Shown here: piece by piece, positions 1 through 64,000 of the stretch
How the letters are laid out: every line of letters starts with the position of its first letter
Position numbering within the stretch: position 1 is the first letter of the stretch
Source: Oscillospiraceae bacterium
GTDB taxonomy: Bacteria; Bacillota; Clostridia; Oscillospirales; Ruminococcaceae
Length of the DNA: 64,000 nucleotides
Reading direction: 5' to 3'
Assembly: GCA_017461565.1 (NCBI GenBank)
Contig: JAFTXQ010000011.1
Coordinates: forward strand, 186,001-250,000
Program-made: the position numbers and the translations under genes
Notes under the pieces: model-generated
Told to the model about the DNA's origin: nothing
Seen by the model: only the letters and a program-made list of their open reading frames with translations
The model's database searches: none

Positions 1-242
1 TTCCAATCATGACGCAGGTTATCCTGTGGGAACTCATCGACAGTATGGAAGTCGAGGAGCAGGATTATTTACAGGTGTTCATGCTTTCTGTTGAAGATGG
101 ACAGCAGAAGATAATTCACGAGCAGGAATGCCCTGAATACTCAAAGGAGCATCTGTTTTCTAGTACAAACCCCATCACAGGCAAGATATTCGTCATTGAC
201 GATGAAACTCACTCAACCATGCTTTTTGCTGAAGAATACTGA
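1..242 (+). CDS. DUF960 family protein, 5' end outside window
   Basis: The frame is open to the first base of the window, so the true start lies upstream; the ATG at 9 is internal. The visible part contains a D-Y-L-Q-V-F segment, an I-I-H-E-Q-E segment and a C-terminal F-V-I-D-D-E-T-H-S-T-M-L-L/F-A-E-E-Y block, which I recognise as DUF960. That small family of unknown function is often carried on Gram-positive mobile elements. It sits 15 bases upstream of the amidoligase gene on the same strand and is probably in the same operon. No function can be assigned. Confidence 0.7.
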   Translation, partial: PIMTQVILWELIDSMEVEEQDYLQVFMLSVEDGQQKIIHEQECPEYSKEHLFSSTNPITGKIFVIDDETHSTMLFAEEY

Positions 243-257
243 TAGGAGGATTACAAA

Positions 258-1367
258 ATGCAAAACGATATTATTTTCTGCGACCGCTGCGGATGCGAGC
301 TTACAAGCGACTCGGCACACTATTTTGATGATGAATATTACTGTTCTGAATGCTTTGAAGAAGAAACTATTGTCTGCTCTTACTGTGGTGATCGTATATT
401 AAGGGACGATAACGCTGGCACCATGAGCATGCCGCTGTGCGATCGTTGCTACGACAACCACTACACCTCTTGTGAGGATTGTGGTCGTATCATTCATCAG
501 GACTATGCCAACTACTACGATGATGACAACTGTCCTTACTGCGACAACTGTTTCAGCCACCGCAACGAAGGTCCTATCCGAGATTACAGCTACAAACCCG
601 ATCCCGAGTTCTTCGGTGAGGGAGATCGATATTTCGGTGTTGAGCTTGAAATCGATGAAGGCGGTAAAATTGGAGACAACGCTCAGGCACTCATCGACCT
701 TGCGAATGTGCTGTCGGAGCACATCTACATCAAATCGGACGGCAGTCTCAACGATGGTATGGAGATAGTAACTCACCCGATGGCACTGGACTATCATCGT
801 TCTACTATGCCGTGGGAGAGGCTCTGCGGCAAGGCTATTCATCTCCGCTACAAGAGCCACAAAACGACTACATGTGGACTTCATGTTCACGTTAATCGAA
901 CAGCCTTTGGCGAGACCCGAGAGGAGCAGGATGAAGCTATCTCTCGGGTTCTTTATTTCGTGGAACATCACTTGGCTGAACTCCTCAAATTCAGCCGCCG
1001 CACCGAGTACGCAATGAACAAATGGGCGGCTCGCTATGGCTACAAGCACGACCCGAAAGAAATCATGGAGAACGCCAAGAAGGGCGGCAACGGTAGATAC
1101 GCCTGCGTAAACATCACCAACTGGAACACCATCGAATTCAGAATGTTCCGCGGCACTCTCAAAGCAAATACTATAATCGCCACTCTGGAGCTGGTTGATA
1201 AGGTGTGTGACCTCGCTCTGTACCTTACCGACAAAGAGATTGCCAATGTCAGCTGGACGACCTTTGTCAAGACGCTCGATGCTACAAAGCATAAGGAACT
1301 GATAGCTTATCTCAAGGAGCGTCAGTTGTATGTAAATGAGCCTGTTGATTTTATGGAGGATGATTAA
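258..1367 (+). CDS. Amidoligase family protein with N-terminal zinc ribbons
   Basis: This 369-residue protein has two parts. Residues 1-100 carry repeated Cys-x-x-Cys pairs (from C8/C11 on), spaced like LIM or treble-clef zinc ribbons. Residues 122-340 match the putative amidoligase family (PF12224, glutamine-synthetase-like fold): Y-F-G-V-E-L-E-I-D, then G-L-H-V-H-V, then I-E-F-R-M-F-R-G-T-L. Enzymes of this fold are predicted to form amide or peptide bonds using ATP. The start has GGAGG at 244-248. The stop is two bases before the glutamine amidotransferase start, which suggests that the partner supplies ammonia. The substrate is unknown; the zinc ribbons may bind it. Family assignment is fairly sure; the reaction is inferred. 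Confidence 0.8.
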   Translation: MQNDIIFCDRCGCELTSDSAHYFDDEYYCSECFEEETIVCSYCGDRILRDDNAGTMSMPLCDRCYDNHYTSCEDCGRIIHQDYANYYDDDNCPYCDNCFSHRNEGPIRDYSYKPDPEFFGEGDRYFGVELEIDEGGKIGDNAQALIDLANVLSEHIYIKSDGSLNDGMEIVTHPMALDYHRSTMPWERLCGKAIHLRYKSHKTTTCGLHVHVNRTAFGETREEQDEAISRVLYFVEHHLAELLKFSRRTEYAMNKWAARYGYKHDPKEIMENAKKGGNGRYACVNITNWNTIEFRMFRGTLKANTIIATLELVDKVCDLALYLTDKEIANVSWTTFVKTLDATKHKELIAYLKERQLYVNEPVDFMEDD

Positions 1368-1369
1368 TT

Positions 1370-2365
1370 ATGTGCGCTATATTCGGTTTGATTGATTACA
1401 GAAACTATTTCACGAAGCACCAACGCGAAAAAGTCTTAAAGGTGCTATCAAAGGAATGCGAGGTCAGAGGCACTGACGCTACTGGTTTCGCATACATCCA
1501 CGAAAACAGGCTGTCTGTTTACAAAAGACCGCTTGCCGCCCATAAGATGAGGCTCCGCCTGCCGTTTGAGAGCAACATCGTCATGGGGCACACTCGCATG
1601 GCTACCCAGGGCAACAAGTTCGAGAACTACAACAATCACCCGTTTTCAGGAAGATGCGGTATGACAGACTTTGCCCTTGCTCATAACGGAGTTCTTCATA
1701 ATGACGAAAAACTCCGCAAAGACCTCAAGTTACCTGGGACTAAAATAGCGATTGACAGCTACATAGCTGTTCAATTGCTTGAACAGAAAGACATCCTCGA
1801 CTTCACGACCATTGCAGAAATGGTGGAACAGCTCGAGGGGTCTTTTACTATTACGGTGCTGGATGTGGCTAAGAACCTCTACTTTGTCAAGGGCGACAAT
1901 CCGCTTGCGCTGTATCACTTTGAGAAGGAGGGGTTCTACATCTACGCGAGCACTGCCGCTATTCTGGATTGTGCATTGATAACACTCGGATTGGTGACTA
2001 AGTTCTACACCGAAATTGATGCTAAGTGCGGAGATATCCTGAGGGTATCACCTGATGGTGAGCTTACATCTGCAAGATTCAATACAGCGAAACTGAATGC
2101 CCTGGATTACTATTACAGCTACCGCCCGTACTGGTGGACACATGCTGAGCCTGAGGATTATGCCGAATGGTTTGAGAGCGCCGCTGTCAAGGAGCTGAAG
2201 CAGTTCGCAAGCTATATAGGAGTATCTGAAAAGGATATCGACCTGCTGTTGGAGTACGGCTACACGGTCGATGATGTGGAAGATCTTCTCTATATTCCTG
2301 AGGGTGTGGAAACCGCGGTTCAGGAAATACTCTGCGAGTATGCTTACTGCGGAGGTGAGTGGTAA
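1370..2365 (+). CDS. Class II glutamine amidotransferase
   Basis: The protein begins M-C, so after methionine removal the N-terminal cysteine is the Ntn nucleophile of class II glutaminases. Further hallmarks are R-G-x-D-x-T/S-G-F (33-40), G-H-T-R (73-76) and H-N-G (106-108). The glutaminase domain covers about residues 1-230. The remaining 100 residues are not a sugar isomerase, asparagine synthetase or PRPP transferase domain, so this is not GlmS, AsnB or PurF. It probably releases ammonia from glutamine for the amidoligase immediately upstream. The stop TAA overlaps the next start codon (TAATG). The C-terminal tail has no recognised homologue. Confidence 0.85.
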   Translation: MCAIFGLIDYRNYFTKHQREKVLKVLSKECEVRGTDATGFAYIHENRLSVYKRPLAAHKMRLRLPFESNIVMGHTRMATQGNKFENYNNHPFSGRCGMTDFALAHNGVLHNDEKLRKDLKLPGTKIAIDSYIAVQLLEQKDILDFTTIAEMVEQLEGSFTITVLDVAKNLYFVKGDNPLALYHFEKEGFYIYASTAAILDCALITLGLVTKFYTEIDAKCGDILRVSPDGELTSARFNTAKLNALDYYYSYRPYWWTHAEPEDYAEWFESAAVKELKQFASYIGVSEKDIDLLLEYGYTVDDVEDLLYIPEGVETAVQEILCEYAYCGGEW

Positions 2366-2922
2366 TGCGGAACTTCGTGTTCGGTTACGCCAGAGTCTCC
2401 ACAGAACAGCAGAATCTCGACCGTCAGATAGATATGCTCGAAAAGTACGGTGTTGACCACATCTACAACGAGAAGATGACTGGTACCAAACGCAACCGTC
2501 CCGAGCTTGAAAAGCTACTGGAACGCCTGACTGAGGGGGACACTGTAGTCATTGAGTCCCTCTCCCGTCTGGGGAGGAGCACGAAAGACCTCATCTGGTT
2601 GATGGAGACATTCAACGGTCGTGGTGTCAATCTTGTTTCACTCAAGGAATCCATTGACACCACGAGCAGTACGGGTAAGCTCTTATTTACACTGATGTCT
2701 GCACTGGCTCAGTTTGAACGTGATGTCCTCGCTGATAGGACAAAAGAAGGTCTTGCCGCTGCTAGAGCGAGAGGACGCAAGGGTGGGAGACCTTCCATTG
2801 ACAAAGATGCAGTAAAAAGAGCTATGAGGCTTTACAAAACTAAGGAATACTCCGTAAAAGAGATAACCGAGCTTACAGGGGTAAAGGCATCTACCCTGTA
2901 CAAAAATCTCCGTTCTTCATAA
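2365..2922 (+). CDS. Serine recombinase (resolvase/invertase type)
   Basis: This 185-residue protein has the catalytic N-terminal domain G-Y-A-R-V-S-T (nucleophile Ser12), the L-S-R-L-G-R-S arginine motif and the A-x-x-E-R-D-V-L segment before helix E. A short C-terminal helix-turn-helix (about 140-182) follows. Length and layout are those of small resolvases and invertases, not of large serine integrases. I chose ATG 2365 over an in-frame GTG at 2359: GGAGG at 2351-2355 is 9 bases from the ATG and too close to the GTG. It is translationally coupled to the amidotransferase. It probably acts on nearby palindromic sites downstream. Confidence 0.93.
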   Translation: MRNFVFGYARVSTEQQNLDRQIDMLEKYGVDHIYNEKMTGTKRNRPELEKLLERLTEGDTVVIESLSRLGRSTKDLIWLMETFNGRGVNLVSLKESIDTTSSTGKLLFTLMSALAQFERDVLADRTKEGLAAARARGRKGGRPSIDKDAVKRAMRLYKTKEYSVKEITELTGVKASTLYKNLRSS

Positions 2923-2968
2923 AACGGTGGTTTTTCGCACATAGATTTTCGCAGAAGTTTTCGCACAA

Positions 2969-3010
2969 ATTCACCCCTGAAATCTCGCTAATTTCAGGGG
3001 TGAATTTTTT
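2969..3010 (+). terminator. Intrinsic terminator after recombinase gene
   Basis: A perfect 15-bp stem (2969-2983 with 2991-3005) and a 7-nt loop are followed by a run of T ending at 3010. It ends the DUF960-amidoligase-amidotransferase-recombinase operon. Confidence 0.9.
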
Positions 3011-3036
3011 GTTTGAAAAACGTTCGTTTTTCAAAC
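3011..3036. repeat. Perfect 26-bp palindrome, candidate recombination site or operator
   Basis: GTTTGAAAAACG at 3011-3022 is the exact reverse complement of 3025-3036, with a central TT. Twelve-base arms around a central dinucleotide fit the architecture of a serine-recombinase crossover site. It could also be a protein operator or a second hairpin of the terminator. Confidence 0.5.
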
Positions 3037-3090
3037 ACATCTTCTCCAAACAGCTAATCCATACCATACACAAATATAGACAAAACACCA

Positions 3091-3117
3091 TGTTATGTTT
3101 ATTTCTATAAACATTAT
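3091..3117. repeat. Inverted-repeat site, copy 1 of an opposed pair
   Basis: TGTTATGTTTA, a 4-base spacer and TATAAACATTAT. The two halves are themselves an imperfect inverted repeat with half-site T-A/T-A-T-G-T-T-T-A. The whole block recurs in reverse orientation at 3155-3182. It probably binds a dimeric protein such as the recombinase or the excisionase-like protein encoded alongside. Confidence 0.6.
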
Positions 3118-3154
3118 CGACATTTATCAACCGTAAAATATTAAAGAGACCTCT

Positions 3155-3182
3155 ATAATGTTTATAACACCTAAACATAACA
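3155..3182. repeat. Inverted-repeat site, copy 2 of an opposed pair
   Basis: ATAATGTTTATA, a 5-base spacer and TAAACATAACA. This matches the reverse complement of 3091-3117 at every arm position; only the spacer differs. It lies directly upstream of the ribosome binding site of the small excisionase-type gene, so binding here could also repress that gene. Confidence 0.6.
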
Positions 3183-3208
3183 GTAAAAACTGAAAGGAGG
3201 CTCTGAAT

Positions 3209-3385
3209 ATGTTTGAGGACTATAATGATATGGTGACTGTCGAGGAACTATGTTATATGCTTCGTATTGGCAGGAACAAAGCTTACGATCTGCTTCGGAG
3301 CGGTAGGATAAAGGCTTTCCGCGATGGCAGACTATGGATGATACCTAAAATAGCAGTGATTGAATACATCACAGATCACCGATAA
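3209..3385 (+). CDS. Small excisionase-type helix-turn-helix protein
   Basis: This 58-residue protein reads T-V-E-E-L-C-Y-M-L-R-I-G-R-N-K-A-Y-D-L-L, then R-S-G-R-I-K-A-F-R-D-G-R, then W-M-I-P-K, then I-x-E-Y-I. It is a typical MerR-like winged helix of the excisionase (HTH_17) family. AAAGGAGG at 3193-3200 precedes the ATG at 3209. Such proteins direct excision of integrated elements or regulate their genes. No tyrosine integrase is visible in the window, so it may work with the serine recombinase or be a leftover. The paired inverted repeats upstream are its likely targets. Confidence 0.85.
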   Translation: MFEDYNDMVTVEELCYMLRIGRNKAYDLLRSGRIKAFRDGRLWMIPKIAVIEYITDHR

Positions 3386-3425
3386 AAAAGCAGTGTCTGA
3401 TAGCTTGACCGCTATCAGACATTTT
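3384..3425. terminator. Bidirectional terminator between excisionase-like gene and helicase fragment
   Basis: TGTCTGATAGC (3394-3404) pairs perfectly with 3411-3421 across a 6-base loop. T follows on the plus strand and an A-run (3384-3389) gives a U-run on the minus strand, so it can serve both convergent genes. Confidence 0.85.
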
Positions 3426-3438
3426 GCTGCCAAAACAA

Positions 3439-4062
3439 CTAAGTGGTTTCAAGTTCTTCCTTCATTACAAATTGCATCGCAAGGTATCTGGAATACACAT
3501 ACACTGTACAATCGTTTGACAGAAGCCTTGCTCTGCCAATTGCCTGTTCCAGCTGACTTTCTATCATATAGAGCTGTATCTCTCTAAGAAGCTCGTTTTT
3601 ATAGGTCATCATGCAGAGTGACAGTCCATTACGCACTATCCGCCTTGTGGTAAATTTGTCATTTGTTTTTTCACATCCAAGCGCTCTTGCAGTCAGCTTT
3701 ATTACAGAGTCCGACAAGTGAGGTGTTCCGATTACTGCAATATCTTGTCCCTCAAAGCGATTTGTGCCCAGTGCCGCTCCAAAGTGCATTTTCCTATGAG
3801 ACGGAAGCTGAATATTGCTCTCATATTTCATAAACGTTATTGCGGCGCAATCAGGATGGTTTTCCATTATATCCGCAAACTTTTCGTCAGTATCGTCCTG
3901 AAAATAGGTCCTGCTGTAGCATTCATCAAAATCCTGTATAACTGCACCAAGATACTTAACCTGTGGGATATCAACGAAATTCAACGCTCCAAAGAGACTG
4001 CGACATACTGTTTCATTAGCTGTGACTGATAACATTATGAGCTTACGGAAAGACTGGTGCGA
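3439..4062 (-). pseudogene. C-terminal fragment of a DEAD/DEAH-type helicase
   Basis: The frame is open from 4062 down to the stop at 3439 and reads L-S-V-T-A-N-E (resembling helicase motif III, S-A-T) near its start. Towards the end it has Q-A-I-G-R-A-R-L, resembling motif VI (Q-x-x-G-R-x-x-R). It is therefore the second half of a superfamily 2 helicase or a related replication protein. The ATPase half with Walker motifs is absent. There is no proper start: the only methionine, at 4035, has no ribosome binding site and lies inside the conserved motif. The break abuts the opposite-strand ATPase gene at about 4037-4062, suggesting a deletion or rearrangement junction. Confidence 0.6.
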
Positions 4063-5320
4063 TCAAAAAGGTAAACCCAGCTCCCCTGTTATTCTGGTTG
4101 ACAGAAAGATCAACCGGAACGGCTGCGTCTATCTTTTTGATGAAACATTGGCATATATGTGTAAAAAGCTTGGGATAAAGCCATTTTCAATGAAGAAAAA
4201 ACTCAACGATGCCAATATGCTGAACAACAGCAATCGCCTAGTAACCACTGTCAATGTTAACGACACTACCTCGTCGGCAATCTCTATAAAGCTGAACAGA
4301 CTGATACCGCCCGGGATGATATATCTGCAAACCGACAAATTCCACGAGAACAGACCGCAACTAATGATCCCGCTGGGAGTAAACAACGAAACGACTACAA
4401 TATACCACGCTATCCTGCCGGAAAAGAACGCACACTGTCTTGTAGAGGGTAACTCCGGCAGCGGCAAATCGGTACTGCTGGCTCAATATGCCAGAGGTGC
4501 AGCTTCACAGGGCTGCGAGGTCGTTTTCATCTCCTCAGAGGACTCTGTAAACACTAATCTCTCTGACAGCGAGGTGTTCACTGATATTCTGCTTGAACGA
4601 CCGCCTGAAACCTTTACAGTATCATACATTGCAAGGAAGATAAGCGGTAAACTGACAGAAAGGGAGAACAGACATGTTGATGAATGGCTGCTTGGCGGCA
4701 AGCCAAAGGAATTCTACCATATCGAAGAATGTGTTGACTATATGCTGCAATCCCTTGAGGAAAGTGAAGAAACCTCACGCATCAGAACCACACTTGAAGA
4801 CACAAAGACCGACGGCAATATCACAGGTAAGATCTGCTGGGATATGTCCTGTGCGAGCGGATTAATATCCAGAATCGCAGTACCTTCCGATGAGATCGAA
4901 AGGATAGACGATATTGTCAGAGAGCTGTATAATTACAAGCTCAAACACAGCAACAAACACTGTATTGTAATTCTGGACGAGTTTCAGGATATGAACATGG
5001 AGGAGAAAGCTCCTATCATCAGCCTGCTGATGAAAAAAGGCCGCAAGCTGAACATCTCAGTTGTGCTCGCTACGCAGTTTATCACCGCAGGAATAGCACA
5101 GAATATCCATTCCGCCGTAAATCTATGCCCACAGAAGATATCATTCTCTCCCGCAAACAGGAACAATACCATTACTCGAATGGGACTGGCAGAGGATGAG
5201 CGAACTCTGCTTTCCGACCTCGGCGTCGGTGAGTGCATTGCAAAGGGCTGTGATTTTGCAACAGACAAGGATTTCTGCAGAGATGCAGTAAAGATGAAGG
5301 TCTTCTACAAGGAGCAATAA
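4037..5320 (+). CDS. HerA/FtsK-like ATPase, probably truncated at the N-terminus
   Basis: The protein of about 427 residues has Walker A G-N-S-G-S-G-K-S near residue 142 and a Walker B-like I-V-I-L-D-E-F near residue 313. A later A-T-Q-F resembles the sensor of DNA-pumping ATPases (HerA, FtsK, conjugation coupling proteins). Its role was probably DNA translocation in conjugation or defence. Neither ATG 4037 nor GTG 4022 has a convincing ribosome binding site. The frame stays open upstream and overlaps the helicase fragment on the other strand. I therefore think the real N-terminus was lost at a rearrangement and expression is doubtful. Confidence 0.6.
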   Translation: MSLRKDWCDQKGKPSSPVILVDRKINRNGCVYLFDETLAYMCKKLGIKPFSMKKKLNDANMLNNSNRLVTTVNVNDTTSSAISIKLNRLIPPGMIYLQTDKFHENRPQLMIPLGVNNETTTIYHAILPEKNAHCLVEGNSGSGKSVLLAQYARGAASQGCEVVFISSEDSVNTNLSDSEVFTDILLERPPETFTVSYIARKISGKLTERENRHVDEWLLGGKPKEFYHIEECVDYMLQSLEESEETSRIRTTLEDTKTDGNITGKICWDMSCASGLISRIAVPSDEIERIDDIVRELYNYKLKHSNKHCIVILDEFQDMNMEEKAPIISLLMKKGRKLNISVVLATQFITAGIAQNIHSAVNLCPQKISFSPANRNNTITRMGLAEDERTLLSDLGVGECIAKGCDFATDKDFCRDAVKMKVFYKEQ

Positions 5321-5735
5321 TTCCCCGTAGTACAGCAAATTACAATGATATATTATTGTAATGACCGCGTATCATCAGCCGTCTTACGGAAATAATATCC
5401 ATGATATGCGGCCGCTGTCTATGAATCAGACTATCTTTTCGGAGAAGCTGAACACTCGGCAATACCGCACAAAGACCACTTATGAGTTTTGTACACATCT
5501 TGCTTGCATATTTTCCGTCATGCAGCACAATTCGTCCTAGCAAGGCGACAGCCTTGCGTCGTTCTCTTTGTACTACCTGACGTAAAATCTGACTTCGCAA
5601 TCTGCGCACAATCTCTGTGCAGTATTGCCATATTTATCGCACCGCAAAAAGGTGCTTCGACATCATGCCTACCGTCAAGGGTCAGCACGGGATATTGTGC
5701 TGTCGGCAAATACATAACGAAAGGAGGGCGCCGAC
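5321..5735. other. 415-base non-coding stretch within the accessory region
   Basis: I see no supportable gene. The stretch contains a palindrome TTACAAT-N8-ATTGTAA at 5340-5361, a hairpin GCAAGGC-gaca-GCCTTGC around 5540-5557, and a CGTCTTACGG block near 5381 that recurs near 7159. Short open frames on both strands look like chance. It could hold a regulatory or transfer-origin sequence. Confidence 0.4.
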
Positions 5736-5990
5736 GTGAGAGTTGATGTCAATGAGAGTAAGAAGATAGTATTGCTGTGGAAGTCCACAGCGGAAGCAGA
5801 TACACCCGTTACCGAGGAGATTCAGGAGCAGCTTGACAGTTACAGGAGCAGGAAGTTCCGCATAATCGTCATGCGTTCGGGCAATGAAGATCTGTTTGAA
5901 CCCACGCTGGCGCTTTTACTGAAGAATAGAATGAAAAAGGCAATGGAAGAAGCGACGGCGGAGTACAAGGCGGCTAAGGAGGCTGTCTGA
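5736..5990 (+). CDS. Small conserved-looking protein of unknown function
   Basis: This 84-residue protein starts with GTG 5736, supported by AAAGGAGG at 5720-5727. The first 60 residues alternate beta-like and polar segments and end in R-I-I-V-M-R-S-G-N-E-D-L. The C-terminus is a charged helix (K-N-R-M-K-K-A-M-E-E-A) that may form a coiled coil. No domain is recognised. It is the last gene before the structured repeat and may belong to the mobile element. Confidence 0.65.
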   Translation: MRVDVNESKKIVLLWKSTAEADTPVTEEIQEQLDSYRSRKFRIIVMRSGNEDLFEPTLALLLKNRMKKAMEEATAEYKAAKEAV

Positions 5991-6004
5991 CTCCATCACT
6001 ATCT

Positions 6005-6121
6005 ATCATGCGAACGAGAAAGTGCCAGATACTAGGAAAGCACCGAACAGCTAGGCTTTGTGTCTGCTGTTTGATGGTTGACGACGCAGATGGTGCTTTA
6101 TCGTTCGCATGATTATTTTTT
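6005..6121 (+). ncRNA. Structured repeat, copy A; candidate small RNA or hairpin element
   Basis: A perfect 13-bp outer stem (6005-6017 with 6101-6113) is followed by a T-run to 6121, as in a terminated small RNA. Inside, AAAGTGCC (6019-6026) pairs with GGTGCTTT (6092-6099). A hairpin AACAGC-T-AGGC-TTTGT-GTCT-GCTGTT occupies 6046-6071. The internal segments CCAGATACTAGG and GACGACGCAGATGG are shared with copy B at 45976-46079, whose stems differ in sequence but still pair. The plus orientation is preferred only because of the T-run. Confidence 0.6.
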
Positions 6122-6124
6122 CTC

Positions 6125-6153
6125 TTGATTTATTGGGATATCTATGATACAAT
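6125..6153 (+). promoter_or_regulatory. Sigma-A-type promoter for the 309-residue protein gene
   Basis: TTGATT (6125-6130), a 17-base spacer and TACAAT (6148-6153), 38 bases before the start codon. Confidence 0.7.
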
Positions 6154-6190
6154 GTTATCAGATATTACATCAATATAAAGGAGTTGCTTT

Positions 6191-7120
6191 ATGTATACAG
6201 AAAAAGAGGAAAAGTATTATTGCAGCTTGAATCAGAAAAAGCTTATGAAACTGTCAGACAAGGAACTGGTTAAGGCTGTCCATATCAGAAAAGAGATAGA
6301 AGCCGTAAAGCAGATGAAAGCAGATGTCGGCTATGATGAGATCCGCAGGCAGAGATCCGACCCTGAAATGACAGTTGATGCTGTGTATTATTTTTATTCC
6401 TCGGTTATCGAGCATCCAAAGCTCGACATAGAGGAGCTTGGTATGTATTACTTATTAGCAGGTTACACGAGAGAATACTATGTCCCCTATCTGAGCGATT
6501 CTCTCACAAATATAAAAGCTGATGAATACAAGGCGGTATTCGACAACTTTATCCGCAACAACAATATAGATGTCAATGATCTGTCACGATTCCCCAAAGA
6601 GACAGATTTCGATTTTTACAAAAAAGCAAAGGATTTTGATTTCTCTGCCACAGATGAAAAGCTGCGCAGTATGACGGGACTTATCGAGCTGCTCGCGCAA
6701 TATATACGGGAGAACATTGCCTGCTTTGCGGAAGAAGCAGCTCCTGCAAAACCGAAAAAGCCGAGTATTATAGAAACGCAGAAAAAGAAAACACTCATCA
6801 GAGATTTGCTGAAGCAGGTACTGACAGCCCTGCATGAAAAGCGATTTGAGGATGTTGTAGCTCTTGTGACGGAAAGCACTCTGAACGCCGATGATATTGA
6901 GGAATGTGTACAGGGAACCGTAGTGGACAACGAGTTTAACACCATAGATAAATACATAGCCAAAAATGTTGAGGAGCTTTATGTAGAAGGAAACCGCACT
7001 TGCATTGGTTACTACCTCACTGCTGACGGCAATAATGATCTTCCTATGTATCTGACAATTGATCTTATAGAAAATGATGATGGGACGATGAGCTCAATCC
7101 TTGATATTGAGCCGGACTAA
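6191..7120 (+). CDS. Protein of unknown function
   Basis: This 309-residue soluble protein has AAAGGAG just upstream of ATG 6191 and its own promoter. It is rich in charged helices. A helical region (residues 1-185) and a C-terminal region (195-309) are joined by a Lys/Pro-rich linker (A-P-A-K-P-K-K-P). The C-terminal part ends in a strand-rich Y-L-T-I-D-L-I-E-N-D-D-G. I do not recognise a family. There is no signal peptide or membrane segment. It is the last gene of the accessory-looking stretch before spoVT. Confidence 0.7.
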   Translation: MYTEKEEKYYCSLNQKKLMKLSDKELVKAVHIRKEIEAVKQMKADVGYDEIRRQRSDPEMTVDAVYYFYSSVIEHPKLDIEELGMYYLLAGYTREYYVPYLSDSLTNIKADEYKAVFDNFIRNNNIDVNDLSRFPKETDFDFYKKAKDFDFSATDEKLRSMTGLIELLAQYIRENIACFAEEAAPAKPKKPSIIETQKKKTLIRDLLKQVLTALHEKRFEDVVALVTESTLNADDIEECVQGTVVDNEFNTIDKYIAKNVEELYVEGNRTCIGYYLTADGNNDLPMYLTIDLIENDDGTMSSILDIEPD

Positions 7121-7224
7121 ATCTCAATTGAAATTTGTCGAAACAATGAATAAATTCCCGTCTTACGGTAACAATATCTGTGCAGACATAAAAACAACTT
7201 TTTCTATGAAAGGAATTGTGATAT

Positions 7225-7767
7225 ATGAAAGCTACAGGAATCGTCCGCAGGATCGATGACCTCGGACGTATCGTTATCCCTAAGGAGATACGCAGAACTA
7301 TGCGCATCCGTGAGGGCGACCCTCTTGAGATATACACCAGCCCTGACGGAGAGGTGATCTTCCGTAAATATTCACCCGTTGGCGAGATATCAGGAACTGC
7401 ATCGCAATATGCCGATGTTCTGTCAAAGGTCGGCGGATGTCCTGCTGTCATCTGTGACAGAGACCATGTTATCGCAGTATCAGGTATGTCGAAAAAAGAG
7501 GTCATAGAACGCCGTGTTTCAGGCTCACTCGAGGATCTTATCGAACAGCGAAAGACTCACATCTACAAAAGCCGTGAGGACAAGCGCCTCAATCCTATTG
7601 AAGGCATCGACAGATATGCGATCGCCTGTGCGCCTATCCTCTCACAGGGAGATGTGAACGGCGCCGTAATAATGCTGTCAGCCGACAACAATGAGTTCGC
7701 AACAGGCGAACAAAGCGCCCTTGTGCAGGCGGCTGCTATGTATTTCGGAAAGCAGATGGAAGAATAA
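7225..7767 (+). CDS. spoVT: Stage V sporulation protein T, AbrB-type regulator
   Basis: At 180 residues it matches SpoVT in length and in its opening, M-K-A-T-G-I-V-R-R-I-D-D-L-G-R-I-V-I-P-K-E. That is the swapped-hairpin AbrB DNA-binding domain (1-50). A GAF-like domain (about 55-175) with C-P-A-V-I-C-D-R-D and A-V-S-G follows. SpoVT tunes SigG-dependent genes in the forespore in Bacillus. ATG 7225 has AAAGGAATTG upstream. It stands alone, and a bidirectional terminator separates it from the convergent cotH gene. Confidence 0.96.
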   Translation: MKATGIVRRIDDLGRIVIPKEIRRTMRIREGDPLEIYTSPDGEVIFRKYSPVGEISGTASQYADVLSKVGGCPAVICDRDHVIAVSGMSKKEVIERRVSGSLEDLIEQRKTHIYKSREDKRLNPIEGIDRYAIACAPILSQGDVNGAVIMLSADNNEFATGEQSALVQAAAMYFGKQMEE

Positions 7768-7769
7768 AA

Positions 7770-7801
7770 ATACTCCTCAGGCAACCTGTCCTGAGGAGTA
7801 T
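7770..7801. terminator. Bidirectional terminator between spoVT and cotH
   Basis: A 12-bp perfect stem (7770-7781 with 7790-7801) and 8-base loop lie between convergent genes. An A-run before and T/C after allow use in both directions. Confidence 0.8.
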
Positions 7802-7814
7802 CTTCTTGCATTGC

Positions 7815-9638
7815 TTATCTCGACCACTGCGTATTCAACCAGCTTATCCTGCCCTTGACAAACGCAACGATATCCATGGCGCTATCAATTCTCCAGGTCT
7901 CAGCACCGATATCGTTTCTCAGACCCTGCGCCGTGTTACGCACATTTAGTATAGTATCTTTAAGTGCGTCACCGTTTCCAAGCTCCGCCCACTTATCCTT
8001 CAGCATCTCTCTGAACCAGTCAGCCTGCATGATGACCGTCAACCATGCGTTGCTGCGGTCGTACATATCGTGCACAGGCTTCTGGAATGCACCTGCATAG
8101 TACCTGCCATGTGTTTCCTCGCTGTATGCCCAGTTAAAATCCCACGGTGCAAGAAATGTCAGACGCTCGTATTTACTCTGCTCACTGAAGTCCACCGCCA
8201 TGTAAAAGCTTCCTGCGCCTACATCATAATTATGCACAAGCTCCTGCAGTATCATAGTATTTACAACAGAGTCAAGATCCATCACCGCTTCAACCGCCTG
8301 CTTGGGGGTATCGTATACTCCCTCTGCCGAAACAACATTATAATCACTATCGAACATCATCACAGCTTGGTTTTCCACTGCCTCGTACATTATCTTAAAT
8401 ACTCCCGCAAGGTACTTGGCAGCGAAATCCTTCTGCTGCTCACAGTTGATCTCGCTCTTTATTGAAAAATCATCAGCAGAAAACACCTGCGTCTTACCCT
8501 CAATATCGGTGAACTCTTTACCCTCATAATCCAATGTGAAAAAGGGATCCTCGTCAGCGTTGGCATAGTTGTCCATTTCAAGGAAATAGCCTATATTTGT
8601 ATGGATCTCGTCTTTTTTAGGCTCGTATACCTCTACCCTACCCTCTGTCGCCTGATTCTGCTCACAAAGAAGATATAAGCCCATATAACGCTCGTTTATA
8701 TAAACATTCACAAAAGTGCAATCGGAGCTGTAATATTTTCCGTCAAATATGGTTTCGGCAAGAGAAAATCCCATGTAATCTGATATTACGTTCCACTGTG
8801 AACGAAGCAGCACCCAGCTTTTGAATTTCATTCCATCATGAAGTCCCAGCATATTCTGCTTTTTGTCGAACTTGATGCGATACGGCTTTTCACTGCCGCT
8901 TGCGGTAGAGTTTCCTCTTACCCTTACGCCACCCTGCGCTGTAAGCTGATATTCCTCGCCGCAATTGAACACATCTATTACAGACTCTACATATTCTTCT
9001 TTGGACAATATACGCTGATTATTGTAAGTGGTAATATGTATCGACGGCAATGTCATCTGCTTTTCTATCTTTGCGGTAAACTCTGCAAGCTTCGCCTGCT
9101 TGTCGTTATACTGTTGGATCAGCTCCTGCACCTCGGGCGAAGCATCTGCCGGTGCCGTCATCGGAGTTATCGGCGCAGGCTCAGGTTCAGGCTCGGGCTG
9201 AGTCACGGACACCGGTGTGGTTGTTGAGGGCTTAGTAGATGGCGTGGTAGTTGTAGAGGGAGTAGTGGATGGCGTGGTTGCAGGAGTGGTCTGCGGCTTA
9301 TCTTCGGGAGCAGAGGTGACAGACGTCTGCTGAGAGGATACGGGAGCCTCAACAGTGTCAGCACTCTCGACATCATTCTCCTCGCTTTCCACGGAAACCA
9401 ACTGCGTTTCTTCAGTCTCAGCAGGAGCCTCAGACTCCACAGGGACTGACGTTGTCTGTGCAGGGACGGGCGTTGTTACATCGGGCTCTTCCGTTATATT
9501 CTCTTCACCCGAAGCTGACGCCTCTGCGGAAGCTGACGGACTTTCATCTGTAACAATTGCGCTCTCACTTTCCGCACAGCCCGCCGAAAGTGCCATGACG
9601 CCGCACAACAATATACATAACAATGATCTTTTATACAT
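7815..9638 (-). CDS. CotH kinase domain lipoprotein
   Basis: This 607-residue protein has a lipoprotein signal ending L-S-A-G-C (Cys21). A long Ser/Thr/Pro/Glu-rich linker follows (about 22-185), then a CotH domain (about 195-600). CotH marks include V-R-V-R-G-N-S-T, K-P-Y-R-I-K-F-D-K-K, Y-x-G-L-Y-L-L-C-E-Q and L-A-P-W-D-F-N-W-A. CotH proteins are atypical protein kinases of spore coats; in ruminococci they also occur on the cell surface. An earlier in-frame start at 9788 was rejected because it overlaps the histidine kinase gene. The start at 9638 has GAGAGGTG upstream and begins the signal peptide. It lies 85 bases downstream of the kinase gene on the same strand. Confidence 0.92.
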   Translation of the reverse strand: MYKRSLLCILLCGVMALSAGCAESESAIVTDESPSASAEASASGEENITEEPDVTTPVPAQTTSVPVESEAPAETEETQLVSVESEENDVESADTVEAPVSSQQTSVTSAPEDKPQTTPATTPSTTPSTTTTPSTKPSTTTPVSVTQPEPEPEPAPITPMTAPADASPEVQELIQQYNDKQAKLAEFTAKIEKQMTLPSIHITTYNNQRILSKEEYVESVIDVFNCGEEYQLTAQGGVRVRGNSTASGSEKPYRIKFDKKQNMLGLHDGMKFKSWVLLRSQWNVISDYMGFSLAETIFDGKYYSSDCTFVNVYINERYMGLYLLCEQNQATEGRVEVYEPKKDEIHTNIGYFLEMDNYANADEDPFFTLDYEGKEFTDIEGKTQVFSADDFSIKSEINCEQQKDFAAKYLAGVFKIMYEAVENQAVMMFDSDYNVVSAEGVYDTPKQAVEAVMDLDSVVNTMILQELVHNYDVGAGSFYMAVDFSEQSKYERLTFLAPWDFNWAYSEETHGRYYAGAFQKPVHDMYDRSNAWLTVIMQADWFREMLKDKWAELGNGDALKDTILNVRNTAQGLRNDIGAETWRIDSAMDIVAFVKGRISWLNTQWSR

Positions 9639-9685
9639 AAGCACCTCTCGAACATCATACCAAAAAGGCTTTATAGGTCTGTAAA

Positions 9686-9717
9686 ACCGCTCCGGATTGA
9701 TCGTTTTCAGGAGCGGT
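9686..9717 (-). terminator. Terminator after hybrid histidine kinase gene
   Basis: ACCGCTCC/GGAGCGGT stem (9686-9693 with 9710-9717) followed on the minus strand by a short TTTT run. The weak U-run may allow readthrough into cotH. Confidence 0.6.
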
Positions 9718-9723
9718 CTTTTT

Positions 9724-12075
9724 TTAATAATAACTTTCGGTAAGCTTCTCGACCTCAAAATTGAGTATCTGTGATCTTGTAAGATCAATCAACGCCTGCT
9801 TTTCTTCGGGAAAAGCATATCCGTCAAGGCGGCGTGAAAGCTCGTCAAGTGCGTCAACATCCATATCGGATGCTGCGGCACGTATACCTGCGAATATCTC
9901 CTCTATTTCTGAGAGATTATCTGCAGCGTCTTTCTGTGGAGCATCGTTTTTTGTGAACTCTGACAGCAACAGCGAATAACTGAGCCACCGCTCAGCAAAA
10001 ACAGGATGCAGAGCCGTTATCACTGCCCTGCTTTCAGAGCGTGCCGCCTTTTCAAGCTCCATTGCCATACCCGCAAGCTGCACTATTCCTATCATCGCAG
10101 CACTGCTCTTCATACTATGGACCTTGACACGGTAGCTGATAAGTGCCTGACCGTCATCGATATTTTCATAATATCCGTTAAGCTCTTCTATATCGCTCTT
10201 TATCGCTGATGTAAACATCCTGACGGTACTGAGCAAGGCGCTCTCATCATTGAAATGCAGCTTTGCATAGCCCCAATCCACTCCCTCTATAACAGGAAGC
10301 TCGACCGTCGACGCCTGTACAGTGGACAGCGTTTTCTTTTCTGCGGACCTGACAAGCGACTTATCAAGCACAGAATATACCATACGCTCAAGCCTCTGCG
10401 GATCGACAGGCTTTGTAAGAAAATCGTCGAAGCCTATCTGCATATATTGCTCTCTTGCGCCTGCTACTGCGTTTGCGGTAAGCACTATGATCGGCACATC
10501 CCTGCACAGATTGTCAGCATCTGCACGTATCGCCTTGAAAGTATCTACGCCATCCATTTCGGGCATCATATGATCCATAAAGATGATATCGTATCTGTTA
10601 GCCGATGTGAGCTCCAGGCACTGCCTGCCGCCGCTTGCCTCGCTGATCTGCACCCTGGTTGCTTTAAGCAGATTTGCAAACACCGCTCTGTTCATCTCGT
10701 TGTCATCTACCACAAGTATACGGGCGTCAGGAGCCTCAAATGCAACGCTGTATTCTGCCTCATGTCTCTCATGCGAAACAAGATCAAGCTCGCCTATCGG
10801 AGTGCGGTCGATTATATCGGTGCACAATGTGAAATAGAACTCTGAGCCTTTTCCGTATTCACTTTTTACCTTAAGCTCGCTGTCCATCAGCAACAGCAGA
10901 GAGGATGTTATGTTAAGTCCAAGACCTGTTCCCTCAATGCCGTGATTTCGCACCTCGTCCATACGTGCAAAAGCTGCAAACAGCGTCTCCATATCCTCTT
11001 CCCTGATGCCGATACCTGTATCCTTTACCGAGAAACGGATAGCCTGATCGTCTACAAAGCGGACGTCAAGCGTTATAGTACCCTCACGGGTGTATTTTAC
11101 GGCGTTGCTCAGCAGGTTTACAAGTACCTCCTTTATCCTTAAGTCATCGCCCTTGACCAACGCAGGAAGAGAGCTGTCTACCGTGACCTCAAAGCGAAGC
11201 CCCTTGTCCTCAGCCTTGAAACGCACCATATTGTAAAGGTCTATGATCATATCGGCAAGATTGAATTCAACAGGGACGATATTCAGCTTTCCTGCCTCTA
11301 TCTTTGTGATATCTAGTATATCGTTGATTATTCCCAGCAGCGATCGTGCGGCAGACTTTGCGTCTGACGCATAGCTGCGTATCTGCTCCTCATTACTTTC
11401 ACGCAGTATCATCTCGTTCATGCCCATCACGGCATTTATGGGAGTCCTTATCTCATGAGACATATGCGCAAGAAACCTGGATTTACTTTGTGTGGCTGCT
11501 CTGGCTTCGTCACACTTTACCTCAAGCACCTTAAGCAGGTCGTCAAGACTGCGCTCCTGCTCTATACTCTTCCTGTTCTGAAAGGTGATGATATTTGTCA
11601 TGCTGACGATCACCCAGTTTATGACGATCATAACTACCACGCCGAACGTAAACGCCATCATCGTCTGCTGAGAGCCTGTATACACGCTGATAAACCCTGC
11701 GACAACGATAATGATACCCATTGACAGGAACATCTGAAAACGTGCTAGCTTTACATCCAGAAATATAAAGCTGACGATGGAGCTGAAGCACATGGCATAA
11801 ACAAATACCTGCGCAGAATCAAACGTGATAGACGCAAATACGTTCGCTATTACAAAAGCAACACACTGCAAACGCATATACAGCTTCTCTTTTAGCTTGT
11901 GCTTTCTGTTGCCACGATAGAAAAGTATCATAGTAGCTGCGTAAAGCGCCGCAAAAGAAATAAGGGCAGGCAACGGCAGCCTTTGCATGACAAGGCTTAT
12001 CACCATTACAACTATACATTCAATGGAATAGAAAACAAGACTGCAACGATAGCCGACCATAAAATTTGTATTCAT
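9724..12075 (-). CDS. Membrane hybrid histidine kinase with receiver and HPt domains
   Basis: This 783-residue protein has about six membrane helices in residues 12-165, without a large outside sensor. A kinase core follows: F-L-A-H-M-S-H-E-I-R-T-P (His207), N-box N-L-L-S-N-A-V-K-Y-T, then D-T-G-I-G-I and G-T-G-L-G-L. A receiver domain (452-570, F-M-D-H-M-M-P-E, Asp501) and an HPt domain with V-H-S-M-K-S-S-A (His653) complete it. This is a full phosphorelay in one chain. Its ATG overlaps the stop of the lipid kinase gene (ATGA). The single-domain response regulator two genes upstream is its likely output partner. Confidence 0.94.
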   Translation of the reverse strand: MNTNFMVGYRCSLVFYSIECIVVMVISLVMQRLPLPALISFAALYAATMILFYRGNRKHKLKEKLYMRLQCVAFVIANVFASITFDSAQVFVYAMCFSSIVSFIFLDVKLARFQMFLSMGIIIVVAGFISVYTGSQQTMMAFTFGVVVMIVINWVIVSMTNIITFQNRKSIEQERSLDDLLKVLEVKCDEARAATQSKSRFLAHMSHEIRTPINAVMGMNEMILRESNEEQIRSYASDAKSAARSLLGIINDILDITKIEAGKLNIVPVEFNLADMIIDLYNMVRFKAEDKGLRFEVTVDSSLPALVKGDDLRIKEVLVNLLSNAVKYTREGTITLDVRFVDDQAIRFSVKDTGIGIREEDMETLFAAFARMDEVRNHGIEGTGLGLNITSSLLLLMDSELKVKSEYGKGSEFYFTLCTDIIDRTPIGELDLVSHERHEAEYSVAFEAPDARILVVDDNEMNRAVFANLLKATRVQISEASGGRQCLELTSANRYDIIFMDHMMPEMDGVDTFKAIRADADNLCRDVPIIVLTANAVAGAREQYMQIGFDDFLTKPVDPQRLERMVYSVLDKSLVRSAEKKTLSTVQASTVELPVIEGVDWGYAKLHFNDESALLSTVRMFTSAIKSDIEELNGYYENIDDGQALISYRVKVHSMKSSAAMIGIVQLAGMAMELEKAARSESRAVITALHPVFAERWLSYSLLLSEFTKNDAPQKDAADNLSEIEEIFAGIRAAASDMDVDALDELSRRLDGYAFPEEKQALIDLTRSQILNFEVEKLTESYY

Positions 12076-12986
12076 TCTGCCCTCACCCCCTTGGGAACAA
12101 CAAGCTTCAGTCCCTTATGTACGATCTGAATGTTACATTCGGTCACGTTACGGATAAGGTCACCGTCCTGATTGATGTTGAAAGGAGAACCGTCGGCACG
12201 GCGTATAAGAACACTGCTGCAATCTCCGCAGCGCATATACTTATCAAATTTTTCATACTTCTTGCCTGTCACAGCAAGCAACGCAGGCAGGAGAGGAAAG
12301 CCACGCCTGTTGCCGACAAGGCGGTATATCGCCTTACCATCGTTGACACAGGTAGTATCGGCAAAGTTCATGTTTCCGCCGAACTTACAGCCGTTGCCGA
12401 TAAATATTTCCGCAAACTTGTCCGAATACACCTTGCCGTCCAGCACTACCTCATAAGCATAAGTGTTTGACACGAAGATAGAATACAGCGTTGATATGGT
12501 ATAAGGAAGATCCTCATTCATAAGTCGGAGGATGCGGAAATCATTCATTTTAAGCAGGCAGTTACTGTCAAGACCTGTTGAAACAGTGTTAAGCGAGATA
12601 CCATGCTCTGTCCTGATGTAATCCACATCAATAACATCGCCATAGATCAGCTCTTCTATATGGTGAAAGCGATGCTCCTCGCTGCCGAAAACCTTTAAAA
12701 AGTCGTTGGTAAGTCCGCAGGGGAAAAAAGCGACCTCCACCTTGGATATATCATCAAAGCCGTTGAGCATATTACGCATAGTACCGGAACCACCACAGCA
12801 ATAAAAGCGGAGCTGCTCGCCCTCAAAGATATGCTGTATCTTCTGCACAAGCTCCGTTTCATATCCTGCATATCTTGTGTTGAACACAAAGTAATTCAGG
12901 TTTTTTATCGATGCAAGCTTTGTTCTCAGATCATCCGCAAAGGTCTTGTGACCTGCAAACGGATTGATAATGAAAATATGTAACAT
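12072..12986 (-). CDS. Diacylglycerol/lipid kinase family protein (YegS/DgkB type)
   Basis: This 304-residue protein starts I-I-N-P-F-A-G and has the nucleotide motif C-C-G-G-S-G-T (usual G-G-D-G-T), F-P-C-G-L-T-N-D-F, and a C-terminal I-N-Q-D-G-D. These features define the catalytic diacylglycerol kinase fold. It would phosphorylate a lipid at the inner membrane face. The Asp to Ser change in the G-G-D-G-T motif is unusual and might alter activity. It lies between the response regulator (26-base gap) and the histidine kinase (4-base overlap), so the operon may link lipid phosphorylation to signalling. Confidence 0.88.
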   Translation of the reverse strand: MLHIFIINPFAGHKTFADDLRTKLASIKNLNYFVFNTRYAGYETELVQKIQHIFEGEQLRFYCCGGSGTMRNMLNGFDDISKVEVAFFPCGLTNDFLKVFGSEEHRFHHIEELIYGDVIDVDYIRTEHGISLNTVSTGLDSNCLLKMNDFRILRLMNEDLPYTISTLYSIFVSNTYAYEVVLDGKVYSDKFAEIFIGNGCKFGGNMNFADTTCVNDGKAIYRLVGNRRGFPLLPALLAVTGKKYEKFDKYMRCGDCSSVLIRRADGSPFNINQDGDLIRNVTECNIQIVHKGLKLVVPKGVRAE

Positions 12987-13012
12987 TCAGCACCTCTGTA
13001 AATACGCAGAGC

Positions 13013-13390
13013 TTATTCTCCGCTAAGTACCTTTTCGATCTTGGCAACCATCTTTTCCTTGCTGGGAGGCTTGAGAAGATAGCCGTCGGGATTGAGTGCA
13101 AGAAGTCTTGTAACTACATCTCTGTCGGCGGAGCCTGTAAAAAAGATAACAGGGATGTGCTTTGTATCCGATCTTTCACGAAGTCTTACAAGAACTCCCT
13201 CTCCGTCGATTATCGGCATCTCGTAATCCAGCAGGATTATATCGGGAATGTTCTTCTCGATAGCCGCAAAAGCCTGTGTGCATGATGTTGCGATCGATAC
13301 GTTGTAATTTGTGCTTAGCATCTCTTTGACAGTTCTGAGAAGTATAGCATTATCATCTATCACAAGAACACTGACCATTTTATTACCCAA
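13013..13390 (-). CDS. Single-domain response regulator (CheY-like)
   Basis: This 125-residue receiver domain has V-L-V-I-D-D-N, phosphoacceptor Asp55 in I-I-L-L-D-Y-E-M-P and K-P-P near the end; it has no output domain. I chose TTG 13390 because GGGAGG lies 8 bases before it, whereas the ATG at 13378 is 20 bases away. It is the first gene of the operon with the lipid kinase and hybrid kinase, and may shuttle phosphate or act through protein contacts. Confidence 0.9.
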   Translation of the reverse strand: MGNKMVSVLVIDDNAILLRTVKEMLSTNYNVSIATSCTQAFAAIEKNIPDIILLDYEMPIIDGEGVLVRLRERSDTKHIPVIFFTGSADRDVVTRLLALNPDGYLLKPPSKEKMVAKIEKVLSGE

Positions 13391-13445
13391 TTTTCATTCC
13401 TCCCAAATATATACAATTTAAACTAATCATAACTTTACATAATAT

Positions 13446-13474
13446 ATTCTATCACATAATCATCATAATTGCAA
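13446..13474 (-). promoter_or_regulatory. Sigma-A-type promoter of the signalling operon
   Basis: On the minus strand TTGCAA (13469-13474), 17 bases, TAGAAT (13446-13451). It is back to back with the promoter of the next cotH gene. Confidence 0.7.
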
Positions 13475-13488
13475 GAGGAAAAACAAAT

Positions 13489-13517
13489 TTGACTTTACTG
13501 CAACAATATGATATACT
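13489..13517 (+). promoter_or_regulatory. Sigma-A-type promoter of second cotH gene
   Basis: TTGACT (13489-13494), 17 bases, TATACT (13512-13517). Confidence 0.7.
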
Positions 13518-13554
13518 GGATTATATATTTTAACGATAAAGGATGACTTTCCAA

Positions 13555-15315
13555 ATGAAAAGAACCATCGGATCCTTATTATCTGTCATCATCATGCTGT
13601 CGCTCACTGCATGCGCTGACACCCCCTCAAGCAATACACTGCCGACCGAAGAGACATCAGTAACCGTCGATGCCGATACTCATGACTCGCCGACAACCGA
13701 GGCTGAAAGCGCTGCCACTGAAACAGTGCAGACATCCGAAACAGAAGCTTCCGACACTGCAGAAACGCTTGTTAACACAACTGAGACCATAAACGTCACA
13801 TCTGAAAGCTCAGAGACCGAAGAAGCACCTGTGGAATACAGTGCTTCACTGCTTACGGTCAGTGCAGTCACCAAAAACGGACGCTCTTTGAATTATACGA
13901 TCAATGAAGATGGCGGATACGCTTATGCTTCTGCAACTTACAGCAGCGGATATATCCCCGACAGCGAGCTTTACGCCGCTACCCTGTCCGCCGAAGCCGA
14001 AAACGGAACCTGCTCATTTTCAGGCGGAACGCAGGCAGATCTGACACAAACGCAGTATCTCACCGTCACCGACACGAACGGCGTACAAAAAACTTACACC
14101 GTCATGACCGAACGCACCGAAGGAAAGCTGCCTATCGTCAACATTTACCTTGACTCGGGCAAGGGTGTTTCCGATATCGACCGAAACGACTCTATCGGCA
14201 TGACCATCTCGATCGATTGCAGCAAAGCACCCGAATATCCCGAAAGCCTGTCCACTGTCAGCGGAACGATAAGAGGCAGAGGAAACTCCACATGGAAATG
14301 GGAAAAGAAGCCCTACAAGATAAAGCTGGACGAAAAAGCCGAGGTGCTGGGGCTTCCTGCAAACCGTGACTGGATACTGCTTGCAAATTATGCGGACAAA
14401 TCACTGATGCGATGCTCCGTTGCATACGACATGGGCAGAGTTATGGACAACCTTGACTGGACTCCCACTCAATACCCCGTAGACCTTTTCATAAACGGCA
14501 GATATCAGGGAGTTTATTCCATAGGCGAGCACATGGAGACCGCAAAGGACAGGGTCAATGTAACGAAGCAGTCCGAGGACAGCGAGGAATGTGGATACCT
14601 GCTTGAAGTGGGCGGAGTAGACAGCAAGGTGACAACAAAGAACGTGGATTATTTCAACGTAAAATCCGGAATGCTTATGTTCATCGCATTCGAATATCCC
14701 ACGCCCGACAACATCACCGACGCACAGAAAAAGGAAATAAAAAAGTGGTTCAACAATGCGGATGAAGCCATAGTCTCGGGAGGCGATATCGGTGAATATA
14801 TCGACATCGACAGTTTCTGCGACTGGGTAATAATACAGGAGCTTACCAACAACACTGACAGCGCATTCCGCAGAAGCTGCTTTTTCACAAAGGATGTAGG
14901 TGGTAAGATCAAAATGGGTCCGATATGGGATTTCGACCTCGCATTCGGAAACCTGGTGGTTGACAACCAGTCCTATAACACCTGGACCATAATCGGCTCG
15001 GACGCAGAGGGTGCGTATGTAACCCCCTCCTGGGGAAACTACCTCATGAAAAACGAGCAGTTCAGGTCACGTCTCAGAGAGCGCTGGCACGAAGTGCGTG
15101 ACGAGCTTCTCGCTACCGCTATGGCAAGCATCGATATGTACGCCGAAAAGATATATCCGTCACAGGTCGAGAACTTCAAGGTCTGGCAGATATGGGATGA
15201 AAAACCCGGATATTCCTCATGGGCAAACTACAACGCAAACACCTACGAGCTTCAGATACAGTATATGAAGGATTTTCTGACCAAAAGAGCTGCATGGATA
15301 GATAATAATATATAA
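13555..15315 (+). CDS. CotH kinase domain lipoprotein
   Basis: This 586-residue protein has a lipoprotein signal ending S-L-T-A-C (Cys20) and a Thr/Glu/Ser-rich linker (21-100). A beta-rich domain (about 105-195) and a CotH domain (about 200-585) follow. CotH marks are I-R-G-R-G-N-S-T, K-K-P-Y-K-I-K-L-D, G-V-Y-S-I-G-E-H and G-P-I-W-D-F-D-L-A-F-G-N. The ATG at 13543 directly touches the AAAGG; ATG 13555 has correct spacing and begins the signal peptide. It is transcribed divergently from the two-component operon. The two CotH lipoproteins flanking that operon are different in sequence, so they are not a recent duplication. Confidence 0.92.
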   Translation: MKRTIGSLLSVIIMLSLTACADTPSSNTLPTEETSVTVDADTHDSPTTEAESAATETVQTSETEASDTAETLVNTTETINVTSESSETEEAPVEYSASLLTVSAVTKNGRSLNYTINEDGGYAYASATYSSGYIPDSELYAATLSAEAENGTCSFSGGTQADLTQTQYLTVTDTNGVQKTYTVMTERTEGKLPIVNIYLDSGKGVSDIDRNDSIGMTISIDCSKAPEYPESLSTVSGTIRGRGNSTWKWEKKPYKIKLDEKAEVLGLPANRDWILLANYADKSLMRCSVAYDMGRVMDNLDWTPTQYPVDLFINGRYQGVYSIGEHMETAKDRVNVTKQSEDSEECGYLLEVGGVDSKVTTKNVDYFNVKSGMLMFIAFEYPTPDNITDAQKKEIKKWFNNADEAIVSGGDIGEYIDIDSFCDWVIIQELTNNTDSAFRRSCFFTKDVGGKIKMGPIWDFDLAFGNLVVDNQSYNTWTIIGSDAEGAYVTPSWGNYLMKNEQFRSRLRERWHEVRDELLATAMASIDMYAEKIYPSQVENFKVWQIWDEKPGYSSWANYNANTYELQIQYMKDFLTKRAAWIDNNI

Positions 15316-15320
15316 ATTTT

Positions 15321-15357
15321 TTCACCGCACGATGTTCCACAGTGCGGTGAATTTTTA
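15321..15357 (+). terminator. Terminator after second cotH gene
   Basis: TTCACCGCAC (15321-15330) pairs with 15342-15351, followed by TTTTT. Confidence 0.9.
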
Positions 15358-15382
15358 TGGAAAATATAATATTATGCACCTA

Positions 15383-15411
15383 TTGCAATTATGTCAGTTT
15401 TGTGCTATTAT
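15383..15411 (+). promoter_or_regulatory. Sigma-A-type promoter of araC-family gene
   Basis: TTGCAA (15383-15388), 17 bases, TATTAT (15406-15411). Confidence 0.65.
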
Positions 15412-15449
15412 ATCATTATTAAATAACTATGTAACACGGAGGTGTTACC

Positions 15450-16322
15450 ATGAATGATATGTGGCTGAATTACTTCACAAAGGATGACAGTTTTCCTTTT
15501 TTTATACAATACGGATGGCATGAGGATACTATGTTCATGCACGGGCACATGGATTTTTCGGAGCTTGTTGTAGTGCTTGACGGAACTGCCGACCATGTGG
15601 TGGAAAACGAGCGTTTCCCTGTCAAAAAAGGCGATGTCTTTGTTATGGGCAAAGATATAAGGCACGGCTATGTCAATGCAAAGAATTTTCATATATGCAA
15701 TATAATGTTCCGTCCCGAGGCGCTTCTTGACGCCGACTATGACATAAAACAGCACCCGGGATTTCATGCGCTGTTTCTGCTTGAGGCACAGGTGAACACT
15801 GCACAGGGCTTCCGCAGCAGGTTCAAGCTTGCACCATCCGATTTTGCACAGCTGGGACATCTGATAGATACCGCTATCGATGAATACTCCGCTGACCGTC
15901 CCGGAAAGAAAACACTGCTGCTGGCTTACTTCATGCAGATAGCAACGCTGCTTTCAAGGCTGTATGACACTCCCGCCAAAACAAGAGAGATCAGCGGAAT
16001 GGCAGAAGCCGCCGCATTTATGGAAAACCACTACATGGAGGACATCACGATAGAACAGGTGCTGGAGATATCGCACTACTCACAGCGGCATTTTATCCGT
16101 CTGTTTTCTGCAGCATACAACACGACTCCGCAGAAATATCTGATGGGAATACGGATACGCCGTGCCTGTGCGCTGCTCAGAGAAAGCGGTCTGCCTATAA
16201 CCGAAATAGCGATGAGATGCGGCTTCGGGGACTCGAATTACTTCAGCCGTGCTTTCAGAAAGGAAGTAGGCATGACGCCATCACAATACAGAAGCGGCTG
16301 CAACGGACAGAATTATATTTAA
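15450..16322 (+). CDS. AraC-family transcriptional regulator
   Basis: This 290-residue protein has an N-terminal cupin-like sensor (about 15-100, with H-G-H-M-D-F-S-E-L and K-K-G-D-V-F-V-M). A C-terminal double helix-turn-helix (about 190-285) reads I-S-H-Y-S-Q-R-H-F-I-R-L-F and C-G-F-G-D-S-N-Y-F-S-R-A-F-R. Such proteins usually sense sugars. GGAGGTG at 15439-15445 supports the start. No sugar transport or hydrolase gene adjoins it, so its targets lie elsewhere, possibly including the neighbouring cotH gene. Confidence 0.93.
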   Translation: MNDMWLNYFTKDDSFPFFIQYGWHEDTMFMHGHMDFSELVVVLDGTADHVVENERFPVKKGDVFVMGKDIRHGYVNAKNFHICNIMFRPEALLDADYDIKQHPGFHALFLLEAQVNTAQGFRSRFKLAPSDFAQLGHLIDTAIDEYSADRPGKKTLLLAYFMQIATLLSRLYDTPAKTREISGMAEAAAFMENHYMEDITIEQVLEISHYSQRHFIRLFSAAYNTTPQKYLMGIRIRRACALLRESGLPITEIAMRCGFGDSNYFSRAFRKEVGMTPSQYRSGCNGQNYI

Positions 16323-16352
16323 AGCATTACAATATTCAACAGAATATGCCTG

Positions 16353-16388
16353 CATGGCTGTGACGATCGTTGCAGCCGTGTTTTTTTT
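16353..16388 (+). terminator. Terminator after araC-family gene
   Basis: An 11-bp stem with G-U pairs (16353-16380) is followed by eight T. Confidence 0.85.
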
Positions 16389-16398
16389 ATCTTCTGCG

Positions 16399-16436
16399 AC
16401 AGGATATTACAGGAAATCCCCACAGGATATTACAGG
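16399..16436 (+). promoter_or_regulatory. Paired 15-bp direct repeats upstream of spoIIGA
   Basis: ACAGGATATTACAGG occurs exactly at 16399-16413 and 16422-16436, 23 bases apart (about two helical turns). A TATAAT-like element follows at about 16448-16453. The spacing suits cooperative binding of an activator. In Bacillus spoIIG is activated by Spo0A, but the repeats do not look like the Spo0A box. Confidence 0.5.
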
Positions 16437-16492
16437 CTTCGCCCGCATATAATGTTACAATATAAGACACGACCGACAAGCGGGGTGATAGT

Positions 16493-17311
16493 ATGACTGT
16501 GTATGTCGATGTTCTTCTGGCTGTAAATCTGTACATAAACTATTTTCTGATAAAAGGCGCTGCAAAGCTTATGCGAAGAAAGATATCGCCAAAGCGCTGC
16601 CTTTTTGCGGCGGCTGTCGGCGCAGCATTTTCGCTGTGCATACTGCTTCCCGAGTTGCCTTTCCTCGTAAATGCACTGATAAAGACCTTAAGCTGTATCG
16701 CAGTAGTGCTTGCCGCTTTCGGCAGACAAAAACGAACAGAGCTGATAATATCATCGCTGTGTTTTCTTGCAATAAGCTTCATGTATGCGGGTCTTATGCT
16801 GGCTTTGTGGGTATTTGCCGCACCGATGGGGATGTTTTGCAGAAACGGCGCTGTCTATTTCGATATACCGATCATAGCTGTCACGATATTCACTGTGATC
16901 GCTTATGGCATAGTTTCGCTGCTGCGGTATATTTCAGACAAAAACGGGAGGTTTATTGAAAGCGCACAGGTGAGGATAACGCTCAACGGGATCTCAGTTA
17001 AGCTTACAGGGCTTACTGATACGGGCAACGGTCTCTGCGACCCGTTCAGCGGCAGGTCTGTTGTTATCTGCGAGCGCAGAATGATATCTCAGCTGATCCC
17101 TGACAATGTGACGAAATACCTGAACAGCGACACAAGCGGCATTGAGGGGCTGCGGCTCGCCCCATGCAACACCATAAGCGGTAGCACGCTGATACCGCTG
17201 TTCAACGCTGATATCGAAATAAACGGCAAAGCCTGCGACGCCATAGTGGGCGTCACCGACAAGCCGCTTGGGGCAGAATGTATCTTCAATCCAAGACTTA
17301 TAACACTATGA
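16493..17311 (+). CDS. spoIIGA: Sigma-E processing peptidase SpoIIGA
   Basis: This 272-residue protein has five predicted membrane helices in residues 5-145. A C-terminal aspartic protease-like domain follows, with the catalytic D-T-G-N at 176-179. Family members cut the pro-sequence of SigE in the mother cell after signalling from the forespore. A GGGGTGATAG sequence precedes the start. It is directly followed, 13 bases later, by sigE, as in Bacillus and other spore formers. Confidence 0.95.
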
Positions 17312-17324
17312 CGGAGGTAATAAG

Positions 17325-18053
17325 ATGAAAAAATATTTCAAGCAGATACTGTATGAGGGACTGTACGCATTTCTGCACTATTTCACTAAGGCGAGCAAGG
17401 AATACGTCCATTACATAAACGGACCCGATACGCTTCCGCCGCCCCTCACTCACGACGAGGAGGAAGAAATGTTCAGGCTTATGGAGACGGATTTTGAGGC
17501 GGCACGTGATACGCTTATCGTACACAATCTGCGGCTTGTGGTATACATAGCAAAAAAGTTTGAAAGCACGGGAATAGGTCTTGAGGATCTTGTTTCCATC
17601 GGGACGATAGGACTTATCAAAGCGGTAAACACTTTCAGCGTCCATAAGAACATAAAGCTTGCGACATACGCTTCACGCTGTATCGAAAACGAGATACTGA
17701 TGTATCTGCGTAAATCAAGCCACCACAAAAATGAGATATCGATAGACGAGCCTTTAAACATCGACTGGGACGGCAACGAGCTTCTTCTCTCTGATGTACT
17801 GGGCACGGACAACGACTGTGTAAACGCCCATCTGGACGGCGAGGTGGAAAAGAAGCTGCTTTACGACGCAATCGGCAAGCTTACAGACAGGGAACGCCTT
17901 ATAATGGAGATGCGTTTCGGACTTAACGGCCGCAAGGAAAAGACCCAGAAGGAGGTCGCCGATGAGATAGGGATATCACAAAGCTATATCTCACGTCTTG
18001 AAAAACGCATAATAAAACAGCTCCGTGAGGAGCTGGAAAGGGTATGCAACTAA
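17325..18053 (+). CDS. sigE: Sporulation sigma factor SigE
   Basis: This 242-residue sigma-70 family protein has an N-terminal hydrophobic pro-segment (about 1-30). Region 2 contains [10 protein letters not shown] and region 2.4 contains [13 protein letters not shown]. Region 4 contains [21 protein letters not shown]. SigE drives early mother-cell transcription during sporulation. CGGAGG precedes ATG 17325. It forms an operon with spoIIGA, whose product would activate it. Confidence 0.96.
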
Positions 18054-18090
18054 AAAAATGGTCTGCCGTATAAAATAACGGCAGACCACT
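18052..18090. terminator. Bidirectional terminator between sigE and cca
   Basis: TGGTCTGCCGT (18059-18069) pairs exactly with 18078-18088. The preceding A-run serves the minus strand and TTTT follows on the plus strand. Confidence 0.9.
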
Positions 18091-18094
18091 TTTG

Positions 18095-19582
18095 TTATTT
18101 TTTCTTTTTACGTTTAGTGAACACAGGCTCGTCAAGGCGGCTCTTCTCCGCACTTTTTTCACGAAGCGCCGCTTCTCTCGCCGCTGCAAGCTCCTCAGCC
18201 TTCTGCTTGCTCTTCTCAGCCATATCGATAAGCATAAGCTTGTTATTGAAAGAGGGCTTGTCAAGCACGATCTCAAACAGCACGTTGATAAGCTCCTCTG
18301 CCTCTTTGTCAGTCCTGACAAGTCGGCGGTCGATCAGCTCACGCTTTGTCACAGCAAGCTGGCTTATATCATAGCACTCGCCTGTTGCTATTATCTCGTT
18401 GAGGTCGGCGAGACTTGCTCTGAGTCTCGCTACATCCTCGGTCTCCACCTCGGTCTTTTTCGCACGGTTATCTGCGATCTCACACTGGAGCAGACTCTGA
18501 AGATCGGGAGCGCCCAGGTTCCTTATCAGCTCCTTAAGCCCCTTTCTGTCCTCGGGTATCTTTGCATCGTGATGGTAGATGAGCCAGCTTATCTCGTCCG
18601 CAAGCCTGCGGTCGAAATCAAGGCGGCGCATTATACCCTCGGCAAGAAGACGACTGCGCTCACCGTGACCCTTGAAGTGCCCCTGTCCCTTGCTGTCGAT
18701 ATAGCAGCAATCCGGCTTTCCGATATCATGAAACAGCATTGCAAAGCGTATAGGAAGCTCGGGTATGGCAAAGCCGACAGAACGTGCAATGTGAGTCCAC
18801 ACGGGAAAATCGTGATATCTTGAATGCTGATCGAAATCTATGCAGGGCTCTATCTCTGGGATAACGTGCTTGAAGATGTCCGCATAGCTTTCCAGAACCT
18901 TGGTCGCATATTTTCCCATAACGATACGTGAAAGCTCCTTGAACACCTTGTCAGCCTCGGCATACTCAAAGCAGCTTACGTTCTGGCGCATGGCTGCACG
19001 TGTGGCGTCATCGATAACGAACTCACGCTCGGCGCAATAGCGTATCGCACGGAGGATACGGGAGGGATCGGTGGTAAAGCTGCGCGACATATCATAGTAA
19101 GACTCGGTAACAGGCTTGCCCTTTTCATCCTTTACGGTGCGTGTGATGTTCTCGCCGATCGCAACGACACGCTTTTCCTCGCCTGTAAGGCAGGACTTGC
19201 CGCCGTAAAGATCGATAAGTCCTTCACGTGGAGAATATGCCATAGCGTCCATCGTGAAGCCACGACGGAAAAGGTCTGTTTCAAGATCCTGTGCGTACAT
19301 TACACGGTTTCCGATCACTTCACGGCGATAGGGCGAAACGCTGATTATCATTCCCACGACAGTTACCAGTATCTCACCACGCTTTATGCCCTCGTCCGAG
19401 ATGCGGTAATCTCTGAATGCAAACATGATATCGTTTATTTCCGCATTTGTCACTATGTCATAATCCTGTGGACTGTTGCCCATAATAAGCTCGCGCACGC
19501 AGCTTCCCACTATATATGCGTCATGACCTGCGTTTTCAAGAACTGTTATAGCTTCGGTGACCTGGGCAGGCAGAATTATCAT
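18095..19582 (-). CDS. cca: CCA tRNA nucleotidyltransferase with HD domain
   Basis: This 495-residue protein has the class II nucleotidyltransferase head (Y-I-V-G-S-C-V-R-E and D-Y-D-I-V-T-N). The R-R-G-F-T-M-D-A-M-A and D-P-S-R-I-L-R-A-I-R motifs follow, then a central HD phosphohydrolase-type domain (M-L-F-H-D-I-G-K-P). The tail is Lys-rich. It adds or repairs the CCA end of tRNA. The active-site G-S-C-V-R replaces the more usual G-G-x-V-R. It starts four bases after the rlmA-like stop on the same strand, probably in the same operon. Confidence 0.93.
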   Translation of the reverse strand: MIILPAQVTEAITVLENAGHDAYIVGSCVRELIMGNSPQDYDIVTNAEINDIMFAFRDYRISDEGIKRGEILVTVVGMIISVSPYRREVIGNRVMYAQDLETDLFRRGFTMDAMAYSPREGLIDLYGGKSCLTGEEKRVVAIGENITRTVKDEKGKPVTESYYDMSRSFTTDPSRILRAIRYCAEREFVIDDATRAAMRQNVSCFEYAEADKVFKELSRIVMGKYATKVLESYADIFKHVIPEIEPCIDFDQHSRYHDFPVWTHIARSVGFAIPELPIRFAMLFHDIGKPDCCYIDSKGQGHFKGHGERSRLLAEGIMRRLDFDRRLADEISWLIYHHDAKIPEDRKGLKELIRNLGAPDLQSLLQCEIADNRAKKTEVETEDVARLRASLADLNEIIATGECYDISQLAVTKRELIDRRLVRTDKEAEELINVLFEIVLDKPSFNNKLMLIDMAEKSKQKAEELAAAREAALREKSAEKSRLDEPVFTKRKKKK

Positions 19583-19586
19583 AGCA

Positions 19587-20459
19587 TCACTTCCTTACTC
19601 TGTATTTAAGTATTTCAAACGCCGCTTCGGTAGCAAAGCTTTCGTGTGTGCCGAAGTAGCTGTAAACTCTGTTGCTGTCACGCTGTGAGGTCTTGTAATA
19701 ATACGGCGTCATCATGAACAAAGCGTTCAGCGTTTCCTGCGAGGTAAGCTCCAGTGTGAAGCTTATCTCATCCTTTCCGAGAAACTCGAAGCCGTCTATC
19801 TCATAAGGCTTTACCTCATTAAGCCGTGGCTCGTCGTAAAGCACCGACTTCAGACCGAAAAGGTGCTTTTCGGCGGGGATAGCAGTTATCACAGTGCCGC
19901 CGTTTTTCAGGATACGCCGAAGCTCCTCTGTCTGAAAGGGTGCGAATATCACCGCAGCCATATCGACGGAATCCGACCTTATCGGCATACGGAAAACGCT
20001 TGCAACGGCGGTGCTTATGCTCCTGCCTGCAAAACGAGGCTTTGCCGCTGCCAGTGCGTTTTTGGAGATATCGATACCGAACACATCGGGCTGCTTGCCG
20101 CTGCTCTTAAGCGCATCGTGAAGCGCCGCTGTATAGTAGCCCTCGCCACAGCCGCAGTCAGCGATAACGGGTGCGGGAATATCGCTACACAGCTCTCTTG
20201 CTGCCGCACAAAGTCCGTCCATCAGCGGCTTATATGCGCCGCTGTTAAGGAAATCCCTGCGTGCTGCGACCATCTCCTTGCTGTCGCCGGGGTCTTTTAC
20301 ATTCTTCTGCTGCGACAAAAGCAGGTTTATGTACCCTTTCGCCGCAACATCAAAGCTGTGTCCGCACGGGCATTTCATAGAACTTCCCTCTGCGGTGAGG
20401 ATGGGAGCTTTGTCAAGCCCCTGCTTATCTCCGCAGACAGGACAGGTGAATATGTTCAA
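19587..20459 (-). CDS. rlmA: RlmA-like 23S rRNA guanine methyltransferase
   Basis: This 290-residue protein has an N-terminal zinc finger (C-P-V-C, then C-P-C-G-H-S-F-D-V-A). The family signature G-Y-I-N-L-L-L-S-Q-Q-K, then D-P-G-D-S-K-E-M and A-R-R-D-F-L, follows. A SAM-binding fold has D-C-G-C-G-E-G-Y-Y at about 98-106. RlmA enzymes methylate N1 of G745 or G748 of 23S rRNA, and some members give tylosin resistance. It is part of a minus-strand run from the phosphotransferase-like gene to cca. Confidence 0.88.
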   Translation of the reverse strand: MNIFTCPVCGDKQGLDKAPILTAEGSSMKCPCGHSFDVAAKGYINLLLSQQKNVKDPGDSKEMVAARRDFLNSGAYKPLMDGLCAAARELCSDIPAPVIADCGCGEGYYTAALHDALKSSGKQPDVFGIDISKNALAAAKPRFAGRSISTAVASVFRMPIRSDSVDMAAVIFAPFQTEELRRILKNGGTVITAIPAEKHLFGLKSVLYDEPRLNEVKPYEIDGFEFLGKDEISFTLELTSQETLNALFMMTPYYYKTSQRDSNRVYSYFGTHESFATEAAFEILKYRVRK

Positions 20460-20484
20460 GGTAAGATCTCCTTACATAAATTTA

Positions 20485-21069
20485 TCAGAATTCCAGACCC
20501 AGTCTGTATGCAGCTTCAAGGTGCTGCGGCTTCATACGCTGCAAAAGTGCCTCGTCATAGTGGCTTATCCCGTCAAGGAACACCATCTGCTTACTCTTTG
20601 CACGCTGATTGATACGGTCGCCAAGCATTACTGTCTCCATGGCAAGCTTGTTGCCTGTTTCCTCAAGACTTTGCAGGGTCTTGCCTGTGCAGGCGATGAA
20701 GAGTGCCTTATCAAGCGGCTTCATGGTGCAATCGGCATAGGCGTAGCCCGCTGTCCACACCCTGTCGAACCAACCCACAAGCTTTGCGGGAGCCTCTGTC
20801 CAGAACACGGGATACACAAAAGCGATGCTGTCAGCACGTTCTATCTTGTCCTGCTCCGCCTTTACATCGGCAGGCACGGGCAGATCGGAACGGTAATGAG
20901 TTTCACGGAGATACTCCTCCTCTGTAAGGTCGGTACGGAAATCCATCCCGTAGAGGTCGGATATCTCGATCTCATGACCTGCATCGGAAAGCCCCCTCGT
21001 GAAGCTTCTGAGCACCTCGTAAGTGAAGCTTGTGCGGCTTGGGTGGCAGTAAACTACAAGTATCCTCAT
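20485..21069 (-). CDS. NAD(P)H-dependent flavin oxidoreductase (flavodoxin-like fold)
   Basis: This 194-residue protein has an N-terminal L-V-V-Y-C-H-P-S-R and a central F-V-Y-P-V-F-W-T-E-A-P-A-K-L-V-G-W-F-D-R-V-W. The latter is characteristic of the NQO1/KefF/MdaB quinone reductase family that binds FMN or FAD. It probably reduces quinones or other electrophiles with NAD(P)H. Its ATG overlaps the stop of the upstream methyltransferase gene (ATGA), so the two are translationally coupled. Confidence 0.88.
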   Translation of the reverse strand: MRILVVYCHPSRTSFTYEVLRSFTRGLSDAGHEIEISDLYGMDFRTDLTEEEYLRETHYRSDLPVPADVKAEQDKIERADSIAFVYPVFWTEAPAKLVGWFDRVWTAGYAYADCTMKPLDKALFIACTGKTLQSLEETGNKLAMETVMLGDRINQRAKSKQMVFLDGISHYDEALLQRMKPQHLEAAYRLGLEF

Positions 21070-21866
21070 TCCGCAGCTTTTCCCTTGATCCTGAAGCCGT
21101 ATATCCTGTAAAATCCCGAGCCGAAGCCACCCATGAAGGTAAATCTCGCCTTGTATGCGCCCTCAAGCTTGTCGATATAGCGCTTAAGGATTATGCTCTT
21201 GTTGATAACGCACTTTGCGCCCTTTACACGCTCCTCAAGCACGGCGGGATCGCTCATGGAGAAATCTATCTTAGCATCAACGGCATTGATGGGATTCTTG
21301 AATTTAGAAAGCTTCGCCGCCGCATTGGAATATGCGTCAAACAGGAACGCCGTCTTTTCAAACCGCTCTTTGAAAGCCTCCATCAGGGAGACCATCTCGT
21401 CAGCGGTGAGGTACATTGAAAGCCCCTCGGCAATAACAAGCACTGCCTCTCCGTTATATTCTATCTTATCCAGCCATGAAAGATCGGTCACGGAAGAGCC
21501 GATCATGCGGTAGGCTTCATTCTCGGTGAAATACTTTTTCCTCATCTCGATGACCTTGGGGAAGTCGATATCATACCAACGCTTTGCACCGACCTTTATA
21601 CGGCGGCAGCGGCTGTCAAGTCCGCATCCGAGATGGATGACGATACTCTCGGGCTGCTTTTCGATAAATCGCTCGGTGAGCTGATCGTACTGCATGGCAC
21701 GCATCGCCATATAGATAGCAAGCTTTTCGGACTTGTCAACATCCTCAAAGTCCCAGCCGCAGGTATCTACTATCTCCTCGGCGGTCTTGTCCTCAAAGAA
21801 GCCCTTTCGGCTCATCATTGCCTTTCCGTAAAGGGGGATGAAAAGTGTTTTGCTCTCGTTTGTCAT
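21066..21866 (-). CDS. Class I SAM-dependent methyltransferase, PPM1/LCM family
   Basis: This 266-residue protein has H-L-G-C-G-L-D-S-R at about 89-97 and W-Y-D-I-D-F-P-K-V-I-E-M-R. An acidic V-I-A-E-G-L-S-M-Y-L segment follows. All are typical of leucine carboxyl methyltransferase-like O-methyltransferases, which in bacteria often act in small-molecule biosynthesis. The substrate is unknown. It overlaps the flavin oxidoreductase gene by four bases, suggesting a shared pathway. Confidence 0.85.
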   Translation of the reverse strand: MTNESKTLFIPLYGKAMMSRKGFFEDKTAEEIVDTCGWDFEDVDKSEKLAIYMAMRAMQYDQLTERFIEKQPESIVIHLGCGLDSRCRRIKVGAKRWYDIDFPKVIEMRKKYFTENEAYRMIGSSVTDLSWLDKIEYNGEAVLVIAEGLSMYLTADEMVSLMEAFKERFEKTAFLFDAYSNAAAKLSKFKNPINAVDAKIDFSMSDPAVLEERVKGAKCVINKSIILKRYIDKLEGAYKARFTFMGGFGSGFYRIYGFRIKGKAAE

Positions 21867-21893
21867 AGGTACCTCCTTGTCAGGTATAATATA

Positions 21894-22937
21894 TTACGCT
21901 GTCATATATGTTGAAAAATCAATATCCCTTGTAAAAAGCTCTTCGATCTCATCAAGGCACTTCTGCTGTGCGACAGTATCACCGCCGAGCTTCTTAAGCA
22001 TATAAACGCTGTCCCACCACAACGGTTTAAGGCAGCGATACAGCATAAGCGCCGCCTGCTTTTCGATATCTGAAAAGTGATAGTATCCGCTTACAAGCTT
22101 CAATCTGCACAGTATCTCGTTCAGCTCTGCACTGAACGCGCTGCACCTTGTTTCACGCATAAGATAATTCAGAAATACCTCTCTGCCGCACAGGTTGAAA
22201 TCACACACTCCGACAAAATTGCCGTCGTCGTCCACCAGCAGATTGGTAGAGTTGAGGTCAGCCTGCAGGACGGTTGTGGGGAGCTTACGGTAAAGCGGCT
22301 CAAGGGCGGCTCTGTTATCGCACCATAGCTTCCATATCCGCTCAATCTGTGGCTGAAATTCCACAGGAAGTGTCTCTGCGTAATTTTTCCAGTCAAGAGC
22401 GACATCTAAAACCTCATCGTTCTTGTCGCTTGGGCAGAATTTTTCAAACAGACAATAACCCGACGGAAAATCAGCGTAGGACAGATATTCGGACGCTATC
22501 CTCGCTGTCATTACCCATGCGTCGTCCACATATTTCTCGGGAGTTGAGATATCATCTGAGTCGGTAATGTTATGCCTTTCATCTGCAAGACGATATGCTG
22601 AGTATTCCTCGGCATAGGCTACGCAGTTGCGCCCCTTATACCGCACTGTCGGAAATCCGCCTGTTTTATCGGCAAATATCCTCGGACAGTAATAACCAAG
22701 CCTGCGATATTCCTCGACCGTCCTCTGCCAGACAGCTATCCTGTGAGGGTCTGTGAAGTCATTGTCGGAAAGCTTTACAACTGCCTTGTCGCCGTTTTCC
22801 AGCTCTGCGATGATGACCTCCCTGAAGTCCGTATCGCTGCGACTCGTATCTATTATCTGATATGTGGCAGGCAGACTATCGAAAAAAAGCACGAATATAT
22901 CAGATACTGCCTGTTTTTCAACTATGTCCTCACTCAT
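21894..22937 (-). CDS. Aminoglycoside phosphotransferase-like kinase
   Basis: This 347-residue protein has the APH/choline kinase fold. An A-V-V-K-L-S lysine strand lies near residue 50. The catalytic loop V-L-Q-A-D-L-N-S-T-N-L-L (usual H-G-D-x-x-x-x-N) and the metal-binding V-C-D-F-N follow. The His-Gly before the catalytic Asp is replaced by Gln-Ala. It may phosphorylate a small molecule; antibiotic resistance should not be assumed. Its own promoter precedes it, and the next gene on the strand (methyltransferase) follows after 27 bases. Confidence 0.82.
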   Translation of the reverse strand: MSEDIVEKQAVSDIFVLFFDSLPATYQIIDTSRSDTDFREVIIAELENGDKAVVKLSDNDFTDPHRIAVWQRTVEEYRRLGYYCPRIFADKTGGFPTVRYKGRNCVAYAEEYSAYRLADERHNITDSDDISTPEKYVDDAWVMTARIASEYLSYADFPSGYCLFEKFCPSDKNDEVLDVALDWKNYAETLPVEFQPQIERIWKLWCDNRAALEPLYRKLPTTVLQADLNSTNLLVDDDGNFVGVCDFNLCGREVFLNYLMRETRCSAFSAELNEILCRLKLVSGYYHFSDIEKQAALMLYRCLKPLWWDSVYMLKKLGGDTVAQQKCLDEIEELFTRDIDFSTYMTA

Positions 22938-22984
22938 ATATGTCTCCTTTTGTGTGCTTCACTGAGTATTATTCCTCACATTAT

Positions 22985-23013
22985 ATTATATACTATTACT
23001 ATGTCATATTCAA
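22985..23013 (-). promoter_or_regulatory. Sigma-A-type promoter of the phosphotransferase-like gene
   Basis: On the minus strand TTGAAT (23008-23013), 17 bases, TATAAT (22985-22990). Confidence 0.65.
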
Positions 23014-23103
23014 GCGGTATTTCAAAAAATGCTTTTGTTTATTTTTCACAAAAGACGGTTTAACATTTGTACACCCGACGTCAAAAAAACTCCACAAAAA
23101 CAG

Positions 23104-23132
23104 TTGCAATTTATGTAAATTTACTATATAAT
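23104..23132 (+). promoter_or_regulatory. Sigma-A-type promoter of EF-G-like gene
   Basis: TTGCAA (23104-23109), 17 bases, TATAAT (23127-23132), leaving a leader of about 90 bases. Confidence 0.75.
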
Positions 23133-23229
23133 ATACACAAGACATTTTCCAAGGGGATCAGTATTTTAGTTAATATATACAATATATGCTTTTGGTTAAT
23201 TCTTAAATTAATTGTTCGGAGGTTACCCC

Positions 23230-25254
23230 ATGAAAACATTCAAAGCTGACAGTATCAGAAACGTTGTCCTCGCCGGTCACGGTGAAAGCGGTAAGACAGC
23301 CCTTGCGGAAGCAATGCTGTTCAAGAGCGGTCTGACCGACAGAATGGGCAACACAGCCGACGGCAATACTGTATGCGACTTTGACGCAGAAGAGATCAAG
23401 AGAAAGATTTCCATCAATTCCGCTGTTGTAAACGCAGTATGGAAGGATACAAAGATAAATGTTATCGACGCTCCCGGTCAGTTTGATTTCGTGGGCGGTA
23501 TGTACGAGGGTATGCGTGCGGCTGAGTCCGTTATCATCACAGTTAACGGCAAGGACAGCGTCTGCCCCGGTACTATCAAGGCGTATAACCTCGCCTGCAA
23601 GCAGAACAAGGCAAGAATGATCGCCGTAACCTGCATGGAGGTCGAGAACTCCGATTTCTATAAGGTACATACCGATCTTAAGATCGCATTCGGTCCCTCT
23701 ATCTGTCCTATCGTTGTTCCCTACGACAAGCACGGTCCTGTTGAAGCATACATGAACCTGCTGACGATGAAGGCATACAAGTACGACAAGAACGGTGTTC
23801 CCACCGAGGTTGAGATCCCCGCTTCCGAAAACCGTATCGCAGGTCTGCGTGCGGCGATGGCAGAGGCTGTTGCGGAGACCAATGAGGAGTTTATGGAGAA
23901 GTTCTTCGAGGGTGAGGATTTCACACAGGAGGAGCTTGTAAAGGGTATCCATGACGGTATCGCAAGCGGTGCTATCACTCCCGTTGTGTGCTGCGCTAAC
24001 GATACTCTTTCTGGTGTTGATATGCTGCTGGACGCTGTTGTTTCCATGCTTCCCTCCCCCAACGAGAGAAAGCTTGAAGAAGCTGACGGAGAAATTCTGG
24101 ACTACGACGAGAACAAGCCACTCAAGGCATTCGTATTCAAGACCATCGCCGATCCGTTCGTTGGTAAGATAAGCTGCCTTAAGATCGTTCAGGGCAAGAT
24201 CACAGGCAAGACCGAGCCTGTAAATGCTACCACAGGCGAAACCGTCAAGTTTGGTAAGCTGGTTTCCGTTTGCGGCAAGAAGCAGGATGAGATCGCAGAG
24301 GCTTATGCAGGCGATATCGTTGCTGTTACAAAGCTTGACGCCAACACAGGCGATACACTGTGCGACCCTGCCGATGTAAAGGCACTCGCTTCCATTGAGT
24401 TCCCCAAGCCCTGCTACTACATGGCTGTAAAGCTTGCAGGAAACGGCGACGAGGGCAAGCTCTCCACTGCTATCCGCCGTCTGCTTGAAGAGGATAAGAC
24501 ACTCGAATACGTACATAATCACGAGACCCACGAGCGTATCATCGGTGGTCTGGGCGAGCAGCACCTTGATGTAGCAGCAGCTAAGCTCAAGGCTAAGTTC
24601 GGCATGGAAGTTGCTCTCTCCGCTCCCAAGATTGCTTATCGTGAGGCTATCCGCAAGCCCGTTACCATCGAAAGCAAGTACAAGAAGCAGTCGGGCGGTC
24701 ACGGTCAGTACGGTCACGTTAAGATCGAATTCGCTCCCTACGACGGCGACGAGCTGCTGTTCGAGGAGAAGATCTTCGGCGGCTCTGTTCCCAAGAACTT
24801 CTTCCCCGCTGTTGAAAAGGGCTTACAGGAAGCAGCAGAGCATGGCTCTATCGGTGGCTTCCCCGTTGTACGCCTCAAGGCTACACTCATCGATGGCTCC
24901 TACCACCCCGTAGACAGCTCTGAAATGGCGTTCAAGACAGCCGCTTCGATGGCGTTCAAGGACTGCATGAAGGAGGCTCAGCCCTATCTGCTGGAGCCGC
25001 TGCAGAGCCTTACCGTCCTCGTTCCCGATGACAAGCAGGGCGACGTTATGAGCGTTCTCTCCAAGCGCCGTGGCAGCGTTCTCGGTATGAACTCCCTCGG
25101 CGATGGCATGACCGAGCTTACCGCAGAGGCTCCCGAGTCCGAGATCGTTGACTTTGCACTGGTGCTCCGTCAGATCACACAGGGTCTCGGCGAGTTTACA
25201 GCAGAGTTCGCAAGATACGAGATGCTCCCTGCAGGCGCCGAAGTAAAGGCATAA
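23230..25254 (+). CDS. Elongation factor G-like GTPase, divergent paralogue
   Basis: This 674-residue protein has the full EF-G domain order: G domain, domain II, III, a domain IV with H-G-Q-Y-G-H-V-K-I-E, and V. The GTPase motifs are altered. G1 is G-H-G-E-S-G-K-T (16-23). G3 is D-A-P-G-Q (80-84), with Gln in place of the catalytic His of D-T-P-G-H. The G4 N-K-x-D is T-C-M-E at about 134-137. The N-terminal D-G-N-T-V-C-D-F-D-x-E-E-I-K-R-K segment groups it with the EF-G2 class, not the main translocase. ATG 23230 has GGAGG 8 bases upstream. It is monocistronic. Confidence 0.93.
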   Translation: MKTFKADSIRNVVLAGHGESGKTALAEAMLFKSGLTDRMGNTADGNTVCDFDAEEIKRKISINSAVVNAVWKDTKINVIDAPGQFDFVGGMYEGMRAAESVIITVNGKDSVCPGTIKAYNLACKQNKARMIAVTCMEVENSDFYKVHTDLKIAFGPSICPIVVPYDKHGPVEAYMNLLTMKAYKYDKNGVPTEVEIPASENRIAGLRAAMAEAVAETNEEFMEKFFEGEDFTQEELVKGIHDGIASGAITPVVCCANDTLSGVDMLLDAVVSMLPSPNERKLEEADGEILDYDENKPLKAFVFKTIADPFVGKISCLKIVQGKITGKTEPVNATTGETVKFGKLVSVCGKKQDEIAEAYAGDIVAVTKLDANTGDTLCDPADVKALASIEFPKPCYYMAVKLAGNGDEGKLSTAIRRLLEEDKTLEYVHNHETHERIIGGLGEQHLDVAAAKLKAKFGMEVALSAPKIAYREAIRKPVTIESKYKKQSGGHGQYGHVKIEFAPYDGDELLFEEKIFGGSVPKNFFPAVEKGLQEAAEHGSIGGFPVVRLKATLIDGSYHPVDSSEMAFKTAASMAFKDCMKEAQPYLLEPLQSLTVLVPDDKQGDVMSVLSKRRGSVLGMNSLGDGMTELTAEAPESEIVDFALVLRQITQGLGEFTAEFARYEMLPAGAEVKA

Positions 25255-25268
25255 TTCAAGCATGATTA

Positions 25269-25306
25269 AAAGCCGCTTTTGAGTGCTCTCAAAGGCGGCT
25301 TGATTT
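25269..25306 (+). terminator. Terminator after EF-G-like gene
   Basis: AAGCCGC-TTTTGAG pairs with CTCAAA-GGCGGCTT (25269-25301), followed by GATTTTA. Confidence 0.85.
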
Positions 25307-25322
25307 TATTCGTTTATAACAC

Positions 25323-25353
25323 ATCCCCCACAAACGTTGAAGCTGTGGGGGAT
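25323..25353 (-). terminator. Hairpin downstream of tyrS
   Basis: ATCCCCCACA (25323-25332) pairs exactly with 25344-25353. No strong U-run follows on the minus strand, but the position right after tyrS fits a terminator. Confidence 0.55.
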
Positions 25354-25372
25354 ATTCTTATAAATGATCAGA

Positions 25373-26575
25373 TCATACTGTTGCTTTGTGGAATACCTTC
25401 TTACCCTTGCGGATGATGACCTCTGTTTCGATAGCGATCTGTGCTGTGGGATCCTCGATGACCACATCGTCAACTGCGATACCCTTGCCAGCAATAAGGT
25501 TTCTTGCCTCACGCTTGGAGGGAACGAGCTTTGTAGCCACCAGCAGATCGAGTATGCCGATCTTGCCGTCTGTAAGCTCTACCTTAGTTGTGGGCATATT
25601 CTCTGTGTTGCCCTTGCCGCCGAAGAGGTTCTTTGCCGCTTCGAGAGCCTTGTTTGCTTCTTCCTCGCCATGAACGAGCTTTGTAAGCTCATAAGCCAGG
25701 ATCTCCTTAGCCTTGTTGAGCTCGCTGCCCTCCCATGCGTCCATCTTCTCGATCTCCTCGAGAGGCAGGAATGTGAGCATACGGATGCACTTCATAACGT
25801 CGGCATCAGCAACGTTTCTCCAGTACTGGAAGAACTCGAAGGGAGATGTCTTTTCGGGATCCAGCCAAACAGCGCCCTTTTCGGTCTTGCCCATCTTCTT
25901 GCCCTCGGAGTTGAGCAGCAGTGTGATGGTCATAGCATGAGCGTCCTTGCCCAGCTTCTTTCTGATAAGCTCGGTACCGCCCAGCATATTAGCCCACTGG
26001 TCGTCGCCGCCGAACTGCATATTACAGCCGTAATCCTGGAACAGCTTGTAGAAGTCGTAGCTCTGCATTATCATGTAGTTGAACTCAAGGAATGTAAGTC
26101 CACGCTCCATGCGCTGCTTGTAGCACTCGAATGTCAGCATCTTGTTTACACTGAAGCAAGCGCCTACCTCACGCAGAACGTCGATGTAGTTGAGGTTCAT
26201 CAGCCAGTCTGCGTTGTTTACCATGATCGCCTTGTCATCGGAGAAATCGATGAAGCGGCTCATCTGCTTGCGGAAGCACTCGATATTATGCTCGATATCT
26301 TCCTTTGTAAGCATCTTTCTCATATCGGACTTGCCCGAAGGGTCTCCGATCATACCTGTACCGCCGCCGAGAAGTGCGATAGGCTTGTTGCCTGCCATCT
26401 GTAATCTCTTCATAAGGCATAGCGCCATGAAGTGTCCAACGTGCAGGGAATCTGCTGTGGGGTCAAAGCCGATGTAGAATGTAGCCTTGCCCTCGTTGAT
26501 CATCTTTCTGATCTCATCTTCATCTGTCACCTGTGCGATAAGTCCACGGGCAACGAGTTCGTCATAAATCTGCAT
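25373..26575 (-). CDS. tyrS: Tyrosyl-tRNA synthetase
   Basis: This 400-residue class I synthetase has a Y-I-G-F-D-P-T-A segment, S-L-H-V-G-H (HIGH motif) and K-K-M-G-K-T (KMSKS variant). An S4 RNA-binding domain near the C-terminus (S-K-R-E-A-R-N-L-I) completes it. The start at 26575 has AAAGGAG 9 bases upstream; an earlier in-frame ATG at 26668 would overlap the next gene and adds residues outside the family. No T-box precedes it within the 61-base gap, although many relatives have one. Confidence 0.96.
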
Positions 26576-26636
26576 TGTTTTATTCTCCTTTGTTTTATTG
26601 TTTTTGATATGATTTAATGCCGCATCTTCTGCGTAA

Positions 26637-27149
26637 TTAAAAACCCTTAGTCTCGTTGATGAAGCCACAGAGCTTCACCATCGGATGCTCGTCAAGCATC
26701 GCCTTGTATTTTTCGGGATGATTTGTAGGTAGATCCTTTTCAATATTAAGCTCCCTGCGGAACATTACGCTTCCCGATCTTGTTTTTATCTTAAGAATAA
26801 GCCTGTAATAGAAATTTCCGACTCTGTCCGCCGTGCTTTCTACGTCATATACGGCAGCGGTTATTTCCTCCATCGGGATATCTCGGCTGAGAAAGGAATA
26901 ATCTATCCTTACTGCCTGGGTATTTGCAATAAGTCTGCCCTTTCCAAGCTTTAGCTTAATAATCAGAGCCGCTATTCCTATAGCTAAAAACAAGATAGCC
27001 AGTACCGACCACGGCAACTCCCGCACATCTAAGCATAACATCACACTAAGTACCAGCACGGATATTACCATTGCACCTGTAAGTATATCGTGTATACCCT
27101 CTGTACAGTCAAATTCACATTCAGCTGCACACTTGCCGGTATGCTCCAT
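26637..27149 (-). CDS. Membrane protein of unknown function
   Basis: This 170-residue protein has an N-terminal Cys-containing segment (residues 6-16), two membrane helices (about 24-41 and 47-65) and a C-terminal soluble part rich in strands (70-150). The layout resembles small bacterial proteins with a PH-like domain after a membrane hairpin. No family is certain. It lies between the acetyltransferase gene (13 bases upstream) and tyrS. Confidence 0.65.
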
Positions 27150-27162
27150 AATGTCACCTCCG

Positions 27163-27624
27163 CTATAACTTAAGCTCCAGCCTTATCGTCTTCGGCTTCA
27201 TCCCCATGCTCTCATAGAAGCTCAAAGCTTCGGAATTGCCAGCCGCTGCGCCAAGCTGTATAAGATCGCAGCCGTTTTCCTCTGCATAGCCTTTCAGGAA
27301 CTCAAACAGCCTTGTACCGCAGCCATGACGTCTGAACTCCTCACCGACTGTGAAATGCTCGATGTAGAGTATCTTTGCGTATGTGCGCTCGGCACGCTCA
27401 CGCTCGAATATGTTCACCACCGAATATGCGGTGATCTCTCCGTCAAGCTCCTCAAGGAAAACGCTCGTTTTTTCATCCTCAAGGAACGACTGCATCTCAA
27501 GTGTGAAATAGCCCTCAAAGGGCATTTTGTGCGACTCGGGCGCTATTTTTATGTGATGCATGTGAAGCTGTCTGAACAGTGCTGCAAGCGGCTTCACGTC
27601 AGCTTTTGCTGCTTTTCTTATCAT
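27163..27624 (-). CDS. GNAT-family N-acetyltransferase
   Basis: This 153-residue protein has the acetyl-CoA motif V-G-E-E-F-R-R-H-G-C-G-T-R-L at about 92-105. The N-S-E-A-L-S-F-Y-E-S-M-G-M ending segment follows. The substrate cannot be told. It lies 98 bases after the T-box-controlled gene on the same strand, so it may be cotranscribed with it. Confidence 0.88.
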   Translation of the reverse strand: MIRKAAKADVKPLAALFRQLHMHHIKIAPESHKMPFEGYFTLEMQSFLEDEKTSVFLEELDGEITAYSVVNIFERERAERTYAKILYIEHFTVGEEFRRHGCGTRLFEFLKGYAEENGCDLIQLGAAAGNSEALSFYESMGMKPKTIRLELKL

Positions 27625-27722
27625 CCTGTTACTCCTTTCAAACTAAATTCGGGAGCAACCTCTGTAAACGATGGAATTTATCTTAAATTCCACGGATATC
27701 ACGACCTTTCGATCATATTATG

Positions 27723-28577
27723 TCACCACGGGCATATTCCGTTGATGACTTTATTGTAATCCTCCAAAAGACGCGGCTTCTGCCAGTCATAAAGAGGGCG
27801 GCTGTTCTCAATATCGCGTTTTACAGCGGGAGCGAGCCTGTTCAGCTCTTCCTCCATGCCGAGCTTTTTCAGCTCCAGCAGATGTATGATGCGGAAATCA
27901 AGCTCCGCAAGCTTATAAAGTTTGTTCTCCTTGCTGTTCATGAAACCAACGGTCTGCTCTAGCGCACGCTGATATCTGCCGTTTGCGCAATCTGTATATA
28001 TCATAGTCAGATAAAGCATGTGGCTGTTCATGGCATAATTAGGCTTTCCTACGAAACTATTGATAAACTGCTGGTGAGTCGCCCACACCCTGTCTGCCAG
28101 TGCAGGATCACCGCTTTTCAGCGCAGCCATCGTATACAGAAAGAAATATGCAGTTTTAGCAAACAGATTATTTTCCGATACACTGACAGTATCAAGATAT
28201 CTCATAGCTGAAACTGGATCGCCTGCATTGACAAATATCTCCGCATAGACCATAGCTGTATTCTCATTGAAAGGCTTGCCTATGATATGCTTGCGCTCAT
28301 ACGCTTCAAGGTACTCTCTGCTGAATCCCGTCCTGTTGAAGATGCTCATGACCTTGAAATCCTTAAGCATTAGTATCAGGACAAACACCGACAGGATAAC
28401 CAGCATCAGTGTGCCACGGTCCAGCAACCGTATAACAAAATCCAACACCTTGAAGCCCTCAGACGTACCGGTCATCCCGATCGAGGCAGAAATCAATGCG
28501 GCAACGAGTATTATGAGCCAGCTATTTTTAAGTGTCAGCACCATCAGGTGTTTCCAATAACGGAAGCCAAAAGCCAT
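27723..28577 (-). CDS. Membrane protein with helical-repeat domain, under T-box control
   Basis: This 284-residue protein has two membrane helices (about 17-37 and 52-70). An all-helical cytoplasmic region follows (95-280), with repeating A-x-x-Y-x-x-x-x-x-A segments that resemble tetratricopeptide repeats. No family is recognised. The ATG has AAAGGGG about 9 bases upstream and lies just after the terminator of a T-box leader. Its expression should therefore rise when one aminoacyl-tRNA is scarce. This is surprising for a protein that is neither a synthetase nor an obvious transporter. Confidence 0.75.
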   Translation of the reverse strand: MAFGFRYWKHLMVLTLKNSWLIILVAALISASIGMTGTSEGFKVLDFVIRLLDRGTLMLVILSVFVLILMLKDFKVMSIFNRTGFSREYLEAYERKHIIGKPFNENTAMVYAEIFVNAGDPVSAMRYLDTVSVSENNLFAKTAYFFLYTMAALKSGDPALADRVWATHQQFINSFVGKPNYAMNSHMLYLTMIYTDCANGRYQRALEQTVGFMNSKENKLYKLAELDFRIIHLLELKKLGMEEELNRLAPAVKRDIENSRPLYDWQKPRLLEDYNKVINGICPW

Positions 28578-28595
28578 ACAATACCCCTTTCATAC

Positions 28596-28843
28596 AAAAA
28601 CGCCCTCCTGCATACAGCAAGAGGGCGAATATATCACGGTACCACCTCAATTTACGGCATAAAACGCCGCCTTTGGACAGCTTTAACGGGCTTACCCGTG
28701 CCGCACTACAACAAACGCTTCGCACAGCCGCTCGGGGAGGTAATTCGTCTGCCGCTCTCCTGCCGATTTGCACCATACATCGGCTCTCTGAAAGGAGTTT
28801 ACGTAGCTACTGGGTTCCCCTCAACGCTTTGAATATTCATCTG
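28596..28843 (-). ncRNA. T-box leader (tRNA-sensing riboswitch)
   Basis: On the minus strand the leader contains the invariant T-box AGGTGGTACCGTG (28635-28647). A terminator stem (28601-28607 with 28621-28627) followed by TTTTT comes next. Upstream, Stem I features are visible: GGGGA pairing with TCCCC, an AGTA turn, and a GAGAGCC distal loop. The specifier strand reads GAATTACC, so the codon is either TTA (Leu) or TAC (Tyr); I cannot decide. It precedes the 284-residue membrane protein gene and is separated from aroF by its own promoter. Confidence 0.92.
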
Positions 28844-28849
28844 AAAATA

Positions 28850-28878
28850 ATTATAGCATACAAAAATTATAATGTCAA
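28850..28878 (-). promoter_or_regulatory. Consensus promoter of the T-box transcript
   Basis: On the minus strand TTGACA (28873-28878), 17 bases, TATAAT (28850-28855). Both hexamers are perfect, immediately after the aroF terminator. Confidence 0.9.
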
Positions 28879-28879
28879 G

Positions 28880-28903
28880 AGGGCAGAAGAACTCTGCCCT
28901 CAT
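28880..28903 (-). terminator. Terminator hairpin after aroF
   Basis: GAGGGCAGA pairs with TCTGCCCTC just downstream of the aroF stop on the minus strand. The following bases TTGACATTATAATTTTTG provide only a delayed U-run and at the same time form the next promoter. Confidence 0.6.
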
Positions 28904-28908
28904 AGTTA

Positions 28909-29937
28909 TTAAAGAAGATCAGCGATATCAAGCACAAGTCTTTCGGACTTCTCCCAGCCGAGGCAGGGGTCGGTAATGGACTTGCCATAGCAGCCCTCGT
29001 CCACCTTCTGTGCGCCGTCCTCAATGTAGCTCTCGATCATCAGACCCTTTACCATGCTCTTGATCTCATCGGAGTGACGCATGCTGTGCAGTATTTCCTT
29101 GGAAATACGCACCTGCTCCAGATACTTCTTACCGCTGTTTGCGTGGTTTGTATCAACAACGCAGGCGATATTCTGAAGATTCATCTGGCTGTACATATCG
29201 TAAAGCATCTTCAGATCCTCATAATGATAGTTGGGCAGGCTCTGGTCATGCTTGTTCTGGAAGCCACGAAGAATAGCGTGCGCCATGGGATTTCCGTCAG
29301 TAGTTACCTCCCATCCACGGTAGATGAAGGTATGCTGTGCCTGTGCCGCACGGATAGCATTCAGCATGATGGAAAGCGTGCCGCCTGTGGGATTCTTCAT
29401 ACCTACAGGGCACTCCATGCCGCTGGCTGTAAGACGGTGCTCCTGATCCTCAACGGAACGTGCTCCTACTGCAACGTAGCTCAGCAGGTCGGAAAGATAA
29501 CGATAGTTGCTGGGGTACAGCATCTCATCAGCGCATACGAGCTTTGTTTCCTGAATGGCACGTGTATGAAGCTCACGTACCTTTATGATACCCTCAAGCA
29601 TATCCTCACCCTTTGTGGGGTCAGGCTGGTGCACCATACCCTTGTAACCCTCGCCTGTTGTACGGGGCTTATTTGTATATATTCTGGGAATAATAATGAT
29701 CTTATCCTTTACCTGCTCCTGCAGTCTTGCAAGTCTGCCGACATAATCCATCACAGACTCTTCGTTGTCAGCGGAGCACGGACCGATGATCAGCAGGAAC
29801 TTATCAGACTTTCCTGTAAACACGTCAGCGATCTGGGCGTCACGCTCAGCCTTTACTCGCTTTATCTCCTCACTGAGAGGGTACATCTCCTTGACTTCCT
29901 TAGGAACGGGAAGCTTTCTTTTAAAATTCATGGACAT
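28909..29937 (-). CDS. aroF: 3-deoxy-7-phosphoheptulonate synthase, type I
   Basis: This 342-residue class I-alpha DAHP synthase has L-L-I-I-G-P-C-S-A-D, I-I-P-R-I-Y-T-N-K-P-R-T, G-A-R-S-V-E-D-Q-E-H-R and V-V-D-T-N-H-A-N-S-G-K-K. It catalyses the first step of the shikimate pathway from phosphoenolpyruvate and erythrose 4-phosphate. Length matches AroF/AroG/AroH; which aromatic acid inhibits it cannot be read. GGAG lies about 9 bases before ATG 29937. It is monocistronic with its own promoter. Confidence 0.95.
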   Translation of the reverse strand: MSMNFKRKLPVPKEVKEMYPLSEEIKRVKAERDAQIADVFTGKSDKFLLIIGPCSADNEESVMDYVGRLARLQEQVKDKIIIIPRIYTNKPRTTGEGYKGMVHQPDPTKGEDMLEGIIKVRELHTRAIQETKLVCADEMLYPSNYRYLSDLLSYVAVGARSVEDQEHRLTASGMECPVGMKNPTGGTLSIMLNAIRAAQAQHTFIYRGWEVTTDGNPMAHAILRGFQNKHDQSLPNYHYEDLKMLYDMYSQMNLQNIACVVDTNHANSGKKYLEQVRISKEILHSMRHSDEIKSMVKGLMIESYIEDGAQKVDEGCYGKSITDPCLGWEKSERLVLDIADLL

Positions 29938-29973
29938 AGCAGTATCTCCTTTTCTTTTTCTAAATCCTTTTAT

Positions 29974-30002
29974 ATTATATCACTAAATTGCTAAAGTGTC
30001 AA
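29974..30002 (-). promoter_or_regulatory. Consensus promoter of aroF
   Basis: On the minus strand TTGACA (29997-30002), 17 bases, TATAAT (29974-29979). Confidence 0.85.
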
Positions 30003-30052
30003 TACGATTTGATGCATTAAAACATAAAATCGATAAATTTTTTTGTTTTCAT

Positions 30053-30083
30053 AAAAAAGCGGCGGATAAATATCCGCCGCTTT
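30053..30083 (-). terminator. Terminator after gdhA
   Basis: AAAGCGGCGGAT (30056-30067) pairs exactly with 30072-30083; a U-run follows on the minus strand. Confidence 0.9.
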
Positions 30084-30109
30084 ATTATGTATATGTATGA
30101 CCGTGATTA

Positions 30110-31462
30110 TTATACGCAGCCCTGAGCCTTCATAGCCTCAGCAACCTTAATGAAGCCTGCGATGTTAGCGCCTGCTACCAGGTCATCACCGAGACCGTAC
30201 TTGTTAGCAGCCTCAACAGAGGAGTTGAAGATGTTCTTCATGATCATCTTGAGCTTCTCGTCAACCTCTTCAGCTGTCCAGCTGTAACGCATGGAGTTCT
30301 GGCTCATCTCGAGACCGGAAACTGCTACGCCACCGGCATTAACTGCCTTGGAGGGAGCAACGATAACGCCCTTGCTCTTGAGATATGCAACAGCCTCGTT
30401 TGTTGTGGGCATATTGGAGACCTCAACGTAGTACTTAACGCCGTTAGCAACGATCTTCTCAGCCTCAGCCATGCCAACCTCGTTCTGAGTAGCGCAGGGC
30501 ATGATGATGTCGGCCTTAACGCCCCAGGGCTTCTCGCCTGCATGGAACTCAACACCGAACTTGTCAGCGTAATCCTGAACCCTGTTACGGCAGGAATCAC
30601 GCATCTCGAGCATGTAGTTTACCTTCTCCTCGGTGGAAACTCCATCGGGATCGTAAACATAACCGTCGGGACCGGAAAGTGTAACTACCTTACCGCCCAG
30701 CTCGTTGATCTTCTTAACTGTTCCCCAAGCTACGTTACCGAAGCCGGAGATAGCAAATGTCTTGCCCTTGATAGTGTCGCCGAAGTGCTCAAGCATATTT
30801 GTGGTGTAGTAAACTGCACCAAAGCCTGTTGCCTCGGGACGGATGAGAGAGCCGCCGTACTGAATGCCCTTACCTGTCAGAACGCCTGTGAACTCGTTTC
30901 TGAGTCTCTTGTACTGACCGAACATATAGCCGATCTCACGAGCGCCTACGCCGAGGTCGCCTGCAGGAACGTCAAGGTTGGGACCGATGTGTCTGGAAAG
31001 CTCTGTCATGAAGCTCTGGCAGAAACGCATAACCTCTGCGTCAGACTTACCCTGAGGATCGAAGTCTGCACCACCCTTGCCGCCGCCCATAGGGAGGGAT
31101 GTAAGGGAGTTCTTGAAGGTCTGCTCAAAGCCGAGGAACTTGATGATACCGCTGTATACGTTGGGAGCGAATCTGATACCGCCCTTGTAGGGACCGATAG
31201 CGGAGTTGAACTGTACACGGAAGCCACGGTTTACGTGGTGCTTACCATTGTCGTCAACCCAGGGAACACGGAAGAATATCTGTCTCTCGGGCTCAACGAT
31301 GCGCTCGAGTACGCCTGCCTCTACGAGGTCGGGACGCTGCTCTACTACGGGCTCGATGCTCTCGAGGACCTCTGTTACTGTCTGAATGAACTCAGGCTCG
31401 CCTGCGTTTCTCTTCTGAACTCTTTCGAGAAGGTCGATAAGATACTGGTTCTTTAATGCCAT
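30110..31462 (-). CDS. gdhA: NADP-type glutamate dehydrogenase
   Basis: This 450-residue hexameric-type enzyme has G-P-Y-K-G-G-I-R-F, the active-site L-P-M-G-G-G-K-G-G and P-A-G-D-L-G-V-G. The Rossmann motif G-F-G-N-V-A-W-G follows. It fixes ammonia onto 2-oxoglutarate, a main nitrogen route in rumen and gut anaerobes. Preference for NADP is inferred from overall similarity to the assimilatory class. The start at 31462 has AGGAGG; a methionine 13 codons upstream has none. It is monocistronic. Confidence 0.95.
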   Translation of the reverse strand: MALKNQYLIDLLERVQKRNAGEPEFIQTVTEVLESIEPVVEQRPDLVEAGVLERIVEPERQIFFRVPWVDDNGKHHVNRGFRVQFNSAIGPYKGGIRFAPNVYSGIIKFLGFEQTFKNSLTSLPMGGGKGGADFDPQGKSDAEVMRFCQSFMTELSRHIGPNLDVPAGDLGVGAREIGYMFGQYKRLRNEFTGVLTGKGIQYGGSLIRPEATGFGAVYYTTNMLEHFGDTIKGKTFAISGFGNVAWGTVKKINELGGKVVTLSGPDGYVYDPDGVSTEEKVNYMLEMRDSCRNRVQDYADKFGVEFHAGEKPWGVKADIIMPCATQNEVGMAEAEKIVANGVKYYVEVSNMPTTNEAVAYLKSKGVIVAPSKAVNAGGVAVSGLEMSQNSMRYSWTAEEVDEKLKMIMKNIFNSSVEAANKYGLGDDLVAGANIAGFIKVAEAMKAQGCV

Positions 31463-31531
31463 TGGTGGTGTCCTCCTAAAAAAATCATAAAGCTGAAGCA
31501 CAATAAAAAATATGTACTTCTTACCTCATTT

Positions 31532-31560
31532 ATTATACAACATCATATCGGATTTTGCAA
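31532..31560 (-). promoter_or_regulatory. Sigma-A-type promoter of gdhA
   Basis: On the minus strand TTGCAA (31555-31560), 17 bases, TATAAT (31532-31537). Confidence 0.75.
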
Positions 31561-31715
31561 GATTATTTTGACATTTTTTCATCCCAAACTTGCATTTTGT
31601 TGATTTTCAACATTTAATTTCAACTTATCAGATATTCTGTAATGCACTTTTCACCTGATTGCTGTAATTTCAAAAGCATTAACTTTCATTTTTGTGTAAG
31701 CTCGTGTCGTTGAGA

Positions 31716-32174
31716 TCACTTCTTGAGTCTTTCTGGCAGCAGCACTAAAAACACCGCCGCTGTCACTGCAAGCAGCAACGAAACAAGCCGCCAGATATCA
31801 CCGCAATAGAACTCCGCAATACCACACAGCCGTTCAATATCACCAAACAATGAAATTCCGACAGCAACTGCTGCAAAAGCGGCGATAAGCACTGCTGCCG
31901 CTGCACAATCCTTGCAACGCCGTATATTATCGTCCTGCTGCGTGCTCACCTTATCAGCCAGCCTCTCTATCGAAGTGTTTACAGCCTCAAGCGCAGGAAC
32001 CAGCCCTGTTGTCAGCAGCAGCACAGCCCACTCGGCACGTGTAAGCTCGTAAAAACTGGCGGCGAAGAAAATTACGAACGCTGCTGCACAGATATGGAAG
32101 CGGAAATTACGTTCCGTAAAGGCGCAGCATATTCCTCTGCCTGCGTACAGAAAGCTTTTAAGAAACTTTTTCAT
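31716..32174 (-). CDS. dgkA: Undecaprenol/diacylglycerol kinase, DgkA family
   Basis: This 152-residue membrane protein has three or four helices. The family motif A-L-E-A-V-N-T-S-I-E-R-L-A-D-K lies in the middle, followed by R-C-K-D-C-A-A-A-A-V-L. Gram-positive members phosphorylate undecaprenol for cell-wall lipid carrier recycling. It is the last gene of phoH-ybeY-dgkA; its start touches the ybeY stop. It is longer than many members because of an extra C-terminal hydrophobic segment. Confidence 0.9.
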   Translation of the reverse strand: MKKFLKSFLYAGRGICCAFTERNFRFHICAAAFVIFFAASFYELTRAEWAVLLLTTGLVPALEAVNTSIERLADKVSTQQDDNIRRCKDCAAAAVLIAAFAAVAVGISLFGDIERLCGIAEFYCGDIWRLVSLLLAVTAAVFLVLLPERLKK

Positions 32175-32653
32175 CAGCTTTCACGTGTTATGCCGAGCTT
32201 TTGGAGCACCTTATCCTGCTTGCCGAACATCAGCTTTTCGTCCTCGTCGCTGTCCACATGGTCATATCCCAGAAGGTGGAACAGCGAATGTGTGATAAGG
32301 AATGCCACCTCACGTCGGAAGCTGTGTCCGAATTCCTTAGCCTGTTCATCGGCACGTTCGAGAGAGATAACGATATCCCCGAGGAGTATAGCTCCTGTTT
32401 CAGGGTCGGTATCGAAGCTGTCATCATCACCGAGTGGGAACGAAAGAACATCCGTTGCCTTATCGATATCACGGTGCTCCCTGTTTATCTCACGGATAGA
32501 CTCGTTATCAACAAGAGTGACAGAGACCTGCGCATCGTCATCGATCCCCTCTTCCTCAAGTGCCGCACGTGTACACTGTTCAATAAGCTGTTCAATATCC
32601 TCGGGGGGAATCAGCTTATCCTGTTCGTTGCTGTAAAATATCTCTATATTCAT
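32174..32653 (-). CDS. ybeY: Endoribonuclease YbeY
   Basis: This 159-residue protein has N-R-E-H-R-D-I-D-K-A-T-D-V-L-S-F-P and the zinc motif T-H-S-L-F-H-L-L-G-Y-D-H. The glycine after the first His (usual H-G-x-L-H) is Ser here. YbeY acts in 16S rRNA 3' end maturation and ribosome quality control. It starts three bases from the phoH stop, the usual neighbourhood. Confidence 0.94.
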   Translation of the reverse strand: MNIEIFYSNEQDKLIPPEDIEQLIEQCTRAALEEEGIDDDAQVSVTLVDNESIREINREHRDIDKATDVLSFPLGDDDSFDTDPETGAILLGDIVISLERADEQAKEFGHSFRREVAFLITHSLFHLLGYDHVDSDEDEKLMFGKQDKVLQKLGITRES

Positions 32654-32655
32654 GG

Positions 32656-33645
32656 TCAGTTCTTCCTGTCATTTTCTTTTCTGGGAGCGCTCTGGCTTCC
32701 GTAATTCTCATACGCCTTTACGATATCCTGTACAAGTCTGTGGCGCACCACGTCCTTGTCGCTGAAACGGTTCTGCGCAATGTCATCAACATTCTTCAAT
32801 ACACGAAGCGCCTCGATAAGTCCCGACTTTTTTGTCTCGGGGAGGTCTATCTGTGTGATATCGCCTGTTATGACCATCTTGCTGTTGAAGCCGAGTCGTG
32901 TAAGGAACATCTTCATCTGCTCACGGGTGGTATTCTGTGCCTCGTCAAGGATAATGAAGCTGTCATCCAGCGTGCGTCCTCTCATATAAGCGAGCGGAGC
33001 TACTTCAATGGAACCACGCTCCACATGACGATTGAACGCCTCCTGCCCGAACATTTCAAACAAAGCGTCGTACAAGGGTCGGAGATAAGGGTCCACCTTA
33101 TTCTGAAGATCGCCGGGGAGGAAGCCCAGCTTCTCTCCCGCCTCAACGGCAGGGCGTGTCAGGATGATACGCTGTATTTCGTGCGCCTTGAATGCGCTTA
33201 CAGCAAGCGCCACCGCCAGAAAAGTCTTGCCTGTTCCTGCGGGACCAACACCAAAGGTGATGGTATTCTTGCGTATCATATCGCAATATTTCTTCTGTCC
33301 CAGCGTTTTTGGTTTTATCGGCTTACCCGAATAGCTGACGCAAACACAATCGGAGGACATATTCTCTACCTCACTCTCAGTGCCCTCGTTCACCATTGAG
33401 ATGACGTAACGCACCGATTGCTCGTTTATAGTCTCACCCTTGAAGTGCAGCTTTGAAAGCGAGTGCATAGCCTTCTCCGCACGTGCGACAGCGGCGTCGC
33501 TCTCGCCTGTTATCCTGATATCGCTGCCTCTGCTGAATATCGTGACCCCGAAAGCCTTCTGAATAAGATTTACATTGCAGTCGAAATCTCCGAATACCGC
33601 ATGAAGCTGCTCCATGCTTTCCATATTGACCGTTGATTCTGCCAT
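32656..33645 (-). CDS. phoH: PhoH-family ATPase
   Basis: This 329-residue protein has an N-terminal KH-like part. The PhoH core carries Walker A F-G-V-G-P-A-G-T-G-K-T at about 130, L-T-R-P-A-V-E-A-G-E-K-L-G-F-L-P-G-D and Walker B F-I-I-L-D-E-A-Q-N. It is a predicted RNA helicase-like ATPase usually encoded next to YbeY. Start 33645 has AAAGGA upstream; the ATG at 33705 lies outside the family's N-terminus. Confidence 0.94.
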   Translation of the reverse strand: MAESTVNMESMEQLHAVFGDFDCNVNLIQKAFGVTIFSRGSDIRITGESDAAVARAEKAMHSLSKLHFKGETINEQSVRYVISMVNEGTESEVENMSSDCVCVSYSGKPIKPKTLGQKKYCDMIRKNTITFGVGPAGTGKTFLAVALAVSAFKAHEIQRIILTRPAVEAGEKLGFLPGDLQNKVDPYLRPLYDALFEMFGQEAFNRHVERGSIEVAPLAYMRGRTLDDSFIILDEAQNTTREQMKMFLTRLGFNSKMVITGDITQIDLPETKKSGLIEALRVLKNVDDIAQNRFSDKDVVRHRLVQDIVKAYENYGSQSAPRKENDRKN

Positions 33646-33708
33646 CAGTGTTCCTTTCTGTGCGGACGGGTATCTCACCGCCCTGCGAATAACGTGTATT
33701 ACCATATT

Positions 33709-33737
33709 ATTATATCATTGACCATGATAGTTGTCAA
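33709..33737 (-). promoter_or_regulatory. Consensus promoter of phoH-ybeY-dgkA
   Basis: On the minus strand TTGACA (33732-33737), 17 bases, TATAAT (33709-33714). Confidence 0.8.
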
Positions 33738-33876
33738 TAATTCACATCAGCATTTATTCGGGATAAAAATGCTGTTGGTTTTCACACAATTTTCATAAAA
33801 ACGAGCTTAATTTTACCCGTATTTGAATAAATGTCACAAAAAGCATAACTTTAGTGTAACAAAACAGTAAAATTTG

Positions 33877-33905
33877 TTGACAAAACGATAAGATTACATT
33901 ATAAT
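33877..33905 (+). promoter_or_regulatory. Consensus promoter of DUF4234-like gene
   Basis: TTGACA (33877-33882), 17 bases, TATAAT (33900-33905). Confidence 0.85.
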
Positions 33906-33942
33906 TGAATTATAAAAAATTTTGGTATGGAGGTTCACTACT

Positions 33943-34284
33943 ATGCTTAAGAACAGAAATGTTGCGCTCGTTGTTGTATTCACCATCATCTCCTTCGGTA
34001 TCTACGGTATCTACTGGAACTGGGTAACACTGAAGGCTCTTGATGAAGAAGGCCAGAGCAGCCAGATCCCCTCTATCGCTACTTTCCTTCTCTGCCTGTT
34101 TGTTGGCAGCGTTGGTTACGCTCTGTTCGGCTACACAGCTGACGCTAACATGAACGCAATCAGAGCTAAGAAGGGTCTGCCCGCTGCTGATAACAAGATC
34201 CTGTGGCTGGTTCTCGGTCTGCTGGTTCCCATCGTATTTGTTATCCTTCTCCAGCTCGCTATCAACGAAGTAGCTGACAACTAA
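33943..34284 (+). CDS. DUF4234-like membrane protein
   Basis: This 113-residue protein has three membrane helices. The first carries the family-like pattern V-F-T-I-I-S-F-G-I-Y-G-I-Y-W. Start ATG 33943 has GGAGG 8 bases upstream. Its strict consensus promoter and ribosome binding site, plus codons such as CTG, GTT and AAG throughout, suggest strong expression. The function of the family is unknown. Confidence 0.82.
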   Translation: MLKNRNVALVVVFTIISFGIYGIYWNWVTLKALDEEGQSSQIPSIATFLLCLFVGSVGYALFGYTADANMNAIRAKKGLPAADNKILWLVLGLLVPIVFVILLQLAINEVADN

Positions 34285-34305
34285 TAAACAACTACATACG
34301 AACAG

Positions 34306-34333
34306 AAAGCTGCCATAACGGCAGCTTTTTTGT
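34306..34333 (+). terminator. Terminator after DUF4234-like gene
   Basis: AAAGCTGCC (34306-34314) pairs with 34320-34328, then TTTTTT. Confidence 0.92.
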
Positions 34334-34409
34334 TATGCATAACAATATATCTTTCTCCTGCATATATTGAAGCAGGGCAGTTTGCCCACATATCATAAAG
34401 GAGGAAAAT

Positions 34410-35264
34410 ATGGCAACATTCACAAATCAGGCAACATTGACCTATAACGATATCACCACAAACTCGAACATCGTAACGGGAGAGATAATCGAAGTGCTGT
34501 CAGCTGCCAAAACTGCGGTAACAGACTCATATTCTGTCGGAGATTCTGTAACCTACGTCATCAGTATCGTAAACACAGGCGCTGTACCTGTCAACAGTGT
34601 GAGCATCACCGACGATCTGGGCGCTTATGATTTTGGTACAGGCACCTTAACTCCGCTCACCTATGTTGACGGCTCGGTAAGATACTTCGCAGACGGCGTG
34701 CTTCAGGCAGCGCCCACAGTTTCGGCAGGCGAAACACTCGTCATAACGGGAATCACTGTTCCTGCTAACTCAAACGCTGTGATAGTCTACGAAACACTCA
34801 CAAATGAATTTGCGCCGCCTGCGGTCGGCTCAACGATCACCAACACTGCTGTCATAACAGGTACAGGCATCACAACCCCCATCACAGTCGAAGAAACTAT
34901 TACAGCCGCCGACTCTGCCGATCTCACCATCACAAAGTAGCTTACGCCTGAAACAGTAACCGAAAACGGCACACTCACCTACACCTTCACGATCGCCAAC
35001 ACCGGTAACGAAGCTGTTGTAGCAACTGACAACGCAACCGTGACCGACACTTTTGATCCTATCCTGAGCAACATCAGCGTGACGTATAACGGAGCAGCAT
35101 GGACAACTCCTGCCAACTACACTTATAACGAAGCAACAGGTGTGTTTGCTACTGTTCCCGGGCAGATCGTCGTTCCTGCGGCAAGCTATGTGCAGGATAC
35201 TGTAACAGGAGCATGGAGAACTATCCCTGCGACTGTAACGCTGCGTGTAACGGGAGTTGTATAG
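34410..35264 (+). pseudogene. DUF11 repeat protein interrupted by an in-frame TAG
   Basis: The frame from ATG 34410 (AAGGAGG upstream) encodes DUF11-type repeats: T-A-V-T-D-S-Y-S-V-G-D-S-V-T-Y-V-I-S-I-V-N-T-G. A TAG at 34938-34940 cuts it after T-I-T-K. The same frame then continues with L-T-P-E-T-V-T-E-N-G-T-L-T-Y-T-F-T-I-A-N-T-G and ends at 35264. The join falls inside the repeat and CAG would restore it, so the TAG is a point change, a sequencing error, or is read through. There is no signal peptide or cell-wall anchor. If the stop is real, a 176-residue first half is still made. Confidence 0.75.
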
Positions 35265-35372
35265 ATCGCTGTATCCTGTCGCTCCACGTCCTGTTCCGTC
35301 GAAAAATTGCCAGTAATAAAATGCCGTCCACTGCACAATATATGAGCATCCGATAAAAAAGCGAGGGATAGC

Positions 35373-35492
35373 ATGAACCTGATAAATTGCAGCGAAAGCT
35401 GCCGCTGGCAGACAGACGGCATGTGTACACTTCAGGACATCACCAGAGTTACAGCAAGCAATAACCGCTGCTGTCACTTTGAACAGAGATAA
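35373..35492 (+). CDS. Small cysteine-rich protein
   Basis: This 39-residue protein reads M-N-L-I-N-C-S-E-S-C-R-W-Q-T-D-G-M-C-T-L, then N-N-R-C-C-H-F. The C-x3-C-x7-C pattern plus C-terminal Cys pair resembles tiny clostridial proteins that carry C-x-x-x-C-x-Y-Q-x-D-G-x-C-x-L. Some of these are misnamed in databases as hydroxymyristoyl-ACP dehydratase. It may bind metal. GAGGG lies 8 bases before the ATG. Function unknown. Confidence 0.65.
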   Translation: MNLINCSESCRWQTDGMCTLQDITRVTASNNRCCHFEQR

Positions 35493-35517
35493 CAAGAGCC
35501 GCACCTATAGACAACAA

Positions 35518-35543
35518 AAAGACCCGAGAGAACTCGGGTCTTT
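35518..35543. terminator. Bidirectional terminator after tsf
   Basis: GACCCGAG (35521-35528) pairs with 35533-35540 across AGAA, with A-run before and TTT after. It ends the minus-strand rpsB-tsf operon and may also end the small plus-strand gene. Confidence 0.88.
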
Positions 35544-35562
35544 ATCTTTTCATATCAAGGAA

Positions 35563-36489
35563 TTAGCCCTTAGCCATAGCCTCAACCTCAGCTGCGAAGT
35601 CATCAGCCTTCTTCTCGATACCCTCGCCACGCTCGAAACGAACGAAGCTGTCAATAGCGATGGAAGCACCTGTTGCCTTAGCAACGGACTCAACGTACTG
35701 AGCGATATTCATGGAGTCATCCTTGAAGTACTTCTGATCGAGGAGGCAAACTTCCTCAAAGTACTTTCTCATACGACCCTCAACGATCTTATCAAGAACG
35801 TTCTCGGGCTTGGGCTTCTTGGACTCCTCATTTTCCTTCTTAACGAGGCTTGTCTGAACTTCCTTCTCCTCTGCGAGCTTGTCAGCAGGGATGCAGTGCT
35901 GGCATACGAACTGAGCGTTAAGAGCTGTAACCTGAAGAGCTACGTTCTTACCGCAAGTGAGGATCTCCTCATTGTCAGCCTTATCGGTGTCGAGCTTAAC
36001 CATTGTACCGATTCTGCCGCCATCGTGCATGTAAGGAACAAGTGTACCCTCCATCTTTACGAAACGACGGATGTTCATGTTCTCACCGATAGTAGCGATC
36101 TTCTCTGTCATGTAATCAGCAACTGTCTGTGTTGTGCCTACAACTGTGCAGTTCTTGAGAGCCTCAACGTCAGCAGCGTCATTAGCGAGAATTGTATCAG
36201 CGATAGTCTCAACGAGGTCGAGGAACTTGTCTGTCTTAGCGCAGAAGTCGGACTCGCAGTTGATCTCAACGAGAACGCCTGCGTTGCCGCTAACCTTAGC
36301 CTTAACGATACCCTCGGCAGCGATTCTGCCTGCCTTCTTGGCAGCCTTTGCAAGACCCTTCTCACGGAGGATCTTAACAGCCTCATCTCTGTTGCCGTCA
36401 GCCTCTACCAGTGCTCTCTTGCAATCCATCATGCCGCAGCCTGTCATCTCACGCAGCTCTGCAACGTCCTTTGCTGTAATATTAGCCAT
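35563..36489 (-). CDS. tsf: Elongation factor Ts
   Basis: This 308-residue protein has the N-terminal UBA-like segment with V-A-E-L-R-E-M-T-G-C-G-M-M-D-C-K-R-A-L. The E-I-N-C-E-S-D-F and G-x-N-V-A-L-Q-V-T-A motifs follow. It exchanges GDP for GTP on EF-Tu. It follows rpsB after 52 bases with GGAG before the ATG. This is the conserved bacterial pair. Confidence 0.97.
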   Translation of the reverse strand: MANITAKDVAELREMTGCGMMDCKRALVEADGNRDEAVKILREKGLAKAAKKAGRIAAEGIVKAKVSGNAGVLVEINCESDFCAKTDKFLDLVETIADTILANDAADVEALKNCTVVGTTQTVADYMTEKIATIGENMNIRRFVKMEGTLVPYMHDGGRIGTMVKLDTDKADNEEILTCGKNVALQVTALNAQFVCQHCIPADKLAEEKEVQTSLVKKENEESKKPKPENVLDKIVEGRMRKYFEEVCLLDQKYFKDDSMNIAQYVESVAKATGASIAIDSFVRFERGEGIEKKADDFAAEVEAMAKG

Positions 36490-36541
36490 TGTTTTTTTCT
36501 CCTTTACAACTATTTTTAAGTCTAAAGTCTATTCTAACGAA

Positions 36542-37267
36542 TTATTCAGCAGCTTCCTCTGCCTCAGCAACAGCAACCTCTGCTGTGCCCTGGTTAGCGG
36601 AGATGATAGCGTCAGCCATAGCGCCTGCGATCAGCTTAACTGCTCTGATAGCGTCATCGTTGCCGGGGATCACATAATCGATCTCATCGGGATCGCAGTT
36701 TGTGTCAACGATAGCAACAACAGGGATACCGAGCTTCTTAGCCTCTGCAACAGCGATCTTCTCCTTGCGGGGATCTACGATGAAGAGAGCGCCGGGGAGC
36801 TTCTTCATGTTCTTGATACCGCCGAGGAACTTCTCAAGCTTCTCGATCTCGAGGTTGAGCTTGATAACTTCCTTCTTGGGAAGCAGATCGAATGTGCCGT
36901 CTGTCTCCATTGTGTGGAGCTGCTCAAGTCTAGCGATTCTTCTCTGGATTGTCTTGTAGTTTGTCATCATACCGCCGAGCCATCTAGCGTTAACAAAGTG
37001 AGCGCCTGCGCGGAGAGCCTCTTCCTTGATGGAATCAGCAGCCTGCTTCTTTGTACCAACGAAAAGAACCTCGCCGCCGTTTGCTGCAACCTCGTGAATG
37101 AAGTTGTAAGCCTCGTCAAGCTTCTTTACTGTCTTCTGCAGGTCGATGATGTAGATGCCGTTTCTCTCTGTGAAAATGTAGGGAGCCATTTTGGGGTTCC
37201 ATCTTCTGGTCTGGTGACCGAAGTGAACGCCTGCTTCGAGAAGCTGCTTCATAGATACTACTGCCAT
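36542..37267 (-). CDS. rpsB: 30S ribosomal protein S2
   Basis: This 241-residue protein starts [22 protein letters not shown] and has the family's D-P-R-K-E and V-D-T-N-C-D-P segments. The start at 37267 has AGGAGG; an in-frame ATG at 37390 would only add leader translation. The C-terminus is an Ala/Glu-rich tail. It is cotranscribed with tsf. Confidence 0.97.
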
Positions 37268-37400
37268 TTGTGTTTTCCTCCTGAATTTTGGTTTAATAAA
37301 ATTTTCCGCCACGGAAAAACACCGAACCTGACGCGTGAGCGCACCAAAGGCGGCTATTCCGTGTGTGTATTTGTGCTTATGATTGCACATTTACTGAAAT
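37268..37400 (-). promoter_or_regulatory. rpsB 5' leader with hairpins
   Basis: The transcript leader of about 125 bases contains complementary blocks, for example TTTTCCG with CGGAAAA around 37299-37318. In many bacteria the S2 leader is an autoregulatory site. I can see hairpins but cannot assign a known leader family. Confidence 0.35.
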
Positions 37401-37429
37401 ATTATACCACAAACAGCCAAAGAATGCAA
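37401..37429 (-). promoter_or_regulatory. Sigma-A-type promoter of rpsB-tsf
   Basis: On the minus strand TTGCAT (37424-37429), 17 bases, TATAAT (37401-37406). Confidence 0.75.
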
Positions 37430-37443
37430 GCACAAATTTACTG

Positions 37444-37734
37444 TCATTTAAACAATTTTCCGAACAATCCATGCCGCCCTTTTGTCAAATTTGACGGACA
37501 CTCGCAGGAAACCAGGATGGTATCCTCACCGATGACCTCGATATCGCACCACTTCACACTGATATCCTCTTCCCTGCCGAACAACCCGAAGCACTTCGGT
37601 CTGCCGAATATCGTCAGCCTGCATATCTTTGCGGTGCAGCTGTCGAACTCTATATCATCGGGATATCCGAGTCTGCACCCGTTTTTGATATTGACTATCT
37701 CCTTACATCTGATGTCATTAAAGCTGTAAACCAT
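37444..37734 (-). CDS. YlmC/YmxH family sporulation protein
   Basis: This 96-residue PRC-barrel-like protein reads F-N-D-I-R-C-K-E-I-V-N-I-K-N-G-C-R-L-G-Y-P-D-D-I-E-F. F-G-L-F-G-R and I-K/V-W-x-D-I-E-V-I-G-E-D-T-I-L follow, the YlmC/YmxH pattern. The role in spore formers is poorly defined. Start 37734 was chosen because AGGTGA lies 6 bases upstream and the family begins M-x-Y-S-F; an upstream in-frame start at 37803 was rejected. Confidence 0.85.
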   Translation of the reverse strand: MVYSFNDIRCKEIVNIKNGCRLGYPDDIEFDSCTAKICRLTIFGRPKCFGLFGREEDISVKWCDIEVIGEDTILVSCECPSNLTKGRHGLFGKLFK

Positions 37735-37815
37735 ATAATCACCTGCCTGTGGGACAATATATGCGCTTTTTCTGCGATAAATTCCCACACGACAGGTGAT
37801 CACTGTTATAATAAC

Positions 37816-38550
37816 TTATTTTAATGATAATATCCTGCTGTCAAGCTCCTGTGACGGCTGTGCCGTGGAGTCTTTCACAAGAGCTGCCACTTGCTTTTCC
37901 GAAAGGTGTTTGTGTATAGTCACAGTGCCATCGGCATTGGTTATGCGCCTGCTTCGTGTTACTACAACAACCGCTGTTACCACAGCCATCAGCACGCATG
38001 CCGCACATATTATCCATGGCGTCGGGTCGGGTCGGGCCATGAGCGTCACCGCATGGACGCCCTCCACAATATTGATCGCATCGCCGTATCTTTCGGTACA
38101 GTCTTTCATAAATTCTTCGGTTGCAGGGTTTATAGCCTCGAAATCGATACCGACCTCAACACAGTTTTCCCACACATCAACACCGAGGCTGAGCATTGCT
38201 ATCTCGTCCGAAAAACCCCAAGTAAGTTCAAGCTCCTCCTGTATCGAACACAGATAATTATAGGAGTATTTCTGCTCGGTGAACGTCACTGTCGAAACAT
38301 CCTCAACAAGATACAGTATCTCGTCCTTGACCGCATCCGTGTCGCAGCTTTCAACAATGCCGAATGTCAGATGCTCTCTGCCTCCGTTTGTGCTCCACAC
38401 ACCTGTGATGTAATCGGGGTAGCCATGTCTGTCCCACGCCGAAAACAGCTCATAAGCGTCCTTATACGGATAGGATGTTTCCGCCACTGCACTTATTGAT
38501 AATACAACAATCATAATTGCCGCAGCGACTAATATCATGATCTTTCTCAT
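37816..38550 (-). CDS. Exported membrane-anchored protein paired with ECF sigma factor
   Basis: This 244-residue protein has an N-terminal signal segment (1-22, A-V-A-E). An extracellular domain (23-175) and one membrane helix at about 178-200 (W-I-I-C-A-A-C-V-L-M-A-V-V) follow. A cytoplasmic tail of about 40 residues ends it. The N-terminal part resembles TPM-type domains in outline but I cannot confirm it. Its start overlaps the sigma factor stop (ATGA), so it may sense outside conditions for the sigma factor. No classic anti-sigma zinc motif is visible. Confidence 0.7.
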   Translation of the reverse strand: MRKIMILVAAAIMIVVLSISAVAETSYPYKDAYELFSAWDRHGYPDYITGVWSTNGGREHLTFGIVESCDTDAVKDEILYLVEDVSTVTFTEQKYSYNYLCSIQEELELTWGFSDEIAMLSLGVDVWENCVEVGIDFEAINPATEEFMKDCTERYGDAINIVEGVHAVTLMARPDPTPWIICAACVLMAVVTAVVVVTRSRRITNADGTVTIHKHLSEKQVAALVKDSTAQPSQELDSRILSLK

Positions 38551-39050
38551 GGATGACCTCCGTTCAGTTCCTTGCGCAGCGCCTTTATCGCACTGCGGTA
38601 TCTTCTGTATACCGAGGAAAGCGTGCTTCCTGTTATGTTTGATATCTCCGAAAAGGTAAAGCCCGCATTAAGATGCAAGGACAGCACCTCCCGCTGCTCC
38701 TGTGAAAGCATGGCTATCGCACGCTCGATATCCAGCTTCTCGGCGGACGTATCAGGACAGGTACAAGCCTCCGTCGTGTTCTTCTCCTCACAGCAATGCT
38801 TTCTGATATAGTCGATAGCGAGATTACGTGCCGAGGCAAATACCCACGCCCTGCAATTATTGACGGTACTGTCAGGCGGCGAGGAATACAACCTCATAAA
38901 AAGCTCCTGCATTATATCGTCCGCTGTTTCACGATTATTCACGATACGGAGTATCAGCGTATACAACGGCACTCTGAGTGACCGATAGATATCCGCAAAA
39001 GCCTCTTTGTCTCCGTTTCTCAGGCGAGAAAACATTTCTTCGATATCCAT
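38547..39050 (-). CDS. ECF-type RNA polymerase sigma factor
   Basis: This 167-residue protein has sigma region 2 (Y-R-S-L-R-V-P-L-Y-T-L-I-L-R-I, then A-D-D-I-M-Q-E-L-F-M-R-L-Y) and a region 2.4-like W-V-F-A-S-A-R-N-L-A-I-D-Y-I-R-K. Region 4 has L-N-A-G-F-T-F-S-E-I-S-N-I-T-G-S-T-L-S-S-V-Y-R-R-Y. Between them lies a Cys-containing linker (C-C-E-E-K-N-T-T-E-A-C-T-C). It is translationally coupled to the membrane protein downstream. Confidence 0.93.
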   Translation of the reverse strand: MDIEEMFSRLRNGDKEAFADIYRSLRVPLYTLILRIVNNRETADDIMQELFMRLYSSPPDSTVNNCRAWVFASARNLAIDYIRKHCCEEKNTTEACTCPDTSAEKLDIERAIAMLSQEQREVLSLHLNAGFTFSEISNITGSTLSSVYRRYRSAIKALRKELNGGHP

Positions 39051-39178
39051 GCCGCACCTCCCTCTTACAAATTTGATGCATCTATATAATATGACGTATG
39101 AGAAACTGATTTTTTTCGGGTGCAGTAAAATTTTATCATATTTTTTTCGTTTTGTACATCCTTATCTGTTAAACAGCA

Positions 39179-39215
39179 GACCGCCGCACAGACGATATAC
39201 ACCTGTGCAGCGGTC
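39179..39215 (-). terminator. Hairpin after GH43 gene
   Basis: GACCGC-C-GCACAG pairs with CTGTGCA-GCGGTC (39179-39191 with 39203-39215). It lies downstream of the minus-strand GH43 gene; the U-run is weak. Confidence 0.55.
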
Positions 39216-39243
39216 AACTGCTATTTATTTAAGGAGTGGGAAA

Positions 39244-40554
39244 TCACTTCATGAAAACAAATTCCTTCAGAGCAAAGAGCTGTCTGCCCTTCATAGAGTC
39301 GGCGAACCAGCCCTCGTAGCCTGCCTCGGCTACAAAGTAAAGTGCGTGCCTGCCTGTCACTGCTTTTACCTTGCCGCCGATAATGCCGTCGCCCTCGCCG
39401 AAAGGAACTGCGCCGATCTCCTCGCCATCCTCACTGTCAAGACGCACATGGACAACTCCCCTGCTGCCGAAGCCACGTATCTTCATGCGCAGCTGCATGG
39501 TCTTTGAGGAATAGTCCTCACCGAAATCGAAATACTTCCAGCCCATGACAGCGCCGTTTGTAACATTTGTAACAACACGGTCGAATACGTCAAGCTCAGT
39601 AATGAAACAGCCATTCTTCAGCACACAGGCTGTTTCACCTGCCGTTACCTTATAAGGATTGAGGTACTCCTCAAAGCCGAGCGAAGTCATCTCCACCTGA
39701 GGTATAGTACCATCGGGGAGTATCTCTATCCTCTCGACACAGCCACGGCGTGACATGATAGAACCGTTGGTCATACGGTGATAGAAGATATACCACTGTC
39801 CGTTGATATTGCAGATAGAGCCGTGATTGTTTCCGCCTGGGTAGTCAACACCATTGTCAACGATAGTGCCACGATACTCGAAAGGTCCTGTCGGAGACTT
39901 GGAGGTTGCATAGTCAAGACGGCTTCCGATCTGAGGAGAGTAGATCATATAATAAGTATCGCCGACCTTGCGGGGGGAACACGCCTCAAAGAAACGATGC
40001 GGCTCCTCCACAGGGATGATATCGGGCTGATATGTGCCGTCCACCATCTCGTACATATTGGCTTTAAGCTCGCACATATAGCTGCCCTGATAGCCGCAGT
40101 AGCAGTACACCCTGCCGTCATCATCCACAAGCACTCCGGGATCGATGAACGTTCCGTCATCGTAGTGGTTTTCTACATTATATACATATTTTGAAAGAAG
40201 CTTAAACGGGCCCTCGGGCTTATCACTTACACCGACACAGCCTTTTGCTCCCACTATGTAAGCATAGAGATAATATTTACCCTCACGTTCCACCACATCG
40301 GGCGCAAAAAGAAGGTTCTGCGTCCAGTCCACATCTGAAGGTGCATCCTCGCCATCGTTTGTGCGGAAGATGTCGCCGTGGCAGGTCCACTCATTCAGGT
40401 TGGAAAGCGGTGCTGACCATACCTTAAGCTTGTAATCGCAGAAATCAATGGAGTCTACTCTGTCGTGGGAGCCGTAAACATACACTCTGTCGCCGAAGAC
40501 TCTGGGCTCGCCGTCGGGGATATATTCCCAGGTAGGAAGATAAGGATTAGCCAT
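39244..40554 (-). CDS. Glycoside hydrolase family 43 enzyme
   Basis: This 436-residue protein without signal peptide has a five-bladed propeller (about 1-300). Visible motifs are an early E-P-R-V-F-G-D-R-V-Y-V-Y-G-S-H-D, A-P-D-V-V-E-R-E-G-K-Y-Y-L-Y, F-I-D-P-G-V-L-V-D-D-D-G and F-F-E-A-C-S-P-R-K. These give candidate Asp and Glu catalytic residues. A C-terminal CBM6-like jelly roll (about 310-436) follows. It is probably a cytoplasmic beta-xylosidase or alpha-arabinofuranosidase acting on imported oligosaccharides. It is divergent from the sugar-binding lipoprotein gene at 40812, so the pair may act on the same sugar. Confidence 0.9.
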   Translation of the reverse strand: MANPYLPTWEYIPDGEPRVFGDRVYVYGSHDRVDSIDFCDYKLKVWSAPLSNLNEWTCHGDIFRTNDGEDAPSDVDWTQNLLFAPDVVEREGKYYLYAYIVGAKGCVGVSDKPEGPFKLLSKYVYNVENHYDDGTFIDPGVLVDDDGRVYCYCGYQGSYMCELKANMYEMVDGTYQPDIIPVEEPHRFFEACSPRKVGDTYYMIYSPQIGSRLDYATSKSPTGPFEYRGTIVDNGVDYPGGNNHGSICNINGQWYIFYHRMTNGSIMSRRGCVERIEILPDGTIPQVEMTSLGFEEYLNPYKVTAGETACVLKNGCFITELDVFDRVVTNVTNGAVMGWKYFDFGEDYSSKTMQLRMKIRGFGSRGVVHVRLDSEDGEEIGAVPFGEGDGIIGGKVKAVTGRHALYFVAEAGYEGWFADSMKGRQLFALKEFVFMK

Positions 40555-40714
40555 AATGTCACCTCATAAATCACTTGTTCTTATATATTGATTTTACCAC
40601 CCGAAGCGTAATATTGCAACTACAAAACCGCCATCAATCAGCACAATAGTGACTTTCACCGAAGGATTAAGTAATTAACTAATTCTATTTTTGTGTAAAC
40701 TGCTCAACAAGCGG

Positions 40715-40770
40715 TTGACATATTAAAAAAAATGTGCTAGAATATGTAAAGAACGTATTGTAATCGTTCT
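40715..40770 (+). promoter_or_regulatory. Promoter with LacI-like operator upstream of binding-protein gene
   Basis: TTGACA (40715-40720), 17 bases, TAGAAT (40738-40743). An inverted repeat AGAACG-N9-CGTTCT follows at 40750-40770, near the expected transcription start, a place typical for a LacI-family repressor. Confidence 0.65.
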
Positions 40771-40811
40771 CAAAACTATGGATAATTCATATTTAGGAGG
40801 AATATCAACCA

Positions 40812-42329
40812 ATGCTTCGTACAAAGAAGATACTTGCAGGCGTTCTGGCTGTCGCTGCGGCACTCAGCATCACTGCCTGCGATTCCGAACCCGTAAGCAC
40901 ACCTAACGGAAATTCAGGTGTAAACAGCAACGGCACACCCAATGCCCCCAGCACCTCTTCCACTACCCCTGCTACAACCATCGACCCTGATGAGCTTGCC
41001 GCTACCGACGCAGAAAACAAGGATGTCAACAGCGACTTCTTCACACCAGACGGAAACTCGGGCAAGATCGTATGGCTGGGCTACTACGATCTTATGACCG
41101 ACGGAAGCGCATCTGAGCAGTATAAGGTATTCACAAGCGATGTTTACGGCGGCGAGATCGAATACGTATCCTCTCCCAGCAACGAGGGCTATTTTGAAAA
41201 GCTTGGTACACTGATCGCTTCCGACGATTCTCCCGATATCGTTAGATATGAGTGGCTGTCCTACCCCATGGGTATGAGCAAGAATATGTATGAGTCCGTT
41301 GACGGTCTCATTGATTTCACAACGCCCCTGTGGTCCGATATGAGCGATATCATCGAAGACTTTGCATACAAGGGCAAGCACTACTACCTCCCCTACCGTA
41401 TCACTACAAACTTCGCACTCAACTATAACCGCCGTGCCGTTGTTGACGCAGGTCTTACCGATCCTTATGATCTGTACCTCACCAACAACTGGACATGGGA
41501 TACCTTCAGAGAGCTTCTTATCGAGTGGTGCAACCTTGACGATCAGAACATCGGCTACTGCGGCACAGGCGGTATGAGCTTCATCGCAACAACAGGTACT
41601 CCCCTTATTGACGTACAGGCAGACGGCACCATCCTCAACAACGTAAGCAACGCAAACATAACACGTGCAATGGAGTTCTGCTCCGGTCTGTACCGTGACG
41701 GTCTTACATATCAGAAAGAGCTTGGCGACTGGGTTGACCCCACTCTCTGGGCAAAGAACTCCGAGCAGATCCTGTTCCTCGGCATGAACCCCGAGTGGAC
41801 TTACTCCGCAGCAGCAGGCGCTATCCAGAATCCCACAGGCGTTGAGAACGATATCTGCAACACTCCCTCCGACTTTGCATTCGTTCCCTTCCCCAGAGAT
41901 CCCTCAGCTGACGAGTACTGCATCGCTTACGACAGCTTCGGCTACATGATCCCCAAGGGCGCAAAGAACATCAAGGGCGCTGTTGACTGGATCCAGCTCA
42001 ACAGAGTGTTCCAGACAGACGAGGCTCTGCACGCAACCGCACGTGAGGACGCTATCAACCCCGAGCCTGTATACTACACAGCAGGTAAGTACGAGGGCAT
42101 GCAGAAGTGGGCTCTTGTATGGGATGAGCGTGTATACGATGTATGGCAGGATATGATGGATCCCACAAAGTTCAGCTATGTATTTGACGACTGCTATGGC
42201 TTCAACGCAGAGCTGACCACCATCGCTGATACAGTACTCGATACTCCCTTGTTTGATGGTGCTTCCTTCTCTCAGATCAGCGCTGAGAATGCTCCGCTGA
42301 TGGATGCAATAATTGACGAGTACAGATAA
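40812..42329 (+). CDS. ABC transporter sugar-binding lipoprotein
   Basis: This 505-residue protein has a lipoprotein signal ending L-S-I-T-A-C (Cys23). A Thr/Ser/Pro-rich linker (24-60) precedes an extracellular solute-binding domain of the carbohydrate type, with many aromatic residues. AGGAGG lies at 40796-40801. No permease or ATPase genes follow; the gene ends at a terminator. It must therefore work with a permease encoded elsewhere or act as a sensor or storage binder. The adjacent GH43 gene suggests a plant-polysaccharide substrate. Confidence 0.9.
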   Translation: MLRTKKILAGVLAVAAALSITACDSEPVSTPNGNSGVNSNGTPNAPSTSSTTPATTIDPDELAATDAENKDVNSDFFTPDGNSGKIVWLGYYDLMTDGSASEQYKVFTSDVYGGEIEYVSSPSNEGYFEKLGTLIASDDSPDIVRYEWLSYPMGMSKNMYESVDGLIDFTTPLWSDMSDIIEDFAYKGKHYYLPYRITTNFALNYNRRAVVDAGLTDPYDLYLTNNWTWDTFRELLIEWCNLDDQNIGYCGTGGMSFIATTGTPLIDVQADGTILNNVSNANITRAMEFCSGLYRDGLTYQKELGDWVDPTLWAKNSEQILFLGMNPEWTYSAAAGAIQNPTGVENDICNTPSDFAFVPFPRDPSADEYCIAYDSFGYMIPKGAKNIKGAVDWIQLNRVFQTDEALHATAREDAINPEPVYYTAGKYEGMQKWALVWDERVYDVWQDMMDPTKFSYVFDDCYGFNAELTTIADTVLDTPLFDGASFSQISAENAPLMDAIIDEYR

Positions 42330-42363
42330 GACATTATCCGTACACCACTAACAAGCAATAACA

Positions 42364-42401
42364 AAGCCGCTTTTGACGCAGAGTCAGAAGCGGCTTCTTT
42401 T
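42364..42401 (+). terminator. Terminator after binding-protein gene
   Basis: AAGCCGCTTTTGAC pairs with GTCAGAAGCGGCTT (42364-42377 with 42383-42396, one mismatch), then CTTTTG. Confidence 0.9.
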
Positions 42402-42499
42402 GTATGCCGGCGCAGAGCTTAATACACAGGCAAAGACTACTATACTGCGCTTTCACCGCACACAATCTACTGATCTGCATAAAATATCTCAGGGTAAAG

Positions 42500-42672
42500 A
42501 TCCACAGCCGTGCCGAGGGTGGCGGCGCTCCGTCGTCTTAAACGGCAGGCTAAGGGCGACCGCCCGTGAATAGCCGTAGGCGCTCAGCGGCTGTTTGAAT
42601 ATACCCTCGGGATACACCCGGGCAGTCCCGCCGCAGCGATACAAGCTCGTCATGCGGCGGATTGACTGCAAC
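42500..42672. ncRNA. GC-rich structured element, candidate non-coding RNA
   Basis: This part of the 420-base gap between the binding-protein gene and the surface-protein gene is far richer in G+C than its surroundings and full of long-range complementarity. CCGAGGGT (42513-42520) pairs with ACCCTCGG (42603-42610). CAGCCG (42505-42510) pairs with CGGCTG (42588-42593). GCAGTC (42622-42627) pairs with GACTGC (42664-42669) and encloses CCGCCGCA/TGCGGCGG (42628-42635 with 42653-42660). The first two pairs cross, suggesting a pseudoknot or switch. Small open frames on both strands do not look like proteins. The strand is uncertain. Confidence 0.5.
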
Positions 42673-42680
42673 CGAACTGC

Positions 42681-42716
42681 ACAAAAAAATCCAGCCCCCT
42701 GAAAAGGAGGCTGGAC
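42681..42716 (-). terminator. Terminator after surface-protein gene
   Basis: TCCAGCC-CCCT-gaaa-AGG-A-GGCTGGA (42690-42716) with an A-run at 42682-42689, giving a U-run on the minus strand. Confidence 0.85.
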
Positions 42717-42749
42717 CTGTTATTTGTTGATCAGTTTCGTTTTAACGAA

Positions 42750-43538
42750 TTACTTTCTCTTCTTGGAGAGGAGAACAGCACCGCCAGCAACGATAGCGAG
42801 ACCTGCAACAGCAGCTACGCCCTCAACGCCTGTGTCAGGAGACTGCTTGTCAGTTGTAGGAGCGTTTACATCGCCTGCAGCGTCAGAACCGCCCTCAGAG
42901 CCGGAAGCGTCTTCGCCGCCTGTTGCACCGCCGCCGAGACCCTCAACTGTGAACTCAACAGAGAGAGAATCTGTGGGGTATGCACCCTCATACTTGGGGC
43001 AATCTGTGTTGTAGATATTTACACAGTTAACAACGAGGTTGTTGTTAGCATCCTTCTCAACGGGAGGATTCTCAACAGTAGCCTGAGCAACGCCGTCAAC
43101 ATAAACAGTAGCGGTTGTTACAAAAGCTGTGGGTGTGCCTGTGGGATCAAAAGCGTCGAAAGGAACGTCTGTGGAAACCTGAATGAAGTTCCAGGAATCG
43201 CAGTTGTCCTGTGCCCAGTCGATACCGTCAGCAGTTACTGTATAAGTACCGTCGCCATCGAATGTTGCGTCTGTGTAAGTAGCATCGAAAACATAACCGT
43301 TGATATCCCAGTCAAAGTTGTCGATCTTGTCGGGCCATGTCTCCTCGGAGTTGCCGCCCCACATGATCACCTTGTCGCCCCAGTAAGCTGCATAAGCAGT
43401 ATCGGACATACCGTTACGGAAAGAGTAAACGGTGTTCTGGAAAGAGATAGCTGCCTGATATGCACTAGCGGTAGCTGCGAGAGAAGCAGCAGCCATAGCA
43501 GCAGCAGCAACTGTTGTAAGAACTCTTCTTAACTTCAT
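42750..43538 (-). CDS. Secreted surface protein with LPXTG-like anchor
   Basis: This 262-residue protein has a signal peptide (A-S-L-A-A-T-A-S-A near residue 28). A beta-rich, Trp/Asp/Thr-rich domain (about 30-200) and a Gly/Ser/Glu-rich linker follow. The C-terminal sorting signal is S-P-D-T-G, then a hydrophobic helix, then K-K-R-K. It should be attached to the cell wall by a sortase that accepts S-P-x-T-G. The start at 43538 has GGAGG 8 bases upstream. The domain is not recognised; it might bind carbohydrate. Confidence 0.85.
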   Translation of the reverse strand: MKLRRVLTTVAAAAMAAASLAATASAYQAAISFQNTVYSFRNGMSDTAYAAYWGDKVIMWGGNSEETWPDKIDNFDWDINGYVFDATYTDATFDGDGTYTVTADGIDWAQDNCDSWNFIQVSTDVPFDAFDPTGTPTAFVTTATVYVDGVAQATVENPPVEKDANNNLVVNCVNIYNTDCPKYEGAYPTDSLSVEFTVEGLGGGATGGEDASGSEGGSDAAGDVNAPTTDKQSPDTGVEGVAAVAGLAIVAGGAVLLSKKRK

Positions 43539-43608
43539 TGTAAAAACCTCCATATAAAATGAAATGATAAATATTCGCCGAACTACTCAGCGTAATATTA
43601 CATCTTTA

Positions 43609-43637
43609 ATTATATTACTTTATGGAAGAAAAATCAA
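43609..43637 (-). promoter_or_regulatory. Sigma-A-type promoter of surface-protein gene
   Basis: On the minus strand TTGATT (43632-43637), 17 bases, TATAAT (43609-43614). Confidence 0.7.
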
Positions 43638-43769
43638 GCTGTAATACTGCACAAATCGGACTTGTTCTTTCTGTGCAACTTATCCTACATATACGTGAGT
43701 TTAAGGTGGTTTTTGCACCAAAATGTAGAAAGATGTCGCTTTTATGTGCTTAGCTCAGCAAATAATTAC

Positions 43770-44294
43770 TTAAAAGCTGCCGAAAAAAACTGTCACTACT
43801 ATACCTGCAACCAGCCACGCAGTGAGATCGGCGGTCAGAGCAGCCGGAACAGCGTGTCGTGTTTTACGGACCCTGACTGCCGAAAAGTAGACCGCTATCG
43901 TATAGAACGTGGTCTCGGAACTACCGAGAAGCACAGCTGCTACTCTGCCTGCAAAGCTGTCAACGCCTGAATCCGATGCAATCTCATTGTAAACAGCTAT
44001 CGCTCCACTGCCCGAAAAAGGACGGAGCAGCACCATCGGCATACATTCTGCCGGGAAACCGACAGCACTGCATAACGGCTCGAGCATTTCTGTCAGCGAC
44101 TCTATTGCACCGCTTGCTCTCAGCATACCGATAAAAGTCAGCAGCAACACAAGCGCAGGCAGTATATCAGCGCAGGTACGGAGCCCTTCGGATGCACCCT
44201 CACAGAACACCGAGAAGACATCTACTCTCTTAATCAGACCATACAGCAGAATAAAAGCAACGATGCAAGGTACCACAAGATCAGTTATTGCCAT
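43770..44294 (-). CDS. spmB: Spore maturation protein B
   Basis: This 174-residue membrane protein of the nucleoside-recognition (Gate) family has five helices. The family's R-P-F-S-G-S-G-A-I segment, then G-S-S-E-T-T-F-Y-T-I-A-V-Y, is visible. SpmA and SpmB contribute to spore core dehydration. It overlaps spmA by 14 bases. Confidence 0.95.
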   Translation of the reverse strand: MAITDLVVPCIVAFILLYGLIKRVDVFSVFCEGASEGLRTCADILPALVLLLTFIGMLRASGAIESLTEMLEPLCSAVGFPAECMPMVLLRPFSGSGAIAVYNEIASDSGVDSFAGRVAAVLLGSSETTFYTIAVYFSAVRVRKTRHAVPAALTADLTAWLVAGIVVTVFFGSF

Positions 44295-44880
44295 TGCGTT
44301 TCCTCCGCCGTCCTATGTATGAGAGCAGCTTTGCCGCTGCAACTGCAACCACTACCGCATACACCGACACTATCCATACGCATGGCAGTATCTCCATCGG
44401 TCTTTGTGCACCCAACGACGCCCTCAGCGCTGCAGCAGTTGTCGGTATTATCTGCAGGCTTGCAGTGTTTAGTACGGTAAGCATTACCATATTATCAGTA
44501 GCGGTGTCGCCTGCGTTTTCTGATGTAGAAAGCTCCTGCATCGCCGAAATTCCCAGCGGAGTGCTTGCGTTTCCGAGACCGAGCAGATTTGCCGTGAGGT
44601 TCATGGCGATCAGCTGTGCCGCTCTGCTGCCTTTGCCTACGCCCTTGAACAGTAAGCTGATTACAGGAGAGAGCAGCCGTGAGAGCTTATCGACAAGTCC
44701 CGCCTGCTCCGCAACCTTCATAAGTCCGCTCCACAGACACATAACTCCACACAGTGACAACGCAAGCGTTACCGCATCTGTTGCGCTGTCGAGCACCGCT
44801 GCCGACATTTCGGACGATTTACCGTTAATTATTCCGAAAATCACCGCCACAAACGGTATAACACCTAAAACATACTTCAT
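44281..44880 (-). CDS. spmA: Spore maturation protein A
   Basis: This 199-residue membrane protein has the N-L-L-G-L-G-N-A-S-T-P-L-G segment diagnostic of the Gate domain in SpmA. Family relatives have the same length and gene order spmA-spmB. AGGTGG lies just before ATG 44880. Confidence 0.95.
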   Translation of the reverse strand: MKYVLGVIPFVAVIFGIINGKSSEMSAAVLDSATDAVTLALSLCGVMCLWSGLMKVAEQAGLVDKLSRLLSPVISLLFKGVGKGSRAAQLIAMNLTANLLGLGNASTPLGISAMQELSTSENAGDTATDNMVMLTVLNTASLQIIPTTAAALRASLGAQRPMEILPCVWIVSVYAVVVAVAAAKLLSYIGRRRKRNGNN

Positions 44881-45095
44881 AATCCACCTTTTCCCAAAAT
44901 ATTTACCAAAAACCGTTGTCGAATTTGGCTAATAATCTGCAATCCGATCATTTATATCGATTAAAATTCTACAATAAATCTGTTTTTTCCTTGTATTTAT
45001 TACATCTCTGCTTTTATTTAAATAAAATGACACTTTTGTTAACCTTTAAACGCTATTATTTTACGATTATATCCACTTTTTTTCGCTAACTAAAA

Positions 45096-45124
45096 TTGAC
45101 ATTTCATGTTTGGTGTGTTATAAT
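45096..45124 (+). promoter_or_regulatory. Consensus promoter of abrB-type gene
   Basis: TTGACA (45096-45101), 17 bases, TATAAT (45119-45124). The rest of the 306-base gap after spmA (44881-45186) is AT-rich with no other feature that I can support. Confidence 0.85.
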
Positions 45125-45186
45125 CGATACAGAAACAAAAAAAGCCAAAAAACATGGCATTATGACAATATCAGGAGGGAAATGTT

Positions 45187-45435
45187 ATGGTTAAGTCCAC
45201 AGGCATAGTAAGAAAAGTTGATGAACTGGGAAGGATCGTTATTCCGATCGAACTTAGAAGAACACTGGATATCGGTGTGAAAGACAGCCTTGAGATCTAT
45301 GTCGAAGACGATCAGATCATCCTCAAGAAATATATGCCAGCTTGCGCTTTCTGCGCAAATGCAAGCAGCATCACTGTGTTCAAAGGAAAGAACGTGTGTG
45401 CAGAGTGCCTTAACGACCTGCGCAAAATGGGTTAA
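45187..45435 (+). CDS. AbrB-family transcriptional regulator with zinc ribbon
   Basis: This 82-residue protein has the AbrB swapped-hairpin DNA-binding domain (residues 1-50: S-T-G-I-V-R-K-V-D-E-L-G-R-I-V-I-P). A C-terminal C-x-x-C (C-A-F-C) and C-A-E-C pair probably binds zinc. Similar proteins act as transition-state regulators in clostridia. AGGAGG precedes the ATG. It is monocistronic. Confidence 0.93.
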   Translation: MVKSTGIVRKVDELGRIVIPIELRRTLDIGVKDSLEIYVEDDQIILKKYMPACAFCANASSITVFKGKNVCAECLNDLRKMG

Positions 45436-45440
45436 TATTA

Positions 45441-45471
45441 AGAAGTGCTGCGTATGCGGCACTTTTTTACT
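45441..45471 (+). terminator. Terminator after abrB-type gene
   Basis: AAGTGCTGC pairs with GCGGCACTT (one G-U), then TTTTT. Confidence 0.9.
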
Positions 45472-45526
45472 TTATATACTATATTAGAATTTCATCGCTA
45501 ATATAACATAAACCTCCCAATAAACG

Positions 45527-45562
45527 AAGAACTGCACTGAAAATTTAGTGCAGTTCTTTGTT
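45527..45562. terminator. Terminator after ogt
   Basis: AAGAACTGCACT (45527-45538) pairs exactly with 45547-45558. It lies downstream of the minus-strand ogt gene and could also back up the abrB terminator. Confidence 0.8.
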
Positions 45563-45592
45563 TTGCAAAATGTCAATGTGAAAATACGAGTC

Positions 45593-45901
45593 TCACAGTC
45601 CATCCCAGAGATATTTCTCGAGATCTACTGTTCCGTTATCACGAAGCTCTACCCCGTCGGCACGGAGCAGCTCCGCCTGTCTTTCTGCACCACCGAACGC
45701 AAACGCCGAAGAAAGTCCGCCCATACGGTTAACCACACGATAACACGGGATATTTTCAGGGTCCGGATTTGCATGGAGCGCATACCCCACCACCCTTGCC
45801 CAGCGCCTGTTTCCTGCAAGCGTGGCTATCTGACCGTAGGTCGCTACCTTTCCGCAGGGTATCTTCCTGACCTGCTCGTAGATCTTTTCAAAAACGCTCA
45901 T
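45593..45901 (-). CDS. ogt: MGMT-family DNA alkyl-repair protein
   Basis: This 102-residue protein begins M-S-V-F-E-K-I-Y-E-Q-V-R-K-I-P-C-G-K-V-A-T-Y-G-Q-I-A. It contains R-x-V-G-Y-A-L-H-A-N-P and the active-site loop I-P-C-Y-R-V-V. Only the catalytic MGMT domain is present, the length of alkyltransferase-like proteins. Those lack the cysteine, but here the P-C-x-R-V cysteine is kept, so it may be an active methyltransferase. The start 45901 has AGGAGG. An upstream in-frame ATG (45976) would run through a hairpin and the repeat element. Confidence 0.87.
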   Translation of the reverse strand: MSVFEKIYEQVRKIPCGKVATYGQIATLAGNRRWARVVGYALHANPDPENIPCYRVVNRMGGLSSAFAFGGAERQAELLRADGVELRDNGTVDLEKYLWDGL

Positions 45902-45926
45902 TTTTCCTCCTGCAATAATATACGAA

Positions 45927-45950
45927 ACGGCAGACATCACTGTCTGCCGT
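45927..45950. repeat. Hairpin, first copy of a 24-bp direct repeat
   Basis: ACGGCAGACA-TCAC-TGTCTGCCGT, a perfect 10-bp stem. The identical 24 bases occur again at 46081-46104 on the other side of structured repeat copy B. Confidence 0.85.
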
Positions 45951-45975
45951 CTGCTTTTCAAAAAGCTATATTTCA

Positions 45976-46079
45976 AGGCGAACGAGAAAGTACCAGATGC
46001 TAGAAGCCTGCACTATGACTAGGCTTTGTGCCTGTCATAGTGTGGAGCGACGACGCAGATGGCACTTTATCGACAGCCT
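45976..46079. ncRNA. Structured repeat, copy B
   Basis: This is the homologue of 6005-6113. The outer stem is AGGC-gaa-CGA with TCG-aca-GCCT (45976-45985 with 46070-46079). The inner stem pairs AAAGTACC with GGCACTTT. A hairpin CACTATGAC-T-AGGC-TTTGT-GCCT-GTCATAGTG fills 46011-46042. Loop and internal-loop bases match copy A while the stems differ and still pair, which argues for an RNA-level structure. It lies between clpX and ogt; orientation relative to transcription is uncertain. Confidence 0.6.
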
Positions 46080-46080
46080 G

Positions 46081-46104
46081 ACGGCAGACATCACTGTCTG
46101 CCGT
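46081..46104 (-). terminator. Hairpin after clpX, second copy of the direct repeat
   Basis: The same 24-base hairpin as 45927-45950 lies a few bases after the clpX stop. It is a plausible terminator, though only a weak U-run follows on the minus strand. Confidence 0.6.
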
Positions 46105-46108
46105 CATT

Positions 46109-47410
46109 TCATGCCTTTGCTGTCTTTTTTGCGGGCTTTTTGCTCTTTTCAATGACAGGCTCGCCTGTACCCTCTACGCAATCCGCTGTAATTGTGATCT
46201 TTGTGATCGTCGGATCGCTGGGAGCAGTGAACATCACCTCTCTGAGCGTGCTTTCAACGATAGAACGCAGTCCTCTTGCGCCTGTCTTGCGCTCGATAGA
46301 CTTCTTTGCGATGGCACGCTTTGCGCCCTCGTCGAATTCAAGCTCTATCTCGTCAGCCTCGAACAGCAGCTTGAACTGCTTTATCAGTGCGTTCTTAGGC
46401 TCCTCAAGGATACGCATGAGAGCGTCCTCATCAAGATCGTCAAGCACTGTAACAACAGGCAGACGTCCGATAAGCTCAGGGATGATACCGAACTTAACAA
46501 GATCCTCCTGGCTGACATTATGCAGCATTGCAGAGCTTTCCTTGTCCTTTTTGGAGGTAACCTCAGCGCCGAAGCCCATAGCAGAGGAGGCAACTCTTGA
46601 AGCGATCATCTTCTCAAGACCCTCAAATGCGCCGCCGCAGATGAACAGGATGTTCTTTGTGTTGATCTGTATGAAATCCTGGTGGGGATGCTTTCTTCCA
46701 CCCTGGGGAGGGACATTGGACACTGTACCCTCGACTATCTTCAGCAGTGCCTGCTGTACGCCCTCACCGCTTACATCACGGGTGATGGACGTGTTCTCGC
46801 TGCGACGGGATATCTTATCGATCTCGTCGATGTAGATTATGCCACGCTCAGCTGCCTCGATATCGTAATCTGCTGCCTGAATAAGGCGGAGCAGAACATT
46901 CTCAACGTCCTCGCCTACGTAACCTGCCTGCGTGAGTGTCGTAGCGTCAGCGATGGCAAAGGGAACATTGAGAAGCTTAGCGAGAGTCTGTGCAAGCATA
47001 GTCTTACCTACGCCGGTCGGACCAAGCAGAAGCACGTTACTCTTCTGAAGCTCCACATCCTCATCCTCGTTTTCCTCGTTGAGGAAGGTGCGTTTATAGT
47101 GATTGTAAACCGATACACTGAGTATCTTCTTTGCCTCGTCCTGTCCTACGATGTACTCATCAAGAAATGCCTTGATCTCCTGAGGCTTCATAAGATCGTC
47201 CCTGCTTGCGATAAAGCTGCTTTCGCCGTCCTCGCCGCCAACGTTGTCGGGAACGCTCTTTGCATATCTGCCCTTAACATCGCCGCTTTCGACCAGCATA
47301 TTATAGGATGCAAGGATGCACTCGTTACAGATGATTGCAGACTCTGTTCCGCCGTAAAGGATGCGCCTTACCTGATTTTCGTTTTTTCCGCAAAAGGAGC
47401 AAACCATCAT
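46109..47410 (-). CDS. clpX: ATP-dependent Clp protease ATP-binding subunit ClpX
   Basis: This 433-residue protein has an N-terminal zinc domain (C-S-F-C near residue 4, C-N-E-C near 28). The AAA+ core has [19 protein letters not shown] and the substrate-gripping G-Y-V-G-E-D loop. A Lys/Ala-rich tail ends it. It unfolds tagged proteins for ClpP. The start has GGAGG upstream. It lies in the conserved order tig-clpP-clpX. Confidence 0.97.
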
Positions 47411-47430
47411 TTTGCTGTTCCTCCTGTTAA

Positions 47431-48033
47431 TTACTTGATGTCAGAACGGTTATTGTAGACCTTGTCGATCAGACCGTACTCCAGTGCCTCCTGAGCTGTC
47501 ATAAAGTTGTCACGCTCTGTGTCACGGCAGATGGTCTCATAATCCTTGCCTGTGTTCTGAGCAAGGATACGGTTGAGGTTCTCCTTGGTCTTGAGCAGGT
47601 TATCAGCACGGATCTGGATGTCCGTTACCTGACCTGAGATACCGCCGCCTGCAATGAGAGGCTGATGTATCATGATCTGGCTGTTGGGGAGAGCAATTCT
47701 CTTGCCCTTTGTGCCTGCGGAAAGCAGGAATGCGCCCATAGAAGCCGCCATGCCCATGCAGATGGTGGAAACATCGCACTTAATGTACTGCATGGTGTCA
47801 TAGATAGCCATGCCGTCATACACGGAGCCGCCCGGGCTGTTGATGTAGAGGTAGATATCCTTATCGGGATCCTGACCCTCAAGATAGAGGAGCTGTGCCA
47901 CAACAACGCTTGCCGTAGCGGAATTCACCTCGTCATGGAGCAGGATGATCCTGTCGTTGAGGAGTCTGGAAAAAATGTCATAGGAGCGTTCGCCGTGGCT
48001 GCTCTGCTCGACAACATAAGGGATATATGCCAT
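47431..48033 (-). CDS. clpP: ATP-dependent Clp protease proteolytic subunit
   Basis: This 200-residue serine protease has Y-I-N-S-P-G-G-S, catalytic Ser98 in M-A-A-S-M-G and His123 in M-I-H-Q-P. An aspartate follows in the later D-T-E-R-D-N segment. Length is normal. AAAGGACGG precedes the start. It is between tig and clpX. Confidence 0.97.
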
Positions 48034-48093
48034 AAATGCCGTCCTTTCTCCGCACTTGCGGAACGTGTCGTAAATTGCCGACTGTGATTTAAA

Positions 48094-48134
48094 CCGAAAA
48101 GCCGCATACTATACGGTATGCGGGCTTCGGTAAA
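48094..48134 (-). terminator. Hairpin between tig and clpP
   Basis: On the minus strand ACCGAAGCCCGCATAC pairs with GTATGCGGCTTTTCGGT. TTT follows, making it a terminator or attenuator between the two genes. Confidence 0.7.
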
Positions 48135-48142
48135 AGTAATGA

Positions 48143-49426
48143 TTATTCGGTTACTTCTTCGATCTTAGCGTTGTCACGTACAACTTCGAGAGCCTTCTCG
48201 ATTCTGATGTCGCCCTTGATAGCGTCCTCGGGAAGTGCTGTCTTTACGTTCTCAACGTCCATCTTGTACTGCTCAGCAAGCTCAGCGTACTCCTTCTCGA
48301 TATCCTCTGCTGTAACCTCGATGTTCTCAGCGTCAGCGATAGCCTCGAGAGCCAGACGCAGATCAACCTGCTTCTTAGCGATATCCTTGAAGCTAGCTCT
48401 GAACTGCTCCATTGTGATACCTGTGTACTTGAGGTAATCCTCAACCTTGATCCTGTTGCGTGTGCTCCACTCACGTGCGATGTCGTTGATACGACGCTCG
48501 TACATTACCTCGGGAACCTCAGCCTCAAGCTTCTCGATGATAGCGTCAACCAGAGCGTTGTCTACTTCCTGCTCAGCGTTGTCAGCAGCAGCCTTCTCAA
48601 GCTTTGTCTTGAGGTCAGCCTTAAGCTCGTCAACTGTATCGAACTCGCTTACGTCCTTAACGAACTCGTCATCGAGCTCGGGCATATCCTTGCCCTTGAT
48701 CTCGTGCAGCTTGCACTTGAAAACAACAGCCTTGCCCTTGAGGTTCTCAGCCTGGTAGTTCTCGGGGAATGTAACGTTTACGTCGAACTCCTCGCCGATG
48801 TTCTTGCCAACTACCTGATCCTCAAAGCCGGGGATGAATGTGTTGCTGCCGAGCTCCAGGGGGAACTTCTCGCCCTTGCCGCCCTCGAATGCCTCGCCGT
48901 CGAGGTAACCGTCAAAGTCGATAACTGCTGTATCGCCGAGCTGTGTAGCTCTGTCCTCAACGGAGATGATTCTTGCATTTCTGCTTCTCATCTTGTCGAT
49001 CTCAGCGTTTACTGCGTCATCATCTATATTCTTGACAGTCTTCTTAACTTCTAATCCCTTGTAATCGGAAACCTTTACCTCAGGCTTAACGATAATGGTT
49101 GCCTTGAACTGAACGCCTGTTTCCTTGTTTACGTCAACTACCTGTGTGTCAGCGATATCAACAACGTCAAGACCTGTCTTTTCAACAACGTCAACGATGT
49201 TTGTGTTGTAGAGGTGGTTAACAGCGTCCTCATAGAAAACGCCTTCGCCGTAGTGAGCCTCGATCATCTTGCGGGTAGCCTTGCCCTTACGGAAGCCGGG
49301 GATAGCGATGCTCTTCTTTCTCTTGTTGAATGCAGTGTTTACAGCAGCCTCAAATTCCTCTGCGCTGAATGTAAACTCGATCTCATAAGTATTTGTTGCG
49401 GTGTTGTTCTGGGAAATGATCTCCAT
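48143..49426 (-). CDS. tig: Trigger factor
   Basis: This 427-residue ribosome-bound chaperone has the ribosome-binding signature G-F-R-K-G-K-A in residues 40-50. A PPIase (FKBP) domain (about 150-235) contains G-F-E-D-Q-V-V-G, and a long helical C-terminal domain follows. Start 49426 was chosen over 49456 because AGGAA lies before it and the family begins M-E/K-x-x. It is directly upstream of clpP. Confidence 0.96.
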   Translation of the reverse strand: MEIISQNNTATNTYEIEFTFSAEEFEAAVNTAFNKRKKSIAIPGFRKGKATRKMIEAHYGEGVFYEDAVNHLYNTNIVDVVEKTGLDVVDIADTQVVDVNKETGVQFKATIIVKPEVKVSDYKGLEVKKTVKNIDDDAVNAEIDKMRSRNARIISVEDRATQLGDTAVIDFDGYLDGEAFEGGKGEKFPLELGSNTFIPGFEDQVVGKNIGEEFDVNVTFPENYQAENLKGKAVVFKCKLHEIKGKDMPELDDEFVKDVSEFDTVDELKADLKTKLEKAAADNAEQEVDNALVDAIIEKLEAEVPEVMYERRINDIAREWSTRNRIKVEDYLKYTGITMEQFRASFKDIAKKQVDLRLALEAIADAENIEVTAEDIEKEYAELAEQYKMDVENVKTALPEDAIKGDIRIEKALEVVRDNAKIEEVTE

Positions 49427-49483
49427 TTGCTTAATTCCTTCCTGTCCGTCGGACATTGTATTTTTTTAAATTCCGGAACGTTT

Positions 49484-50179
49484 TTAACATTCCCGATTAA
49501 TTTTTACCGGAGTAAAATCCACGCCGTCAGCGGATACCAGCGTATACTCTATGCCGTTATGCACGCCGTTGAGTGCGCCCTTTATGCTGCCGCCGTGAAG
49601 ATGCGCATAATAGCAGCGCTTCACGCCGTATTTCTGCAGCACATCGGTGATATATACATTTTCCTCTGCACGGTAGACGGGAGGATAATGTATGAAGGCA
49701 ACGGGCTCTCCACCGAGCTTTGCAGCCTCTTTCAGCGACATTTCAAGCCGCCCCGCCTCACGGTTAAGAACCTTAAGATCGGGCTGCTCTCCATTCTCAC
49801 GTATCCAGCCTCTGGTGCCGCATATTGCGATACCGTCCACAAGAAACGCATTATTGAACAGAAAGCTTATCGAAGTAAAGCCGTTGCTTTGGATGTAATT
49901 ATTCAGCTTGTTCATGGTGCTCCACCACAGATCGTGGTTGCCCTTGACAAGTATCTTTTTGCCGTTCAGCCGTGAATGGATGAACTCAAGGTCCTTGTAG
50001 GCATCCTCAAGCTTCAGCGCCCAGGAATGATCCCCGAGAAGCACCACGGTGTCCTCATCGGTGATGATGCTGTTCCAGTTTGCTTCAAGCCGCTCAAGGT
50101 AATTCGTCCAGCCCTTGAAGATATCCATCGGCTTGTCACAGCCGAGTGAAAGATGAAGGTCGCCTATTGTGTAAAGCAC
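49484..50179 (-). CDS. Metallophosphoesterase
   Basis: This 231-residue calcineurin-like phosphoesterase has G-D-L-H-L-S, V-L-L-G-D-H-S-W, V-K-G-N-H-D-L-W, F-I-H-Y-P-P and A-H-L-H-G in family order. These supply the two-metal site. The second motif has His where Asn/Asp is common. The substrate is unknown. It lies 21 bases after thrC on the same strand. Confidence 0.92.
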   Translation of the reverse strand: MLYTIGDLHLSLGCDKPMDIFKGWTNYLERLEANWNSIITDEDTVVLLGDHSWALKLEDAYKDLEFIHSRLNGKKILVKGNHDLWWSTMNKLNNYIQSNGFTSISFLFNNAFLVDGIAICGTRGWIRENGEQPDLKVLNREAGRLEMSLKEAAKLGGEPVAFIHYPPVYRAEENVYITDVLQKYGVKRCYYAHLHGGSIKGALNGVHNGIEYTLVSADGVDFTPVKINREC

Positions 50180-50200
50180 ATTCAGCCTCCCCTCTTAGTT

Positions 50201-51694
50201 TCAGGATTTGAGAAAATCAAGCACCACGCCGGGCATCTCCTGCTTTTCAACAGAGCCTATGAAGCGGATCTCCTTATCCTTTGTCGCTGCGAGAGGTGCG
50301 GGCATCTTTGTGTTGGTGTTCTTCTCCAGACGGTCGATGATCTCGAACTCGTCATCGGTGTCGATCACACCGCCGACAGCCTCGTAAACTGCGCCGCTGA
50401 ACTTGTAGGGGTTAGCGGTGGAGGCGATGACTGTCTTGGTCTCGTCGCCCGTTGCCTTGCGGTAATCCTCGTATACCTTGACTGCAACTGCAGTGTGGGT
50501 ATCCAGCAGGTAGGAGTACTTTTCGAATGTCTCCTTGATGGTGGACTTTGTAGCCTCATCGTCGCAGCAGCCTGCGTAGAACAGGTCTGTTACCTTAGCC
50601 TTTACATCCTCGGAGATCTCATATCTGCCGTCAGTCTTGAGCTTGCCGAACCAGTCGTTAATAACCGCATCGTTATCGCCCGAGAGGTGATACAGCAGAC
50701 GCTCAAGGTTGGAGGATATGAGGATATCCATAGAGGGAGAAACAGTTGTGAAGAACTTTCTGTTTCTGTCGTAAACACCTGTGTTTATGAAATCGGTCAG
50801 AACATTATTGCTGTTGGATGCGCAGATAAGCTTGTTCACGGGGATGCCCATGAGCTTTGCGTAGTAAGCAGCAAGGATGTTGCCGAAATTTCCTGTGGGA
50901 ACAACTATGTTGATCTTCTCACCGAACTCGATCTCCTTGTTCTTTACGAGCTCGATATAGGTGGATACATAGTAAACGATCTGGGGAGCGAGTCTGCCCC
51001 AGTTGATGGAGTTTGCACTGGACAGCAGGATATTGTTTGCAGCGAGCTTATCAGCGAACTCGTTATCGGTGAAGATAGCCTTTACGCCGTTCTGGCAGTC
51101 GTCAAAGTTGCCCTTTACTGCGCAGACATGGACGTTCTTGCCCTCCTGTGTGGTCATCTGACGCTTCTGCATACGGCTTACGCCGTCCTCGGGATAGAAA
51201 ACGGTGATGCTTGTGCCGTCAACGTCCTTGAAGCCCTCGAGAGCAGCCTTTCCAGTGTCGCCCGAAGTAGCAACGAGGATAGCGATCTCCTTGCCATCAA
51301 CCGTCTTCTTGGCGGAAGTGGTAAGCAGATAGGGCAGGATCTGAAGTGCCATATCCTTGAATGCGCAGGTGGGACCGTGCCACAGCTCAAGAATATATGT
51401 ACCTGTCAGCAGGTGGGATATCTCTGCGATATTGTTTGTATCGAAGTTCTTGTCATTGTATGCGGAGTCAACGCAGTGGCGTACCTCCTCAGGTGTGAAA
51501 TCTGTCAACAGTCTGCTGAAGATGTCATAAGCACGGTCAGCGTAGCTCTTGTCGCACATGGCAAGGAACTCGTCCTTGGTGAACTGGGGGATGCACTCGG
51601 GCACAAACAGACCGCCCTCATCGGACAGACCCTTTGTGATAGCGTGAGCGCTTGTCACTTTAAGAGCAGAATTTCTGGTGCTTCTGTAATTCAT
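50201..51694 (-). CDS. thrC: Threonine synthase
   Basis: This 497-residue PLP enzyme has Y-R-S-T-R-N at the start and the PLP lysine in P-T-C-A-F-K-D-M-A-L. A-T-S-G-D-T-G-K and G-N-F-G-N-I follow. It converts O-phosphohomoserine to threonine. Length fits the class with the long N-terminal domain. AAAGGAAG precedes the start. It is in the same direction as yraN and followed by the phosphoesterase gene. Confidence 0.96.
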   Translation of the reverse strand: MNYRSTRNSALKVTSAHAITKGLSDEGGLFVPECIPQFTKDEFLAMCDKSYADRAYDIFSRLLTDFTPEEVRHCVDSAYNDKNFDTNNIAEISHLLTGTYILELWHGPTCAFKDMALQILPYLLTTSAKKTVDGKEIAILVATSGDTGKAALEGFKDVDGTSITVFYPEDGVSRMQKRQMTTQEGKNVHVCAVKGNFDDCQNGVKAIFTDNEFADKLAANNILLSSANSINWGRLAPQIVYYVSTYIELVKNKEIEFGEKINIVVPTGNFGNILAAYYAKLMGIPVNKLICASNSNNVLTDFINTGVYDRNRKFFTTVSPSMDILISSNLERLLYHLSGDNDAVINDWFGKLKTDGRYEISEDVKAKVTDLFYAGCCDDEATKSTIKETFEKYSYLLDTHTAVAVKVYEDYRKATGDETKTVIASTANPYKFSGAVYEAVGGVIDTDDEFEIIDRLEKNTNTKMPAPLAATKDKEIRFIGSVEKQEMPGVVLDFLKS

Positions 51695-51719
51695 AGAAAT
51701 GTCTTCCTTTCATCACGGG

Positions 51720-52121
51720 CTAATATAATGTATATATTCCGTCCGCCGTAAAAGCGTCCTCGATGATATCCATGCGGACAACGGCGGGGGCATCTCCCCG
51801 TGTAATCGTAACCTCTGCTATGTCATACCGTGGCTGAAGGCATTTGTTGTTCAGCCCGGGATATACGTTGCACAGATAAAAATCGGCAGTCAGTATGATC
51901 TTCTTTCGTTTTGAAGCGGTCACCGCCTCAACGCCTGATACCATGCTGTTCCTCTGCCGTGTTTTCACCTCGGTGAAAACTATCGTGTTCCCGATCTGTG
52001 AGATTATATCTATCTCGCCGAAAGGCTTGCGAAAGTTGCGTCCGATTATCCTGTGACCTCGATTCACAAGCTCGTTGCAGACAAATTCCTCTCCGAGATC
52101 GCCTTTATGCTTCTTATCCAT
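51720..52121 (-). CDS. YraN family protein (UPF0102)
   Basis: This 133-residue protein starts M-D-K-K-H-K-G-D-L-G-E-E-F. It carries the nuclease-like core F-G-E-I-D-I-I-S, then V-F-T-E-V-K-T-R. Members resemble Holliday-junction resolvases in fold but their role is not established. The start overlaps the rnhB end by 8 bases, the usual rnhB-yraN arrangement. Confidence 0.92.
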   Translation of the reverse strand: MDKKHKGDLGEEFVCNELVNRGHRIIGRNFRKPFGEIDIISQIGNTIVFTEVKTRQRNSMVSGVEAVTASKRKKIILTADFYLCNVYPGLNNKCLQPRYDIAEVTITRGDAPAVVRMDIIEDAFTADGIYTLY

Positions 52122-52740
52122 TTTTCTGAGCGTAATACTTCTTGAAGAATGAGGGTCGGTGGACGGGACACAGCCCGTACCTGTCAACAGCCTCATAATG
52201 CGCCTTGGTACCGTAGCCCTTGTGCTTTTCAAAGCCGTACTCGGGGTACTGTGCCGCAAGCTCATCCATGTACCTGTCACGGGCTACCTTCGCAAGAATA
52301 GACGCCGCTGCAATACTTGCGGATGTGGCGTCGCCCTTTACTACGGTGCGTACATTTCCATCTATCGGTGGCAGCTTGTTTCCGTCAACAAGGATCATAT
52401 CGGACTTCATTCCAAGCCCCTCATAGGCACGCTTCATGGCAAGCATCGCCGCATTGAGAATGTTTATCTCCTCTATCTCGGCAATGGAAGCTGTAGCTAT
52501 ACAATAAGCCTTTGCCTTTTCGCATATCTCGTCGAAAAGCAGTTCACGTTTTTTCTCCGTAAGCTTCTTGCTGTCGTTTATGCCCTCTATCACCGTACCC
52601 TCGTCGAAGATTACGGCGGCGGCATAGACATCGCCCGCCAATGGACCTCTGCCTGCCTCGTCGATGCCGCATACGGCACCGTACTGCGCACGGATATCGG
52701 AATCGTATCCGAAAAGTCCGCCCTTTGAGAGGTCATTCAG
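52114..52740 (-). CDS. rnhB: Ribonuclease HII
   Basis: This protein of about 208 residues has the catalytic G-I-D-E-A-G-R-G-P-L-A-G, I-N-D-S-K-K-L, D-A-T-S-A-S-I-A-A-A-S-I-L-A-K-V and Y-G-F-E-K-H-K-G-Y-G-T. It removes RNA from RNA-DNA hybrids. No ATG, GTG or TTG occurs in frame between the rbgA stop region and the catalytic motif. I propose CTG 52740 with TGAGGA about 10 bases upstream. A start further into rbgA is possible but would add unrelated residues. Confidence 0.85.
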   Translation of the reverse strand: MNDLSKGGLFGYDSDIRAQYGAVCGIDEAGRGPLAGDVYAAAVIFDEGTVIEGINDSKKLTEKKRELLFDEICEKAKAYCIATASIAEIEEINILNAAMLAMKRAYEGLGMKSDMILVDGNKLPPIDGNVRTVVKGDATSASIAAASILAKVARDRYMDELAAQYPEYGFEKHKGYGTKAHYEAVDRYGLCPVHRPSFFKKYYAQKNG

Positions 52741-52753
52741 CGTAAGCTGTTCC

Positions 52754-53602
52754 TCAGGTGGGAATATGTTCGATCGTGATCTTGCCAATCTTACCACCTC
52801 TGTACTCGTCAAGAAGTGTTGCGGCAGCACGCTCTGTGTCAGGCTCGCCGCCCGATACCAGCATTCCACGTGCCTTTGCTATCTCTGTCAGGACATCACC
52901 CTCACCCGCTATCTTGTAGCGAGCCTTGATGAGTGCGGGATACTCCTGTAAAAGGAACTCTCCCAGCGCCCTTGCAAGCGCCTCCACATCCATGACATCG
53001 TCTTTTATTGCGCCCGTGAACGCAAGCCTTTGCGCTGCGATCTGGTCATCAAATTTCGGCCAGAGTATACCGGGCATATCAAGCAGCTCCACGTCCTTGT
53101 CGATAGACACCCACTGCTTTCCACGGGTGACGCCGGGACGGTCGCCTACCTTTGTCTTTTTCGTTTTTGCCATTCTGTTTATGAATGAGCTTTTTCCCAC
53201 GTTGGGGATACCGACCACCATCAGTCGTAATGCCTTGCCTACCATTCCACGCTTTTTGCGGCGCTCGATAAGCTCTGAAAGCAACATCTTAACCGAAGGC
53301 AGGAAGCGGTTTATTCCCTTGCCGCTGCGGCAGTCGCAGACGATGACCATTATTCCCTGCTTCTCGTAATGACGCTTCCATACACTTGTGGCATTGTCGT
53401 CAGCGTAGTCGCATTTATTCATTATCATGATGCGTGGCTTATCCTTGACAAGCTCATCCAGGATAGGATTTCTGCTTGACTCGGGTATGCGCGCGTCTGT
53501 GATCTCCACAACGGCGTCTACCATCTTAAGATCCGCTTCTATAAGGCGGCGGGTCTTGGTCATGTGCCCCGGGAACCACTGGATATTGCCTACTTCACTC
53601 AT
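52754..53602 (-). CDS. rbgA: Ribosome biogenesis GTPase RbgA (YlqF)
   Basis: This 282-residue circularly permuted GTPase opens I-Q-W-F-P-G-H-M-T-K and has N-K-C-D (G4) before G-I-P-N-V-G-K-S-S (G1). D-M-P-G (G3) follows, plus a C-terminal RNA-binding domain. It assists late 50S assembly. It overlaps lepB by four bases, as in many Bacillota. Confidence 0.95.
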   Translation of the reverse strand: MSEVGNIQWFPGHMTKTRRLIEADLKMVDAVVEITDARIPESSRNPILDELVKDKPRIMIMNKCDYADDNATSVWKRHYEKQGIMVIVCDCRSGKGINRFLPSVKMLLSELIERRKKRGMVGKALRLMVVGIPNVGKSSFINRMAKTKKTKVGDRPGVTRGKQWVSIDKDVELLDMPGILWPKFDDQIAAQRLAFTGAIKDDVMDVEALARALGEFLLQEYPALIKARYKIAGEGDVLTEIAKARGMLVSGGEPDTERAAATLLDEYRGGKIGKITIEHIPT

Positions 53603-54219
53603 AATAGACCCATTTTATCAAAGGGTGCAAAGCGGAATATCGCTTTACCCATAATCAGATCTGTATCAACCATGCCGACACGGAAATCCCTGCTGTCAGT
53701 GGAATTGTTGCGGTTGTCGCCCATAACGAAGACATAACCCTCGGGGACAACATAATCCGTACCACTGACACGATTTTCTGGTCTGAGCGTTGGCTCAAGG
53801 ATATAATCCTCCTTGATAGCCTCGCCATTAAGATAAACGATGCCGTTCTCGAAATCAAACCTGATAGTATCTCCCTCAACTGCGATAACACGCTTTATGA
53901 TAGGCTCACCGTAAAGGGAGTTGACAGTAGGACGGAGCCTGTCTGCCTGTATCACGACGATATCTCCACGGGAAGGTGTATAGAACAGATTTGTTGCAAT
54001 AACACGATCCTTATCGAGAAGTGTGTTCATCATCGACTCGCCGTCTACCGTTATGGATCTGAACACGAAAAGGTTCAGCAGCAGCATAAACAGCACTGCA
54101 AACACAAGGCTTGCGACCCAGTCATAGGCATCGGCAAACGGCTTTTTAGGCTCAGCTGACGTCTTTTCACCTGCGCTGTCGGCTTCTGCGATCATATCGA
54201 AATCTTTGTTTTCGGGCAT
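53599..54219 (-). CDS. lepB: Signal peptidase I
   Basis: This 206-residue protein has one membrane helix (about 35-55). The catalytic Ser62 lies in G-E-S-M-M-N-T-L, Lys109 in P-I-I-K-R-V-I-A, and the G-D-N-R-N-N-S-x-D-S-R motif follows. The acidic N-terminal cytoplasmic extension (1-30) is longer than in Bacillus. It cleaves exported proteins outside the membrane. It lies between rplS and rbgA. Confidence 0.95.
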   Translation of the reverse strand: MPENKDFDMIAEADSAGEKTSAEPKKPFADAYDWVASLVFAVLFMLLLNLFVFRSITVDGESMMNTLLDKDRVIATNLFYTPSRGDIVVIQADRLRPTVNSLYGEPIIKRVIAVEGDTIRFDFENGIVYLNGEAIKEDYILEPTLRPENRVSGTDYVVPEGYVFVMGDNRNNSTDSRDFRVGMVDTDLIMGKAIFRFAPFDKMGLL

Positions 54220-54314
54220 AGTACAAATCTCTTTCTCATCTTATCCCAGCTTCAGCCCCGCCGAAAGCGGGGCTTTGTAGCTTGGATGGGGGTGTTTAAG
54301 CCGCTGTCAGCGGA

Positions 54315-54656
54315 TTAAACCTTGGACTTAACCTTGGCAGCCTTACCAACTCTGTCTCTGAGGTAGTACAGCTTAGCTCTGCGAACCTTACCGTGTCTGA
54401 TAACCTCAACCTTTTCAACAGAGGGGCAGTGGAGAGGGAATACTCTCTCAACGCCGCAGCCGTGAGCTACACGTCTTACTGTGAAGGTCTCGTTGATGCC
54501 GCCGTGCTTCTTAGCGATAACAGTACCCTCGAATACCTGGATACGGAACTTATCGCCCTCCTTGATCTTTACGCCAACCTTTACCAGGTCGCCGACCTCA
54601 ACTACGGGGGCCTCTGCCTTCATGCTGCTCTGTTCGATGATCTTTAATGCGTCCAT
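54315..54656 (-). CDS. rplS: 50S ribosomal protein L19
   Basis: This 113-residue protein has [27 protein letters not shown] and R-R-A-K-L-Y-Y-L-R, the complete L19 pattern. AGGAGG precedes the start. It leads the lepB-rbgA-rnhB-yraN cluster. Confidence 0.97.
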
Positions 54657-54842
54657 TTTTTCCTCCTAGACTTTTCGGATATTCTTGAGACCGACCTGTT
54701 CGAGCGCAAGCGCCAAGGGCTATGTAACCTTGATCTCAGCGGACTATCCGTTATTAATGTTTGGCTTTTTGCCTCGCATTAACTCACATTGTATGCCGAT
54801 TTTCAGCAAATGGGCATAGCAACGGATACTAAATGCTTTTCT
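54657..54842 (-). promoter_or_regulatory. L19 leader region with multi-stem structure
   Basis: The 5' leader on the minus strand contains nested complements: CGGATA with TATCCG, TGAGA with TCTCA, and CAAGG with CCTTG. They lie between about 54670 and 54755. Bacillota have a known L19 leader family; this may be a member, but I could not match its consensus. Confidence 0.5.
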
Positions 54843-54871
54843 ATTATACCACTTCTATTGAAAAAAATCAA
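54843..54871 (-). promoter_or_regulatory. Sigma-A-type promoter of rplS
   Basis: On the minus strand TTGATT (54866-54871), 17 bases, TATAAT (54843-54848). Confidence 0.75.
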
Positions 54872-54903
54872 GTGTTTTTTCTCGATATTTCATACAAATT
54901 TAC

Positions 54904-55983
54904 CTAAAACGTAAGATTTGTTATGTATAAATCGTCAAAATCCTCGCTGAGAGCCTCTGTTATATCCTCGGCCGACATGATGAGCGTTTCAAGCTCCTCC
55001 CTGAAGCTTTCATCCTCAAGGCAGCGTATCACGCCCTGAATCGATGCGCCGACGCCGAAATGCGCCTTTTCTGCCACAACTTCTGGGAACACCGAAAGCT
55101 GTGTCAGACGTTCCATTCCGTTTGAGAAGAACACCTCGCCCGTGAGATACAGCTTCTCGGGCATACCATATTTATTAAAAATGCTTTGCAGCGCCGCAGC
55201 TGCTCCTGCCTTGTCAGACTGCACCTTACGGACATCGCTCTGTGAGATGAAATAATCCTCGCCTATGAAGAACATATCCCTGTCTGTCATGATACCATCG
55301 TTGTCAAGCACACCTGAGCCGAGCATCAACGTCACCGCATCCAGTGCCGCCGAAGGAGCTATTCCGCAACTGTCCTCATCTCCGATAACACTGTAACAAA
55401 GCGTGCCGTACTCGTCACGGTTCACCTGATCAATAGCGCCGAACTCCGCAGCCATTCCGCTTTCAAGTCCGCTGCCGTCAAAAGCCCCCGACAATCTGAA
55501 CGAAGCAAGGCAAAGCCTGCCGCCTGTAAAATATCCGATATTGAGCGTGCTTCCAAGCTCTGCCGCCATCACGCCCTCGGAGAATGGGACAGTAGCAAGG
55601 AACGAGGAAAATCTTCCGTCCGCATAAGCGCTGACGAACGGTATCACATCGACCTTTGTATCAGGTCGCAGAAACATATCCGTAGGGTCAAGCTGCTCCT
55701 CCAGCGCACCCGAAATATCAATAGGCGCACAGCAACCTATGCTTCGCACAGCCGCCGCAGGAATATTATGCTCTCTTGCTGACAAGAAAACAAGCTTTGC
55801 AAGCGCAGCAGCGGCATTCTCACAATCCGTCTCCTGGCCTGCCGCTATCGACTTTGCAATCCTGCGCTTAAGGGAGAGGTCGTAAAACACGACGCTTATC
55901 ATCTTCGGAGTTATATCGCAGGCTACTGCGACATTCATGCTGAACTCTTCACGGTATTTTTCATGGTGAATATATGGCGTCAT
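54904..55983 (-). CDS. ASKHA-type protein resembling RACE (DUF4445) activators
   Basis: This 359-residue protein has an ASKHA ATPase outline. V-A-C-D-I-T lies near the start, A-E-L-G-S-T-L-N-I-G-Y-F in the middle, and G-M-A-A-E-F-G-A-I-D-Q-V with Q-S-D-V-R-K-V-Q-S-D-K-A-G-A-A-A-A-L in the last third. The latter two blocks match the C-terminal domain of reductive activators of corrinoid proteins. The family's usual N-terminal 2Fe-2S ferredoxin domain is missing, and no corrinoid or methyltransferase gene is near. AAGGAG precedes ATG 55983. The true role is unknown. Confidence 0.7.
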   Translation of the reverse strand: MTPYIHHEKYREEFSMNVAVACDITPKMISVVFYDLSLKRRIAKSIAAGQETDCENAAAALAKLVFLSAREHNIPAAAVRSIGCCAPIDISGALEEQLDPTDMFLRPDTKVDVIPFVSAYADGRFSSFLATVPFSEGVMAAELGSTLNIGYFTGGRLCLASFRLSGAFDGSGLESGMAAEFGAIDQVNRDEYGTLCYSVIGDEDSCGIAPSAALDAVTLMLGSGVLDNDGIMTDRDMFFIGEDYFISQSDVRKVQSDKAGAAAALQSIFNKYGMPEKLYLTGEVFFSNGMERLTQLSVFPEVVAEKAHFGVGASIQGVIRCLEDESFREELETLIMSAEDITEALSEDFDDLYITNLTF

Positions 55984-56024
55984 TACAGGTACTCCTTGTA
56001 TTAAGGTTTTATATAGTATGATCT

Positions 56025-56263
56025 ATCGCAGAGCGTAGCTCTGAAAACGGCGACAGCCGTTGTCTGCAAAGCAGACCTTTCTGCCGTTCAATAAATTCGG
56101 CGCAAAAGCGGAGCTTTTGGAACAAGCCGAATTATTATACCAAGAAAGCAAACACGAAGTGTTTGTAAACGGCGACAGCCGTTGTCTGCAAAGCAGACCT
56201 TTCTGCCGTTCAATAAATTCGGCGCAAAAGCGATAGCTTTTGGAACAAGTCGAATTTATTATA
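56025..56263. repeat. Tandem repeat of short hairpins
   Basis: A unit of about 95 bases (56045-56139) is repeated at 56167-56263 with few changes. Each unit contains small perfect hairpins with 3-4 base loops: CGGC-gaca-GCCG, GTCTGC-aaa-GCAGAC and CAAAAGC-gga-GCTTTTG (gata in copy 2). Further ones, AGAGC-gta-GCTCT before and AAACAC-gaa-GTGTTT between, complete the array. This fills most of the 394-base gap before pyrB. Confidence 0.85.
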
Positions 56264-56314
56264 ACATATTTTTGCAGGAATTTGAACACTTTAGAAATAA
56301 ATTTACAAAACTCC

Positions 56315-56343
56315 TTGAAAAGCGACATAGGTTTTGGTATAAT
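56315..56343 (+). promoter_or_regulatory. Sigma-A-type promoter of pyrB
   Basis: TTGAAA (56315-56320), 17 bases, TATAAT (56338-56343); the leader is only about 28 bases. Confidence 0.75.
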
Positions 56344-56377
56344 AATATGTAGTTTTAATATAAGAAAGGTGAGCAGC

Positions 56378-57460
56378 TTGAACCAGAAATACAATCATCT
56401 TATCGATACGGAGGATTACTCCGTACATCAGTGGAACTCGATGGTGCGCCTTGCGCAGGACATCATGCGCCGCCCCGAAAGCTATGCGGACAAATGCCGT
56501 GGAAAGATAATGGCGACCCTCTTTTACGAGCCATCCACAAGAACACAGATGAGCTTCCAGACAGCTATGATACGCCTCGGCGGAAGCATCATCGGCTTCG
56601 ATAACCCAGGAAACTCCTCCGTGGCAAAGGGTGAAAACCTCAAGGATACTATAAAGATCGTCAGCAACTATGCGGACATCCTTGTTATGCGACACTCGCA
56701 GGAAGGCTCTGCAAAGGCTGCGGCGCTCAACGCCGAGTGCCCCGTAATAAACGCAGGCGACGGAGGTCATCTCCATCCCACACAGACTCTTACCGACCTT
56801 CTTACACTGAAGAACGAGATAGGAAGGCTGGACAACCTCACGATAGGACTTTGCGGCGACCTTAAAAACGGTCGTACCGTACACTCGCTTGTAAAGACCC
56901 TCTCATGCTATCCCAACAACAGATTTATACTGATCTCTACGCCGCACCTTGCACTACCATCATATATAAAAGATATACTTTCCGCAAGAGGCTGCGAATT
57001 CCGTGAGGCAGCCACCATCGAAGAAGCTATCGGCGAGGTGGATATGCTTTATATGACAAGAATACAGCGTGAACGCTTCGACAGCGCAGAGGAATACGAA
57101 AAGCAAAAGGACGTCTACCGACTTACGAAGAAGAAAATGTCCCTCGCAAAAAGCGACATGATCGTAATGCATCCCCTGCCCCGTGTTAACGAGATCGACA
57201 TTGAAGTGGACGATGATCCTCGTGCCGCATATTTCAGGCAGGCAAACTGCGGAATGTACGTCAGAATGGCGCTTATCCTCTCAACGCTCAATAACGAGCT
57301 CAAGCCAAATCCCCTGCTCTCCGGAACACTGCACAACGACGTTTGCTGCTGCAATCCCAAATGCGTGACACGCACCGAGCATTATCTGCCGCACAGCTAC
57401 AAGAAATTCGGAGATCTCCTCATCTGCGAATACTGCGACGAGCGTCAGCTCATGAGATAA
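56378..57460 (+). CDS. pyrB: Aspartate carbamoyltransferase with C-terminal PyrI-like zinc domain
   Basis: This 360-residue protein has the carbamoyl-phosphate site F-Y-E-P-S-T-R-T, G-D-G-G-H-L-H-P-T-Q and H-P-L-P-R-V (aspartate loop). The catalytic chain normally ends near residue 310. Here about 45 residues follow, with C-N-P-K-C and C-E-Y-C, the four-cysteine zinc pattern of the regulatory chain PyrI. TTG 56378 is taken as the start, because AAAGGTGA lies 6 bases before it and no ATG fits. No separate pyrI is visible in the window. The enzyme makes carbamoyl aspartate for pyrimidines. Confidence 0.92.
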   Translation: MNQKYNHLIDTEDYSVHQWNSMVRLAQDIMRRPESYADKCRGKIMATLFYEPSTRTQMSFQTAMIRLGGSIIGFDNPGNSSVAKGENLKDTIKIVSNYADILVMRHSQEGSAKAAALNAECPVINAGDGGHLHPTQTLTDLLTLKNEIGRLDNLTIGLCGDLKNGRTVHSLVKTLSCYPNNRFILISTPHLALPSYIKDILSARGCEFREAATIEEAIGEVDMLYMTRIQRERFDSAEEYEKQKDVYRLTKKKMSLAKSDMIVMHPLPRVNEIDIEVDDDPRAAYFRQANCGMYVRMALILSTLNNELKPNPLLSGTLHNDVCCCNPKCVTRTEHYLPHSYKKFGDLLICEYCDERQLMR

Positions 57461-57465
57461 CATGA

Positions 57466-57500
57466 CCCCGTGGATCAATGGTCCACGGGGCTTTCAAATT
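57466..57500 (+). terminator. Terminator after pyrB
   Basis: CCCCGTGGA (57466-57474) pairs with 57482-57490, followed by a T-rich stretch. Confidence 0.85.
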
Positions 57501-57584
57501 TATTAAACTATTCCGCTGATGCTTTGCCGCAGATCTGATAGATGATAAGTTTCAAAGCACAGCCGCACCTGAGCGCCTCGTTCC

Positions 57585-58223
57585 TCACGCCTGATCTCTG
57601 ACAGGAGCTGCCGAGCGCAGCGTGAGGTATCTGGCGATGAATGACAGCATCTGCTGCTGCAACAGCCTGCTTTCCTGATCGGGAAAGAACACCGAAAGGC
57701 TCTGCGCCTGCCCTTTTATAGTGGCGGCACGATATGCGTCGCTATGACGGCGGCGAAGCCTGCAAAGCTCCTCATAACGGTAGTCTGCCGCTTGCTTAGA
57801 GATACCGCACAGCCGTGCGATCTCAGCCGCCGAAGAAACTCCGCAGAAATGTAGTACCGACAGCGGTGCAAGCAACTGAGCCGCAAGTCTGTCTGCCTCG
57901 TTCTCCGTCTGCCCCGAATACTCCTGATGTACGCCACTGACATGACCAAGCAAAACATGTGCAAGCTCATGTGCAAGAGTCCAGCGGCGACGCCTTTTTC
58001 CACACGCCTTTTCGTTGATGGCACAGACATACCTTCCCTCGGCCATGAAACTGAAGCCATAAGGGCTGATTCTGCGGTATATCTCCGCAATGTCAATATT
58101 GTAACACTCCGCACAGCTCTCATAATCAACTATCTTGATATCGTTGCTCTCCGCAATCCTTTTAAGGTCAACGGGGAGCGTTGTTATGCCTGCATTCAGC
58201 AATATCTTTGCTGCATTCATCAT
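57585..58223 (-). CDS. ImmA/IrrE-family metalloprotease
   Basis: This 212-residue protein has the zinc protease motif H-E-L-A-H (His85, Glu86, His89) and the later N-E-A-D-R-L-A-A third-ligand segment. ImmA-type enzymes cleave or relieve XRE repressors. It overlaps the XRE regulator gene by four bases, the usual pairing in mobile elements and prophages. No phage structural genes are near. Confidence 0.92.
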   Translation of the reverse strand: MMNAAKILLNAGITTLPVDLKRIAESNDIKIVDYESCAECYNIDIAEIYRRISPYGFSFMAEGRYVCAINEKACGKRRRRWTLAHELAHVLLGHVSGVHQEYSGQTENEADRLAAQLLAPLSVLHFCGVSSAAEIARLCGISKQAADYRYEELCRLRRRHSDAYRAATIKGQAQSLSVFFPDQESRLLQQQMLSFIARYLTLRSAAPVRDQA

Positions 58224-58642
58224 CTTCCTCCGTCATAATCAGGCATATCCAATATACTGCGTGCGCCCTCACGCCTTTTTAGCGTTATCCTGCGTGGTGC
58301 GCCTCCGTTTCTTGCGGCTATCATCATTTCCTCCTCGTGGCAGCGGCGGTATTCCAACTCTGTGCAGGTCTCAACAAGCTCCTTACCGTGACCGTCAAGC
58401 GCACGATACTGCATAAGCAGCTGTTCTTCCTCGCCGCTTACAGTGAAATAATCGGCAAACAGCTCGTTAGGCTGACAGCTCAGCGCCTCAAAAAGGCGGT
58501 ACAGCACCTCTTCTCGGGGATGGCTGACATCACGCTCGTAGTTACCTACCGCAGAGGGCGTCACACCTATTTTCGCAGCCAGCTGCTCCTGTGTTATGCA
58601 GGCACGCTCCCTCAACGTCCTTATTCTTTTTCCTATTCCCAT
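58220..58642 (-). CDS. XRE-family helix-turn-helix regulator
   Basis: This 140-residue protein has a Cro/CI-type helix-turn-helix in residues 6-60 (R-I-R-T-L-R-E-R, I-T-Q-E-Q-L-A-A-K-I-G-V-T-P-S-A-V-G-N-Y-E). A Glu-rich C-terminal half follows. It is probably the substrate and repressor partner of the ImmA-type protease directly downstream. Start 58642 has AGGAGG. It overlaps the sigma-like gene by 101 bases in another frame. Confidence 0.92.
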   Translation of the reverse strand: MGIGKRIRTLRERACITQEQLAAKIGVTPSAVGNYERDVSHPREEVLYRLFEALSCQPNELFADYFTVSGEEEQLLMQYRALDGHGKELVETCTELEYRRCHEEEMMIAARNGGAPRRITLKRREGARSILDMPDYDGGR

Positions 58643-59039
58643 AATTCCTCCTGTCAAATGAAGCTCCAAATCGATCTTTCAGCTTGTCCAGTGCGCTTTT
58701 ACGCAGAAGATATACCCTGCGGTCGCTCATGTACATCTTGTCCGCTATCTGCTCCCACGTCATCGCCAGGATAAAATAGCGCTCTATCACGCCACGCTCT
58801 TCTCCGCTCAGCACGCTTATGTATTCCAGCGCCTGAAGCTTTGCGTCCACCGTGCGGTCTATATGAGCATTTATCTCCCGTTCCAGCACCGACAGCTTTT
58901 CAAGTATGCTCTCGGAATACGCCGAGCTTTCCCTTGCCCTTGCAGCTATACGGTGCAGTCTTTCAATATGGTCAAGCTGTGCCGCTACCTCAAGCTCATA
59001 ACATCTGGCACGCTCCAGCACAGCCATAACATCAGCCAT
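58542..59039 (-). CDS. Sigma-70 region 4-like protein
   Basis: This 165-residue protein has a long N-terminal helical region (1-85, probably coiled coil). A sigma region 4-like helix-turn-helix follows (L-S-G-E-E-R-G-V-I-E-R-Y-F, then T-W-E-Q-I-A-D-K-M-Y-M-S-D-R-R-V-Y). This is the ArpU/DUF1492 type common in prophages as late-gene regulators. The start at 59039 has GGAAGGAG. The last 40 residues run 101 bases into the XRE gene and look like out-of-frame sequence, so the original stop may have been lost. Confidence 0.75.
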   Translation of the reverse strand: MADVMAVLERARCYELEVAAQLDHIERLHRIAARARESSAYSESILEKLSVLEREINAHIDRTVDAKLQALEYISVLSGEERGVIERYFILAMTWEQIADKMYMSDRRVYLLRKSALDKLKDRFGASFDRRNYGNRKKNKDVEGACLHNTGAAGCENRCDALCGR

Positions 59040-59175
59040 ATCACCACTCCTTCCATTATCGTTCACACAGTTTGTTTTTATATGAACATTTTAGCAAAGA
59101 AACTTGTATTTGTCAAGAGGTAATCCGATATTTTGCAGTTTTTTGCAGAATTTTTTATTTTTTTTGAAAAAACAC

Positions 59176-59223
59176 TTGACAAAAATGTGTATAGGTGATA
59201 TATTGTATATATCGGATATACAC
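59176..59223 (+). promoter_or_regulatory. Promoter and palindromic operator of the ABC operon
   Basis: TTGACA (59176-59181), 17 bases, TATATT (59199-59204). GTGTATA near 59187 and TATACAC near 59217 form an inverted repeat across the -10 region, fitting self-repression by the GntR/YtrA-type protein. Confidence 0.65.
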
Positions 59224-59265
59224 ATTAAGCACAAACACCACTTTCCAAACCGAAACGAGGTACCT

Positions 59266-59637
59266 ATGAATATTATTATAACCAACTCCGCAGGTACGCC
59301 GATCTACGAGCAGATAGCCTCGCAGATAAAGGCGCAGATAATGGGCGGACAGCTTAAAGAGGGGGATGCGCTGCCATCGATGCGAAACCTTGCGCAGGAC
59401 CTGCGTGTCAGCGTAATAACCACCAAGCGTGCATACGAGATACTTGAGACCGAGGGAATGATAGAGTCTTTCACGGGCAAGGGAAGCTTTGTAGCGGCAC
59501 AGAATCCCGAGCTTCTGCGTGAACAGAACCTGCGTGAGATAGAAAAGCACCTTATCGCCGCCGCTGACATTGCAAAGCGCAGCAGGATACCGCTCTCCGA
59601 CGTCGCCGAGATGCTCTCTCTCGTGTTTGAGGAATAA
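59266..59637 (+). CDS. GntR-family (YtrA subfamily) regulator
   Basis: This 123-residue protein has a GntR winged helix (P-I-Y-E-Q-I-A-S-Q-I-K, L-P-S-M-R-N-L-A, then V-S-V-I-T-T-K-R-A-Y-E-x-L) and only a short dimerisation tail. That is the YtrA type, which controls adjacent ABC transporters. Start 59266 has GAGGT. It leads the operon with the ABC genes at 59718-61960. Confidence 0.93.
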   Translation: MNIIITNSAGTPIYEQIASQIKAQIMGGQLKEGDALPSMRNLAQDLRVSVITTKRAYEILETEGMIESFTGKGSFVAAQNPELLREQNLREIEKHLIAAADIAKRSRIPLSDVAEMLSLVFEE

Positions 59638-59717
59638 ACATCCGCATAACAAAGCGGAGAGCTTTAATTTGTTATTTCTATATTTTATATAATTTGTAAA
59701 TTTACGGAGGAATTATT

Positions 59718-60560
59718 ATGGAAAACTGTATCGAGATCAAGGGCTTAAACAAGAAATATCCCCAGTTCGCACTTAAGGACGTAAACCTCACTGTTCCCGC
59801 AGGAAGCGTTATGGGCTTCATAGGTGAGAACGGCGCAGGTAAAAGCACCACCATCAAGGCGATCCTCGGGCTTATGAAGGCTGACAGCGGCGAGATAACC
59901 GTACTCGGCGACAAGGCTCCCGACCTCAGGGTTGAGACTAAAGAGCAGATAGGCGTTGTGTTCGACGGACTTGCGTTCCCTCCCGCACTGAACGCTGTGA
60001 AGCTCGACAAGGTGATGTCGGGCATCTACAAGACCTGGAGCAGCGAGACCTTCTTCGGCTACATAAACCGCTTCGGTCTGCCGCTCAAAAAGAAATTCAA
60101 GACCTTTTCCCGTGGCATGGAGATGAGACTTTCCATCGCAACCGCACTGTCCCACAACCCCTCCCTGCTGGTTCTCGACGAGCCTACAAGCGGACTTGAC
60201 CCTGTTATGAGAAGCGAGATACTGGATATCTTCCTTGAGTTCATGCAGGACGAAACGCACTCCATACTGCTCTCCACCCACATCACGAGCGACCTTGAGC
60301 ATATCGCAGACTACATCACATTTATCCACAAGGGCGAGGTCATCTTCACCGAGGAGCGCAACGAGATGCACGACAAGTACCGTGTCCTGAAATGTACTGA
60401 GGCGCAGTTTGACTCCATCGACAAGGCTGACATCATCGGCATGAGAAAGACACGCTTCAGCTGTGACGTGCTCACCACTGCGGCAGAGAAGTATCCCGAT
60501 ATCACTGCCGATATCCCCTCGATAGACGACATCATGGTATTCTACGTAAAGGAGGCGTAA
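59718..60560 (+). CDS. ABC transporter ATP-binding protein
   Basis: This 280-residue protein has Walker A G-E-N-G-A-G-K-S, a signature-like F-S-R-G-M-E-M-R-L and L-L-V-L-D-E-P-T-S-G-L-D. It is of the YtrB/antibiotic exporter type. GGAGG precedes ATG 59718. Together with the two permeases it forms an exporter of unknown cargo; such YtrA-linked systems often respond to cell-wall antibiotics. Confidence 0.94.
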   Translation: MENCIEIKGLNKKYPQFALKDVNLTVPAGSVMGFIGENGAGKSTTIKAILGLMKADSGEITVLGDKAPDLRVETKEQIGVVFDGLAFPPALNAVKLDKVMSGIYKTWSSETFFGYINRFGLPLKKKFKTFSRGMEMRLSIATALSHNPSLLVLDEPTSGLDPVMRSEILDIFLEFMQDETHSILLSTHITSDLEHIADYITFIHKGEVIFTEERNEMHDKYRVLKCTEAQFDSIDKADIIGMRKTRFSCDVLTTAAEKYPDITADIPSIDDIMVFYVKEA

Positions 60561-60563
60561 AGC

Positions 60564-61280
60564 ATGAAGGGCATCTTCTACTCCTATTTCACGCTCAACA
60601 AGTCATACTGGATAACTACCGCAAGCTTTTTTGCAGGTGTGACAGCGCTGACTATGTTGTTTGCTTCCCTGTCGAAGGAACTGGAGGCACAGGGCGACTA
60701 TACGCTTTTCGGTCTTATAGCGACTATGGCTATGCTTGTTCCATTCATACCTGCAATAATCCTGCTGGAGCCTTCGGCACGTGACCTTGAAAAGGCGATG
60801 GCAACACGCTACGCAAACCACATCCTTGCCGCAGGCGTTTCAAAGCCGCAGTTCGTGATGTGCGAGCTGATAAAAAACATCGGAGCCTGTGCTATCGGCT
60901 ACGGTCTTGGCTGCCTGACGATACTTATAACAGAGCTTGTTGCACCGCACTCCACAAGCCCCCAGCTGTACGGATTTCACCTTATTATAATTCTGCTGGC
61001 AGGTGCTGTCGAATGGATATGTATTCCGCTGACGCTTAAGATAAAAAGCTCCGAAAAGGCAGGACTTATCGTGGGCATCGCGCTTGGCGTAGGTATATGT
61101 ATCGCCTCGGGCTGCGTTTCAATAATGACCGACGGCGAGTTCTGGGGAGAGACCACCGATGTTCTCAACACCATCGTATCCCCGACAGGTCTGCTGATAG
61201 CCGCAGGCGGTGCAGCCGCAATATACGCAGTGGTATATCTTATCACGCTTAAAATGGTAAAGAGAGGTGATCTTTGTTGA
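60564..61280 (+). CDS. ABC-2 type permease
   Basis: This 238-residue protein has six membrane helices without other domains. It starts three bases after the ATPase stop, with GGAGG inside the ATPase end. It overlaps the second permease start. This is the typical membrane half of a YtrA-controlled exporter. Confidence 0.88.
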   Translation: MKGIFYSYFTLNKSYWITTASFFAGVTALTMLFASLSKELEAQGDYTLFGLIATMAMLVPFIPAIILLEPSARDLEKAMATRYANHILAAGVSKPQFVMCELIKNIGACAIGYGLGCLTILITELVAPHSTSPQLYGFHLIIILLAGAVEWICIPLTLKIKSSEKAGLIVGIALGVGICIASGCVSIMTDGEFWGETTDVLNTIVSPTGLLIAAGGAAAIYAVVYLITLKMVKRGDLC

Positions 61281-61960
61281 AAGGACTGATATTAAAGGAT
61301 ATCTATGGCATACGCTTTCAGTTCATCGTCGGTCTGTTGATAATGCTGTTCCCGAATATTATGTTCTTCCTTGTAGGCGGAGGCTTGAATATAGGAACAG
61401 AGGGCACAGCGGATAATATTATCGGTATCATGATGTACGGTATCATGAATATAATGAACATCATGCTGTTCTCCTCGTCCATACTCAACACACTCAAGGA
61501 TGACGCAGCAAACGGCTGGGCAAAGTATCAGCTCACCATGCCCGTAACCAAGGAGCAGATAGTTACCGCAAAGCTTGTTTCCACGCTTATCAACATCGGA
61601 GTGCTGGTACTGCTCTCCATGATATTCAACCTTATTGCGGTGTTCCTGTTCAAAATGCCGCTGGAGCTGATGCTCACCATGCCGATATGTATAGGTGTTA
61701 TTCAGCTTATCGCACTGCTTCCTGCTTTCCCCATCTCCATGAGGCTGAGTCCCAATGTGGCGAATGTGCTGTACACCTGCTTTATGTGCATCGTGCTTAT
61801 AGCTGCCATAGTTGTTGTTACGCTGATGCTTGACAGCACACTGCCTATGTTTATCATGAGGATAGTATTCTATGCAGTGATCCCCGTTATCGCAGTTGTT
61901 GTAGGTCTGTTTTCACACAGATGGGCGTCAAAGCTCATTAACGGCGACAATTATATCTGA
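61277..61960 (+). CDS. ABC-2 type permease, second subunit
   Basis: This 227-residue protein has six membrane helices and a conserved-looking L-K-D-x-A-x-x-G-W-x-K-Y-Q-L-T-M-P segment that is common in ABC-2 permeases of Bacillota. The start is TTG at 61277 (or the adjacent TTG at 61274); the better spacing to GAGGTGA favours 61277. It overlaps the previous stop by four bases. Confidence 0.86.
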   Translation: MKGLILKDIYGIRFQFIVGLLIMLFPNIMFFLVGGGLNIGTEGTADNIIGIMMYGIMNIMNIMLFSSSILNTLKDDAANGWAKYQLTMPVTKEQIVTAKLVSTLINIGVLVLLSMIFNLIAVFLFKMPLELMLTMPICIGVIQLIALLPAFPISMRLSPNVANVLYTCFMCIVLIAAIVVVTLMLDSTLPMFIMRIVFYAVIPVIAVVVGLFSHRWASKLINGDNYI

Positions 61961-61999
61961 TCACCACACTCCATACCATACCAAGACCCCTAAGAAGCC

Positions 62000-62037
62000 T
62001 CCCCGGGAGCCAAAAGCCCTCGGGGAGCGCTGTTTTT
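62000..62037 (+). terminator. Terminator after ABC operon
   Basis: CTCCCCG pairs with CGGGGAG around an inner GGAGCC...GGC-type loop, then GCGCTGTTTTTT. Confidence 0.8.
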
Positions 62038-62048
62038 TGGGCATAACA

Positions 62049-62077
62049 AAAGACCCGTGGAGCGTTATCCACGGGTC
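62049..62077 (-). terminator. Terminator after GGDEF gene
   Basis: GACCCGTGGA pairs with TCCACGGGTC (about 62052-62077); the A-run before it gives UUUU on the minus strand. Confidence 0.85.
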
Positions 62078-62094
62078 AATTATTCATTGAAATA

Positions 62095-64000
62095 TCAGCG
62101 TCTGCGTCGCTTGCTCTCCTGCTTGCAGAGGTACATATACTTGTCCGCCTCGCATATAACCTCGTTGATATCCGTAAGCTCCGATATGCGCTTTATACTG
62201 AAGCCTACACTCGCCGAGATCTCATACGGCTTGTTAGCGGAGCGGTTAATATCCCCGATGATGCGGCGGTAATTGCTTATCTTGTCGATAAGTGTCTTTT
62301 CGGTGCAGTACGCACCTACACCTATCAGATAGAATTCGTCACCGCCTGCACGGATGGATATCTCGTGATTGTCAGTGACCTTTGCCACAGCGGAAGCGAC
62401 AGAGGTTATCGCAAAATCGCCCTCGGTGTGACCGAAATTATCGTTGATATATTTAAGACCGTCAAGATCGAACACAATCGCATAGAAGAGATCAGACTTG
62501 TTTGCGTTCTGGAACAGCTCTTTAAGTCCGTTCTCCATGCCACGGCGATTCTTAAGTCCCGTCATTTTGTCTATCTCTGAAAAATCCTGAAGCCTGTGGT
62601 TCACACGGGTCATCTGCAGGGCATTGTAAACGTTTCGCATCCAGTTGCGAAGCACGCCTGTCGGCTTTACGCCACGTGCGGTCTCGCACTGGAGCACGGC
62701 AAATCCAAGCGTGTTGTTCTGGAAATGCACGGGCAGGAAGTAATAGACATAAGGCTTATTGTGATACCTGTGAAGCTCATGCAGCATCAGCTTTGTATCA
62801 AAGCGTTCTCTGTCGTCGTCACAGTGATAGTTCTCGGGATTTACGTGCTGTCCGTCTATCATGGCGTATCGGATGTTGGTGCGTACCGTCGCAGGATATC
62901 CGTCCGTAAGCACCGTATCGGTATCCAGCCAGTTCTCCCTCAGACAAAGGTAAAAGCTGTCAAAGGGTCTTATCAGGTAGGTCTGGCTGCCGATGCTGCC
63001 AAGACACTCCTCGGGACTTTTGGTCTCTGTCAGCGCCTCAAGCATATAGCTCTCTGTAAGACGGTAAAGATCCTCGTTATCGTGTATAGTCTCGTCGCCA
63101 AAGTCACGGTTAAGCTTATACAGTGAGCGGCTGAGCGTATGTATAAGATGCTTGTGATCCACGGGACATCCGCAGCTTAAGCCGATAAACATTCCCTCTG
63201 CGGGATTGCGGTCCACAACGGCGAGAGGCTTGTCAGGCTCCAGTATCTCTCTGATCCTGTCGATAGCCCTTTCAGCCATGCTTACATTGTCTGGGGTATA
63301 GGTAGTGACGCTGACCTCGTTCACGATGGCCTCCTGCGTTGCGTCATAGCCTGTGACGATCACCTGATCAGGCACAGAGATACCTGCTGCGACAAGGGCG
63401 TTTGTAAGCCCTATCGCCATGTGATCGCTTCCACAGATCACTGCGTCGGGCAGTTCAAGCTCGCCCGAGATCATCCTGTTTGCAAGCGCAGCGCCCGAGG
63501 TGTACCAGAAATCGCCGAAGAATATCTTGTTCTCGTCCACAGGAAGCCCACGACGTGCCATCTCATCTTTGAAGCCTTTAAGACGCTGATCCACAATGCC
63601 GTCGCTCTGAGAGCCTGCAAGGAAATAGATATTCTTACAGCCATGCACATCCAGCACATGGCTTGTGATCGCAGCAAAGGATGTTGCATCATCGGTATAT
63701 ATCGTTTCATAGTCTGCTATCGGAAGATCGAGACAGATGACAGGCTTTTTGCAGCGGCGTTTAAGAAGATCCCTGACCCGTTCAAACGAAGAGCTGTCGC
63801 CCATGCCAACAAGCGGAAGAGATACCACCACAACTGCATCCAGAAGCTCAAAATTCATAAGCTCCAGTATATTGAACTCGGCATGGAGAAAATCCTTGTA
63901 GAAGTGTACGCTGTTTACCAGCGGACAGAATGCCGCCAGATCGTAGCCGTACATCTCGCACCTTGCGAGAAGTCCGTCAAGTATACGCTGCTGATATATA
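62095..64000 (-). CDS. Periplasmic-binding-like sensor fused to GGDEF domain, 5' end outside window
   Basis: The frame is open to the window edge; codons before the methionine at 63954 read Q-Q-R-I-L-D-G-L-L-A-R-C-E and belong to the same fold, so the start is upstream. The first 270 visible residues resemble a LacI-type ligand-binding domain (D-A-V-I-C-G-S-D-H-M-A-I-G, V-T-G-Y-D). A middle region is unassigned. The last 170 residues form a GGDEF domain (K-M-T-G-L-K-N-R-R-G, R-A-G-G-D-E-F). It would make cyclic di-GMP in response to a small molecule, probably a sugar, in the cytoplasm. There is no membrane segment and no DNA-binding part in view. Confidence 0.9.
   Translation of the reverse strand, partial: IYQQRILDGLLARCEMYGYDLAAFCPLVNSVHFYKDFLHAEFNILELMNFELLDAVVVVSLPLVGMGDSSSFERVRDLLKRRCKKPVICLDLPIADYETIYTDDATSFAAITSHVLDVHGCKNIYFLAGSQSDGIVDQRLKGFKDEMARRGLPVDENKIFFGDFWYTSGAALANRMISGELELPDAVICGSDHMAIGLTNALVAAGISVPDQVIVTGYDATQEAIVNEVSVTTYTPDNVSMAERAIDRIREILEPDKPLAVVDRNPAEGMFIGLSCGCPVDHKHLIHTLSRSLYKLNRDFGDETIHDNEDLYRLTESYMLEALTETKSPEECLGSIGSQTYLIRPFDSFYLCLRENWLDTDTVLTDGYPATVRTNIRYAMIDGQHVNPENYHCDDDRERFDTKLMLHELHRYHNKPYVYYFLPVHFQNNTLGFAVLQCETARGVKPTGVLRNWMRNVYNALQMTRVNHRLQDFSEIDKMTGLKNRRGMENGLKELFQNANKSDLFYAIVFDLDGLKYINDNFGHTEGDFAITSVASAVAKVTDNHEISIRAGGDEFYLIGVGAYCTEKTLIDKISNYRRIIGDINRSANKPYEISASVGFSIKRISELTDINEVICEADKYMYLCKQESKRRRR

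Follow-up and report, generated by a model that had tools for sequence, protein, structure and literature searches.

A mobile repeat with a covarying hairpin core in Oscillospiraceae, probably a MITE moved by an IS1182-family transposase

Two structured repeats and their surroundings

The window, a 64,000-nucleotide stretch of an Oscillospiraceae genome, contains two copies of a structured repeat, one (copy A) followed by a run of T residues and the other (copy B) adjoining the 3′ end of a clpX-like gene (Table 1). The initial annotation had placed them at 6005-6113 and 45976-46079 and had described loop blocks common to both, and the sequence bears this out at each place. Covariance model R1, which was built from the alignment described below, finds two strong matches within the window, the next best besides their minus strands being 30037-30097 at 22.2 bits. 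Folded as single strands and compared with dinucleotide shuffles, copies A and B give z scores of -7.31 and -6.85, respectively, with none of 200 shuffles as stable in either case.

Copy A lies in sense with both adjacent open reading frames (ORFs). Its conserved block GATACTAGGA forms a short helix between two G.A/A.G mismatch sites, as judged by eye. The T-run with which it had been said to end was located just 3′ of it, and P1 together with this T-run resembles an intrinsic terminator. Copy A shows no flanking hairpin duplication (direct-repeat score 5.5) and no clear left end (7 errors). Copy B has the anatomy of an insertion, being bounded by identical 25-bp hairpins as in the rplL case described below, and its target appears to be the terminator hairpin of the clpX-like gene. 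The stems of the two copies differ in sequence and still pair, AACAGC/GCTGTT in copy A corresponding to CACTATGAC/GTCATAGTG in copy B, as had been proposed. The same proposal needs correction at the outermost stem of copy B, where pairing is partial: the 3′ arm TCGACAGCCTGA is a usual transposon end, whereas the 5′ arm is CAAGGCGAACGA.

Table 1. Features of the two repeat copies and their flanks, in window coordinates
Feature	Position	Strand	Basis or remark
Copy A, whole covariance-model match	6000..6113	+	103.6 bits (R1)
Copy A outer helix P1, 5′ arm	6006..6017	+	consensus structure mapped onto the sequence
Copy A outer helix P1, 3′ arm	6101..6112	+	place of the right terminal repeat in mobile copies; letters unlike the usual end
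Copy A helix P2, 5′ arm	6019..6027	+	alignment structure
Copy A helix P2, 3′ arm	6091..6099	+	alignment structure
Copy A conserved inner block GATACTAGGA	6028..6037	+	column conservation
Copy A conserved inner block GACGACGCAGA, opposite GATACTAGGA	6080..6090	+	column conservation
Copy A variable helix P3, 5′ arm, includes AACAGC	6038..6051	+	alignment structure
Copy A variable helix P3, 3′ arm, includes GCTGTT	6066..6079	+	alignment structure
Copy A tip, made up of a bulged T, a stem of four pairs and the invariant TTTGT loop	6052..6065	+	alignment, conservation
T-run 3′ of copy A	6116..6121	+	sequence
Duplicated 25-bp hairpin flanking copy B, left copy	45927..45951		sequence, direct-repeat score, folding
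Copy B as inserted, element between both hairpins	45952..46080	+	left end resembles the left terminal repeat only weakly (5 errors)
Copy B covariance-model match	45968..46082	+	94.2 bits (R1)
Copy B P2/P1 3′ arm, usual right terminal repeat GGCACTTTATCGACAGCCTG	46061..46080	+	sequence, alignment
Duplicated hairpin, right copy, adjoining the clpX 3′ end	46081..46105		sequence, direct-repeat score, folding
clpX-like gene	46109..47410	-	ORF

No known RNA family was recognised at either copy, in keeping with the initial annotation, which had named no riboswitch or ribozyme. At gathering threshold, the sole Rfam match over the window was a T-box elsewhere, and in a permissive scan of 5950-6170 the single hit was rncO, whose 13.1 bits fall short of its threshold of 43. 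The repeat thus has the conserved loops and covarying stems of Rfam's structured RNA motifs, but in gathering-level and permissive scans it matches no family of Rfam 15. A likeness of the mismatch sites to kink-turns or hammerhead cores was considered but not adopted. The T-box leader of the window (RF00230, 114.4 bits) occupies 28618-28833 on the minus strand. Upstream of copy A, positions 258-5320 encode amidoligase-like and class-II amidotransferase-like proteins, a resolvase and an ATPase weakly like FtsK, and may represent an integrated mobile region.

Distribution, fold and strand of the repeat

BLASTN searches with copy A match six places (self included) in the window's own genome, and 26 of the 43 genomes of the genus. 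A pattern of two conserved blocks identified 107 stretches in a named genome collection, 105 of which belong by title to Oscillospiraceae, Clostridia, Firmicutes or Gemmiger; the other two (L060, L069) have no R1 match at E up to 1. These two were excluded from the analyses, as were L151, L152 and L154, which have no model match, and L128, set aside at first as a chance hit but in fact a diverged relative in a Candidatus Gemmiger record (712-821, 37.6 bits). R1 itself finds 15 matches in the window's own genome and at least 830 across 39 of 41 genomes of the genus, with up to 71 in one genome. Beyond the genus, at least 10 genomes from 7 of 126 genera were matched in a sample of 247 from the family, and at least five in a sample of 295 from the order, every one of them belonging to that family; R1 runs on more than 40 genomes used stricter filters and scored a limited number of candidates, so that such counts are lower bounds. 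The covariance-model search that had been suggested at the outset thus returned further copies from the same and related genomes, and neither a match to a known family nor a lack of further copies was encountered. Phage and plasmid collections gave no match to the L097 element. One contig of a viral collection (L153, 674-788) carries a 102-bit copy of the repeat.

The alignment underlying R1 (A1) comprises 68 of 69 selected copies; the remaining one, L026, has its right end cut, and copies at contig edges, cores that duplicate others and copies whose loops hold large insertions are excluded. Its consensus is a single long hairpin, in which an outer helix P1 of 12 pairs is followed by P2 of 9 pairs, three further pairs, an internal loop with one extra pair, the variable helix P3, and a tip in which a bulged T precedes a short stem closed by the invariant TTTGT loop. 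Across the 2924 cells formed by 43 pairs and 68 sequences, 95.1% are standard pairs, compared with 78.9% after shuffling and only 28.4-40.7% when partners are slid by 1-3 columns. Changes on both sides of a pair occur in 447 cells, against 117.4 ± 10.2 in shuffles, and none of 500 shuffles reached any of the five observed measures; relatedness among copies is ignored by the shuffles and retained by the slid-partner controls.

The unpaired positions behave quite differently from the stems. Within columns 19-104, the majority letter accounts on average for 98.1% of an unpaired column (21 columns) and for 79.4% of a paired one (62 columns), and the G.A sites, bulged T and asymmetric loop are nearly invariant across copies. 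The same holds within one genome bin (CANQOJ), where comparison of 13 copies over 936 P3 pair cells finds 314 that differ on both sides and 88 that differ on one, while the inner loop columns differ in only 46 of 1794 cells. These patterns support an inner core in which the letters of the stem change fast and the fold and loops are kept by selection.

Equivalent strands would yield G·T and A·C cells at equal frequency. In the 68-copy alignment, P2 instead contains 51 G·T cells and 1 A·C, and the inner helices of columns 31-58 contain 66 and 22, whereas P1, with 29 and 24, is without strand bias. Counted per copy, 49 copies have more G·T, 9 have more A·C and 10 have equal numbers; counted by pair, the excess is 19 to 7. 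Because this asymmetry is found in the inner helices and not in the terminal repeats, it argues that one strand is selected to fold: by these counts, P1 behaves like the double-stranded ends of a transposon and the inner part like a folded plus strand. The selected strand of the core is probably RNA, although single-stranded DNA would be compatible with the same asymmetry. Covariation, strand asymmetry and paired changes within one genome together support the selection on structure that the initial annotation had read from two copies.

In other genera of the family, the core blocks are kept and P1 and the ends are different. There, cores lie inside elements of 156-369 bp between motifs like TGACATAAGAAAAC, the larger relatives being L304, L310, L315 and L320 in G192, and L316 and L329 in G272. 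Since the same core is joined to different ends, it must either predate particular ends or move between them. In two of these relatives, L315 and L329, loops or junctions of the core bear additional hairpins, as identified by eye; structured RNAs likewise carry additions at such places.

Terminator hairpins, terminal repeats and a candidate transposase

Genome comparison shows that the repeat inserts at predicted intrinsic-terminator hairpins, duplicating the whole hairpin. In genome G030, a 130-bp element is found 3′ of rplL between two identical 27-bp hairpins, and at this length it is too short to hold a transposase. The sister genomes G034, G040 and G041 represent the empty site, with a single hairpin followed by T residues and no element after rplL. 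The comparison covered 13 of the 40 genomes that have an rplL match, and the core was also unseen in the remaining nine loci. After insertion, the first hairpin is separated from the T-run, while the second keeps it.

A long flanking direct repeat (score of at least 13) is present at 14 of the 90 copies that have enough flanking sequence, but only at 0.06% of mismatched pairs of left and right flanks. These repeats align over 21-34 bp, and all 14 fold as hairpins of 6-12 pairs; for 12 of them, no shuffle of 200 was equally stable, with one such shuffle for L014 and three for L132. T-runs lie 3′ of some of the duplicated hairpins. A left terminal repeat of the type CAGNCTGTANAAAAAGTC, with up to three errors, was found in 32 of the 90 copies and in none of 90 shuffled flanks, and in 11 of the 14 copies with hairpin duplication. 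Copies without clear signs are therefore the majority, as duplication is clear in only 14 and the left end in only 32 of the 90. With the empty site and these duplications, the mobile hairpin element that had been raised as one possibility for the two window copies is well founded. At L031, compensating changes distinguish one flanking hairpin (GCTC/GAGC) from the other (GTTC/GAAC), as if both were kept under selection as terminators. In G037, by contrast with elements that carry the structured core, L221, L225 and L234 are minimal elements of about 45 bases that consist of the left end and a short hairpin.

The end motif CAGACTGTATAAAAAGTC, with two mismatches allowed, occurs in 27 of the 43 genomes of the genus. 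Elements with such ends but other insides (L196, L197, L206 and L229) are also flanked by duplicated hairpins, which indicates that the core is not needed for mobility. A search with the transposase domain PF13751 found matches in 12 of the 43 genomes, and the presumed mover transposases score over its cut-off. At L242 and L244, the transposase frame is bounded on both sides by ends of the type CAGNYTGTNNAAAAA and by a duplicated hairpin; their ends depart from a loose pattern at 0-2 positions, and at L243 a single end of this kind is present. Ends of this type are common to the IS1182 loci and the MITE copies. Against NF033551, the NCBIfam equivalog for IS1182 (cut-off 270), the 476-residue protein of L244 scores 379.1 bits and the 407-residue protein of L242 scores 301.2 bits. 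The listed frame of L242 matches the profile from position 57 onward only, and so it may be truncated at its start.

The IS1182 transposase is, on this evidence, the likely mover of the repeat, acting in trans. This link relies on shared ends and a shared mode of target use rather than on co-occurrence. G033, the home of L244, has 70 R1 matches, and G025, the home of L242, has one weak match. PF13751 is found in only one of the 12 genomes with at least 20 model matches (G033), although draft bins may have lost copies, and the window's own genome yields none. It may be that the passenger persists where its mover has disappeared, or that draft assemblies have lost the mover; many of the genomes are fragmented metagenome bins, from which repeated transposases are easily lost. 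No core was detected inside the IS1182 loci L241-L244 at E up to 1. A scan for facing ends separated by 600-4500 bases gave seven pairs in six loci; inspection of the ORFs between those of L195 and L213, and in L199, found ordinary genes and no recognised transposase.

Nature of the repeat and competing explanations

The repeat is best explained, with good confidence, as a non-autonomous transposable element (a miniature inverted-repeat element, or MITE) whose movement in trans most likely depends on an IS1182-family transposase. It is short, with no room for a transposase gene, its terminal inverted repeats are like those of the putative autonomous element, and both a target duplication and an empty site are found. 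Confidence in this reading is slightly lowered by the presence of the transposase domain in only one of the 12 copy-rich genomes. An IS1182 element of a Clostridium species, ISCbo5, is described as inserting almost only in gene-end hairpins thought to be terminators (PMC3098183). The family members IS1272 and TnSha1 also target hairpins, partly at confirmed terminators for TnSha1, but reportedly remove some of the hairpin or take its place, without duplicating the target (PMC4923244, PMC5678879). The target choice of the repeat, insertion into inverted-repeat hairpins in probable association with an IS1182 transposase, fits this family as described there. Its mode departs from that of IS1272 and TnSha1, in that the hairpin is duplicated in full and the element delivered is a gene-less passenger of 130 bp; insertion of the IS1272 type, with partial deletion or replacement, was accordingly set aside.

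As summarised in PMC10969869, bacterial MITEs are short, non-autonomous elements with terminal inverted repeats, a stable transcript fold and direct repeats at their ends. The repeat shares their shortness, lack of autonomy, terminal inverted repeats, stable (here predicted) fold and terminal direct repeats, but differs from MITEs as generally described there in that its inner part is under fold-level selection and is common to elements with different ends. Its nearest analogue is pneumococcal BOX, which, together with RUP and SPRITE, belongs to the small, interspersed, highly base-paired repeats of many copies that are thought to be MITEs (PMC3049150). One BOX is reported between two T-box riboswitches, and neither compensatory change nor covariation came up in a term search of the paper (PMC3049150). 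Relative to the description given there, the repeat stands apart by its strong covariation, by ends of the IS1182 type and by duplication of the terminator hairpin where insertions are clear. No description of the repeat was found in the literature searched, a search that misses most subscription journals.

Under the MITE reading, the element enters the hairpin of an intrinsic terminator and duplicates it whole. Transcription would then pass the first hairpin, which has been parted from its T-run, copy the element within the 3′ untranslated region, and stop at the second, which is a complete terminator. Insertion would thus do little harm, as the second hairpin should still terminate. The ends lack strand bias, as expected of double-stranded recognition repeats, whereas the core, about 85 nucleotides with its stem, is conserved as a fold of one strand and would work as RNA, perhaps either as a structured small RNA or bound by a protein, in favour of the element. 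The insertion steps follow from genome comparison, and the RNA steps are inferred from evolution. In the most likely picture, an IS1182-driven MITE has a folded-RNA core that either benefits the element or is a tolerated passenger of 3′ untranslated regions.

The chief rival for the covariation is a plain MITE with no functional core, in which paired changes arise by hairpin-templated repair, one arm being copied onto the other during replication. The core is indeed a long hairpin, both-side changes abound in a single genome (314 of 936 P3 cells), and core-less elements with the same ends exist. Templated repair should nevertheless erase mismatches, yet the unpaired columns stay at their 98.1% average; it should not prefer G·T over A·C on one strand, as 49 copies do against 9; and it leaves the persistence of the core in genera with other ends unaccounted for. 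This reading is accordingly held to be rather improbable. Strand-specific structure would also be expected of a REP-like hairpin that travels in single-stranded form under a Y1 (HUH) transposase, the enzyme that mobilises REP-type hairpins, and a hairpin with a conserved bulge and loops would suit it. The Y1_Tnp domain is found in 9 of the 43 genomes of the genus and in two of the 12 copy-rich ones (G006, G010), one more than the IS1182 domain, but is missing from the other ten and from G030. No core was found at E up to 1 in the fetched flanks of any of 16 Y1 loci, and long target duplications are not expected of the Y1/HUH mechanism. As none of the 16 Y1 loci has the core in its fetched flanks, a REP/RAYT element was rejected, and the reading is considered very unlikely.

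An equally slim chance is given to a cis-acting RNA, that is, a riboswitch, leader or attenuator of adjacent genes. Conserved loops with covarying stems would fit such an RNA, as would the sense orientation of copy A and the T-run after it. The orientation of copies to their flanking genes is, however, random (29 sense, 27 antisense, 16 convergent and 10 divergent), as counted with a simple longest-ORF caller for the 82 of 96 copies that could be placed, 4 others lying inside a predicted ORF and 10 having no ORF within 700 bases on one side. A cis leader was rejected for want of a constant orientation to a gene, and the failure to match an Rfam family also weighs against it. A stronger form of the MITE reading holds that the element bears a trans-acting small RNA, spread by IS1182 and benefiting the element or its host, for example by damping the transposase or binding a host protein. 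The strand-specific fold, the occurrence of the core across genera with different ends and the extra hairpins at its loops all favour this, and insertion into a terminator, judging from the rplL case, is expected to place the element within a transcript. Against it, none of the tested loci L241-L244 has the core, and a promoter in the left end was rejected as inconsistent between lineages when compared by eye; such a small RNA is possible, at less than even chances. A mobile noncoding RNA family of Oscillospiraceae-type bacteria, with a strand-specific folded core, different transposon ends in different genera, delivery into 3′ untranslated regions by a terminator-duplicating IS1182 transposase and a function in trans that would maintain selection on the fold across dozens of copies in a genome, is suggested about as tentatively.

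MITEs are usually regarded as decaying filler. The repeat would be a MITE whose inside keeps its fold and loops while the stem letters turn over, in as many as 71 copies per genome. If the core is RNA, transposons would be spreading a structured RNA through these bacteria, and duplication of the whole terminator would let a transposon place cargo in transcripts without breaking termination.

Arrays of the repeat also occur in the window's own genome. On contig C4 (L286, 2190-2539), about three diverged units of roughly 110 bases each, with a different tip, are arranged head to tail. About three diverged head-to-tail units are likewise present on contig C6 (L287, 2237-2507), where, as judged by eye, they sit between an apparent upstream part of a T-box leader and a T-box/terminator, ahead of cysE-like and cysS-like genes.
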